A stretch of 64,000 nt of DNA from Nymphaea colorata (lineage: Eukaryota > Streptophyta > Magnoliopsida > Nymphaeales > Nymphaeaceae). Position numbers and translations under genes: made by a program. The number at the start of each line of letters is the position of its first letter. Position 1 is the first letter of the stretch. Of this stretch, positions 1 through 64,000 are shown piece by piece. The stretch covers positions 5,802,704-5,866,703 of the forward strand of contig NC_045139.1 in the NCBI RefSeq assembly GCF_008831285.2. The letters run 5' to 3'. The notes below the pieces were generated by a model. That model did no database searches. It saw only the letters and a program-made list of their open reading frames with translations, and had not been told where the DNA came from.

Positions 1-182
1 TCTGTTTCTGATAGATACAGGCACATCATCAGAAATCTCAAACGATTCACCACAGATCTTTTCCGATCACCAATTTTTAAATTATATCTTGCCTTAACAA
101 GGACGGTCTCTAGGAGATCATGCCTGTCGGTCAGCCATGAACCAGCTTGAAACTTTCTAGAGAGGGAAAAGGAGAGAGAGAC

Positions 183-2032
183 CTGTAAGTGGCTTTTGAC
201 TTCATCGTTGGTGAGACCGTCTACCTTCATCAACTCCCTTATCTGCTTTGGTGTTGCAGCTGTGGAGAAAAGAAAAAGATCAATTTCAGTGTCTAAATCT
301 GTAACCTCAGGAAAGGAATCAAGCAAAAGAAAGAAAGAAAGATGTAAATCACAGAAGAATAAAAGGTGGGTAAGATAACTAACCATGGGAACCACCAAGT
401 TGTTGAAGAGCATGAAGAAATCGGTGGTGAAGTTCTGGTGACCAACACCTCCTTGTCTTCTTCTGTGCGGATCCTTCCTTATCCTCCCCTTTGGTGGTGG
501 CTGAACTTGCCGCCACAGTGGCCGCAGGAGCAGCCACCGCAGAAGGAGCAGGAGAGGGATCAGATGGGGCTTTCTTTTCCTTGCAGAAAGGATGGAAAGC
601 ACCCCTCTTCTTGGTCTCTGAACTCAGTGATTTTCTATATGAATCCACATCCTTCATTGAAAAAGAGGGAAAAATCTTCAGTAACTCCAAGCTCAATCGT
701 GCACAGTTTAAGATAGAAACAAAAGAAAAACAGGATCTTGAAAGTGAAAACTTGGAAAAGATCTTATTAAGGATTAGTAGAACTCATATTAGCCTTGCCC
801 ATTGAGTCAAATCGGGCTTTTGATCGGTTCCAACTTCATCTTTTGGTAATACCAAGTGGGGAAACAAATAGGAAAGTGACAGTGGTTTTCAACAGGAGTC
901 TCATTTCTCCAGCAAAATTTAGAAGTTTCACCACAAGGCTTGATTAAACCTAAATCTAGAATGAAGAGAAATTCATTGGCGCAAGCTCATTGGTTTCTAG
1001 CCTTCAGACAGAAGGAATGTTAGCGAAATGAATAAAGAATTTAAAGATTGTATCCCTAAGAGTTACCGTGAATAGTTTTTTCCCCGTTCCCCTTTCTGTG
1101 CTGTAAAGGAAAGAAGAATATCTTCTTTTTTCTGGCGCTAAATCAATGGACTTGTTTGTTGTCCTAAAATCCATCTAAACCATCATTTTCTACAGAGATC
1201 TCTTAAAAATCCACTTTTAACTCATTTTTCTTGAAATCATATACATATGTCACCTTAATATCAAGCTCAAAATTCTCTACTTTTCATTCATCTTCAAGGC
1301 TAAATCCACCGTTTGCCCAATCCCAGATCTCTCAGGATGGTCCAAACAGATTCTCGGATCTTCCACACAACCTTTCAGACATGGATTGAATGCACCAAGT
1401 GTGGTAGTCAGCCATGAACCTACATCAAGGGCAATGGAGGATACCTCTTTCGGAGTACTTTCAGCATCTTGACTCCATAGTTGAACGGACCTCAACCAAT
1501 CAGGCTTCTCATCTTTCTCACTGGTGTCACCACAACCATCTTCTTTGGTTTCTTCCCTGCAATTTTCCTTCTGGGTATCTTCAGAATCCTTCTTTAGAGG
1601 TATAAATTCTTCAAGAACAGGGCCCTCACTGGATGTCTCCTCACAGTCAGATCCGGCACCTCCTATTTCGGCTTCCAGTTGCTGCCTGCATGCTTCAATG
1701 GCTGACAAACGCGCAATGAAACAAAGCTCAGAAACTAAAACGCTGAGAAAAACCATTCGAAGAAAATGAAGAAAGCAAATATTGTGATCATAAATGAAAA
1801 AACCACAGAATCTAGGAACACCAAACAGAGAAAATAAAAAGCAAGGATTGTGAGCAACATCTTGCATATCAAATGCATTACCAACAAGAGAGAGGAAAAG
1901 ATTAACGAGAGAGAGAAGAGAACCTTGGGTGACAAGCTGTAGGCACAGAGGCAGCTCTCTTTGGAAAACCTGAATCTTCTTGCGTTCTTCCTCTAGAGCA
2001 TCTATGTACTCCTGGCACCTGCCCATCTCCAT
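183..2032 (-). CDS. HHO/HRS1/NIGT1-like GARP (MYB-type) transcription factor, 3' end outside window
   Basis: Exon 1 (2032..1924) starts M-E-M-G-R-C-Q-E-Y and contains [20 protein letters not shown], the N-terminal hydrophobic/globular block typical of NIGT1/HHO proteins. It joins in phase to exon 2 (from 1701), giving [13 protein letters not shown]. An exon ending at 384 holds the first part of the GARP DNA-binding domain ([20 protein letters not shown]). The exon 259..183 continues with [16 protein letters not shown] and [10 protein letters not shown]. The following KYRLH-type exon must lie left of base 1. Known family role: nuclear repressors of nitrate and phosphate starvation genes. The 3' edge of exon 2 (near 1300) and the 5' edge of the exon ending at 384 (near 700) are not settled; another small exon could lie between. 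The acidic, low-complexity middle is normal for the family. Family assignment is firm; which HHO paralogue it is cannot be told. Confidence 0.88.
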
Positions 2033-2810
2033 TCCCGAAGCTCGCCAAAGCTAACGGAGGAATCAAAAGGAGGAAACGCAGAGAGAAGAAGAAGAATGAG
2101 GAGATGCAGTGATTTCTCCAGCCACTCAAAGCAGAAGCAGAGAGAAGGGGCAATCAGACTTCCAACAGGACATGAAGAAGAGACATCAGGGACGGACAAA
2201 CAGAAGAAGAGGAGGTGCGGAAAAGGAGGGAGGACGCCGGAGGTGAATCCCTCAGACAGAGAAACCATAAATGAGGAGGAAAAATAGAGAGAGAAGGAGA
2301 TGAACAGAAGAAGAAAAGTGAAGAAGGAATCTGGATGATGAAGGAATAAACTTTTTTCTCCCTCTTACTTTCTTCTCCTCCTTCAGTTCTTATAATAACG
2401 TGTGCAGAAAGAGAGACGGGGAGAGTGGTGGGGGAGGAGAAGGTCGAGATCGGGGCGTCGCGTACAAAAAAAAGGGGAATCTGGAGAGGATAGATTTGCA
2501 TATTCCCACTCTGATCCCCCTCCGTCCGCGCTGGCTGCCCTCGTCAGCTGCCCGTTGGGCCACCACCATCGCTGCTCCTCTCTCTCTCTCTCTCTCGATA
2601 AGATCGACAGCTAATTACGTACAAACCTAGAGAGAGAAAGTAGAGAGGGAAAGTGGAGAGATCGGCATCTGCGGTAAACGGAGGACTAGAGAGAGAAACG
2701 GCCGGTCACCGAAGACTGGTCCCGGTCCGTCCCCGGGAAAAACTCTGCAGACAGAGAGAAGCATGTCATTTAGCTATAGGATAGAGACTAGAGAGAGAAA
2801 GCTGTGAGAA
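2033..2810 (-). promoter_or_regulatory. GA/CT-rich leader and promoter of the HHO-like gene
   Basis: Upstream of the HHO-like start codon the plus strand is strongly purine-rich. GAGAGAGAAAG-type units recur at about 2625-2800, and a CT run lies at 2579-2597. Such GA/CT-rich stretches are common in plant 5' leaders and near transcription starts. No clear TATA box was fixed. Short ORFs here are by-products of the biased composition. Confidence 0.5.
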
Positions 2811-4694
2811 ATATGAAGAATGGTCGTAGTAAACAAAAAAAGAATTCCAACGCAGATTTTCATGAGTTGAAGTTACTATCAATTTGATTTTTTTAATTAA
2901 AAATATATTGTTAATATAAAATAATATATAAATATAATTAATTGTAATAAAATATTATATTTAAATATATAAATTAATAAAATAAATATTAAAAAATATC
3001 AAGCGAATAGAGATTAATGTTGGCCTCATAAATTATGGGACCGGCTGGTGCTTTTTTTTTTTAGCTCCAACTCGAGTCACGCTGAATACCGGGTACCTAC
3101 CAGCAGCTCAGCTCAGTACCCAACCTTAGGTTTAGCGCACTAGATAATAAGGTTGGAATAATGGATCGAACAAGCAATATGTGATAGTTTAGCACCAATG
3201 TGGATTTCAAATCCATAGATGCAGAGAGGTTGGATTTGAATTTGTAGTGATATGAGATGACCATGAATTTTGAGTTATACCATAATCAAAGGTCGAACCA
3301 AACACTCATATTTGGCTTATAAGAATGAAGCTGATGAAACAAATTAAGGCCGGATAGGGATGAAGCTGTTTGGTATCAAGTATGCTAATTTTAATAATTT
3401 GATTTTGAATCCTAAACTTGGAATTTTGTAAAACAATTATAACAAGTTTAATCTTAGAATTATACTTTAGTCAAGATGTCAATTTAGTTAATATTTAGCC
3501 CTAAAGGGCTTCGGGTGCTCATGTGGGTAAAAATTCTATTGGCAGCATAGTTGGCAAACTCACCTGGTTGGCTCAGGAATCACCCAAGTCACCTCAGATT
3601 GCTAAGAAAGCTGACCATGAGTAACTTTGGTCCGGCTTGCTCCTAACTCGGCCCGATCACCCCGAATTGACCTTACTCGTCCTCGACTCGACCTAACTCA
3701 TCATGACTCACCCAATTCAGATGGCCTAGATTATGGTTATTTTAAAGCTCGACCAAGTCAATGAGTCGACTTGCTAACCTGATGACCTGGTCATCTGTCT
3801 ATTGAGTCCAAATCACAGGTTTGCCAAATATGATTGGTAGTTCTTGTAGATTCAAGAGTTCTTGGACTGCACACATTGACAAGCACCACAATATAGTTGA
3901 TGGATGTACCATAAGCTCACGCAAATCCTTAAGCAACCTCGACCCTAAAAACAAGTGTGGATCCAAGGTAGGAATCGCTTGGGCCTTGACCCCACCTCAA
4001 AATTTAAAAACAAAATTATAAGTAATTTTTTTTTTTAAATCACTTGTTTTATATAAAAATTTTGAAAAATAATATTTCGGTCCTAGTCCAAATTTAAAAA
4101 CTTTAATTTAACCATCCTCATGAAAAAATTTTGGCTTCGCCCTCCCTAGAAGTAAGGGAAATGCATATGAGGAGCTATGTCACCTAAGTGCAAGGAGTGG
4201 GTGCCGGTGCCGGAGCTATACATCCCAAAAAATTTAGGTGCGGTGAGGGTATTTTATTATTATTATTTTTAATTTATTATATATATAACAGAATAAACAT
4301 GTATATATTATTATTACAATTCAGTTGTTAATGTATATAACATACTTGAATAAATGAATAATTGCATTGCATAGGAAAATATCAGAACAACGTATATTAC
4401 ATAAGTAATTTAGTAATATGACATTCTAACTAGGCTTCGGTGTGAGTCGGAGCCGCACCCATGTTCGGTGTGCACCTGACTCAATGCAACTCTGGTGTTG
4501 TAGTAAAACAGAAGAGTCCGCGTGACTTAGATGAGGGGGCTTCATTTTCTCGTGCCATTGGCAATTCAGTGACTATTACTTGACTAAGTGATTAAGTTAG
4601 ATGCCCTATTTGTTGTGTTTGTGGGAGAAGAGCAGCCACCATTTATTCTTGAGTTGTAAATTTGGTTAACATCTTTTCCTATGCCTATATGGGC

Positions 4695-4860
4695 AGGGGC
4701 GGAGCCAGGGTAAGGTCTGCATGAACCCTGGCCCTACATTTTTTTAAAATTTATATGTAAATTTAAAAAAAAAATCACTTGTTCTATCTAAAAACTTTTT
4801 AAAAAATGATATTTTGGCCTTAGTAAAAATTTAGAAACTTTAATTCGGCCCAGCCGAGTT
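4695..4860. repeat. Dispersed element with GGCGGAGCC-type end, copy 1
   Basis: It begins AGGGGCGGAGCCAGGG, runs into an A/T-rich core with a 'tcacttgtt' block, and its tail resembles 4035-4145, which ends in 'ggcttcgccctcc'. Related ends occur at 6016-6211, 10391, 13401 and 14769. The pattern fits a short non-autonomous element family whose ends are GC-rich and complementary. Confidence 0.55.
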
Positions 4861-5050
4861 GATTCGAAATAGTAGTAGAGTTAGAACTTCAAGTCAGGAT
4901 GGGCATCCATGCATGTGAAGAATTCAATTTTAGAAAACGCACACAGGTTATTTATATTATATACATACTCATAATATGAATAGGGATTGTACTATGTGAC
5001 CAACATATGTTTAGTAAGTCGAGCAAGAGAAGTATTTTATCTAATTACTT

Positions 5051-5095
<45 letters not shown>

Positions 5096-5274
5096 GTAAT
5101 GGTTCTGTTTATCGTAAATCACTCAATCATCTAACGAAGGTCATCCATATGAAATAGATAAATGGTTAAAAGAAAAACAAAGTGAAAAAAGTGTGTATGA
5201 GTACTAGATAACGAAAATGATCATTACATTTTTCTCTTTATTTTTTTCTTAATCGTCCATCATGTCTAATATTT

Positions 5275-5430
5275 TTAACTAGGTTTGAATTGAATACCCT
5301 ACCATCAATCCCAAGAATTAGCCATTTCTGATGAATGAAATGAGCAATTTATTTAACTAGGTTTGAATTGAATACCCTACCATCAATCCCAAGAATTAGC
5401 CATTTCTGATGAATGAAATGAGCAATTTAT
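5275..5430. repeat. 78-bp direct tandem duplication (two copies)
   Basis: The unit beginning 'ttaactaggtttgaattg' at 5275 is repeated from 5353 with no visible difference across 78 bp and ends at 5430. The near-perfect identity implies a recent duplication. No coding content. Confidence 0.9.
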
Positions 5431-5625
5431 CAAAACCAAGACCATGTAGATTTGGATAGAAAATTGTCCCTTGACCCAAAATCCAAGTATCAATGACTTC
5501 TCTACGATTTGACTGCATGTATAAGTAACCTTGCGTCTGGTTGGTTAAGCTGGTTTGGTTTGACTTGCCATTTAAATGTGATGCTAAGGGCGTTGTTGAC
5601 TTGCCATTTCCATGTGATGCTATGT

Positions 5626-5875
5626 AGGCTTGGGCATCTGGTCAGTGCTGCTCGGCCCGATAAGACTCAGGCTAAGGACAACTCGACACCCGAAAATCAA
5701 GTCTAGACTCGCTTGATACCCGACATCCGAGCTCGGGCTTTGCCCGATTAAAAAAAAATTAAATATAAAATTAAAATGTATTTTAAATAATAAAATATAT
5801 ATCCCTATTAAATAAAAAATAATATTAAAAAATAAATCAAACCGAATCGGGTCTACTCGGGCCCGTGCCCAGGCA
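5626..5875. mobile_element. Miniature inverted-repeat element, 'aggcttgggca' family, copy 1
   Basis: The left end AGGCTTGGGCA is complementary to the right end TGCCCAGGCAT. GC-rich subterminal blocks (cggcccgat, gggcccgtgccc) flank an AT-rich core near 5745-5840. Element ends and cores of the same kind occur at 40144-40651 and in the degraded stretch 40730-40990. There is no coding capacity. No clear target duplication is visible at this copy. Confidence 0.6.
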
Positions 5876-6015
5876 TTTCTCTGCTCTTTTTCATTTTGGT
5901 GCCTCCATTAGCATATTGCTAAATCTAACATTAAATCATAAGTAATGATGGTGCATCGTGATTTTTGTTACGTTTTTTGGGTAAGCATGAGGAATATTTT
6001 ATTTCATTTGCGCTT

Positions 6016-6211
6016 AGGGGCGGAGGGAGAGGAGGGCCAGCCTAGACCATGGCTCCACCCTGGCCAATGAAAAAAAAATTACATTGAAAAAAATATAATT
6101 TTTTAATTGCGCCATGTATTTTTTTTTTTAGATTTGAATTCAATTTAGCCCTACCCAGATCCAAAGGTTAGATTGTCGGCTCGTCCCTGAAAAAAATCTT
6201 GGCTCCGCCTA
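6016..6211. mobile_element. Short element with GGCGGAG / CTCCGCC ends, copy 2
   Basis: The left end AGGGGCGGAG and right end GGCTCCGCCT are near-complementary, with an AT-rich centre that includes a (T)n run. It is related to the copy at 4695. It is too short to code for anything, so it is probably non-autonomous. Confidence 0.5.
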
Positions 6212-8257
6212 GGTGAATGCCCATGTAGCCATGCCACTCCAACAAGGGACCAGTTGCTCCTAACATGCTTTCTGATATTTGTAAGCATTAGCATTGTTAC
6301 TATATTGTGGAGTAGATATATTATTAATCAAACTTTATGCATGTGACAACTTAGTCACTCATATATTGACCTTGAGCTCCTAGTTTAGTAAATCCCACAA
6401 GCCCTCATAAACTTCAGTTGGTGTCCTAAAAAAAATGTAAATGATCATGACAACCAACCATTTAATTCAACCCCTTGAACTTTCAAGACATGAATGTTTC
6501 TAAGTTTGAAATCAACAATTTAATAAGATATTTTTCTTAGCTACATCCAAGTTTCTCATCTCATAGTATTAATGGACAACAATATGACTTAAAAATCATA
6601 AAATTAACGCATAAATTACACCACTTTTGTTGGATCGTAAAGGAAACAATGTCAATGTTTCAAGAACCACGAGTCATGCTTTGCCTTGCATCAACGCATG
6701 GACTGCTGATCATTGAGTGCGCCTAGATCGTTCGGAGGGTTGACTCACCAACAAACGAACTTTCACGAGTCAATGGGTTTGGTCCCAGTTGACTGGGCTG
6801 CCATTTGACCATCGAGTCGAGACCGAGTCGGGCCGAGTTAGGACATTTGTGGTTTATGCTGAACGGACCTACCAAACCGAGACGCCCGGCATTTTGCCTC
6901 CTTAACCTGTTGAGTCGTGAAGAGACGAACTGAACGGACGAGTCAAGCTTGAACAGCTTGGCTTCAATTTCCGAACCGAGTTGTGATGTCGAGATTGGGT
7001 TTGACTAGTAGTTAGACTGTTAGAGTGTTAGATCTACGTCGCGCTCATGAGTCATGCCACATTGAATGGCTTTTAGGTCTGTCCATTAGCAGACCCCCAA
7101 GTGTGGGCAACTGCCCACACAATTCTTTTACCATCAGTTACTATTCTTCAATAATTTTACTATGTACTTGTTTACTGTTGTAAATTTTTTAATTGGTAAG
7201 CTCTACAGTGGTGACAATCGGCGCCGGTATAGACGCTTACAGATATAAAATCTAGAAATGTAGTTTTTTTTTTAAAAAAAACATTGATTACTTAAATATT
7301 GTTTGTTTAACGCTGATATATAAATTACGCCTAATGTATTTAATTACTTCAAGTTTGTAATCTTCGATAACCCTTGCATTTTAAAATCAATAAGTACAAA
7401 TATACATATCGTCTCCTTTTTTTTTTCACTTGAAATCCATCTATTCAAGAGATAATAAAAATACTACATTATGATTCTCAAATATGTAATTCGTTAAAAA
7501 TTATAGTTCTAAGGTGGGTCTCACATTAGATCAAACCCTCAAATATAAGATTGAGTAGTTAAAGATGTATCTTGCATTTTGATATATAATCTTGCATATT
7601 TCAATTCAACATAATTTATGAGGTAATCTCCCTCATCAATTTATCCTTCACAAGGCTCACTGCCAATGTGACCGTTATGCGTATACATTAAAATATACGC
7701 ATAAAAAATTATTCTGCTTTTTCTTTTAAAATATAATGTCAATGGTTTCAAAATATTTATGTCCCCAAAAAAAAACATGACTTATTTTTCCAAACATACA
7801 TCAAAGCTTCATATAATCAGGATCTTATTTAATCATCTCTAAACCCAAAACTATGTTTTTTAAGCTTACTAAATATAAAGTGAACTTGATGAACTAATAT
7901 AATCTAAACTTTGAATAAACTGAATAAATATGAAAATTATCCAAAATGATTGTGTTAGTATTTGGATGACTCCCTTAAAAAGAATGGTATTGTGTGAATA
8001 CTAGGCTTTGTGAAAAATAATTTTTCTACATAAGTTTAAGAAATTAGCTTAAGCTTTTGAATGATGAGACAAAAATTTGGGAGTGCAAAGCTTTTGGAGA
8101 GGGCACGTTTTTTTAGATCTATTGTAAAAAATGAATTTTATCAAAAGATTTTTAAGAAACCAAATTTTGATGTCACCCAAAGACTCCTAAAACAGGGTTT
8201 GTTGTGATAACACGGTGTTTTGCATCTAAAACTCAGTTTTAAACCATCAACGAAACA

Positions 8258-8725
8258 GTCATTTTGAGTCGTTAAAGCTCGACTTGTGAAAGAGTTTGAG
8301 CCAAGTCATTTGTTTAACGAGTCGACTCATTCAAAATAATCAAGTTGAGTTCGAGTTCACTAAACTCGAACTGTTAAAGGCTTGACTTGGCTCGAAAATG
8401 ATGTGCAACAATTTTTTAAATATTCGACCGATTTTTTTAATTAAAAAATCGATATATTGACGTTAATTAATTATGTAAGTTTTCACAAAAGCTCTTTCAA
8501 GTTTGTCGAGCCTTAATCGAGTCTACCTCAATTTATGGCAAAGTAGTAGTCCATATATTCAAACGAGTTTGTCGAGTCATAGTCGAATTGAGCTCGAGCT
8601 CAACACGTAACTGCCGAGTTGAGTTTGAGCAGCTTCTATCGAGCTATTCTTGAGCTCAAGGTTTCATTAGTCGAGTCGAGTCGATCTTGCTGAGCTTGGG
8701 CTCGACTGGGATCGTGTTCACCCTT
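8258..8725. mobile_element. GAGCTCGA-rich miniature element, GGGTGAAC family (left end degraded)
   Basis: It consists of many interleaved gagctcgagctcg / gactcg motifs and ends 'gtgttcaccctta' at 8725, the same end sequence as copies at 15614-16026 and 25584-26014. The left GGGTGAA end is not recognisable. A further fragment of the same composition lies at 8815-8880. No coding capacity. Confidence 0.65.
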
Positions 8726-9932
8726 AGATGAAGGAGACCCACCACCCGGCAAACTACGAACCCATACCCATGCGGTTACATCATCAGAACAACCCTTATA
8801 TAGTAATAGCTCATATATTCAAACCAGTTTGTCGAGCTCAAGCTCGAGCTGGCTGAACTTGGGCTCGACACCCCTAAGTGAGGGAAACCCAACGCGTAGA
8901 AGAAAGTCGAAACTTTCAAAGATTGTTCACCAAATGTCACTTTATCCTTTGCCGATAAGTTTGACATCTATTATGAAAAGTTTATCATAACTTGTGCAAA
9001 AAATATAGAAGTTAAAAAAAAAATGTCCTTTGTTATGGACTAAAGTATGAGCAATATCATTTGACTTCCGCAGGAGAAATAAATGAAAAAAAAAAATCAT
9101 AGGATATGAAACAAGGGCACGTAGCTAGGATGACATGAACCTTTATGTAATGAACATTTGACAATAAATTGCTACGCCATAAATTAAGCATTTTAAAAAC
9201 GGCATTGATCATATAGGCGATACGTCAACATGCAAAATCTTTATTATTATAAGAAAAATGGATCATTAGCCGTACATTAATTAACAAGAGACTTATCTAT
9301 ATAACCCCATAAAAAGAGCACATGTAATTACAATTTTTGTCACATAGTTGACTATTTCGGGACTCGGTTCGAGACTTAGCACTAGCCAAAGCGAGCCAAG
9401 TAGGGGACCCAGGTGACCCAGTTTTCCTTTTTACTTAAATTATTTTGTATATAACAAATTTTATATAAAAGTTTGTTATATATAAATAATGTGTAGCATA
9501 ACTTATAAAACAAAATAATATATCGAGACGAGTTTGACTCGTTCTTGGCCCGATACGAGCAACCTTAGGTGCGTCACGAGTTGACCCAATGGAATTTTGC
9601 CAACATGACGCCTTGTCGTACGAAGAGTTTTACGCATACATGAAAAATGTGACATTAGAAATATTTTTATTTATAATCTAGCTCTATATTTGACCATTCA
9701 ATGTATTATATGTACATAATTAATATATATTATACATGACGCATCCAGCCTTTTATTTTCAACAACCTAACCGCATAGATTGCAAAACTCATAAAATTTT
9801 AAGAAAATTCAAAATCTCGTATCAATGTCAACCAGATTTTATAAGGATTTGGAAATCGTCATCTTAGCTTGACTGCATCATAAAATCTGGCGTGTACAAT
9901 GAATTCAGTTAATTTTGTAAAAGTTTTATAGT

Positions 9933-9935
<3 letters not shown>

Positions 9936-9971
<36 letters not shown>
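9936..9971. repeat. (CT)n microsatellite
   Basis: An uninterrupted CT run of about 36 bp in AT-rich intergenic DNA. Confidence 0.95.
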
Positions 9972-9974
<3 letters not shown>

Positions 9975-10990
9975 GTTTTCTTACATATATATTTCTTACG
10001 AATCTCTTAGTTATTTTGTTTCATGTAAATAATGTAAAATATGCAAAAATTTAAGAAAATATGAAATTATATATGCAAATCAAGTTCTATATATATAATC
10101 TTATTAGCAAGGCTAGGGCTATTAATTTTTTAAACTTTGTAAAGATAAAATTTATAAATCCGGCTTTCATGGCTATATTAAAATTTCATAGACTTGAATA
10201 TTTTAAATTTTCCTATATAGTCAGATTTTTTTTTTTAAAAAAAAAAAGAAATCATTTCATACCACATTCAGCAACACTAAACTGTCGTCATGTTTACTTG
10301 TTGATACCTCTATAACTCTTACTTATTTATATGCACATATTCTTTAAAGATTAAAATTAAACTATTAGTATCTTTTAGTTAAAAATTTCTGGCTCCGCCA
10401 TTGTCGGCTGTCGGCTGACGCGCAGCTCCTTGCTAATACCACGCGTCTCTCTCTATGCCCATGCATGTATCCCGCCATGCATTCCGCGCCCTCATTGTTA
10501 TTGACAACATTAGTAATGTTGATGCATGTATTGCGATTATGACTTGTTTCACAAGGTCTGGAATGTTCAATCTATACAATTGGATGAAGTGGAAACATGG
10601 CCAAAACTTTTTACTTCTTTTGACGTCTTTGTGGCGTAAAAGATCTGGACAGGGACCCAGGAATCAGGATTGATCAAACAAACTGTTCATTACTTTACAA
10701 CATTGTCACAAAAAATGTGTCTTAATCAAAAAAATCGCGTTAAATATGTGAAAACAACTCAATAAAACGATAATTAGATGAATTTTTTTAAAAAAATGCC
10801 AAAAAAAAAAAAGGAAAAAATGGGTAGTATAGTTGTATTATATGCATTTTTTTCACGTTTTTTTTGTATTTTTTTTTTAAAGGGCATGTAACCCCAGGCT
10901 AGTCTGCTTTTCGATAAGGCAAATGAGTAAAGTGAGTTTCAAAATTGGACTTTTTTCAAGTATTTTAATGAGTCTAATTTTTATTAGTTT

Positions 10991-10993
<3 letters not shown>

Positions 10994-11079
<86 letters not shown>
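10994..11079. repeat. Compound (TA)n(TG)n microsatellite
   Basis: About 44 bp of TA followed directly by about 42 bp of TG. The apparent 88-residue ORF across it is an artefact of the repeat. Confidence 0.95.
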
Positions 11080-11081
<2 letters not shown>

Positions 11082-11351
11082 ATAAAGACTATTTTGATAA
11101 AAAAAGATGCTTTGATTAAAGTTGTTTTAATGAAAAATGTTGATTTTTTATTATCACGTCATGGGGGCCGTCCTCTTTTCATATTATAAAAACACGATTA
11201 AAGCCTAACAAATGATCAATTAGTATATGTTTTGCATCAACCCATCTTTAAGATCATATCAATAAGGTTAGATTGAAAAAAGAAAAAGAAACATTTTAAA
11301 AATAAAAATCAAAGAGTCTGGTTTTCATCGGACCTAAGTGTTTGGTTACCA

Positions 11352-11356
<5 letters not shown>

Positions 11357-11406
<50 letters not shown>

Positions 11407-11425
11407 TGAGAGAGAGAGAGAGAGA
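11357..11425. repeat. Compound (TA)n(GA)n microsatellite
   Basis: About 45 bp of TA followed closely by a short GA run. Confidence 0.95.
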
Positions 11426-14206
11426 ATCCTGAGTTAGTTGGATGGGCATATTCTGATGAAGGTTGGTGCACTCAAAGGTGCAGATCAATTGGGTTGTGAC
11501 TTCTTCAATCCCTAACACCTTTTCTTTGAATTGAGCACCATGTTGGATTTGAATATGTCAATTGCTATGATATGAATTGGGAATGGCCACACAAGAATAA
11601 GATTGGCAAATGAGTCTGCTTCAAACTTACACAAATGCAATTCAAATATCACTTTATTAAGAAGAAGCAATGAGGGCACTTTCTTACAAAGAGAAGATGG
11701 CTTCATACAGAGCCCCAACAAATCCCCACAAAAAGTTAAGCATTTTGCATGAAGCAGCATACCTTTTGGTAAATTCTAAAGAAACATAAACTTAACTTTT
11801 TACCAAACAAGATGTTTCTTTAAAACACCTTTCATGTCTACATGTCCCTTCACATTTGGATCTAGTTTTGGATGTTGAATTTAAAACTAATTACAAATTA
11901 CCAGTTGAATAGATCATGAATCCCAACCTCAAACCTTTATGAGAGCAATACCATAAAAAACTTGACACGACATAATGACAAGGTTTAAAACTTGAAGCTT
12001 GGAGATTTGATGTAGGAACTTCTTACTTGAGAACCTTCATATTTCCCTTCTTTCATGGTTCAAACCATTGTCACACAAAACTCGTATTATTCGAAAAAAA
12101 AATGCATGTAATACACGAGGAATAAGCTAGTCGTATAAAAAAACATGAAAAAATGTGTATTATATGCATTTTTTTCGTGTTTTTCATATTTTTTGTTAAT
12201 TTTTATTTTTTTATAATTTTCTATTAAATGTTTTAAGTTTTTTAAAAATTTACCGAGATTTTTTTGAGATTTACAACTTTGCCATATTATACCCGAGAAA
12301 TTTTTTGCCATATACAACCCGTACACGATATATGTGACAATGGTTCAAACCCTAATATTTTTTCCACTCAAAGTTACTAAAAGATGGATGGGAATTATAA
12401 AAAGGGTGTGTGAAGCAATACTTTTTTTGCAAAAGTTGGGAAGGAATGTTGTGAATTTTTTATACTAATGTAACTAAAGTAAGAAAATGGTGTGGAGCAG
12501 GTGACAAATTCAAAGTAGGAAAAGTTATAGCTATCTATTTATCTATACAAAATGGTCATTGTTAATTAGTAGTCGACCAACTAATTTAAATCCACAGCAC
12601 TCCAATTTATAAAGCATAGGAGCACCATCCATGAGAATAGAACAGGTGACAAGTCATTTTCTCATCACTAGTTCAACCAACTACACTACGTCTCTTCGGA
12701 CCTAACTGTCGCTTAATAGGAATCATCGGCTCGGTCGCAGCTATGTTGAGACCTTAGCGAGTCCAGAACCATATTGATGGCAGAATTTGAATATGGTCTT
12801 TGGACAATAAAGGTCAGAGTTGAGCTCATCTAATCTTGAATTGGTCACAATTAGATCTCAAACCTGATTTTCCATGCCTGCCAAACAATCAAGTCCCATG
12901 GTTTAGCATAGTGAATTGAATAATATGAGTTGAAGGTGTGTGAACACCTAAACTTTCACATGTAATATTTTTCTTGTAAACATAAAAACTAATGTAGCTT
13001 GTGATTTTTAAATGCCTTCAACAACAATCTAGATTCTTTGAATCTGAGGTCGTTGGCTACCATTTTTCTTAAACAATGATCACAATTCTTAATTTATTAA
13101 TTTGTAGTTAAACAAATGCAAGTGTGAAGGTTAAAGAATCCTAAGTGAAAATCATGAATCAAAATTGTGAAGGGAGAAAGAAGTGGAGCAAGAGCATTTG
13201 AAAGCATCTCTTGTTCAAAGAATTCGGATATTGGTGAAAGATCATCCCCAGTTGCGAAGCACCAGCCAATCATCTTGAGGTCGTTTGGTGGCAAAGACAC
13301 TGAGTAAATGAATAAATTAATGAGTGAAAATTACCACTATGAAAATAACTAACATTTGTGGGATTGTGTGGGCAAATGCTCACACATGCCCATATGTGGC
13401 TCCGCCTCTAGTGTGTATGTGTGTGTGTGTGTTGGACCTATTGGACTCCAGTTACTTGGACATTGAAGTATAGTTAATTGATGGTGTCTGAGGTGAACAT
13501 GATACATTTCATGCAATCTAACTATCTATATTTTTAGACTAAAGTCGTATTGCTAGAAGGGCGTTTGGTTGCAGAAACAGAAGGGTGTTTGGTAGCATGA
13601 ACACTACGTTCTTTGGAAACTAAGGACACAATCATTGGAGTTGTGCCAGTTTCCAAACTCCCCCTTAGGATCCAAACTCCCTGTTAGGATCAAATGCATT
13701 TCGGATCAAGACCTGAAATTGGTCCATATGTGAAATTGTGCTCAATTTGCTTGCCTTTTTTTTCCCTTAACGTTGACCAGACCGGTCTAAAACTTTATTC
13801 AGATTTGGGACCATACCATATACATCATCTTACGAAGTTCGATCGCCCTAAATGAGTCACAACCACATAAATTTTTCCTTGATCCAGACCATTTGCTGAT
13901 GTATTGTTCTTTGGTAGATTAATTGGACTACTCATTCAATGGGGAAACGTTAGCAGCATAAGTAGCATGGAATATCCATCCCGTATTGACCAAAATAATA
14001 AAAATAGTTTAAATATGTGTTTAGTTTTATAGAGGATAATTTATGATATTTCTCTATATCATTTTGAAATAGTTAAGGGCCCATAGTCACATGATCTATG
14101 CAGATTTAATAGTCAATAAATAAGTAAGCTTATGCATAAATTTGATTATTTAAAGTATCTCATGAACCATGCATGATTTTGCATTCTTCACGTCTACCAT
14201 CGGTAT

Positions 14207-14574
14207 GGATGTCAATATATTCGATTTGAATCGGATATCCGACCGAACTTATCCGAAAAAATTGGATATGGAAAAAATTTTAATATATTCAAATTTGGAT
14301 TCAGATCTAGATATACATAAAATATCCGATCGGATACGGATTCGGATCGGATTCATTTTTAGACAAATATCATGTCTCCAATGCTATTAAGTTGAAAATT
14401 AACAAAATCATGTTCAAAATTCGGATTCAGATATAAATATAAAAAACGGATTCGGATTGCGAAATCGGATTTCGGATTCGGATATGAATTTTATTTTATT
14501 CGAATTCGAATCCGAATATATGAATATCTAAAAAAGCGGATATGGTTAAAGATATACCCGATCCGTTGACATCC
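14207..14574. mobile_element. Miniature inverted-repeat element, GGATGTCAA family, copy 1
   Basis: The ends GGATGTCAA and TTGACATCC are perfect 9-bp inverted repeats. The interior is dominated by cggatatccgat / ggattcggat motifs. A second copy with the same ends and motifs is at 19161-19525, and a degraded tail is visible near 25125 ('tttacatccct'). No ORF of note. Confidence 0.7.
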
Positions 14575-15613
14575 CAAGGTGGAGGTAAGTGTACGTTGTG
14601 TGGGGCGTATGCCCCACGGAGCCTACTCTAAAAACATACTTTTAATGATTGGATCTGGACAGATTTGCGTTTAATTATATGAATCTGCCCCACGAGACCT
14701 GTGTCCCGACCCGAAGGCCCACCGAAAATTTGTTACTTATATATTTGATGCCTCATAGACAAAAATTTATGGCTCCAGCCCTGTCCTAAGCGCACATGCT
14801 GAATCGATAAGCCTTTTAGACCATCTAAAAAATAATACTTAATTCACAAACTACTAACTAAAATCACATTAAAATTAAAAAAAATTTATCATAAAAAAAA
14901 AACTTGACATGTATATGGTGGTGGTGCACCAAAAGTCGGTCCCCAATAGATTACTGGTGCAAGTTTACCTAAGCCTCAACCACAACAGCATTACTTTTAA
15001 CTATATATATGTTATTTTATCATGGGCTTCAGAATCTTCAGTTATATTGTGGAAAGACTTGTTCAATGCACAATCAAGAAGGTGGTTGTTTGAAGTTACC
15101 CAACGAATCAAAGATGTAGATCGCATCCAATGTGAGGTCATTAGCAATGGGATATTCACCTGGAAATGGCATATTCTCAACCATAGAGACATTTATAAAT
15201 CGAAAAATGTCAGTCAGAATCTCCTTTCTTTACAGATGAGAGAAATAAATTGACAAAATCGATGCTTCAGAATCTTAATCAATCAAGATTCTTTGAAAAA
15301 TGGGGATATTCCCTTAAATATATATAGTTCGAGATTCGAAGTCCAATGGGTTTTCTGCATTTTAAAATTGCACTACCGTAAGCAAGGGGAGGTGAATCAG
15401 GCGATTCTAGGGTTTTGTTATTCTACTTGGAATTTGAATGCACCTAGAACAGAGTGCACCAATTTGAACAGGTTTTCCACCATTTTAGAGACCATTATTT
15501 ATATATTAAGCTCGCCGTGCACCTGGCTAGCCAGGTGGCGAGCTCGAGGGCCTAGGAGTTCGAAGAGTCCAATACTCGAGGTGCATCTCTTGGCATAATA
15601 TGATAGTAGACAT

Positions 15614-16026
15614 AGGGGTGAACATGAGCTGAGTCGAGCCCCAGTTCAGTCAACTCGAGCTCAGCTCGACTTAAGAAACCCCAAGCTCGACGGAAGTAGC
15701 TCAAGCTCGACTTGGCATTACATATTGAACTCGAGCTCGACTCGATTAAGGCTTGACAAACTCATAAACTCGTTTGAATATATCGACTTGAATAAGGCTC
15801 AACAAACTCTATTAAGACTCGAGTTCGACTCGGCAGTCACGTGTTGAGCTCGAACTCGACTCGATTATTTAAACAAGTTGATTCATGAACTCGAGCTCGA
15901 CTTGTGAAGGAAATGACTCGGTTTGAACTCGTTCAAGAACCGAGCTTTAATGAATCAAGCTCGAGTATTTCGACTCGCTATTCACCTGTATGTCTGCTCG
16001 AGTATTTCGACTCCCTATTCACCCCT
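15614..16026. mobile_element. GAGCTCGA-rich miniature element, GGGTGAAC family, intact ends
   Basis: It starts AGGGGTGAA and ends TTCACCCCT, perfect 9-bp inverted ends, with a body of gagctcgagctcgactcg-type motifs. The last 70 bp contain a short duplication of the end region ('ctcgagtatttcgactc' occurs twice). It is the same family as 8258-8725 and 25584-26014. Confidence 0.72.
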
Positions 16027-16715
16027 AAGTAAAATTTTCATCCCTGGCATTCACTTGGAAGTTTTAATTTGCAAGTATGCATGAACATGGATGTGCCTTA
16101 TACTTATTGGATGAATCATGTTTTTGTCCCATCAAGAATAAATTCATTAAATTCTAAGTCTCCAGAAAGTGGATATAAAGATTAAGTGGCAATCTCATAA
16201 AATTTCATGACCAATGCCCAATGGGAGATATAGAAAAAGTATTTATGTTGTAATCAATATATTATATTTTTTTATCTTAGGAAAGCGTGAATGCTTAAAT
16301 GAAAAGACTCTAGAGAAAAGAAGAAAACTATATATAAAGGAAAATTTCCAGAATTTGGTTTTATACCAAAATCTTATGAAATCTCTAAATTTTCTGCCCT
16401 GAAGTTGACCATGTCATAAAATTTGATGTAGAAATCAGATCCCAATGACTTCTTCACAATGCAACCACATTCACATGAGAACACTTTCCAGTGTTTTGTT
16501 GCTAACATTGGAAGACATATATTCTCATGTTTTACCAGAAGAGCAATTTTGTAATTTTTCAAGGAAAAAAAAATCATATTTTGCTTTGGTCATTTACTCC
16601 TCCCCATTCTACCATCATCCACGATAAAAAAACAGATTAAAAGAATTAATATTTAAAAGGCGTCCAATCAAAAAGATTGATGACCTTGTTTTGATGTTCT
16701 TAAATGCTAGGAGAG

Positions 16716-16719
<4 letters not shown>

Positions 16720-16806
<87 letters not shown>
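16720..16806. repeat. Long (TA)n microsatellite
   Basis: An unbroken run of about 87 bp of TA. It creates mirror ORFs of Tyr/Ile repeats on both strands, which are not genes. Confidence 0.97.
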
Positions 16807-16808
<2 letters not shown>

Positions 16809-17996
16809 GTTTTTTATATATCATTGTTGGAGATAAAAAAATTTTAGGAAAAATGATTCAATCGCCAACTTGAATCGTTCAAGAATGAAACTTAAAATAT
16901 CTCATCCCTTGATGATGTAAAATGCACAACGATATGCGTACATTCAAAGAATATGCAAAGATCTTGGACCAATCAATTGCATCGAGGAAAGGATATGCTA
17001 GATATATACAGATTCTCAGTATCTTTCTTTTTTCTTTTCTTTTCTTTTCTGCTGAATTCTCAACCCGAGTAATATCATCTTCTCTGCTTAAGATTTAAGA
17101 GAGAAAAAATCGCTAGTGACACGCTAAGATTGGGCGCTGCACCGACTAGTAACTTATATTTAATGCATATATACAACTATTTTATATTAAAAATATATAT
17201 ATGCAATTTTTAATTTCAGCCTGATTTCAGCCCAACTTTTAATTTCATAATCAAATCTAAATGCAATTTTGAAATATACAACCGAATCTGGACTATATAA
17301 TTACTACATATTAGTTAACTTTCCAAATATATGAATATTGGATACATAGTATTTATTTAAAACCGAACTTAAGTCCAATCAGATGTCACTTTAAAAATCC
17401 AAATCTGATTCGATTTTTTAATCAGATATTATCCTTTTTCCATTTTTTAAATATCATTTTTTTAGGCCATTCAATGTAGTATCAATCAGAGACATCAGAC
17501 ATTTTCTTAGATCTCTATGTTATATGAATTTCTTTTAAACAAATGAAATGGGTTCACCACCAACTATTGCCAAAAAGTGCGAGTGAGAAGAGGCATTGGG
17601 TCTTCTCTCTCTGCATTGGTGCTCTCCATCTTACATTTCTCTCTCTCTTCTTCTTCTCTTACTGAGCCCTCCTAAAATGTCAAAGCAACATGCACCAGGC
17701 ATCCATTAATGTGACCGCTTCTTTATTCAGTATCCAAGATGATGCAATATGCACAAACCAATAAATACTATAGAATATATAGAGAGCGCAGATACGAGAA
17801 TCCATAGTTTTGTTTTCTTTGAAATACTTAAATCTAGAAGGAATAGTGGAATATCCGCATATATTCCTTCCAGAAAATACCAGGATCCAAAGGGGTCAAG
17901 ATGGCAGGAGTTTTGTTTCTTCCTCTAGCAAAAAAGAGGAAAAAAGAAACTAACTAGAAACCTATTGCAGGAGTAGTTCCCAAGTAGTCATGACGG

Positions 17997-17998
<2 letters not shown>

Positions 17999-18047
<49 letters not shown>

Positions 18048-18052
18048 TACAT

Positions 18053-18111
<59 letters not shown>
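17999..18111. repeat. Compound (CT)n / (TA)n microsatellite
   Basis: About 47 bp of CT, a 7-bp spacer, then about 59 bp of TA. A further TA run is at 18340-18371. Confidence 0.95.
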
Positions 18112-18114
<3 letters not shown>

Positions 18115-18333
18115 TGGTGTTAGCTAGCTTACTTATGATAACTTGATCCATTAGCTATCTAGAGTCATCCAGCTTACTTATGATGACTGTTCGATCCATT
18201 TGTTATAGATGGTTGAGTGACAAACAAAAGGAAAAAAAAAAATTATGAACTACCACTATATCACAAAAAATGTCGATAGATGGGCCTCTTAAGTTAGTTT
18301 GGCTATTTTGGATAGTTAGATTCCTCATTCAAT

Positions 18334-18375
<42 letters not shown>

Positions 18376-19160
18376 AGAGAGAGAAATCTTTGTTAAATTA
18401 CATCGTTTGAGCATGCCTTACTAAGTCAGCTCTTTGTTAGAATGCTTGAATTTCAATTAGATAGTCTTAGCGGCAGTTAAGATAATGAAAGCATGTTTCT
18501 TTCATGAATCCATAGGAATGAGATTTAATAATATTCCTTGACCTTTCAACTAGTGGATGTCAAATTCAATAGTTTGGTCTCCAAGAGATAATGCTATTTT
18601 AAGTTCAGCACGTTTATCTAAAACGGAAATCGTTTAGATCTGAACAAAAGTATGGTTGAATTTTGTTTTTTTTAATGACTCATATTTGTATGCTTACATG
18701 TGTTTATTCGGGGTGAGTAAGAGGTTAATAATCCACCGCCCGGGCTTAAGGCCTCCCATTGCCCTTAGTGGTCCGAGAGGAATATTATTTACAGGAATCA
18801 AAGCGGGGACGCATCATCCATATGCATTCACAAGACCCAATTTTTGTAGGCAATCATGAAAGTGCAAGAGCCGAGGGTCCCTTGAAGGACTAGACGGCTG
18901 AATGAACTTTCTCTTCAACAGGAAGTTTCTCTGTTAGACCAGATTGCCATAACTTATGATGATTACACCATGTGAAAGCTCAGATTATAAGTGGGGAGGG
19001 AATATTTGGTCGAAGATCTTCATCTTAATATACTTTTTGACCTGTAAAGTGGCCAGATTAACGTTGGCATCTCTGAAGTAATATACTTACAAGGAAGCCA
19101 AAGTTGCACTGCAGAAACACATTTGGCTGCCAATTGCATAAAATATAGCATTTTGACCAG

Positions 19161-19525
19161 GGATGTCAACTGATTTGGATCCGATATTCGACCAAACCAT
19201 TCTGAAAAAATCAGATATATAAAAAAAAAATTAATATCCAATTAAGAAATCAGATCATATTTGAATTTAAGAAATGGCATCAACTGGATTCAGATTGGAG
19301 AAGATGAGATTTAGTTTTAAATAAATGGCCTATATCCAATGCTCTTAGATTTTGAAAATCACCAAGGTTCTGTTCAAATGTGAATGTAAAAAGCATATTC
19401 TAATTGTCAAATCAGATTCTGATACAACTTTTCTTTGTTCGAAATAGAACCTGAACATGTGAATATATACAAAGGAAAATACAGTTAACGGTATATCTGA
19501 TTCGAATCATACCTGTTGACATACC
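19161..19525. mobile_element. Miniature inverted-repeat element, GGATGTCAA family, copy 2
   Basis: It opens GGATGTCAAC and closes GTTGACATACC, with gattcggat / atccgat motifs inside. It is more decayed than the copy at 14207. Target duplications are not evident. Confidence 0.62.
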
Positions 19526-20537
19526 TAACGTTGACAGAGATCTTTGAGGGAGATACCACAACCTTGTTAACTACCAGAAATAGGATCTGGCACATCGAGT
19601 TTGATAATGAGTCTTGAATATTTATCGATATTGTCTGGCTTCACATGAATACCTTGCTCATTCTGTCTAGATAAAACATGTTACTGACCTAAATCCTGTA
19701 GAATGAACCACAAGCCAGATCAGGTTAATACATGATCAGAATGGTTCGCATTTCTTTTGTGAAGAAAGGCATCGAGCCCCCTTTTGAATGACATTTCTAG
19801 ATTTTTCAAGTTGGTGGTCATTTGCTGTACTCTAGTTGGTCGCCTTTGTTTGTGCATATCTCCTCTGCTTTGTTCTGGTTGTCCTCGTCATTAAAACATA
19901 AAGCGACCTCCCACTGCATGTTTGTGTTCTTGTCTTTAGTGGAAGTTCTAAAGCTCATCACATTCAAATTAGTGGGATTCATAATATCATATGCATGCAT
20001 GATTACTTTTTGGAACGATCTGAGTTGGATTAATAAGTAAAAGGAGACATCTTTAGAAAGAAAATAAACAGGAAAAGAATGATAATCTCTCACGCCATAA
20101 GTACATATTTCTTTGCAAAATAAAGAAAACCAATCGAAATTAACACTTGCATTGAATGTTAAGAGTAAAGCCATGCACTGATTCTATTCATAAGCAGATC
20201 ATGTAATATATCGATCCATAGGTCTTCGAGATATTTAAAGACCATGTTGACAGATGATATGGAGCACTGATGTATTTGTTGGTGAACCACTAGCACTAAA
20301 AAGGTTTGTACAAGAAAAACAGAAAGTCAAGGTTCAGGATCTCAAGCTGCATCTGACTCCCTATATTTAAGCTCAAGTTGCTTAGCTTACAAGCAGCTTT
20401 TAACTTGGCCAGCCAAGCCCATTTAACGAACCCATATGAGCTTATGCCGGAACTAAACCAAATGGTGAGCAACTCCAACCCCATGTCTCAATGGAGGCGT
20501 GTCGGTTAACTGGATCTAATCTAGATATTATCGCTTA

Positions 20538-20839
20538 CCTGAATATAGACAGTCAAAGTACAAACATAGGGTGGAGCTAAGAGGTCCATTCCTTGAATCT
20601 GACCATGGTTATAAATATCACCAGTATTGTGAAAATATTCCAATCTGCAAGAAAAGAAGATATTTGCAAAGTCCTACCCAAGAAAAAAGAAATAAAAAAA
20701 ACCATAACGTTACCCTCAGAAATTTATGGTCTCGAGATTTTTAACATCTTCTTCATATTTTTAAGCTTGCAATTTTTTATGTTTGTTTTCTTTATGTTTC
20801 TTAAAGGATTTTCTACTTGATTCTTTTGTATTTTTGCAA
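20538..20839 (+). repeat. 302-bp dispersed repeat, copy A (inverted partner at 42292-42592)
   Basis: From 'cctgaatatagacagtc' to 'tgtatttttgca' this stretch matches the reverse complement of 42292-42592 over its whole length with few differences. In one frame both copies read RGPFL then SDHGYKYHQYCENIPICKK without a stop, but at this level of nucleotide identity that is weak evidence for coding. Not recognised as a known family. Confidence 0.8.
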
Positions 20840-21120
20840 GAAAAGACGAGAAATTTTATCATTTTATAACTGCATTTTTTTCCCTTTATATTTTCAAGTT
20901 TGTAAAGCTTCTAAAAATTTTCTAAATTTTATCCCAAGGAAAGCCACAACTTGAAAGAAAAACTCCTAAGGTAACTGTGCACCATGCATCCGAGGAAATA
21001 TATAACTATAAAGTGGTAATAAGAAATGAGATTTATACAGACTGCTCAGTATGTACATCAAGTTCTAGGAGGGCAATCATGGATATACCTTTCGTGGACT
21101 GGACTAAAAATTTTCATCCT

Positions 21121-24100
21121 TTACATAAGATAATCATCCAGAAATGGGATGCTGAATGGCAGCTTTACAATACCAGAAGCCACGAGAAGTGCAAAAAGCC
21201 AGATAGGTAGAATTTTTAAGCCAAATAACATCAGAACCTCCTGCCCTGCACATGCAATTAGAGAGCTGTAACATTTCTACTGATACAGTAGCAACTTGCA
21301 TCCCCGTCTTAAAGAAATAGAAATGATTGTCAAACATATGCTGCACATTAGAACTCTACCAAACAACCCGTTAGATGTAGGAACTGACCAGCTTTTAGGC
21401 CTATAGCAATTTTGAGCCTTTTCCAACTCAAAATGCAAGGAAGAATGTCGAAGTGACCTCTACAACTCTTACGAAACAGCTTGCTACTTATGGCAGAATG
21501 TGTAGATGCGGATGTCATTTTGTAAATGGCAATATTCTTTAGCCCATGCAAGACTATTCTTTAGCCCATGCAAGACTACTCTTTGCCACGTAAATTAGAT
21601 CATTATACAAACTACAAGTGTCGTATAGCATCATTACAGATGCCAATATGAATAAGATAGTTACTTTTGAAAATGATACGTAAAAAAATGACTGGTATTA
21701 ACCATGCTCTTCTTCATGTCTATTTTCAACATTTTTTCTTTCTATTTTATCCTGCTTAATGAAATAAGGAAACATTAGTGGTGAGATTTAATTTTAGAAA
21801 TATCACAAACGGCGAAGCTCAGTATTATAAATGTTCTTGTTTAGAAATGATTGCCAAAAGTAATAAAAGAGTGTCTAAAATGATTCTGATAGTTGAACCT
21901 TTTCATAGATCTTTTGTTCTCGAAAAAATCATATAAAATACCTCTATAACAAATTAGTAGACTATTTAACGTAATGAATAAGTATTACACGTGAAACCAC
22001 ATTCATTTTCTTTCTGTATATATATGTTTTGATACATCAAGAACCAGATTTGAACTGGTGAAATGAAATTCAAACTCATGTAATAAGCCAAGGACTTGAA
22101 AGGATTATGTAAGAAATACCTATCCTATAGCCTTATTTACTGCACAATTTAGACAGAAATTGAATTGTGGTGCTAGCATCTAGGATAGAAAGTGGTGACG
22201 TTTTAGTTTGTAAAGGTGAAAAGATGTAAGCAAATAATGCGCTGCTGCTCCTCTTTAATGGCCGAACGGAACTTGTCTGTCCAGTCGGAAAATCTATGGA
22301 GTATTAGGGATAAAAATTTGGATAATTTTGGATGAAGAGTAATGGCTCATTTTCTTACAATTCTCAGATGTTGTAAGCAAAGAATGCACTGCTGCTCCTA
22401 TTTAATGGCCAAGGGAACTTGTCTGTTCGGAATATCTATGGAGTATTAGGGATAAAAATTTGGATAATTTTGGATGAAGAGTAATGGCTCATTTTCTTAC
22501 AATTCTCAGATGTTGTAAGCAAAGAATGCACTGCTGCTCCTATTTAATGGCCAAGGGAACTTGTCTGTTCGGAATATCTATGGAGTATTAGGGATAAAAA
22601 TTTGGATAATTTTGGATGAAGAGTAATGTCTCATTTTCTTACAATTCTCAGATGTTGTTGAAGGCCATTTTTTTGGGGAGGGCAAGAATTTTTTTTTTTT
22701 CCAAAAGAATCTAAAGCTCAACCACCTACTTCGGATAGTATATTAAACGGACAACTGGGCAAATACAGGAGGTCTGTGGGTCTGTTCTCTTAGTTACCTT
22801 CTGTTAATGCAGGGACACAAACAAACTGCTTTCTCAGATCTTAGAAAGGGGAAAGGTGCCTTTACAAGAATAAAGAATAAGAACAATATAAGCTCCATAA
22901 AATAAGTTGTCAAACTTCACCACTACAAGTAAGAAGCACAGAATTTCTAAGGAGCACTCAAGCTTATGGTTGAGATTTTGCAGGGGGAACAGAAGCTAGC
23001 ATTTCACTTCATTAACATAAGAGATAAAAGTGAAGTGTCTGATCCACCACCAATTTTCAAGTGGGAAACTATGATGTTAGCAGGATTGAATTCATAATGT
23101 CATCCCAGATTTTTTGCTTAAACTACAACATAGAGATAATAGCTTTCTGTTGTAAGATACAGAAAGTGGTCCCAATGCAAAGAGAAAGGTGAGGCAGCTA
23201 ATGTATACTCAATATTTCTACATAACCAGGTTTGTGACTTCCATTCATGTTTCTCTTCTTGTTACCAAAAAATATTGGAGAAAATCAGTACACAGTGTGT
23301 AGCTCATCAAACTCAAAATTCATGCTTCCATCATGTCGGAAGGCCAATTACAATCTCCAACTTTTACATGGTCTATCTCCAAGGATGACAAAACAGAGTT
23401 GCGAGATGATAGAAACTAAACAACATGCATCAGTTGGAGAACAAGGTATCCTGACCCGAGATATTTAAATGAGGAAAGCTGGGCACATATTCTAATGAAT
23501 GCAAATCTACAACTAAAGAAAGGAGAACAGCCAGATAAATGAAATAAAGTAATAAGGGAGCACAGCCCTTGCCAATATTAGAATGAAGAAAATTTCAACC
23601 TAATATGACCACTTCTAGAACTAAGGAAAGCAACAGCGAGATGGACAACACAGAGATCCATCTGCAATTTAACCCTATTAAACCTTTATCTCTCATAGAA
23701 TGGTGTGAGAGATAGAGAGAAATTAAGCGGTCACCGGCGTAAGACTTACCGGCCAATTAAGTTTCACCAGCGAAACAAGTACCTGTGTTGTTTGTTATTT
23801 CTTGTTCGCTCTACATATTACCTCAGACTTCATCCCCAACTTACCCGATTTGTGGTTTAATCAGACCACAACATCCTAATTCTTTTTTAAATCAATTCAA
23901 TTTGAACTTCAATTCCACATGTATTAGAACTACAAGGCATCGCGAACTTCGAGTTGCTCGCATGCATCTAGCTCGAAATGGGAAATTATATCCAAGTATA
24001 AAATAAAGAGTTTGGAGGAGATATAGAAACAAAACCACAAGCAGGTTCATTCCCAACTTATCGTTCCGTGTTTAACTTCAGACCACGACATCTCCCAAAT

Positions 24101-24654
24101 TCTTCTTAAATCAATCGTAATTCGAACGTCAATTCCAGCAATACTCAGAACAATGAATAACGGCGGGAAAGAAAAGGAATCTAATAATGGTGCAGAGGAG
24201 ACGTATCCACGTACCCGAACGACCTTCTCCCTCCGTCTTCTGAACCATCCATTCCCCAACCCCGCGAAGCCTCCGCTCGACGTCGCTCTCCTCCTGACCA
24301 ATGGGGCTCGACTGCACAATATCGATAAACCCCGGAGTTTCCTTGTTCGGCCTGAACCGCGATTTGGGCACCATGATTCCACTTTCGTTCCCAAATTCCA
24401 AATAAAAAGGAATGAAATGGATGAAATCGAAAGAAAAGGAAAAAGGGTGAGTACCTGAAATCGCGATCGCGGAACTTCCCGGCGCCGATCGCTAGCTCGA
24501 CATCGGAGACAGAGGGGCGCTTCCGCCTGCCGGAGGCCCCGTTCGCCGCGCTTCTGGGAGAGAAATGAAAGGTGGATTTAGGGTTATGGCAAGGGACTCC
24601 AAGGAGGGAAGGGGCGAAGGCGATGAAGGAGGAAGAGTTCGCTCCCGCCATCAT
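21121..24654 (-). CDS. CRR3: CRR3-like chloroplast NDH-complex protein (three exons)
   Basis: Exons: 24654..24455, 24381..24215 and 21245..21121; all phases agree, giving 163 residues. Residues 1 to about 45 are Ser/Ala/Arg-rich with few acids, like a chloroplast transit peptide. Next come RRKRPSVSDVELAIGAGKF, then the acidic EESDVERRLRGVGEWMVQKT. The last exon encodes a hydrophobic span (LKILPIWLFALLVASGIV) and a short tail ending KLPFSIPFLDDYLM. This layout (transit peptide, soluble part, one C-terminal membrane span) matches what I remember of CHLORORESPIRATORY REDUCTION 3, a thylakoid factor needed for the NDH complex. The second intron is 2,969 bp and contains a tandem repeat. The second ATG at 24651 could equally be the start. 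Exon structure is more certain than the name; a further small exon in the long intron is possible but not needed. Confidence 0.7.
22223..22657. repeat. 142-bp tandem repeat, three copies, inside an intron
   Basis: Units begin near 22223, 22371 and 22513 ('gtaagcaaagaatgcactgc' in the last two). Copies 2 and 3 are almost identical; copy 1 differs by several substitutions and a few extra bases. It lies in the long second intron of the CRR3-like gene. Confidence 0.88.
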
Positions 24655-26968
24655 CTAAGCTTCATACACTCTCCCCCTTCCACTCAGTTTTCAATATCTA
24701 ACGGCTGCAACGGATAGAATCGGATCGGTTCCACCACATCATAAGATTTGGAACACAAATCAGGACCCCATTGTAAATACAAAGCAGATTTGGACTCTTA
24801 GATCTAATTTACCCAATATTTCAAATCCGTTTAGTCATATCTGGTGAGTTGAGAAATATAAAAAAGTGGTTTGACAGGAAAAACATTTCTGTGAACCCTA
24901 CTAAGTTTTTTTTTTCGGGTTTAAATATGAAGTTTTATAACTAAATCCGAATATGATATTTGGCATTCAATAAAGATCCAAGCAAGCCGGTCGTTATCCT
25001 GCTGAATTCGAGTTCAGTTTTAATAGATAACGACTAAACTTGATCCAAGTCTAATTCTATCACTTAAAATAATATAAGTCTAATTCGTAAACATTAAATT
25101 GGACCCAAATCCAAACCGTTTACATCCCTAATATGGGTTGTGTTTGAGTTATAACAAAAAATTATCCCTTAAATAAATCTCTCTTTTTTTCATTCCATAT
25201 GAATCTCAAGCTTTAATGAGAAGATCTGGATCTAAATTTGTGGTATGGTGTTGAGATATGGACGTTTTTGTGTAATCCATAAGCTGAATCTGATAAAAAT
25301 TTGGATCCAATTATTAATCTAATTCAAATTAAATATTGTACTTTGGTAACTGAATCCAAATCTGGTACCCAAATGGGATCCGGAAATGCACGGAAACCAT
25401 TACATATAAACATTCAATGGTATGCTAGTTGGACCCCTCTCCGGTTTCTAAGAATGAGGTCCCAATCTTAATTTGGTCACATAGAATCCGTTTAGTTGAA
25501 TTCGCTAGGGACTGAATCTCACCTGAATCCCCTGTTCAGTTTTTAAGAATGAGTTCCAAATCTTAATTTGGTCGCATAGAATTATGGGTGAACAACGAGT
25601 CGAGCTACGAGCTCGACTCGTTAAAGTTCGGCTCGTGAATGAGTTCGAGCTGAGTCATTTGCTTAACAAGTTGAGCTCGAGTTCATGAGTCGATTCGTTT
25701 AATAATCGAGTTGAGTTCGAGCTCAACACGTAACTACTGAGTCGAGCTCGAGCCCTAATCGAGTTTGTCGAGCCTTAATCAATTCGATATATTGAAACGA
25801 GTTTACGAGTTTGTCGAGCCTTAATCGAATCGAGCTCGTGCTCAACACGTAACGATGAATATCAATTATAATCAAACAAGTTTGTCAAGCCTTAATTAAG
25901 TCAAACTTGAGCTCAGCATATAATTGTCGAGTCGAGCTCGAGCTGCTTCCGTCGAGCTATTCTCGAGCTCGAGCTAAATAAACTTGGGTTTGACTCGGTT
26001 CGTGTTCACCCGTCCATAGAATTTGTTTAGTTGAATCCGTTAGGGATTGAATCTTACCTGAATCCGACCCATTTTCATCCCTACCTGCAAAATAACATAT
26101 AAAGTATATATAACAGCAACCTCATCTTAAGGTTTTGAGCTTTCCTACTATATGCTATATTAATCCGACGCATAAGTGTTCATTGATTGATTGTAGCTAT
26201 TTCAAATGAGTCGAAGGCTAATTTCACTACCCGAATAAGGTTGAAGTCTTGCTTCTCTCCATTCCTATGATCAAGGCTACTTTTTATGGTTTTAGCTGAT
26301 GTCTTTGTCACACTTCAACTTGCATATCAGTGTCTATCGTTACTATAAAAGTGTCTATCGTTACTATAAGAGTTCAAAATAAAAGCTAGCGGCCTACCAA
26401 GTCTCAACCAGCTGCGCTTAAGGTAGTATTTATGCATTCAAATGTGCCCTTAAGACATGCTTACTCAAGATAGAATCATATGAAACATTATTTTCATATA
26501 TATAATAAAACAAAATATATTTTCTACTTGCAATAATAAAAGGGAAAAGTCTTTCATAAAGTGAAAATAAACTATTCAAGATGCGACTTCTGGTTTTAAA
26601 TAAAACAAGGTTTTTAATAACTACGATTTTACATAAACTAGAAAAGGTCTTGTAATTATGTTCGAGCTGATCCGATTTATGTTATCCCCATAGGATCCAA
26701 TTCGGTTTTGCATCTGATCCTCTGAGCAGATCCAGATCCCTGTCCGGAGTTGGACCCGGATTGATAACCTCAGATTCGGTCCAGCACTTCTGAGGCCACC
26801 AGAGGAGCAAACCGTGTGTTCCTTCTTTCACCACCAGGGGAAACGTAAGGACAGGATCAGAGTTCGCAGTTGGACGCAGTTCTCCAGCAAAATTATGTGC
26901 AGAATCAGATAAATGTTTGGAACAGTTGGCCTCAGAGCGAAGGCAAGTTGGTAAAGGAAGGATCGACC
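24655..26968. other. Intergenic spacer between divergent CRR3-like and DUF2854 genes
   Basis: It contains the leader of the CRR3-like gene at its left edge and, at its right edge, the DUF2854 leader. The middle is AT-rich with a direct duplication of about 90 bp (25443-25530; 25539-25583 continued at 26015-26065) interrupted by a miniature element. A 21-bp tandem duplication ('gtgtctatcgttactata') is at 26331-26371. No gene seen. Confidence 0.7.
25584..26014. mobile_element. GAGCTCGA-rich miniature element with 9-bp target duplication
   Basis: A 431-bp insertion bounded by GGGTGAAC near its left end and GTTCACCC near its right end. It is flanked on both sides by CATAGAATT (25575-25583 and 26015-26023). 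The sequence on either side is one interrupted copy of a repeat whose uninterrupted copy sits just upstream, so the insertion boundaries are internally supported. A 9-bp duplication is typical of Mutator-like elements; that class is an inference. Confidence 0.82.
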
Positions 26969-29900
26969 ATGCTGGTCGCGACGATAGGAAATGGCGGTGC
27001 TGGCAGTTTCCTCTGCTCGGCGGCCTCAGTCCGCCACTCCCATCACAGGCTTCTTTCTTTCCGCTCTTCATTGAGCTCGGGGATGAGGTTGTGCTCTTAT
27101 AATCTGTCACTTAACTGCAAAAGGAGCAAGCTGAGGGTGGTGGTGGTGGCCAATGCTGCGGACTCCACTCAAGCGTCTTCTGCTTCCACACTGAACAAGA
27201 CAATCGTGCCTGATGATGGCTTCTCACTGTCCAAGGTCCACTTTCTGGCAAGCCTATCGTTTTTTTTTTTCGAAGTTTTATGTTGATTCCGTGCCAAATC
27301 CTACCTGCCCGTCTGATTTTTAGTAACTTCTTTGTCGAATAATTTTTGCACTTTTTTATCCTTTTCCTTTGGCTGATGTTTTTGTTATTAATGCAACTTA
27401 TCTACTGGCAGATTTTTCCCTTTTTGTTTTTCCAAGTTGATTAGAAGTCTTGCATTTGTTTCAGAATTTTTCTTTTTCTTGTTTCCCGTGTTACTTGAGT
27501 CTATTTATGCTCCAATCATGTTACAGGTTTCATTTGGGGTTGTTGGATTAGGTGTTGGCTTGGCGCTTCTTGGGTACGTGTCTTGTCAGGGAAGTATGTT
27601 TGTTTTGATTGAAAATCAGATTTCTAATGTGTATTTCCTGCTTATCCGTCAGATATGGATTTGGAGCCTATTTTAGTTTTCTGCCTGGCTCAGAGTGGTC
27701 TGCGTTAATGCTAACATATGGTTTTCCGCTGGCAATCATTGGCATGGCTCTTAAGGTAAGATATATTTCTATCCAAGAAACTGACCTGGAGAGAGAGAGC
27801 GAGAGAGCATGCACTTTAATCTACCGTTTTTTATATTATGCATTGGATGAACTTTAACAGTTTTTGTATCATCTGAAAAGTTTCCATCCATCTTTAGTAT
27901 GCAGAACTGAAGCCAGTTCTATGCATAACCTACACAGATGCTGAAAGGCTGAGGGAGACATGTGCCACGCCTATTCTTAAACAGGTAAATATATGAAGGC
28001 ATCAGAATCATACTTACAAGCGTTTCAGACTCTGTTAGATCTCTATGAACACATTGCAACCTTGAATACCTTAATTTATTCTTAAACGAGTCGCTGGGTT
28101 TTCTCTTCAATGAAAAGGGAAAAGAAAAGCTTAATCTTGTATTAGGAGAATGATTCTATGTGAATTGCATACAAACATGATCAAGACAGACCTCTTGGAG
28201 TACATGTGAGGTTCAATTATAAGTGAAGGCCTATCTACTTTATAGTTATCTTGATTGAGCAGTTTTGTGGAAGCAGAAAAACCCACGGCAACCAAGTTTG
28301 TGAATCAGTTCTGCTAACCTTCTATCTTGGTGTTCTTGTGCTCATCAAAAAATCAGTTTTCCATTCTCTTCTTTCATTATTCATAGAATCATAATATATT
28401 TTCAGTTTTTATATTTAAGTTTGTGTAGTATTATGAGGAGGCACCTTCCCTTGTCAGAGTTTGATGAACAATTTTAATGGTTCTTATAGGTGAAGAGTGA
28501 CGTTACAAGATTCAGATATGGAGATGAACAACACTTGGATGAGGCCTTAAAGCGCATTTTTCAGTATGGTCAGGTACTTTTCTCATAATATAGTTTAATG
28601 TATGACTGTTTAGACTTTGCACACGCTGGCAATATTGTATAACTGTTTCCTTATAGTGATGTTACATTATTGTATCCATTCCACGACCTTGTCTAACTGC
28701 TTTAACTAGATTAAACTCAGTTGTCGTACCTTTTAGGACAATGGATTGGTGGCTTTTAGAACTCATGGAGAATAGGGTAGGATATTGGCTATTGCATTGG
28801 TGGGTGTAATTTTACCAAGTACAGATTGTAATCACAGGTGCTTCTTCCATGATAAATATTGTTGAGTGCTAAACTAATTGATGGATCCCTTTTCTTATTT
28901 ACTTTTTCCTTATCTATTTTCTGATAAAAACTCTAGTGTCTCTTTGTTAAATAGGCTCATAGCCAAATCCTGCCAAACTTTTACTTGGACATCCTCATAT
29001 TGGACCTTTGTGTCACCATTTGATAATTGGTCTCCAGAGCTGCTTTTGCTTCCATAGTCATGTTCCCTTATTTGAGTTAGACATGTCCTCAATTTCTAAA
29101 GCTGTTGTTAGCATGAGGGGTAAAACCATTATGCAAATTTGCAACGTAAGGTTTACAAACAGGACACAGTGGCATGATGAGAATTTAATCCACCACAAAC
29201 ATTAGGAGAGATGGAACCTGTCCAGGCTAAACAGTGGAAACTTGCGGTTCTGAGGATCAAGAGGACATCGAACTAACGCTGTTTGTTGGTTGACTCATAA
29301 ATTTCTTTTTCGAATTAGAATCAGCAAAGAAGAAGCAGTATTTTACAGGTGTCATTGTTTTTCCAGAAGATAGCCTTGTAGAATAAAAACAACTGGTTAC
29401 TTTGGGCTTCATAATTAAAAGAAGCTAAATGCTCTTTTCTTTATTAAATGAAAAGCATGGCTTAAGCTGGGTATCACAATATTTGTTCTCTTTTAGTGTT
29501 TAGTACGTGAACATGTATTTGTACTTGCAGGATTTATAATTGACCATCAATGAACTGTAGAATAAACTCATTCAAAGTTTCGGTGTGATGCTTATAAGTG
29601 CAGGAATTGTAATTGACTATCAATGAACTATTGAATAAACTCACTCAAAGTTTGGATGTGATGCGAATAAGGGCTTAGCAATTGCAAGTGATAATTGCAT
29701 ATTTTCCTTTGAAGTATCTCTATTTCTGGCTTTTTGTTGCACCGATGCAGCTACTACTACTTGCTAAATGTTCTAGCTTGGTTGCCCTTGTTTACTTTCC
29801 ATTTTTGTGGAACTTGATTCACATGATCTTGTGCAAATCCTTTCGCCTGCCTTACTACTGTTCATATAATTTGTTCCACACCTTCTAGTAAGCTGCTTAC

Positions 29901-30454
29901 ACTGAAAGTGCAGGCCAGTATCTGTGGAAGCTTTCAGCCACCATATTTGGTGGCAATCTGAAGGGTTTATGCTTCACCTTTCTCATAATTTTTTGTGATT
30001 GCATAATGTATTGTTGTTAGCAATGACGGTGCTATTACTGTCAAATCAACATAGTTACTTGAAACTCATAACTGAATGTGCTCTTCAGTTATTTCCTTGT
30101 AAGCATAATATAGGGAACCATGGTTAGGTACTTATGTTTGGCATAGTCAAAAGCCCAATTGGGTATGAAAGTTGAAAGCCTTAGAAAGAAGTATCTTTTG
30201 CTTGGATTCTGGTTTCATTTTAGTGAGGCCAAATCCATGAGAAGCTCATTCTACTACCTATCTATTGGAGATATCTTGTGGAGGAAATTGACAATGGAGT
30301 TATCCTTGAGGGTCTGTTTATGTTAACAGGTTTAACCAGGTTTTGCTCATTAACTAGGTTTTCAACAAACTAGTTTTTCAAAAAAACTGGTTTTAACCTC
30401 GTCCGTTTTCATGCCGCAACTCTGTTTGGGAAAAAAAGATAATTAGAAAAATGA

Positions 30455-30502
<48 letters not shown>

Positions 30503-30826
30503 AATCACTTTCAAAGCCGCCGATCACCCTGACAATGCTTATGTTGAAGTCATGCATGTCTGGCAACCTTGACCACCCATTTCCTGGTCAACATATTGCT
30601 CAAAAAATGATAAAATGAAAACAAAAGAAAAAGTAAAAAGCTTCAGCTGGAAATTTTTTCTGCTCATTGCAGACTTGGTACCATCAAGTTTAATTATACC
30701 CTGGTGATCCAACTCTCTCTCCCCCTCTTACACACATTGACACACCCACACAGACCTGAAAAACTACCTATTTGAGTCCACAAAGGCTGTCTTTCATTTC
30801 GTTTCCCTGTCCTGAACTATCTATCA

Positions 30827-30915
<89 letters not shown>

Positions 30916-32936
30916 GCCCATCTTCATTTACTTTTACTTTTTTTTTTTCTTTAACTTGAAGTTGCTTAAATACCTTTATATATCATGAAAATGCTATGTG
31001 GATGGAACTCCTTTTCCAAACAAAGATGGGCTTCATATATGAAAATGAAAATGGGCCATATATATATATATATATATAGCCCATTTTCATTTTCATATAT
31101 ATGTATATATGTGGCCCATCTTCATTTACTTTTACTTTTTTTTTCTTTAACTTGAAGTTGCTTAAATACCTTTATATATCATGAAAATGCTATGTGGATG
31201 GTACTCCTTTTCCAAACAAAGATGGGCTTCATCACTTCTCTTTCGCTAACCATGATCCCATAGACTCAGAAGGTTCATGGTTTCTAATTAAGCATATATA
31301 TGGCTTGCTTAAATGATTTTATACTGATGATTGTGCTCTATATGTGTTATCTTTTAGGCTGGTGGTATTCCAAGAAGAAGTGCTCCTGTGCTCCAAGCAA
31401 TCCGTGAAGAAGTATGTTTGACTTTTCTATTCTTCATAACTTTCTATTATGAGATATGGTTTTCCAATGTACTCCTTTAAATTTGTTCTTAGTGGTTAGC
31501 ACAGATCTACCGTCTACCTATTTGTTTGCAGACACTGGTTGGTTGTTTATTCATGGTTCCATTAGTAAAGTGGCAGAAATTATGTTTTCTTCTTCTTTTT
31601 TCAATTGAACTTATTTCTTGAAAAATCACAAGTTAATGGTTCAGGATGGCTGTTATTTTGGGCTTTGCAGGGTATTAGGCAATCATACCAAGTATCTGGC
31701 ACATAGTGACCTTCACCCTAGTGGCTTTCACCCCAAGAATATATATTTGGTTCATATGCATTTTGTGTCTAGTGATAAAAAAGTTTATAGCAGTAGTCTC
31801 GTGCTTGTGTGGAGGAGGATGTATCCTGTGGCAAATTCAAGAAATTGGAATAATTTGAAGGAACCAGGTCATATTCATGAAGAAATCTGCGTAAAAGTAT
31901 TTTGCATACTACCCTGGAACCACTCTCAATGATGATATGCTGGTGACTGTGATAATTATGCAAACATAAATATTATTTCATAGGCCTGTGAGAAACGTCA
32001 CAATAGCTAATGAGAAACAAGGACATTATAGTGAGAATGACTGGAAATGCTAAAGATCATATTCATAGGTTTTGACATTTTCTTTTTCTTGAGACCCTCT
32101 CCAGATGCTGCAACTCTTACAGCATTTGTTTTGGTAAATTTTGTTATGCTTTAATTTTTTAAGTATTCACTTTATCTTAACACTCTTCAACAAATTTATC
32201 ATTTAGGTTACTGAAGAAGGGAGGTATTCTTTAGTTCTTGTGTTTGAGGCCAAAGCCTTGCAGCTGGATAATTTTGAACAAAGACAGGTTTCATTTATTT
32301 AACAGCTGATGATTTTTCATTTTTCTTTCATCCATGGCTTGAAGTTTGAAAATAAAGCCTGTTCTGATGTTTGCTTATGCATCTCTAGGCCAAATTTGCA
32401 TCATTCTTTGGACCAGGAATCACTGCAGAGATTGGTGAGTTCTACTCTGTTATTTGTACTCAGATAAGGACCTTGATACCAACCTTAATGTTACATGCTT
32501 TTCGTTTTTTCAGCAAATTCAATTTTTTGATTCCACAAAGAAAACAGTTCTTTCACGGCTGGGAATGGAGAATACAATTAGTTTTATTATTTTGTTCTGT
32601 GTTGCCATTCAGAAAAATGTTATTATGAATATTGAATTATTTTAACTGCCAAAATCTTTAAATTACGAATAAATGCATTTTCTGCCACAATCAACAATTG
32701 TAAAGGCAAAATACATTCCAGCCATGCACCATCGCAAGTCGATGATGAATTTGTCTCCCTTCATTCTTTACATTGTTCATTTTCTGTTGTCATGTGAAAT
32801 CACTGACTACGTACATATGATTTCCACATGTTCACTTTTTTATTTCATTTATAATGTCACCGATGCAGGGAAAGCAGCGGATGACCTTTATGAAGTCAAA
32901 CTCATTTCCAACACAAAAGCGGAAGCAAGTGGATAG
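26969..32936 (+). CDS. DUF2854 plastid membrane protein (nine exons)
   Basis: Exons: 26969..27235, 27527..27573, 27653..27755, 27898..27984, 28490..28573, 31358..31411, 32207..32287, 32389..32434 and 32869..32936. All have GT-AG borders and consistent phase, totalling 278 residues. The start at 26969 gives a Ser/Arg-rich leader of about 60 residues like a transit peptide; an in-frame upstream ATG at 26870 is less likely. Two hydrophobic spans follow (GVVGLGVGLALLGYGFGAYF and a stretch ending PLAIIGMALK). Then comes a soluble domain with TDAERLRETCATPILKQVK, RYGDEQHLDEALKRIF, GGIPRRSAP and a C-terminus rich in K/E/A. I assign it to DUF2854, a family shared by cyanobacteria and chloroplasts and of unknown function. 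Intron 5 is 2.8 kb and carries several repeats. Confidence 0.82.
30460..30499. repeat. (TA)n microsatellite in intron
   Basis: A 40-bp TA run in intron 5 of the DUF2854 gene. Confidence 0.95.
30829..30915. repeat. Compound (CT)n(TA)n(GT)n microsatellite in intron
   Basis: Three consecutive dinucleotide runs (CT about 22 bp, TA about 40 bp, GT about 25 bp) in intron 5 of the DUF2854 gene, immediately left of the 124-bp direct repeat. Confidence 0.95.
30913..31232. repeat. Direct repeat pair flanking a hairpin, in intron
   Basis: 30913-31036 (124 bp) and 31111-31232 (122 bp) are almost identical ('gtggcccatcttcattta' to 'caaagatgggcttcat'). Between and slightly overlapping them is an inverted repeat with 22-bp arms (31035-31056 and 31079-31100, 'gcccattttcattttcatat') around a TA loop. 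It looks like a template-switch duplication or a small element remnant. Confidence 0.85.
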
Positions 32937-34069
32937 AACAGATATTGTTCTTCCAAAGGGTAGGATTCTCTTTGTTTCAACGGCTCATCATCAGTTGTGT
33001 CGAACTGTAGTTGAAAAAAAACTGTTTTCCAATATAAAGCTTCTGCAGGTTTGCTGCCAACAAGAATCGAGAGTATTGATGTACATAGATAGCTTGACCC
33101 ACCATTCAAAATACACGTCAATTTGTATGGTAACCAAGATTCTTAATTTATTGTCGACCATTTTTTCTTGTGTTGGAAGTATAAAAAGGGACGCAACTAA
33201 ATTGAAACTTGAGCATTTTGCGTTGCAGGTGATGTCGATATAGAAAGTTGGTGCACCACAAAAAAAAAATTGAGTGCATCGAATCACTTCCTTTTCAATT
33301 AGGAAGCCATCTTAATCTCCTCTGCTTGTCAACTTTTATTTTTCATTTTTTTCAATGACAAAAAATGCCAAATTTGTCTGATGTATTGAAACTTTGTCAA
33401 TCCATGAGGTTCATGTTTAGCATGCATTATTTTTCCACTGCTTGGTGCAGAGCAGGAAGTTTCTTGGACTGGTGAGAAATTGCCGCATTTAGTGTTCAGT
33501 CATGTCAATATGCTTGCAATATTATACAGACGGCAGGAAGCTGTGGCACCTCGCGAGCAGGTTGAACACTTTTGCACGAGAAAATATAATTATAAACCTT
33601 TGACCTACTTTTTCCGTTAGAAAGTACATTTTTCCAAGGGAATACGTCCGGTCTAATCAACCATAGTAGACAATTTTTTACTATAGCTCATTTGATACAT
33701 ATCTTAGGATCTCTGAAACCGATACAGAAATCCCCTAATAAAGCCCCGTTCTGTCAGAAACTCAAAATTATGGGTACACCAGGGGTATGTGTACTGGTGG
33801 AGGATGAAGTTGCTCCTGTAACCTTTGATGCAATCGGACCAAGCCGCTCATTTCATGAGGGGCATCTCTATCTCAAACTGCTGCTTCTGAGTCCAAAACA
33901 GAAATATGTTAGCAGAAATGACAAAAATCTAAGGCGGGGGAATAAAACATACAAATTCCATATTAAATTCTGACCTTCCACTGCACTGCTGGGTGAAGAC
34001 GAGTTACTAGGAGATTGGTACTGTAGATTTTCTTTGTCCAGTAAATTAACTTGATTGGAACTCCGAGAT
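32937..34069. other. Short spacer between convergent genes
   Basis: It lies between the stop codons of the DUF2854 gene (plus) and the CDCA7-type gene (minus), so it must hold both 3' UTRs. ORFs at 32854-33243 and 33692-33973 show no recognisable domain. No repeat structure seen. Confidence 0.65.
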
Positions 34070-37000
34070 TTATGCTTCTTTCTGCAGTAGGGTAGTAAAA
34101 TCTAGTAAGGCTTTGAAAGTTTCATCCACCCTACACGGATCAATAAGTTCTTTGACGCATGCAAATGAACCTTCAAAGTCAGTTGCAGGCTTGTTTCCAC
34201 TCACAATAAAAAGGAACAAGTAGCAACCGAAGCACAAAAGTTTTCGCCTCCATGAATTTTACAACATTGTAACCGTCAGTATCAACGTGGTATAAAATGG
34301 GTTTGCTCCAAGTTATTCCACTAAATATGGTCGCTAACTTATCCGCTAATCCCTCCCTCTCTGTCTCTCTGAGGCATGCAAGGAAGTATGATAAGTACGA
34401 GGGCACTAACCTTAAAGAAAAAATGTATTTTTCCAACGCTTTCTCCTGTTTGTCGTCATAAATGAACCATCTGTCCTGGCACAAAGCTGAATCCCAATTG
34501 CCAACATCTGCCAAGAAAATACATTCCCAAAGAATAAGCCACCTACCTAGCAGTTTGAAATATCGCGGCGACTCTGGCGTATATACCCACAGTCGAATAA
34601 AAGTTGTTTTGTTTGCATTGTTCAAGGATTGTTTTGTCTGTTTCCTTGGGTCGTTTTACCTTGGAGCACGATGCGGGATCCGCTAGAACCTCCTGCCAAT
34701 CTCCAGTAAACCCTGCCACTTTTGTCGAAAACTATGTGTTCTGTCCTGACGGCGTCTGACCTTTGCTTCTCTGCCATCAAGATTTGTAGGCAAGAGAATA
34801 CATCACAAAAACCAATACTTGTTAACAAGAATTTCACGTAGCATATGTCGTGTCTTATTTCTTTTTAGCATCTTATTCAATGGGAAGAGTCCCTTATTAA
34901 CAAGTTTATTTATTGGCTATATGCATGCATTCTTGAATCAACACCATTTCAGAAAGCCGTGATACTAAACAATGTCGTTCTGATTTCAGGAGAACAGAAA
35001 ACAACACAGGCACTTGTTCATCATCTAGATATACAAAAACGCATGTGTGGGCCTTCTCATGAAGATTTGAACATTTGACCGAACAAACTACGATTACAGA
35101 AGCAATAAAAACTTACTCAACTTGGACTTCAACTCTAGCGCCTTTAATTTCTCCACATGAACTTCATCCGCCTCTCTTTTTATTCGAGAGATAATATCTT
35201 GACTTTCAGCATATGAAATAGGAGCGCCATCTCTCGAAGAGAGCAAAATTCGAGCCATCTCATCCTTAATCTTTTGCTTCATGTCCTTTTCCTGTGTGAG
35301 CATTAGAGTTAAAAGCAAAACAGAAAGGAGCAACTTAAAAGGCAAACTGGACTGCCTCCCACCTTCTTATTCACCTCGACAAGGTTTTCATTGTGTTCCT
35401 TTTTCTTCTCTAGAAACTTCAAATTTTCTTCATCTATCCAGTTTCTCAAGTGTCTGAAAAAAAAAAGAAAAAATTGAAATATAAGTGTTGCATTCATTTT
35501 AGTGTTTATAGCACTAAAGGCCCCAATAGAGGAAAATAGATCCGATAAGAAAACATACTCTGTTCCAAGAGCTTCATTACAGAGAAAATTGAGCAACCTT
35601 AACTTCTTGGAAGGGTCGAGTTTAGAGTACTCATCGGCTCCTCTATTAAGATATTCCAGAGGCAGCTCTTTGAACGCAAAAGGTGACTTGGTGATGCACT
35701 TATGCAGCTGCTGTAGCCAGAGGCTTCCAGATGCAGATGAACGCAGCACAGAAGACCTACCAAGAAACGGCAACATGCAGTTAACTTATTGAGACAAACT
35801 GACGTCAAAAACTTAAAAGTAAATAGCTGCACGGTTTAGGAAACGCATACACTTCTTCCGTGTCATCTTCCAGCAGACCTAACAGCTTCACGTGAAACTG
35901 AGCAGCTGAAGAGTACAACCCACGACGTTCCATGCGGCGGCCGCGGGTTAGCTCTCGAAGGATTGATTCAGGCTGGCCTCTTTTTAGATCAAGCACCTAC
36001 GGCGCAAGCAATAGGTCGAAGGATTATATAAGTACCTCGGCTTGTCAATAATGAGATAGGAGCCATCCACATGCTCAAAGGAAGCAGGTAGTTAACTTTC
36101 TGCATCAATTTACATTTTAAATAGACCGAACGAATGCATGTAAGATTTGCAAATTTGAGATTAAGCGGTGGATATACAAAATAACCAAAGAAAAAAGGGT
36201 AGCGCGATCGCATGGGTATGAATACGATTCATTCGCATGAAGCTGTTATCCCAAATGCCTCTAGTGAACAAAATACTAGCATATCCCATAAATTCTTTCC
36301 ACAAATAGACAAGGAAATTTTCTCCATCCATTATATACTATTAATGGATTGAAAGAACTATGTCTCAGATAGAGAAGCCAATAAAGATTTTCATCTTCAG
36401 TAAACCTGACTGCCCTCATGCTTGAGTGTGGAGTAAACTTAAGAAACTTATGGCCTTGTGAACTAACAATTACAAGATGCGCTGAAGAAGAAAAAGAATG
36501 CCCTTGATCAATGCTCTTCAAGCAGCTCCATAATTCTCAGTTATTCATTAATAGGACATGGAAATAAAATATCTTTCGTGGATGTAGACGCAAGCCCCAA
36601 CAGCGAGAGCCCAATACTCATTTTGTTTTCCCGCACAGCCTGCAAAAAGACCATTAGAGAAATTTTATTTCCAACCAACCCACCAGTCACGTCAATAAAC
36701 CTTCCTTCTCGCTATCTCAGACAAGGTCAGTTGGAAGGAATAACTAGGCTTTCATGCTCACTAATAACTATTCACTAATGCACCGGAGGTTCATTGCCAA
36801 TGGCGACAATTCCAAGGATGTCCTACAGAAAATGAAAAAAAAGAAAGTGGATGCAGATGCAAGGTACATCGATCAATACATGGAAGAAGAAAAGGAGATG
36901 AATGAAGGTTTCCCATGTTAAATACTAACGCCAATGACCTGTGTTAAACAAGAGTGTCTCGATTTAGAATGTCCTTACAAGGAAAACTGATTTGCTGATT

Positions 37001-39320
37001 AACCAAAATCAGAAAAAAAAAACAGAACTACTTTCAAGCACCCCCTCCCCCAAAGTCTTTTACTGTGTGCCATGCATGAGAATAGCAGTTCAACATTCAC
37101 TAATACAGGCAAATTAAAGTTAACCGATAAAACTAGCATATTTCTGTATTAAGCACATGCAAGATAGATATTTTAAGAAGGATGGCAATCTTACTTTCCC
37201 AAATGCAGAACAGAACTCTAAAAATTGAAGAGCTGGTCCAATATCATCAGCAGAAAACTCAATTCCTGCGACATCTTTAACTTCTTCACCTTGGGGTGGT
37301 AAGACATCATCACCTTCTTCCTGGATAGACGCCTGAATAATCTTTTGCAGGCTTTCAGATTTTACAGAAACTGGGGGTTTGTCCTTGTCATTCTGAGCAT
37401 GCACACTAAGAACAGCTTGTAATTTCTCTGAAGGCAAGGACTTCACTTTCACCGTACCAATATTTTCTTCCTTAGCAACCTTCACGGAACTAGGCTTCTC
37501 TGCAGGTTTTGACCGTTCTTTCTTGGATTTCACTTTCACCATACCCGTATTTTCTTCCTTAACAAGCTCCGCGGAACTGGGCTTCTCTGCAGGCTTTGGC
37601 TGCTGTTGTTTGCTTTTCACTTTCACCATACTCGTATTTTCTTCCTCAACAAGCTCCGCGGAACTAGGCTTGTCAGCGGGCCTTAACCGCTGTTGTTTGG
37701 ATAATTTTTTGGGACCACCTTTCTGGATTGTTTTCTCCTTCTGCGGTGGGTGATCGGAAACTGCCTTTGTCGACTCAACGACTTTTTCTGTAAAATTCTT
37801 ACTGGTGTTCTTCACTTCTTCACTATGATCATAACAATAAGTATGCACGCTGTTTTCGTTACTTGTATCCTGAGTATCCAACTCTTTCGATGAATCTATG
37901 TGAAGCTTGGAAGGTCTCTTCTTCACTTCTTTCCCGACGGATGACGGGTTAGTATCACCATGTGCAACGTCAGTACAGTCGGTGTGACGCTTTCTTTTTC
38001 TCAAAGCTCCCTAACAATACAGCCACAATCACGTACAGAACCAATGGACGATAATTCAAAGACATTTCTAACTCATGGCCACAAACCTCTTTAGATTTTA
38101 CTGCCGTTTTTGAAGAACTATCAGATGCCTTCTTAGTGCTTGAGCACGAGCTCGCTTTAGGGCTCTTCAACTCTCTGCATTTATTCTGTTGCCATCAAAA
38201 AATACGAACAAAATCAATTACTTTTAATTGAAAAGCAATCAATCCCCCTCCTCTCCGTGTGTGAACGCATGCGTGTCGAACTTTTAGTTATTCTAGAAAA
38301 GGCATCATTTTCTGTATCCGGAAGAGGCCGCTCACCAAATCAAGGCCACTACGCAGCATGTCTGAAACAGAAGAGAAACCCGTCGCTTTTGCAGTATGAA
38401 CAAGAATCCCTGTGGGGTTTTCACCTCTCTTCTTCCTTTTTGACAAAACGAGACGCATCAAAGCACAACAGCAACAGAAAATTAAGATCCAAATGAAATC
38501 CAAAAAGAAGAGAATGAAAAAACTTCACCAAAGCGCAATACAACCTATAAATACTAGGATAAATGTACTAAAAGTATGAATCGTGAGGGGACAACACAAG
38601 AAATGACATCATGGTTTCAGAATCGTCAGGGGATAAAATTCACAGAAAACCACTACCAATCAGTTTGCGATAAAGGATTCGCACAAAAATCTCACATGCA
38701 TAAGCTACAGTTGCAAATTCCCCTGCACTTGGGGCAGTTCCACGAGTCAATCCCACTAATCTCTTCAGCTATCTCCCCATACCTAATCACGAAATCAAAA
38801 GGCACATAAGTAAAAGACATCAAACGACAAACAACTGGGAACCGAACTATTCCGACACTGGCAATTGCAATTCCATCAATCATTGGGAAAGGCACCTTAC
38901 CTGTTGAGCAGGCATTTGAAGCAGAATTGGATCGGACACGGCTTATTCTGCCGCACATTCTTACACAAGGCGGTTACATCCATGGTCTTCTGCCTGCACT
39001 GCAAGCCAAAACCTTCCAATTTTCAGCCAACAACCAACACAAAACCCCACGGGCGAACACACGCGGACAGATCCTACCTGGTGACACGTCCGGCCGTTCT
39101 GAGAGTCGTAGATCCTTCCGCCAACGATGCGAACGCCGGGATCCTTTGTCCTCTTCCTAGGAGAAGAGATGTTTTGGTCGGTGACTCTACCGCTTCCGGC
39201 AGTCGATCGATCGGGAAGAGAAGAAAGAGCAAGAACAGCAGATGCAGCGACCTCCTCTCCCTTCTCAGCCTTCTTCTTCTTTTGCTTCTTCTGAATTTTA
39301 GGGCTTCCAGAGATCGCCAT
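34070..39320 (-). CDS. CDCA7-type zinc finger (zf-4CXXC_R1) protein with DDT/WHIM-like domain (13 exons)
   Basis: Exons: 39320..39078, 38998..38901, 38782..38696, 38435..38336, 38185..38087, 38010..37195, 35996..35851, 35756..35559, 35453..35363, 35291..35117, 34770..34660, 34507..34411 and 34199..34070. All junctions keep phase, giving 796 residues. A lysine-rich nuclear-type N-terminus precedes the Cys-rich finger (TCHQCRQKT, FCFKCLLNRYGE, WNCPKCRGICNCSLCMKKRG, PTGILVHTAKATGF), about residues 78-165. This is the CDCA7/JPO1 domain. A Lys/Ser/Glu-rich linker with three repeats follows. A DDT-like segment comes next (DDIGPALQFLEFCSAFGK, QPESILRELTRGRR). Near the C-terminus GRVYWRLAGGSSGSRIVLQ and DRWFIYDDKQ resemble WHIM motifs. 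Known: CDCA7 works with HELLS/DDM1 remodelers in DNA methylation, and DDT/WHIM modules occur with ISWI remodelers. A chromatin role is therefore inferred. Confidence 0.88.
37440..37700 (-). repeat. In-frame tandem repeat in the CDCA7-type gene, three units
   Basis: In the large exon 6, about 28-30 codons are repeated three times. Each unit contains KP(A/S)-type KPSSAELV..EENT followed by MVKVKSK or a close variant. The reading frame is kept in all units, and the third (KPSSVKVAKEENIGTVKV) is the most divergent. This lysine/glutamate-rich linker is probably disordered. Confidence 0.85.
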
Positions 39321-40143
39321 GACCGCTGAGATCTCTCCTCTCTCCCTTCTCAGATATCAAGTTTCTGAACTTTTCCCAGAGAAATGAAAGATGATTTTTT
39401 TTTAAACGCCAACATGTGAGGGTTTAAAGAAGCGCGCGGCTCCATGACGAGCGGGAACTTTTCAAAATAGCCAATTACCAAAACAGCCAAACGAGGTTTC
39501 CTCCTCCATTCGGGAAAAGTTGGTTTCAAGAGTGATTTCGTGTTTCTCCTGGGGGCGATCTCGTCTTTATTAGGTCAAGCCCGGCTCACGTCGTTAAAGA
39601 TTCTCTTCCCTGCATCGAACTTCTAAATCCAGCCATCTTCGTCTTGCCCGGTACGGGGACTCAGTACCACGAATATGACGGTTTTATCCCCGTCTGGAGG
39701 ATAATCTGAAAAGGAAACTTAACTGGCTTGTTTTTAAAGTGACCTAATTATTACGCAAGTCCGTTTTCCTTTCCGCAATTTCACGCCCGCCAAATCGGGT
39801 TGGAATTTTGCGGTTTCGAAATTCTCCCGCTGATACCAATAACATTTCCAGAAAATGTGGGTCTTTTTTCCCTCCACATCTCTCGGGTCGAGCCTGCACC
39901 ATAACATGCGGATCTGGATCAGATTGTGTCCGCAATTGGTAAATCTAGATCCAAATTTACACTGCAGAACTGTTCAAACTTGAGAAAATTTATATATGAG
40001 CTGCATTAAGCTTACAGCCTTACCATATTAATTAGGAAATCTAGTCATATTGGTATCCGATTTTATCGATTGAGAAAATCGTATGAGTAAGAACATGCAC
40101 GTAATATCTCACCACAAAAATCCATATGAACCCATTGTGTAAT

Positions 40144-40651
40144 AAGCCTGGGCACTGGGCCGAGCCACTGCCGGGTACCCGGTACCCGGCCCGATACTTA
40201 ATGGGTCGGGCCCGGACTTGATCCAACATTCGATGACGGCATGACAAGTCAGTAATTTAAAAAAAAAAACTTCTTTTTTGACCCCTTTACTTATGTTAGG
40301 ATTTTCGATTTCCACTTCTTTTGAATGTGTTTTTCATACTTTCCTTTCATTCTTCTACCCCGTAGCCGACGCCATGACCTTGCTCACTGCCGTTGAACAC
40401 TTCCTCCAGTCCTGCCCGTTGCCCATCACCCACGGCTCCACGACAACTGAAAAAAAGGAAAAAACTTGAAAAGTGGAGACCCTACAGCCTACAGGAGGCC
40501 AAACCCGAGCGGATAATTGGGCTTGGTCGCGCTGGGCCTCTGGCACAATCTCAAGCCCGAGGCCCGATACTTCATCTGCCCGGCCCGATAACGTTAATGG
40601 GCTTAACTTTTGTCAATTTTTACGGGCCGGCCCGGTCCGATGCCCAGCCTT
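40144..40651. mobile_element. Miniature inverted-repeat element with target duplication, 'aagcctgggca' family
   Basis: A 508-bp element with ends AAGCCTGGGCA and TGCCCAGCCTT, flanked on both sides by ATTGTGTAAT (40134-40143 and 40652-40661). The interior has GC-rich ggcccgata / gggcccgg blocks and no convincing transposase. It is the same family as 5626-5875. The 9-10 bp duplication suggests a Mutator-like origin (inference). Confidence 0.82.
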
Positions 40652-42291
40652 ATTGTGTAATGTCTCCAACGACTCCAAGGCATACATGTTGTTGTTGTTA
40701 GGGAGAGTCTTCAAGCATGAGCATGGGATTGGACTGGCCCAATAAGGAGTTGGATTTAGGGTCAGGCCGGCACGACACCTAAAACATGAACCCGAGCCCG
40801 GCCCGACACTTAAAACTCAAGTCTGGACGCGGCCTAATTAAAATTTTTAAATATATATTTTAATATAAAATAATATATAAAGATAACTAATTGTAATGAC
40901 ATATTATATTTTATATATAAAAACCAATAAAATTAAGAATTAAAAAAAACTTATCGAACCCTACCGGGCTGGCCCGTTTCCTTTCCAGTTTCTACGCCAT
41001 TCACTAATGTCCTTCACTTTAAATTTTGAAGGTGCTAAAAGATCAAGAGAAGTCCCAAGAGTGTCTTCCCGAGGTTTGCAAGATTTTATGCAATGACCAT
41101 TTAAAACAATTCATAATGTTCAAGTTGCAGAATAAAGTTAGGCCGAGTAGTCTGCAGATTGATGACCTGAACCACAAGATTCCAAATTTGCCGGTGCTTA
41201 CATCTAGAAAGAGAGACTGTAAATTTCTGAAAGCACACACCATCCCACATCTGACTAACAGCTTTTTAGTAGTGCAAACATTTCTGAGAGCCATGTACAG
41301 GATGTGTTATTCTGATTGCTGCAATTCTTTGAACATGAACAGAGTGGATCTCAGAAGCAGAAATTAAGAAGCACCACGACCCTCTCTATAAAAGATGTGG
41401 TAGAATTTCATTCTGAACTTCAGACACATCAGAGAATCCCATACTAGTAACATATACTTGTTGAGGTCCATCAGATTTAACAGAAATAACATAAAATTTT
41501 GACATGCATGAATGAGAATGCATCATCAACGATTGGATGCAAAGAACGGAGGTGGAAGTAGTAGCCACCCATCAATTTGCAATGTAGATGGGATTTTGCA
41601 ATCATCTGCAAAATACAAGGGTAATGTAGATGAGATTTCCAAGACAAGTGCCTTCAAATATGCGAGAGAGATCCTCCCTCATGGCACTTTCGTACCTAAA
41701 ACATGGAAAAGTTCCACAACAGGGAGATGATGATCGATCAAAATAAATGCCTGCAAATAGATGGGACAAATAAAAGTACCATTGAAGTAAGCAGAGTGTA
41801 ATCAGAGTAATCCACTGTATCCATACTGATTCTTGTTAAAGTTCACGAGGTCCATGATCACAAATGGAGTAGTTGAGGCATAGGAGAGGCCCTCATAGTC
41901 ATGAGCCATGTCCACCACTCCTGACTTGGCTTATTGTGCTGCTTACAGCAGAAGACATAGGCTTGAACTTCAGACTCTGTGTGGGGTGTTACAATGAGTT
42001 GCAGCTCGAGGTTGACAGAGGAAAAAACGAAGGATTTGCATCGAGAAATGCAGGAGGGAAGAGTATGAAGAGGTTTTGGAGATATGGAAGACGCCATCGA
42101 GGGAAGTGAGCGGGAAGAGGGGATTGTGAATGACACAAGAGAAGAAAGAATCTGTATCTACAGTTGCAGAGGGAGATGAGAAGAGAAGAAGGGCAAAGAG
42201 GTTGGCCACTGCTAAGGATGTCATCTTTAACACCCTGGATGTATGGTGTGGAAGAAAGAAAAGGAAGGATACCTCCATGCTTCACATGAGA

Positions 42292-42592
42292 TGCAAAAAT
42301 ACAAAAGAACCAAGTAGAAAATCCTTTTAAAAGAAACAAACATAAACAATTGCAAGCTTAAAAATATGAAGAAGATGTTAAAAATCTCGAGACCATAAAT
42401 ATCTGAGGGTAACGTTATGGTTTTTTTTATTCTTTTTTCTTGGGTAAGACTTTGCAAATATCTTCTTTTCTTGCAGATTGGAATATTTTCACAATACTGG
42501 TGATATTTATAACCATGGTCAGATGCAAGGAATGGACCTCTTAGCTCCACCGTATGTTTGTAATTTGACTGTCTATATTCAGGCACCACCAA
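42292..42592 (-). repeat. Dispersed repeat, copy B (inverted partner of 20538-20839)
   Basis: The reverse complement matches copy A over about 300 bp, including the block 'atggtctcgagatttttaac'. Both copies keep an open frame reading YKYHQYCENIPICKKRRYLQ. Copy B sits just left of a tRNA-iMet-like primer-binding site, so the family could belong to a retroelement. Confidence 0.8.
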
Positions 42593-42693
42593 ATAACATA
42601 ATAAACTGACGACATACATGCGTGCACAGGTAGTGTTTGATCACAGGCACCACCAAAGACTGAACGGACTTACTTGGATTCGAAGAACTTGGT

Positions 42694-42705
42694 GCTCTGA
42701 TACCA
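42694..42705 (-). other. tRNA-iMet-type primer-binding site
   Basis: The plus strand reads GCTCTGATACCA, which is the 3' end of plant initiator tRNA-Met. On the minus strand this gives TGGTATCAGAGC, the classic primer-binding site of copia-type and TRIM retroelements. The bases just before it on the minus strand end in TCA, which would fit an LTR end one base away. The matching second LTR was not found. Confidence 0.55.
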
Positions 42706-43065
42706 ATGATGGATTCCTAGCAGGGGACAACACCTTTGATTAGCTCCTTTTCTGCTCACCACGATCACCGACAGCGTCTAACAAGCGGCAGATGCAACAA
42801 CAACAGGAAAAAAGGGAAGGATGAGAAAAGACAGAGATGGTTAATTCCCGGGTTTGCTTTTGGAAGGCACCGATCAACCTTGTCCGTCTCTCAGGATTTC
42901 CCGATTATGGCCAGAGAGAATTTTTGGCAAGTTCGTGGGTGGTAACAAATCAAACAACTTTGATTTTGTTAATGAAAACTTTATTTGGAAATCAGTTTTC
43001 GTAACTGCAAGACTGCAAAAGGCCCTCTTGCAGTTACGAGATGAAGGCCTTATGCAACACACAGT

Positions 43066-43257
43066 CAAAGATTGGAGGAAAAAAAAAACAAGAAGATCAA
43101 GCAGAGATCGACTTCATATATGCCTTTTCAACTTTCAAAAAGAAAATCTTCCAATGGAGCCGGTGCCAAAGCAATGAGAAAACTTGAACTAGAAAAAGAC
43201 CCAAGAACCAGTAAAATGATGATGTTCATCAAAACTTAGAAGCTGATCAGCTGCGAA
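43066..43257 (+). repeat. Dispersed repeat, copy A (direct partner at 54681-54910)
   Basis: Shares long blocks with 54681-54910, for example 'gcagagatcgacttcat', 'gccttttcaactttcaaaaa' and 'ccagtaaaatgatgatgtt'. The two copies have the same orientation and bracket the ABCB gene. Divergence is moderate, with several indels. Confidence 0.78.
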
Positions 43258-45852
43258 GACAGAAATCCCGACGAACTATATATGGAACTTGATCAATGTC
43301 ACCCTTAACGTTGGAATAAGATTTCTGTAGGAGATTGAATCTTCCCCATCCCACTTGGAAGCACTTTATTTGATAGGAACAGATTTGATAACTTGCTGAC
43401 AAAAGTATTAGAACTAGAGATCTATTAAATAATGAACTATTAGCATTAGTTCTAAGCCATCCCTGGCACATTCGGTATAGTTGGCAGTTTTGTATCAAGG
43501 TCATCATCGTTCAATATCGATATTGTCACGATCATCAATATCCCGTAAATCAAAAATAAAGAAAAATAAAGTGTCGATAGACTATTTTGACGTAGAGTGG
43601 AAACATCCCGGTTATATGTTATGAGCACATTATTCTTCATCTTTATTTTCAAATTTACTTTCAAAACCCTATTTCGAAAATTTTAGAAAGTCTGCAGGTA
43701 CTATACGTAATTATAAGGCACACTTCTATTTATAAGGCACACAACCTTGTTAAGTGCTTTGTTCATTTATAATGTTTTTTGTTTGTCATCTTCCTTTTTT
43801 TTAAAAAAAAAAAAGAGTAAAAGAGTCACTGTCCTCCCCTAAACCCTGATGATTTTGAGAAAAGAAATTTTGAATGTGAAATATTGGTGAATCTAATTAA
43901 GCACACGTTTGTTAATAGCGACATTAACACGATGTTCCATAATTCAACTTATTCCCAAGATTGGCCGGATAGTTTTATGAAACACTAAAATGCAATATTC
44001 TAGGGACACGTTCCTTTCCAGAGATTCATGGAACTATGCATGCATTCGTATGAAAAAAGTCTGCGTATTAGAGATTAAAATGACCGTCCTTAAACGAAAA
44101 TTTTTGGATCGGATTTAAATCAGATATATCATTAACTGTATCTACTTTTGCAGATATTTTCATGTTTTGATTCAAGTAAGAATAAAGAATTAAAAGTCAT
44201 ATATAAATCCGAAATCAAATTTTACAATCAAAATCCAATCTTAATTTGGTGGAGTTCAGATTTTGCAGCATCCCTTCTGCTTGGTGATGTTTGGACATTT
44301 TCCCTACCAAATGACCATAGCCCTCGCCAGCTTTGGTCGGACAAACAATCATGAATGCCAAACTTCTTCTTTTTGATATTATACATAAAAGAGATTGAAA
44401 GAAGATTACTTTTCAAATTTCTCTAATCTATTCAAGTTTTAAACATTTCTTGTTGGTAGTTTCCCTCTAAACCTATGTCCTTTGTGAAATATCCCCACAA
44501 ATAAAATTATGAAATATCCCCACAAATAAAATTATCTGCTGGCAACGTATTCACATAGTTAAGAGAATTGAGTAGGTGCCAGATTCATTAGTAATATACA
44601 CATACGACTGCTTTATCTCAACTACTATATCAATTTCCACTAGAAGGACTACACTCATCTCCCCAATAAGTTAAAATGTCTAGAATGGCATTGGTGCCCG
44701 TTGAAGTATCTATCATTTAATGAGTTTATTCCAATGGAGCATGTTATGCAGAAGCTATGCCACATAAAATTCGGCCAGCTCTTGACCAATCATATATAAT
44801 TTGCAAATCGTAAACAAGGTAGGAGATGATAGTCGTAAGTGGCTGCAACTTCTTCTTTTGATGCCATGCAACCTTGTTAGCAATGGACTCCAACCATGGA
44901 TGTAATACAATTCATGGTTACAACTGTTTGACATGGAAATATTACATGGACCTCAAAACACCGGTACACAGGTGCTGATCAAACCAGTGCCATGGGAGCT
45001 AGCGTTATGAAATTGCTTATGATATTTCAGATGCAACTCTGTGTATTTCTTTCTAACAAATGAAAATGGTTGCAAAAATTTTGGGCAGGTTGAAGGTTCT
45101 TGATCTCCCTCTCATCGTCTGTATATTATCACAACACCAGATTTTGCTAGTCTTCCCAACCTAGTGACGTTGGTGCTGGATGGATGTGATCGCTTATCTG
45201 CAAGTTGACAGATCTATCATTCTATGGGAGATCTCAAATCAAAACCATTCATTTTTTGATCGGACAGTCCCGTAAACATTATTCTTATTTTTTAATGTGC
45301 ACACACTGAGCACAATGGTGGCGGAAGTTGGAGGGGTATCAGCAACCGTCCCCCCTCCACCGCCACTGTCGGATCGCTGGCAGGGGAGGGGGAACAGTTG
45401 CTCTTCCCCCTTCTGGACGGTGGAAAGAAGGTGGGGGAATTCGTTCCCCCTGTCGGCCGACGTCGGTGCCCAGGTGCCGGCCGGTGCTGCCCATTGCCTC
45501 TGCCTGTGTTAGAGGCAAAGAGAGGTGGGGGATTCGTCCCTCTCTGCCGCCAGATGGCAGTGCCGATGCAGTGGTGGAAGGAGTATTTGCCTCTCATTTC
45601 CTTTCCGTTCTTGACACGCTGGTGAAAGGAGGAGGAAGGTTCTTTCCCAGCCATTGAAAGGTAGGGCGTCCGCCGTCCGGCAAAGGCACCCTGTCTTTAG
45701 CTGACAACTATTCGGTGGCACAGTCGACCGGGCGGCGTAGAGAGAAGATACAATGAAAGAGTGGTGATTGAGAGTAGAGGGATCGGGGAGAAAGAGTGAC
45801 GGTGGAGGAAGGAAAAAGGTGTGTTAAATCAGGAACTGCGGATAGACGGTTT

Positions 45853-45897
<45 letters not shown>

Positions 45898-46250
45898 AAT
45901 GACTACCTTGCTTCATGATAAACGGCTAAAGAATACAGAAAAAAAGTGATAAGACATTTTTATTATTTAGTATTTATCCACACCCTACCCTATCAAATAT
46001 GAAGCTTTAATTAGATGGTTGGTTAACTTTGGAAAGTCAAAGTTATCATTCATTCACCTTTTATATTTATTGCAATTCTTTGCATGGATATATATATCAT
46101 GCAAAGAAGGGTAGTATTTGCAATAAATACCACAGTGAAAAGCCAAGGAAAGTGATTGTCAAGCATGTTGGGCAGCTCATTTTTTTAAGAAATTAAAGCA
46201 AAAGAAGACTTAGAAGACAATGAAGGATCTCTGGCTCTTGCATCACTAAT

Positions 46251-49200
46251 TCAACACGAACCATTATGCAGTGTCACAAGTGATGCATACAACCCGTCCT
46301 TCCTACTCATGAGCTCGTCATGCTTCCCCTTCTCCGCAATCACACCATTTTTTATCACCGCAATCAAATCTGCACCTTGAATCGTTGGGAGACGATGCGC
46401 AACGACGATGGAAGATCTGTTCACCATTACTTTGTCTAGTGCATCTTGAACCACCCGTTCTGACTCTGCATCTAGAGCAGAGGTGGCCTCGTCAAGCAGA
46501 AGGATCTTTGGTTCCTTGATGATGGCCCTTGCAATGGCTATCCTCTGCTTCTGTCCTCCAGATAACTGAACTCCTCGCTCGCCAACGATGGTGTCGTAGC
46601 CCTCTGGCAGCGCCAATATGAACTGAAGTGCATTAGCTGCTTGTGCTGCTGCAGTGATCTCCATTTCTGTGACTGCTCCTATCTTCCCATATGCAATGTT
46701 AGCACGGATGGTGCCATTGAACAGCACTGGCTCCTGACTGACCAACCCAATTTGCTGCCTCAGCCATGTCAACTGAAGCTTTTGAATTTCTATACCATCA
46801 AGCAATATGTTTCCTCAGTCTGCATCGTAAAACCGCTCCAACAAAGAAAGAACTGTTGATTTCCCACTGCCGCTCTCTCCTACCAATGCAACAGTCTTCA
46901 AAAACAACTTCAGGTTAGGATAGACTAAGTTTGCAAGTAGAAGCATCATCTATCGAGTGACTAACAACAAAAAGGGTGGTTCGTAACATTGTTACAAGTA
47001 TAGTTTTCGGGTTTTTAGAGGAAAAGTTTTTCTTGGCTTTTTAACGGTAATTTTTTAGAAAATCTCCAAAAAACATGGAAAATTTTATTAAATAATAAAA
47101 TTAGGTATAGATGAAATAAATCAAAAAATAATTGGAAACATAAATAAAACTATATAAAAGTGACAAAAGGAATGCTTTAGTGATCATAAAATTGATGAAA
47201 ATAATTTAGTTAAGTTTATGTTTCAATCCATGATAATATCAATGCTAAAAAATAGAAAAATAAAAAATTAAGAAAAACCCATCAAAAGAAATGCGGAAAA
47301 TATTTTTCCTGTTTTTTCAAAATAGTGATTTTTTTTTTCGTTTTTCTTATTTTTCACGTGAATATCATGATATTTTTGAAAATATCACGATATCTGTGAC
47401 AAGGGACTTCTAGTTGAGTATATTATCACAACCAGAACATTTATCTTCTCACAATTAAATTGCGAGAAGATAAATGTTCTGGTTGTGATAATATACTCAA
47501 CTAGAACATAGCTACAATGCTGTTTATATACCTTTCCTGAAGCAATAATGAGAGAGAGGTCTGTGAAAATCTGCATGTTTGGCCTCGTTGGATATTTAAA
47601 ACTGACATGCTGAAATTCTATATCACCCTTCACATAAGGAAGCCTAATGCGTCCTTCATCGCTCGGATCAATTTGTGATCTACGGTCAAGGATTGAAAAG
47701 ATTGAGGCTGCAGAAACCTTTGCTTTGCTAAAGTCTGGTGCTAAACCACTTGTTTGTGAAACTCCAGTTGCCGTCAATGTTAAAGCAAAGAAAACCTGGA
47801 AAAGAGTCCAATGTCAATGTCTCAAAGAAAAAATATATAGAAATTATAATGAAAATAGAAATTATTGTGATGATGGCATGATATTTCACATACTCTAAGT
47901 ACTTTGCCAAATGTTGCGTTTCCACTCTCTACAAGACGAGCACCAACATAAAAACTTAGAGCATAGACAGATGAGAGAACAAACAATGAAAAAGCACATC
48001 CAAGACCACTAATGAGAGCTTGCCGAACTCCATTTTTCCTCGATGCCCCACATTTCTCTTCGTAAAGATCCATCACCTGTTGTTCAGCACAAAAGGAAGC
48101 AACTGTTCGAATGCTACTGATGACATCATTTGCTACTTGACTTGCTTCCTCATACATTGCCTATACGTAACACATTCCATTATCAACAAATAAATTCTCA
48201 GATACAGAATAATTACATATCCTGAGTACTATACTACTGAAATATACTTGTAAACAAAGAGACAAGTACTTGACAATGTTAAGACCAAGGAGAACCAACC
48301 TTGGCATCAGCATTAAACCTTTCCAGAAATTTTATCTGTGCAAAGCCTTCCAGACCAATCAAGGGAACATATACTAAAATTATGAGTGAGAGCTGCCAAT
48401 TGGCTACAAAAGCAATCGTGATACCTGCAATAAGGGTTATAATATTTTGCACTACCAAAGAGAGTGCATCACCAACAAGACCTCTCATAGTTGCAGCATC
48501 TGCTGACAACCTTGCACAAATGGCTCCACTGACAAAACAAAAAAGAAGAAGATTACTAATTTGAAGTTTAACTTTTTTGAATTTTATGGAGGATAGGTTG
48601 TTGGTCATCCACATATACCTTGAGTTTTTAGCTTCATCGAACCAGCCGATTTCCTGGTGAAGAACCCTCTCAAATGTCATTGCCCGGATTCTTTTGATAA
48701 GTTGGGCTCCAGCGACTCCAAAAAGATATGCTTGTATAGGTGCAACCAGAAAAGAAGTGGCTCCTAGAACCAAATACATTAGAGACCAGAAATTTGCATC
48801 CTTCTGAAGCTGGTGTGGTGGTTTAAAAAATGTCTTTGTGATGCTTGAGAACAAGAAGCCGAAAACTGGAAATATGACACCATTTATTGCTGCAGCGATG
48901 CATCCTAACAACAAAACAGGAAGCTCTGGCTTGTTCAGGTATGCCAGACGCCAGACTGAAACATTCTTGTCAACCTTCCTAGGTGTATGACCACCACGAT
49001 CGACATCACTAAGACTGAGGCCGCCATCATGAATGTGAACTGTGTCTGGCAAACCTGAGGATATTGACAAAGAATGCCTATTGCTTTGATCAAGTGAGGA
49101 AGACTGCCCACTAATGGATCGGTTGAATGAATATTGTTGGCTATCAGATGCTCTAGAAACCTTGTTAGATTCCAAACTCAATTCATTATGAACAACGATA

Positions 49201-52200
49201 ATTCCCCCTTGTTCACCCTGATTTGTTTGTTGCGAACAAATAAGTTGAGAGTATGAGCCTTTTGGATTTCTAATCAGCTCCATGTGGGAACCTGTTTAGA
49301 AGGAAGCAATTAAAAAGTCAGTAAACTTGAAGCATGAGTAACTCATTTTCCAAGTTCAATATCTAGTGTACTAAATGGTTCATTCTTGCCTTGCTCAACA
49401 ATTTTGCCACCATGCATTACAGATATGGAATCAGCATTTCTTATGGTGCTCAAGCGATGGGCAATGACAATTGTGGTCCTTCCAACCATGATTCTGGTCA
49501 GAGCATCTTGAACTATGTGTTCAGACTCCACATCTAGTGCACTTGTTGCTTCATCAAGTAAAAGAATCCGTGGGTTCCTTAAGATTGCTCTAGCAATAGC
49601 TATTCTTTGCTTTTGTCCACCAGATAGTTGTGTACCATGTGCACCAACCATCGTCTCAAGGCCCTGCAAAATTGATAAGTTAGTAGTCAAGCACAAAAAT
49701 GCATGTCATAGTATTTAGTCCAAAAGAAAGGGTATTAGGTTAACAAAATGCATCACCTGAGGCATGTTGTCTATGAATTTTGCAGCATTTGAAAGCTCAA
49801 TAGCAGTCTTGATTTCCTCTAGTGTTGCACCAGTTTTTCCATATGCAATATTTTCCTTTATGGATGTTGTGAATAAAACAGGCTCCTGATTGACAAGCCC
49901 AATTTTTTCTCTAATCCAGCCAAGTTGAAGTTTCTTCAAGTTAACTCCATCAATGAGCACCTCACCAGCTTGAGGATCATAGAATCTCTCAACTAGACTA
50001 ACAACTGTTGATTTTCCACTACCACTTTCTCCAACTATAGCTACAGTAGTCCCACATGGTACATGCAGTGAAAAGCCAGAAAAGATTGCCACTTCAGGCC
50101 TTGCTGGGTAACAGAAATGTATATTTTTCAGTTTGATATCTCCTTTTATATCTCCTAGGACAATCCCACTCTTGTCATATGCATCTATCTCAGGTTTTCT
50201 GACAATCGTCTTAAACATCTTATAAGCTGCTGCTTTACCAGCTGCAATTGCACTTAGACAGGGTGAAGCCTGTCCAAGGGACCTGTTTCAGATGCCAAAT
50301 ACACATACTATTAATAAAGGAAAGCATGTTTTGTGTGCCTGTGAATACAATGTAGTATGCAAAAATTACTTACATTCCTCCATTCATAATGGCCAACATT
50401 ACATTGATCACCTGTCCACCCGTATATCCTTTGTTAATTATCAGCTTTGAACCACACCAAAGAGACAATGCATAACTGCAAAAAAGGAATAGCAACATAG
50501 CTCCAACTCCTGCACCTCTTGTTACTCCTTGTTTCACAGTGGCTAGATATGCAGTTCGTAGTGCCTTGTTATATTCTGCTATAGCTTGTTTTTCTCCTGT
50601 AAATGATACAACCTGTTGATATTGAATAGCTAATTTAGCCACTTCTGGTTACTAAAAGGTTTCTTTAGAGGAGAAGATAAATCCAAATTAATAGTAGGCC
50701 ACAAGATAGATGTAAAAGTTTAACTCACCAACCTTCTAAATGCAAGTCAAGGATAATCAGAACCCAAAATCTTTCAGATATGGAGGGACTGATTTTGACC
50801 TGCTGATAACAAGTTTCAAACTAAAGAAAACAAAATGCATGCAACTTCATAATGTCTACAGATAAAGTTCAAACTGCATACCATTCTTATTGATCCAATT
50901 GCTTGTTCAACTACAATTCCAGCACCAGCATAAGCAGCTCCCTCACGGATTGAGAGTCTGGATATAATTAAAGAGATGACGCCCCCAGCAGTGACTACTA
51001 AAGGAATTGATGCTAATGTAACAAGAGCGAGGAGCCATCCCTTGATAAGTGCTATAACAAAGCCACCAAGAAATGTCGACATGATCTCTATGAACTTTCC
51101 AACCTAATCAAAAGCAAATTATAGGTTTAGTCAAATGTGAGGGACCAATTACAAAATCTCCTGTTAAAATTTGGCAACTTGTAAAACTTCATAATTCCAA
51201 AAATAAAAGATAAATGTTTTGATCATGAGTTTATCAACTTGAATCAGCTGGTTATCGTTATTACTGAAAATTACAGAAGATTTCAATTTTAAAAGATATC
51301 AGAAGTAACAAATAATGACAAATACCATCATAAAATCCAGACCAAAAGTCAACCACATTTAACAATTTGAAGGAAACTTGAAGTATTTCTATGCAGCAAT
51401 TCTTTTACAGCATCGAGTAGAAAGAAAGAGAAAACAGAAACTGTGATCACAAAACAGTCAGAGATCAAATACAAATAAGTAAAAGTCTGAAGACGTCAAC
51501 TTAACCCACATCAAACTTAAAGAAAGTCATTAGTATATGCTTCAACATCGAATCTTGGTACATGTACAAAACAATTTCTTTCAGGATTGCAAGTCAGCAA
51601 GACTGTCCTTAAGGGGAAAAAGACTGCTCCTTCACTTTCTCATTCAAATTCAGAACGCTAATTAAGCACCACATAATTAAAATTACAAACATTATAATCC
51701 TAGAGGAAAAAGGAAACACAAATAGGGTTGACAATGATTCTGAGAGAAAGAGCAAGAACAGATAAACTAACTTTTCCTTTCCTTTTCTTGTTGGCACGCT
51801 GGGTAAGGCAGACGCCTACCAGATTTATGCAGACATATTTGCCTCCTATGTATTGTAATTTTGTTCTCCTTCAAGAAGGCCTCAGCCAATCTTCCTTGCC
51901 TCGTGAATGGAATCCTTTAGATTGGAAAATATTTCCACAATCTTAGAACTGATGAATACAGCACAAAGGAATATTAATGATGAAAAATGTTGAGCAAAAA
52001 TTGTTACAAAATCATGTACATACGTGTGTACATATACACGGATATACATATAATCGTTTATATATATATGATTTCATACATGTTTGTGCATTTTACACTT
52101 ATTGAATTAATGCATGTATATGTACAATAATTTATATAAGCATATAGGACTTCTTATGTATCATTCCAAATTTTTGTATTCAATTTTTCTGTATTTCTAT

Positions 52201-53448
52201 TTTTTTTTCTTAATTTGATGCACTCTGGTCAAAGGTCAAAGACGACCCTTGCCCAAACTGAAGCTAGCCCAACGGGCCCTCGAGGAGAGGAGGACCAATG
52301 AGAGCAGCACAGAAGTCTATTTCATATCAATCTATCATAACGAAGGGTGATTCCTAACATCTCTGACTGCGGAATACAACAAATTAAATCCTGAAGTTCA
52401 GACTGTAGTGTTTGATAATATACATATATATATATATATATATCAGCCAGTCATTCACCCATGGCATTATTCTTGACGAGGCATATATGGAAAAAATAAA
52501 TACTTTTTTTGTATAGTTCGTGTCGAAAACGACTAACCTTCTTCCCTATTGCCTCTTGGATGAGGATGGTATCACCTGACATTCTGCCAATTACTTCTCC
52601 TGTCTTTATCTCCATATCAAAGAATGCAATGTCCTGTCTAAGAATGTTACTGAGATACAAGCGCCTGATACGATTGGCTTGCCTTTCTCCAGTAGTCATC
52701 CAACACGTGATCTCTGCAAGTTTCACCGGAAAAAAAAAGTTGAAAAAGAAGAAGCTAGGAAAATTAGTCCAGATGTTAGGAAAGATCGGGCACGATAAAT
52801 TCACCAGTACTTAACAAATGCAGATGAAAACTTTACCAAATGAATGATTTACGGAGGTAAAGCAAAGCTACCATCATGAAACTGCATGCTCCGACAGTGA
52901 AACAAAAGAAAGGATCGATATTGTACTCACGTAAAAATGCTAAGACGGCTCCTCCAACAGCCAAATATACATATTTAAGTGCTACCTAGAGAGGAAAAAA
53001 TTTGTAAGAACAATAATAGAATGACTAATTAATGCAATCCTTTATTTATACAACGTCTAATCATCAATCCTTTATATATTCATTAGAACATAGCAATGTA
53101 GCAAGTGGGAACAAAAGTTTGCAGAAAAGAAAGTTCTGTAACACATGGATTACAGACTTTCATTACCTTGGAGACCACATGAACCACATTTGTCCTGTCT
53201 GCTTGGCCGAAAGAATCAATAAGCTCCCCAAACAGTAGGGTCGAGAGAGGCAAGGCCAGCCCGTGGCTGATTGCTGAGAAGCTTCCCACCGTCATCAGAA
53301 GAACATCCAACAGGTCTGCAAACGCAACCAATTTGTGGAAGGGAACGGAAACGCCGTCCTTCCCGTTTCCTCCCTCCCCTTTCTTCACCTTCTTCTCTGT
53401 GTCATCCCCTCCCTGTGGATCACCGCCACCACCTGCTTCTTTCGTCAT
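46251..53448 (-). CDS. ABCB (MDR/P-glycoprotein) full transporter with premature stop in the second ATPase domain
   Basis: Twelve exons: 53448..53167, 52985..52931, 52713..52538, 51103..50882, 50612..50374, 50282..49757, 49663..49390, 49291..48619, 48528..48300, 48160..47894, 47795..47532 and 46895..46251. Phases agree throughout, giving 1,284 codons, the usual length. The order is membrane domain 1, ATPase domain 1 (GESGSGKST about 409, LSGGQKQR about 513, [12 protein letters not shown]), Ser-rich linker, membrane domain 2, ATPase domain 2 (GESGSGKST about 1075, LSGGQKQR about 1180). It closely resembles the plant ABCB4/11/21 group, plasma-membrane exporters that include auxin transporters. 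Two oddities: intron 7 has a GC donor, and codon 1096 is TGA (46815-46817) where relatives have Ser. Read literally, the protein stops before the second signature and Walker B motifs, so this may be a young pseudogene or a base error. Confidence 0.9.
47408..47506. repeat. 99-bp near-perfect palindrome in ABCB intron 11
   Basis: Two 49-bp arms meet at a single central base (47457) with one mismatched pair (47451/47463). The arms contain 'gttgagtatattatcacaac' and its complement. It lies in the last intron, close to exon 11. Confidence 0.92.
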
Positions 53449-53637
53449 TCTTTAGTTTTCACCTTGTTGGCAGCTGAGTCGCGTTCCCTACATTAGCACA
53501 AGCGGCAAATACTTGGACGTACCATTGTTAATTAGTGCCAGCAAAGATATTGAAATGGAGAATTATTAAAGCACAAAGCAAATGTGGTGCGTTAACTACA
53601 AATGGAAACGATTAACGATAGAGGCAAATACTGAAAC

Positions 53638-54544
53638 AGTATGCAGACTAGTTAGAAAAGAAGAAGATCACATCTAGGCACCGCCAGACTTCTTTTTCCA
53701 GGTGAATTTTGTTTCAGAGTAGAAAAGCTGGTTAGCATTTGGGTAGCCGGTGTCACCGGAATTGGTTTGAATCGGTTCATTAGAATTGAATGGGTAGCAA
53801 ATGGGCTTCACTCATCAGCATGCTTGTTATTTTCTCAAATTTTAAAAGTTTTTTTTTTGTTTTTATAATTATTCTTATATATATGATTAAGAAAATATGT
53901 TTCTTTTTTTGTGAGGAAAAAGATGGAGTACTAAGGTTCGGTGGTATGTTTACCTGAATAGACAGGGTTAACGTTTACCCTGCTGAGAATATGTTTCTTT
54001 TTCTGTGAGGAAAAAGATGGAGCACTAAGGTTCGGTGGTATGTTTACCTGGATAGACGGGGTTAACGTTTACCCTGCTGAGAATATGTTTCTTTTTTCGC
54101 GAGGAAAAAGATGGAGCACTAAGGTTCGGTGGTATGTTTAAGGGTAACCGAACCTTAGTGCTCCATCTTTTTCCTCGCGAAAAAAGAAACATATTCTCAG
54201 CAGGGTAAACGTTAACCCCGTCTATCCAGGTAAACATACCACCGAACCTTAGTGCTCCATCTTTTTCCTCACAGAAAAAGAAACATATTTTCTTAATCAT
54301 GTATATAAGAATAATTATAAAAACAAAAAAAAACTTTTAAAATTTGAGAAAATAACAAGCATGCTGATGAGTGAAGCCCATTTGCTACCCATTCAATTCT
54401 AATGAACCGATTCAAACCAATTCCGGTGACACCGGCTACCCAAATGCTAACCAGCTTTTCTAGTCTGAAACAAAATTCACCTGAAAAAAGAAGTCTCGGG
54501 GTGCCTAGATGTGATCTTCTTCTTTTCTAACTAGTCTGCATACT
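53638..54544. mobile_element. 907-bp foldback structure with 94-bp internal repeats
   Basis: The left arm (53638-54130) and right arm (54147-54544) are inverted copies around a 16-base loop. The outer ends read AGTATGCAGACTAGTTAG and its complement. The left arm contains three units with a 94-bp period (from 53895, 53989 and 54083), the right arm only two, so the arms differ by one unit. It fits a foldback or Mutator-type element. No target duplication was seen directly at the arm ends, so the class is open. Confidence 0.85.
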
Positions 54545-54680
54545 TGCCACTTATAGCAAAATTACCCTAGCATCGATCTCATCGACTCATGAGCTTTCAT
54601 GACACCATTAAAAGAGGTTACCAAGATCACGAAAAGAAAAAGGAGAGGTTAAGTTCGAGCACTCCAGGAGATCCAACAGG

Positions 54681-54910
54681 CAAAGATTGGACAGAAAAAA
54701 AAAAAAAAACCAAGAAGATGAAGCAGAGATCGACTTCATGCATATATGTTTGCCTTTTCAACTTTCAAAAAGAAAGAAAAAGTTACGAGGACGATCCAAT
54801 CATCCAATGGTGCCAGTGCCAAAGCAATGGGAAAACTTGAACTAGAGAAACACCCAAAGAACCAGTAAAATGATGATGTTGATCAGAACTTTGAAGCTGA
54901 TCAACTGCAA
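54681..54910 (+). repeat. Dispersed repeat, copy B (direct partner of 43066-43257)
   Basis: It matches copy A in blocks (see 43066-43257), with extra bases near 54743-54790. No coding signal. Confidence 0.78.
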
Positions 54911-56940
54911 ATATTATAATAAGATCCAAAAGCACACATAATAACATATATTGGAACTGGGATATGAATTTCTTTTACATATCCAAGCAAGCCAATTTAG
55001 ATCTGAATTCATATTGCTACTCACCTCTAACAAGAGCAAATAAAATTTCATGTACTAGAACTTTTAGTATAACAGATCTTCAGATAAAAAATATTTCGTT
55101 AATATGACTTCCATCATGTTTAAGAGTATTACCTTTCAACAGTAGGCAAAAGACAAACATAATAATATATTTGATTGCTGTAAGTAGGAATATTTAAAGC
55201 CAATGATCCAAACAAGTTAATCTGGATATTCATCTTATCATGAACCAAACACAATGCTATATGGATCTCAACAAGTCTAAGATTGTTGATTTACACTTCT
55301 TAGCATACCAACATCAATAATGTAATAATTACTTTTAACTAGGATAAACATACAATAATATAATCTTTGTTTAGAAAATATTCTTTCATAAGGAGCAAAA
55401 GAATTCGTTTTTTTAGTACTCTGTGCTATTCACATTGAATATGTACTACTTTTAAAATCATTAGATCTAAAAATTAATGCATATGATAATATGTTTAGAC
55501 CAAATATAAACAAATATAGATCTAGATCTTGAGCAAAAAAGTTTAAACAGATAAAATCAGATCATGCTCCAAAAAAGTACAACCTTTATTGTGAGATTCA
55601 AATGCAACATCTGAATTGATATATAAAACAATTTTTTTTCATATCTAATATCACCATAAACCCAAAATGAACGGATATCCATAAAGCAAACATAATAATA
55701 TATATTTAAACCAACATATAGGATATGAATTTTTAAACAGTATCTAAACAAATTAAGATCTGAATATGTCATAAACTAAAAATGAATATAAATATCGATC
55801 TTAAGTAACGATTAGATGCAAAGCAAAAATCCAAATGGTTATCTAGATTCATTCAGATCATACCATTACGGATCCAAACACAATGATATCAACGATTGAA
55901 TCAATATATATTTAAAAAACGAAAGAAGATCCAAATTCAAATACAATATGAACATATTTTAACATAACATCCATATCCAAATAAGATTTTAGTTATTGTC
56001 AGAAACACAAGGTTTATACCGCCATTTGGTCATGCACGCACAAAATAATAAAATTGCATAAACATATATACATGTTACTAACCATTTAGTTTTTCGATCT
56101 TGGTCAGTTCTGAGGCTCTCATTCTATAAGTCTCTCTTAGTTTTGAATTGTAATGGCAAGTAAAGAAAAATAAGAGGTCACAAAATCTCCAATAATATTC
56201 TAAAAAGTCACTTGCTTCAAGGCAAGGAGATCTCAATTTTAAATTTTGAAGGTAAATTTTCTTTTTATTTTCAAATTTATTTTCGATGCCCTCTTTCAGT
56301 AAATTTAATAAGTCTAAAGTGTACCTATACGCAATTGTGTATAAACTCTCGATTTTCCGCTGAAATTGCACAACAATTTTCTAAAACCCTCTTTTAAAAA
56401 TTTATAATAAGCTTGAGGGTATCACTACGAAATTTTGTATAAAATCGTAGTTTTTTGTGAAATTAACTTTCCGAAGCGCCTTTTTGAAAAAAGTTTTTTG
56501 AAAATTTTGCTAATATTGTGGACTAAAATTGTAATTTTTAAATTTTGAGTATAAAACCGAACCCCAAAAATTTCTCATTTTCGCCCCATTTTCTCTCTCT
56601 TCTTCGCGAAAGCTCCGCTAGGGTGCGGGCCCTTTCCCTGCCGTCGCTGCTCGAACCACCGCCGCCGTGGCCATGAGGAAGGCGACCTCGTCTGCTTCCG
56701 CTGCCAGAGAAAGAAAAAAAAAAAACGAGGAGCTGCGGCAAACGGCGGTGAAAACTGCCGACCGGTCGACCTCCGATCTTCGCACGGTTCTCCGGCAGAG
56801 GTCTCTGAACCACTCTGAAAAGGAGCAGTTTCAGAGCAGTGGTGGAGTCTCCGACTGCACGGGAAACAGAGAGGTCTCCTCCAGCCGTCGTCAGCGGGCT
56901 CGACCGACTTGGGGTTTCTGTTGCCCAGGCTGTTCGTCAG

Positions 56941-59900
56941 TGTTAACACCCCAAATTTTTCCACATCAAAATTGAAGCAATGTGAAAATTTCACAAAAGA
57001 ATTGTGAAAATTTGCAATTTCAAAGCCAATTTCGAATCTAAAGAACAATTAGATTCAAATCGTGAATTTAACCCGATACACGAATCCCAATGCAGGATTA
57101 CGAGTCCAAATTCAATTGCAAATGTCATTTGAAATCCAAATCCAATTACAAAATGCAAATTTTGACTTAGATCCAAGAATTGGATCTAATTCAGTCTAAA
57201 ATGCTACGTGGGACCCACGTGTGGGCCCCACCTAGCCCGTGTGGTCAAGAGCCCTCCCCAGGGGCCATGCCCCCTCCATGTCAAAAACAAAATAATAAAT
57301 AAATATTTTCTCTCAAATTAATTGAAGAAAAGTCATTTTCAAGAAGAAATAAAGGAGAAACCTAGGAAAAGAGAGACATTTATGTCTCTCTCTCTTCTTT
57401 AACCAGATCCTCCTTAAAGAAAAAAATCATTTCCAAGGAAGCAATTACTAGACTGGTCAAACTCACCTAACCTACTTAATCCAAGTAGGTTTGACCCGGG
57501 TGCACTCAAATGTGGTGCCAATTCCAGCTAGGTTCGGTCACAATGGGCTCAACATAGTCAAAACGTAAGTCTGTCTCATGATCCAATTAATGGACGAAAA
57601 TAGACTTTGACCGAACCAAACCCACTTTGACTAAACTCAGTCAAAGTACAATTTAGCTCAATTAAGAGCTTTCTTGACCCAAATTTATCAAATTACCTCA
57701 AATAAAGTCAAACTACTTGCAAATGAGCTTTGACTTTGGTCAATTGGTAGAAATTGATCAATTTGGACAATTTTGCCCTTCTGCGGTCAACTTAAGATTA
57801 AAAAGCCTAAAATGGTTTATGAAAGGCAAATAAACATTTGAATTTGTCAAATGCTTGAATCAAATACCAAATTTAAATTGAATTTCTCAAGTGAAAGTTT
57901 GATTCAGTTGAAATCCATTTTCAATCAAGTTTTGGACGAAAATAACCTTTTCGAACCAAATTTGATAAAATTTTTAAATTTTATTAAAATTTAAATTTAA
58001 TTATCATAATTCAATGGCATTTGGAGCTTAGTAACTAGGTTTTAACCTTATAAGCTCGATTTCAAACAAAAAAAAAATAAATAGTATAAAATAAGGGCAA
58101 AACCCTGTGTAAGGGCATTTTCGTCCAAAAGTTTGGTCAAAATGGTCACCTAGGTCTGAACCCAAGTTGACCAAACCTAGCCCAGCCCACCTAGCTCGTG
58201 GAAATGGGCTGAGAAATGGTCAATTAGAGCCTTTAAAGTCTATTTAACTCATTTTACAAGTCCCCAAGGTCTTAAGTAAGTTCCCAAGGTGAGTTAAGAA
58301 GGTGGTTGAACCCACCTCCTCCTCTATATAAACCTCCCCTTGGCCACTAAGGGGGAGGACGAAATTTTGGAGCATTCTATCAAATTGCTGCAGCCAAGGA
58401 GCTAGGAGGGAGAAGCCAAGGAAGAGAGAAGAGGTTCGTCCAAGCCCCCTTCCCCTTTTTCTCCCATTCTCTTCTTCACTTTCTTCTATTCTCCCCATTG
58501 ATTTTGCTAAGTTAGGGTGCTTAAGTGAACCCTTACTTAGGATTTTCGTGGTGAGAAGCCCTCTTTACCACTCCAAATTCCAGCAAGCAAGCTATTTCTT
58601 ATTCTAGCTTTGCTAAGCTTGAATCCACGGTTGGATTCTTGCTTAGGATTGCTTGGGTTAGAAAACAAGTGAAGACGAAAGACAAACATCAAGACCGACC
58701 GCAAGGTAGGTGATCTTAACTCACTTCTCTTCTACTTTAGCTTATTGTTGATTTATTTTAATTCCAACAATTCGTGGGAGGGTTTATTTTCATTTGCTTA
58801 CGGCTGGGAATGATGTCCAGCTAAGGGAAACCTACGCTTCAATGTACATGTTAATGCATAATGCATGCATATGTCGGTTTTTCTTAAATATGAACCCAAG
58901 TATCAAATTTCGAAATGGGCCCCAAGGCCACGTCCCTTTCAAAGGAACCAACTTAATACCATTTTGAACTCCCTACCATGAGAGAATCCCACGGTGAGAA
59001 AGTGATTTTGCTACATCACGTATGATGAAAATGCCTATAAGGGATGGATACGTTTTTTATGAATGTGATCCACCCTTGCGTGGCGAAATGATGGACGAAT
59101 AAGCTTGAGTATTGTTTTATTTTCTTTCTTATTCACAGTCATTTTGATTCATGTCTTTCAATTTAATTAATCAAGGGTAGTAGGGAAGATTTGAAACAAG
59201 TTCTCAATCTTCCTACATAAAAGAACCCAGCCATGAATCATCATGATTCATGAGTCATGCGGTCCCTTGATAAAATTTCATTTTGAAAAGTAAGGTACGT
59301 ATATGTATACATTGTTATATATGTACATATATATATGCATCTGATTTCTTGTCAAAAATTACATTCCTCCCTTAAAATCAGGTTGGAACATGTTTCCAAA
59401 CCGGTCTTTAAGGAAATTGGCCATTTTTATTGATTTTTCTAGTGCAAGATTATAAATTACTTTCATTTCATTTTTACTTAATTTCAGCAAACCCATACGT
59501 AAGATGTATGTATGTTGTTGAAATCAGACCATGTTTTATAGGAATTGGTTTAAGAATATCAAAATTTACGTATTTGAAATACCAACCATCCTAGAATCAT
59601 CCAAAGGAGTTGATGATTTCATTACTACGAAATCTGGAATTTGAATAGATTTGAAAAACTCATTGTTTCTATCTAAGAAACAAGTCCTTATTGGAATCAA
59701 TGTCCACAATTTTCAGCTATTTAAATCAACACAAGGTCTGATTTTTAGCTATTTTGAGACAAAAGTGGACGTCATCCATGTCTCCCATCCGTTTCAAAGA
59801 TTGAACTTGACATCATTTATATATTTTCATCATTTTGATAATTTTATGTCAAGCCTCAAGCTTATGGACTACATCTCTAATTCATGTGCTTAATCATATA

Positions 59901-60771
59901 ATGAGCACATATAGAGAAAGTCCTACATTTTAATCAATCTTCATGTATAGATTGTATGACGTGCAATACGGACTTTGAGAGATTATGAGGGAGTGAAGAA
60001 TGTATGTTTCATATGAATGAATCTTGATGGATTATGAGAGAGAGAAGAATGAATGTTCCATATAGTTTCCATTCTCGTTTCATGCATTCACTTTCACTCA
60101 AAATCAATGGCACCACATGCACATTCTCAAGAAATTAAGTGATTCAAATTTAAGTTGCAAAAAGTGACCAAGTCATATTGCAATGAGAATTTGTAAACTT
60201 CATTTAACTTCAAAAGAAAACACAAGCAATGCATTCATAATCTTTTGGCCAAAGTGCATTTGAAAAACAACATGTTTTCTAACAATTTGGAACCTATGTT
60301 CTTTCAAAAGAATGAATTCTACAAATCACATGATTTGACAAAAGAAGAGTTCAAAATCAATTTTTATCATAAGATGATCATCATCATCTAGAGTTCACAA
60401 CAAAGAACTCAATTCCAAATCTTCAAAAATCCTCAAGAATTATGTGTTTCAAATAACACCAAAACAAAGGATTTTAAACCAACTTGAAAACCCCCAATAT
60501 TCAAATTCATTTATTCAAAAAAATGAATTTCGGTTCTTGAATCCAAAACCTCAATGCATAAGCATATAGGACTTACATCAATAACTCGTATATGATCCAA
60601 ATGATCTTTAGTCCTTGGTCTAATTACCCCTGTTAAAGGCGGCAGGAACGGTTGGACCTCGTACCGACGAGCGGATCCCTTTCTCTTGAAAATTTTCTCA
60701 AAACCCCAATTTTAAAAGAATTTTGCTGACTCGCATTTCGACCTTCTTGAAAAGGGAGTGGGGTGCGAACA
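56941..60771 (+). repeat. 5' long terminal repeat (3,831 bp)
   Basis: It starts TGTTAACACCCC and ends GGGGTGCGAACA. These ends are inverted repeats at 10 of 12 positions and show the canonical TG...CA, and a primer-binding site follows two bases later. The interior is AT-rich, lacks a long ORF, and includes a TATA box (58325) and a CACGTG box near 57223. The 3' LTR is outside the window, so the boundaries cannot be confirmed by comparing the pair. Confidence 0.8.
58325..58332 (+). promoter_or_regulatory. TATA box of the LTR promoter
   Basis: TATATAAA in a CT-rich setting (ctcctctatataaacctccc), the strongest core-promoter motif in the LTR. It would place the retrotransposon transcript start near 58355-58365 and so mark the U3/R border. 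Confidence 0.6.
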
Positions 60772-60773
60772 GA

Positions 60774-60792
60774 TGGCACACCCGGTGGGACC
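60774..60792 (+). other. Candidate primer-binding site of the retrotransposon
   Basis: TGGCACACCCGGTGGGACC begins two bases after the LTR end and starts with TGG, the complement of a tRNA CCA tail. I cannot name the tRNA with confidence. Confidence 0.65.
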
Positions 60793-61540
60793 CGTCATTG
60801 TTTGTCTAAAGACTTATTTGGATCATATATGAGTTATTTTCACCATTGTCGGACATCAATTGCACAAAAAAAAAAAAAAAAAAATTAAACTCACAAAAAT
60901 GCATACCGACATCATGTAGTGTACATTGAGGAGATTTCATGAACCTCATTCATTTCAATTTATCCTACCCCTCCTCAATTTAAGGATTGTATGCAGCCCA
61001 TGTATGCTCTCAAAATTTCAAATCTATCTCTTAGGAATGTATGCAATAGAGCCATCTATTTTGCATCTTCTCATGAATTTTGAAAAACAAATCCTTACCT
61101 ATATCATATCCCGGTCATCATGTTGCCGGGCTATTTCTAGGACATTAGTCCAAGATATAGCCTTACAACTGGACCACCCAATTGGACTGAGAAGTCCCCC
61201 CATTAGTACCGAAACGGACAATAGTCCCGGTATATCGATGGGTGAACAAGGAGAAATGGAGAGCCCAAATCTAGAAAACCCTTGGAGGAGTCAATGCTAG
61301 TACTATAAATTAGAATCATTTACCCATTTATTTTCCATAGGTTCCAAGACCAATTTTCAAAATAATGCATATAGGCAAGAGTCCTAAGAATTGCATTATC
61401 AATTTTTCATTAACTGCTTGTTTGGACGCATGTGATGTTTTACTTTGCCCCTAAGTCCATGTCCAAACCCAATGTCAAAACTCTTCTCGAGTCTCTATTG
61501 GGTCAATTCATGTCAAAGTCTAATACCTTCTCTTGTCTAG

Positions 61541-62752
61541 ATGGACTCAGAAAGTATCTTCCCATATGACCACATCCTATTCGGGTCATGTCAAGGCCGA
61601 TCCGGACTTCGCATCATCCCAAGTGGAGTCTACCTACCTCAGTGGTATCTTTCATGGTACCCAACTTTTCGGTGTATGTTCCCGGATCACTTAGAGGATT
61701 GCGGTCTTGAAGAAGCAGTCAGTCTTGCCATACAGCCTATCAATGGCAATCTAATCCATGCAATTGCTGAAAGATGGAACCCAAGGACCAACACATTCTG
61801 GTTTCCATGGGGTGAAATGACAATCACTCTTGATGAGTTCTCCAACATTATGGGTTTGCCAGAACCAAAAGGTGACCCAAGAGGTCCAATTGAAGACCAG
61901 TTCCTTGTAAACCAAGGTCAAGTCAAAACTCTAGAAGTGATTCGTAAACTCACAGGGAAAAGGAGTTGGCATTTTCTAGAGAAAGATGGACATCAATATC
62001 TTCAACTACAAGAGCTTGGTGAAACATACTCCCAATTTGTCAACCCTGCGTCACTATCTAGAACTGTTGCAGACAAGTACAAAAACTCCATAGTGACTTG
62101 TACCGTGGGTCTTATCTTCTTCAATAATGAAGAACACATAATGGATTTCCGCATAGCTCGCCTCTTCAGAAAATGGGGGCATGTCCAAGTCCGTCACATT
62201 TCCATAGCAATGGCAGCCTTGGCATTCCTTTACAGAGGGTTGGCCAAATTTTCAATTGGAGATGCAGACTCGATAGAAGGATGTGTCTTTGCACTGCAAG
62301 CATGGTTCTACAAACATGTGGGGCCACAATCATGTCATTTTCAAAACACAGACGGTCAGTTATCTAGTATGGAGCACTACCGCAGAAAGATGGAGGAAGT
62401 TGATGACTCCACCATCATTTGGGACTTCTTTGATCGAGAGGTCATCAAGTCAAGATACACTTACAACCCAGTCAGAGGAAGTCTTCTATTGGGACCGTTT
62501 TTCATAATTGAATATCATCCGGAGCGTTGCCTCAGGCAATTCTCACTGCGTCAGAGGAAGGCATATCCAATTGAGTCGGAAGGAGCCATTGTGGAGTGTG
62601 AACTAGACACTGAAGAGTGGTCCGGGATATACACCTATGCCCAGCAACGTTGGGAATCATTTGCTCACTTGTATCTTGTCCTTGGTTCAGGAATGGGTCC
62701 CGAATATGTAAAATGGTGGGATGAAGTTCGCCCATCTATCCTTCTGTCCTAG
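61541..62752 (+). CDS. Retrotransposon ORF1 with plant mobile domain (aminotransferase-like PMD)
   Basis: A single open frame of 403 residues without introns. Around residues 80-115 it shows the PMD pattern: IAERWNPRTNTFWFPWGEMT followed by ITLDEFSNIMGLPEPKG. In cellular PMD proteins the equivalent block is a trim W-x-P/F-x-x-GE-x-T-x-T-LED-V-x-x-L-GLP. Further typical features are the IMDFRIARLFRKWGHV segment and an aromatic, Trp-rich C-terminal half. PMD is known from the plant proteins MAIN and MAIL1 (meristem maintenance and silencing of transposons) and from transposable elements. The ORF lies 750 bp after the primer-binding site and 184 bp before gag on the same strand, so it belongs to the element. 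Its function there is unknown. The ORF has no stop or shift, unlike the neighbouring gag. Confidence 0.82.
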   Translation: MDSESIFPYDHILFGSCQGRSGLRIIPSGVYLPQWYLSWYPTFRCMFPDHLEDCGLEEAVSLAIQPINGNLIHAIAERWNPRTNTFWFPWGEMTITLDEFSNIMGLPEPKGDPRGPIEDQFLVNQGQVKTLEVIRKLTGKRSWHFLEKDGHQYLQLQELGETYSQFVNPASLSRTVADKYKNSIVTCTVGLIFFNNEEHIMDFRIARLFRKWGHVQVRHISIAMAALAFLYRGLAKFSIGDADSIEGCVFALQAWFYKHVGPQSCHFQNTDGQLSSMEHYRRKMEEVDDSTIIWDFFDREVIKSRYTYNPVRGSLLLGPFFIIEYHPERCLRQFSLRQRKAYPIESEGAIVECELDTEEWSGIYTYAQQRWESFAHLYLVLGSGMGPEYVKWWDEVRPSILLS

Positions 62753-62935
62753 ATTGTCATGTCTAATTCATTGTCATTAAGCCAAAATTTGTCAAGTTTT
62801 GTCAAGTTATGTTAAACTTTGTCAAGTTTTGTCATTCTCATCTTTCTTTTAATATGTAATCAAAATTTGTCACCTCTCATCAATTCACATCCTAACATTT
62901 TCAATTTTTCTTCTTGCAAGGTGAACATCCGCTTT

Positions 62936-64000
62936 ATGGTTGAAACCAGAAGCCAAAGCAGGAGAAGGAGTGAAATGGAGCTTGATCAACCTTTTATAGG
63001 AGACAGGGGAGAAGAATCCTCCTCAGAAACACCTCCCAAGCTGGAAATAAATGACCCAGAATTTGAGGAATACAGAAGATTTCGGAAATACATGATCATG
63101 TTCAATGAAGAACAAGCGCAGGCAGAAAAAGCCAAAAAGAAAGGGAAGAAAACAAGAAAGTACTCATCAAGCAGTTCAGACTCTTCTGAAGACGCTACAA
63201 CAGAATCTAGTAGTGAGGAAGAACCGAAAACTCCCAAGAAAAAGAAGAAGGAAGAATCCTGGAAAACAAAATCCAGGAAGTTGAAAAAAAGTTAAATGCA
63301 GTACAACTTAAAGGCAAGAACAAGAGGAATTTCACTTGCGAAGATTTCTACGAAAGCTTCGAAAATGACAAACACATAAAAAACTTGCCCAAGAAATTTA
63401 TCAAATTTGATGGCCATGGAGACCCAAAGGCACATTTGGCCATGTTCTTTGCTGAATGCTACAAATTCCGCCACAATCATAGGGCCCTCTTTCGATGTTT
63501 CCCTAGAAGCCTAGAAGGAATTGCAGCACAATGGTATCGGGAACACATCAACCCAGTGGAATTGAAAAATTTTGACATGTTAATCAACCTTTTCATCGAA
63601 AGGTTCATTCAAAACGTTGAAACTGCACCAACGATCACCACATTATGCTATCTAAAACAGAGGCCAGGTGAAAAGGTGAGAGATTTTATTCAGAGGTGGA
63701 GGTCTTCTTGCAACAAGATGAGAGACCCAATATCTCAATCCATGCACTGGATTGATCGTAAACAATTTGACACAACCATTAAGGAGCCTCATTTCCAATG
63801 CTCCAATCAAGTCTTTCATCGATCTCACTGAGAGGGCAGAATGCATTGAAGCAGGAATTGAGAATGGAGCTTTTGATGCTGTCATCCGGTAAAAGTAAGG
63901 GAAGATACAAAAAGAATAGCAGAAGTCAGAATGCTCCAGCCAACATCGTGGCCAACGCTGCAGCCTTCAAGAAAGAAAAGTCCGAATATCCTAAGAATAA
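62936..64000 (+). pseudogene. gag of the LTR retrotransposon, frameshifted, 3' part outside window
   Basis: It starts with MVETRSQSRRR, a common opening of plant Ty3/gypsy Gag. An acidic and lysine/serine-rich region follows. The Retrotrans_gag domain is recognisable from FIKFDGHGDPKAHL through AAQWYREHI to YLKQRPGEKVRDFIQRW. The frame changes three times: near 63247-63258 (a purine-rich run), near 63740-63752 and near 63879-63885. Homology continues across each change, so these are indels rather than the end of the protein. This copy is therefore unlikely to make an intact Gag. It normally forms the virus-like particle core. Confidence 0.8.

Follow-up and report, generated by a model that had tools for sequence, protein, structure and literature searches.

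A full-size ABCB transporter gene of Nymphaea colorata is probably a duplicate that has just begun to turn into a pseudogene, in which the protein sped up first and a nonsense codon, fixed or segregating, followed recently. The gene lies in the window, the whole 64,000-nucleotide stretch analysed here (C2:5802704-5866703). In the proposed order of events, duplication would have been followed by a weakening of constraint and faster protein change, and finally by a TGA at codon 1096.

Gene model and position of the stop codon

The gene was rebuilt from the window sequence on the basis of open frames, splice consensus and homology. It has its ATG at 53448 and its final stop at 46251 on the minus strand. 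The 12 exons that a previous, sequence-only reading had described as in phase indeed join in one frame, and stops occur in the translation solely at codon 1096 (46817-46815) and codon 1284. The main features of the model are the following.

46251..53448, minus strand: ABCB coding span of 12 exons, 3852 nt in phase, with Pfam ABC_membrane (two stretches) and ABC_tran
46815..46817, minus strand: in-frame TGA, codon 1096; Ser in the sister gene L089 and Ala in the outgroup L090 at the same column
46251..46895, minus strand: exon 12, last exon of the model, which includes the TGA and, in the second ATPase domain, everything from Walker A to the H loop
46854..46880, minus strand: Walker A of the second ATPase domain (GESGSGKST) in the translation, 5' of the TGA
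46551..46565, minus strand: LSGGQ signature in the translation, second ATPase domain; absent from the shortened product
49292..49389, minus strand: intron 7 with GC donor (CAAG/GCAAGA); GC also in the intact sister L089
46896..47531, minus strand: intron 11, preceding the last exon and holding a short inverted repeat at 47408-47506

By its domain content, the window gene is a plant full-size ABCB transporter gene with the TMD-NBD-TMD-NBD architecture, and it may resemble the ABCB4/11/21 subgroup. Pfam finds two stretches of ABC_membrane and ABC_tran in the first 1095 residues; the 187 residues past the stop match positions 40-137 of the 137 in the ABC_tran profile. Both GESGSGKST and both LSGGQ motifs that the sequence-only reading had noted are in the translation, the TGA follows Walker A of the second ATPase domain and precedes its Q loop, as had been stated, and the normal length claimed for the gene agrees with the 1280 and 1282 aa of two paralogs in the same genome. 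The best-scoring solved relatives are Arabidopsis thaliana ABCB19 and ABCB1 (PDB 8woi, 9juj), which match over nearly the full length and share the TMD-NBD-TMD-NBD order; unlike the window gene they are intact, and they are more distant from it than the paralogs.

The introns are GT-AG in 10 of 11 cases, and intron 7 is GC-AG, a point absent from the sequence-only reading and a class that a passage of PMC6310983 puts at 1.2% of plant splice sites on average. The GC donor was considered as a second lesion and rejected, as the intact sister gene has GC there too. A tandem ABCB copy was not detected within the window, where four pieces used as tblastn queries (E up to 0.01) matched this gene alone, and neither Rfam (gathering thresholds) nor ARAGORN found RNA genes in the window.

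Expected effect on protein and mRNA

Translation would end at codon 1096, leaving a product of 1095 residues with two membrane domains, a complete first ATPase domain and, from the second, just Walker A. What follows in the second ATPase domain (Q loop, signature, Walker B and H loop) is encoded 3' of the TGA and would be missing, so that a complete second ATPase domain is not part of the product. In ABC exporters each ATP site is formed by Walker A and Walker B of one domain together with the signature of the other. With signature and Walker B of the second domain lost, both composite ATP sites would therefore be disabled, and the 1095-residue product should be inactive as a pump.

No exon of the model follows the one with the TGA, so the mRNA should escape exon-junction-dependent decay unless its 3'UTR contains an intron. 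The stop is followed by 561 nt of former coding sequence and the 3'UTR, with the first AATAAA at 46071; decay through a long 3'UTR is therefore possible, and the mRNA level may fall in this way. According to a passage of PMC3711448, the long-3'UTR reporter G-600 is a decay target in plants, and core junction proteins are dispensable for this.

Paralogs in the same genome

The genome of the same species (407,766,735 bases in 783 contigs) was searched for relatives of the window gene; all match counts are lower bounds. The DNA of exon 12 (645 bases) gave at least 12 matches, including itself once at 100%. Next by score was a match on C7 with 84% identity (638 bases), followed by matches of 78% and 72% and then by weaker or shorter ones. 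A near-identical second copy or haplotig with another base at the TGA was not found in the 407.8-Mb assembly. With the protein of exon 8 there were likewise at least 12 matches, the top four being the window gene and three loci on C7.

Three near-complete copies of this ABCB gene were found in the genome, one of them with an early stop. The intact sister, L089 (C7, 15635500-15645000), has 12 exons, encodes 1280 aa and has its sole stop at the end. It resembles the window gene in its exon number, in all exon phases, in the GC donor of intron 7 and in 1017 of 1280 identical residues, and differs from it by having no premature stop, by Ser at the TGA column and by 40 versus 116 private changes (see below). 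The intact outgroup, L090, also lies on C7 and encodes 1282 aa with the sole stop terminal; its exon 2 was located by a scan for exons of 55 nt in the fitting phase. Identical residues amount to 925 of 1276 between L089 and L090 and to 849 of 1279 between the window gene and L090. The disabling lesion of the window gene thus coexists with two intact relatives, L089 and L090, in the same genome.

Other relatives on C7 are decayed. Traces of L104 start about 13 kb from the L089 gene (located at L104:509-3389); exon 1 found no match in it and exons 4-7 found none belonging to it, the frame changes within exons 9, 11 and 12, and exon 10 contains an in-frame stop. L105 is a remnant (L105:7711-8051), reduced to a degenerate part of the second ATPase domain. 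L092, L093 and L106 gave no match; the C7 survey covered the region with the exception of C7:15674701-15714999. Judged from these matches, the C7 region is an assembly of living and dead ABCB copies, and the window gene on C2 appears as a dispersed member. When a second copy of the neighbouring open frame at 37-38 kb was sought in the own genome as a sign of a duplicated block around the window gene, only the frame itself was recovered.

Faster protein change of the window copy

The relative-rate test took L090 as outgroup and used 1275 of 1286 codon columns, leaving out the gapped ones and the stop column. Private residues number 116 in the window gene and 40 in L089, a 2.9-fold difference (chi-square 37.0, P 1.2e-9); at fourfold sites the counts are 32 for the window gene and 26 for the sister, of 387. 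The excess is spread over the protein, with window to sister counts of 34 to 18 in the first membrane domain, 14 to 3 in the first ATPase domain, 15 to 1 in the linker and 33 to 10 in the second membrane domain. In the second ATPase domain the counts are 4 to 2 before the stop (P 0.41, not significant) and 15 to 4 after it; the remaining private residues fall outside these domain bounds. Before the stop, private residues total about 100 in the window gene and 36 in the sister.

Ka branch lengths are 0.079 for the window gene and 0.031 for the sister, and the window branch was the longer one in 1000 of 1000 bootstraps. The private changes of the window gene are also more radical, with a mean BLOSUM62 score of 0.30 versus 1.03 in the sister (Mann-Whitney P 0.014). 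Among the changes private to the window gene are S1239P, close after the H-loop His, and E508A, shortly before the first signature.

46386..46388, minus strand: codon 1239, Pro (HRLPTI); Ser in both own-genome paralogs
49640..49642, minus strand: codon 508, Ala (VGAHG); Glu in both own-genome paralogs

The sequence-only reading had called the gene otherwise perfect. This description stands as far as further stops, frame breaks and splice losses are concerned, but not for the protein, given its 116 versus 40 private residues and their more radical character.

When branch times were set equal, omega was 0.43 for the window gene, 0.15 for the sister and 0.10 for the outgroup. Under this model a common omega for window gene and sister costs 21.6 log units, and fixing the window omega at 1 costs 35.9. 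With free times, a model of the window branch against the rest gave omega values of 0.42 and 0.11 (2dlnL 59.2), and three free omegas gave 0.30 for the window gene and 0.26 for the sister, with times of 0.85 and 0.34. The omega contrast therefore depends on equal branch times. These times are poorly fixed, because the synonymous sites of the outgroup are saturated (Ks 1.84) and the Ks branch lengths have broad intervals (-0.00 to 0.47 for the window gene, -0.06 to 0.42 for the sister). The amino-acid asymmetry is independent of the branch-time assumption, and the window protein evolved faster than that of the sister before the stop arose.

The faster change is probably due to weaker constraint rather than adaptation. 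The excess does not differ between ATPase and membrane domains (Fisher P 0.41), and this evenness fits a general relaxation at least as well as a change of substrate. The equal-time omega of 0.43 also agrees with relaxation, but the free-time values of 0.30 and 0.26 do not set the two branches apart, and adaptation is a possible alternative.

Age and reality of the stop codon

The 1282 sense codons of the gene allow 11538 single-base changes, of which 471 (about 4%) create a stop. No further stop, frame break or lost splice site was found in the model over these 1282 sense codons, and the absence of further lesions bounds neutral divergence at 0.4-0.6% (95%) when stops, splice-site and start bases and indels (assumed at 0.1-0.2 per substitution) are all counted. 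Had the whole protein excess arisen by neutral drift since the stop, the gene should bear 24-55 lesions (assumed indel ratios of 0.05-0.2 and a poorly fixed point estimate of Ks 0.22 for the branch). As none is seen beyond the TGA, the excess can hardly all be younger than the stop; the protein sped up earlier, and the stop arrived late. The stop looks recent. Of the three readings offered from the sequence alone, a very young loss of function, a segregating null allele or a base error, the base error is less probable than the other two taken together, and the youth is borne out by the absence of a second lesion.

That the TGA is a one-base consensus error in an intact, merely fast-evolving duplicate is unlikely, albeit well short of negligible. 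The TGA is the sole disabling change in 3852 nt. With about 4% of single-base changes in the coding sequence making stops, even an assembly with a modest error level should contain such genes, and picking at the first stage would favour genes that bear stops. Long-read errors are more commonly insertions and deletions, and the coding sequence has no frame break, which argues against an error. The faster protein change is a further and independent sign in favour of a genuine nonsense allele; it makes a real lesion likelier here than it would be in a well-conserved gene. All in all, we consider it quite likely that the base is real.

A comparable case is Zostera marina ABCB19, which was misannotated as three gene models over a stop in exon 2 (PMC5716013). 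As in the window gene, the stop is inside a recognisable plant ABCB of an assembled genome; the gene belongs to another ABCB branch, the stop is in exon 2, and the relevant passage of that paper is silent on whether it is real.

Residue usual at the stop codon and at other conserved sites

Relatives had been said to have usually Ser at the position of the TGA. This applies to the sister L089 and to three of the four ATPase domains that Arabidopsis ABCB19 and ABCB1 have between them (Ser, Ala, Ser, Ser), but L090 has Ala, and only 18 of 80 prokaryotic relatives have Ser. The latter are the best 80 of 591 confirmed relatives, picked by the peptides QLSGGQKQ and DEATSALD, and among these 80 the column contains Glu 20, Ser 18, Ala 9, Gly 9, Lys 7, Asn 6, Arg 5 and Asp 3 times and Gln, Cys and His once each. 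The column of the TGA is therefore a variable site. At the column of codon 1239 the same best 80 of 591 have 67 Ser, 9 Ala, 4 Thr and no Pro; one Arabidopsis domain has Cys.

At columns conserved to at least 80% in the best 80 of 591 relatives, the second domain of the window gene departs past the stop at 5 of 72, the matching part of its first ATPase domain at 4 and the four Arabidopsis domains at 2-8. Excess damage at deeply conserved columns was therefore rejected, the window counts being within the Arabidopsis range. Residues never seen in the best 80 of 591 relatives number 5 in the second domain, 9 in the first and 3 to 8 in the Arabidopsis domains.

Possible but improbable: bypass of the stop, or retention of a shortened protein

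It is extremely improbable that the TGA is real and bypassed by cryptic splicing or read-through, resulting in a working protein. Within exon 12, 203 GT/GC-AG pairs (at least 60 nt apart) could excise the TGA in frame. When candidate donors within exon 12 were scored, 10 of the 11 GT/GC candidates located 5' of the TGA were weaker than every real donor. The eleventh, at 46883, has 5 of 8 consensus matches (the 11 real donors score 5-7), and its use would delete Walker A. The earlier statement that no nearby splice signal removes the TGA thus holds within exon 12, the only donor in range costing Walker A. As for read-through, the next codon is GGA, and TGA followed by GGA is not known to be a leaky context; nor are plants known to have a selenocysteine system.

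Retention of the truncated 1095-residue protein for a new role, e.g. as a dimer partner or regulator, is hardly probable either. The frame is fully open up to the TGA and the branch omega is well below 1, as retention would have it, but the codons past the TGA are as lesion-free as those before it, and the fast change is not limited to the part after the stop (15 versus 4 private residues after it, about 100 versus 36 before). Hence nothing marks a long-lived truncated form. That a transporter of 1095 residues, its first ATPase domain intact and its second reduced to Walker A, was retained with a role of its own after altered selection on the duplicate is exceedingly unlikely.

Repeats and other features near the gene

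A near-perfect inverted repeat is located upstream of the gene.

53638..54544, no strand assigned: near-perfect inverted repeat whose 399-bp arms agree at 386 of 399 positions; it begins some 190 bp 5' of the ABCB ATG

It folds at z -56 (versus 20 shuffles) and, if transcribed, could feed small-RNA silencing of the ABCB promoter. The gene is bracketed by direct repeats at 43061-43257 and 54676-54911 (78% over 236 columns), which may be left over from mobile elements or from an old duplication. Intron 11, which precedes the stop-bearing exon, contains a palindromic stretch of 99 bp (47408-47506). Elsewhere in the window, a repeat of roughly 300 bp occurs in two copies of opposite orientation (20538-20838 and 42292-42583, 94% alike) and a 142-bp unit is repeated three times in tandem at 22225-22658 (96% alike). 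At 61541-63831, an open frame of 403 aa with a plant mobile domain / DUF7745 precedes one that matches a retrotransposon gag.

Significance

The literature search found nothing joining ABCB21 and ABCB11 with 'premature stop codon'; PMC6326724 deals with naturally occurring loss of function in Arabidopsis thaliana. The window gene most likely represents ordinary birth-and-death evolution of a gene family that also has older dead copies, and no general picture is altered by it. It offers a clean snapshot of how a duplicate may die, with a faster protein and then a single stop while the frame and the splice sites are whole, and intact as well as long-dead relatives are available for comparison in one genome. 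If the stop segregates, it would be a natural knockout of one ABCB copy.
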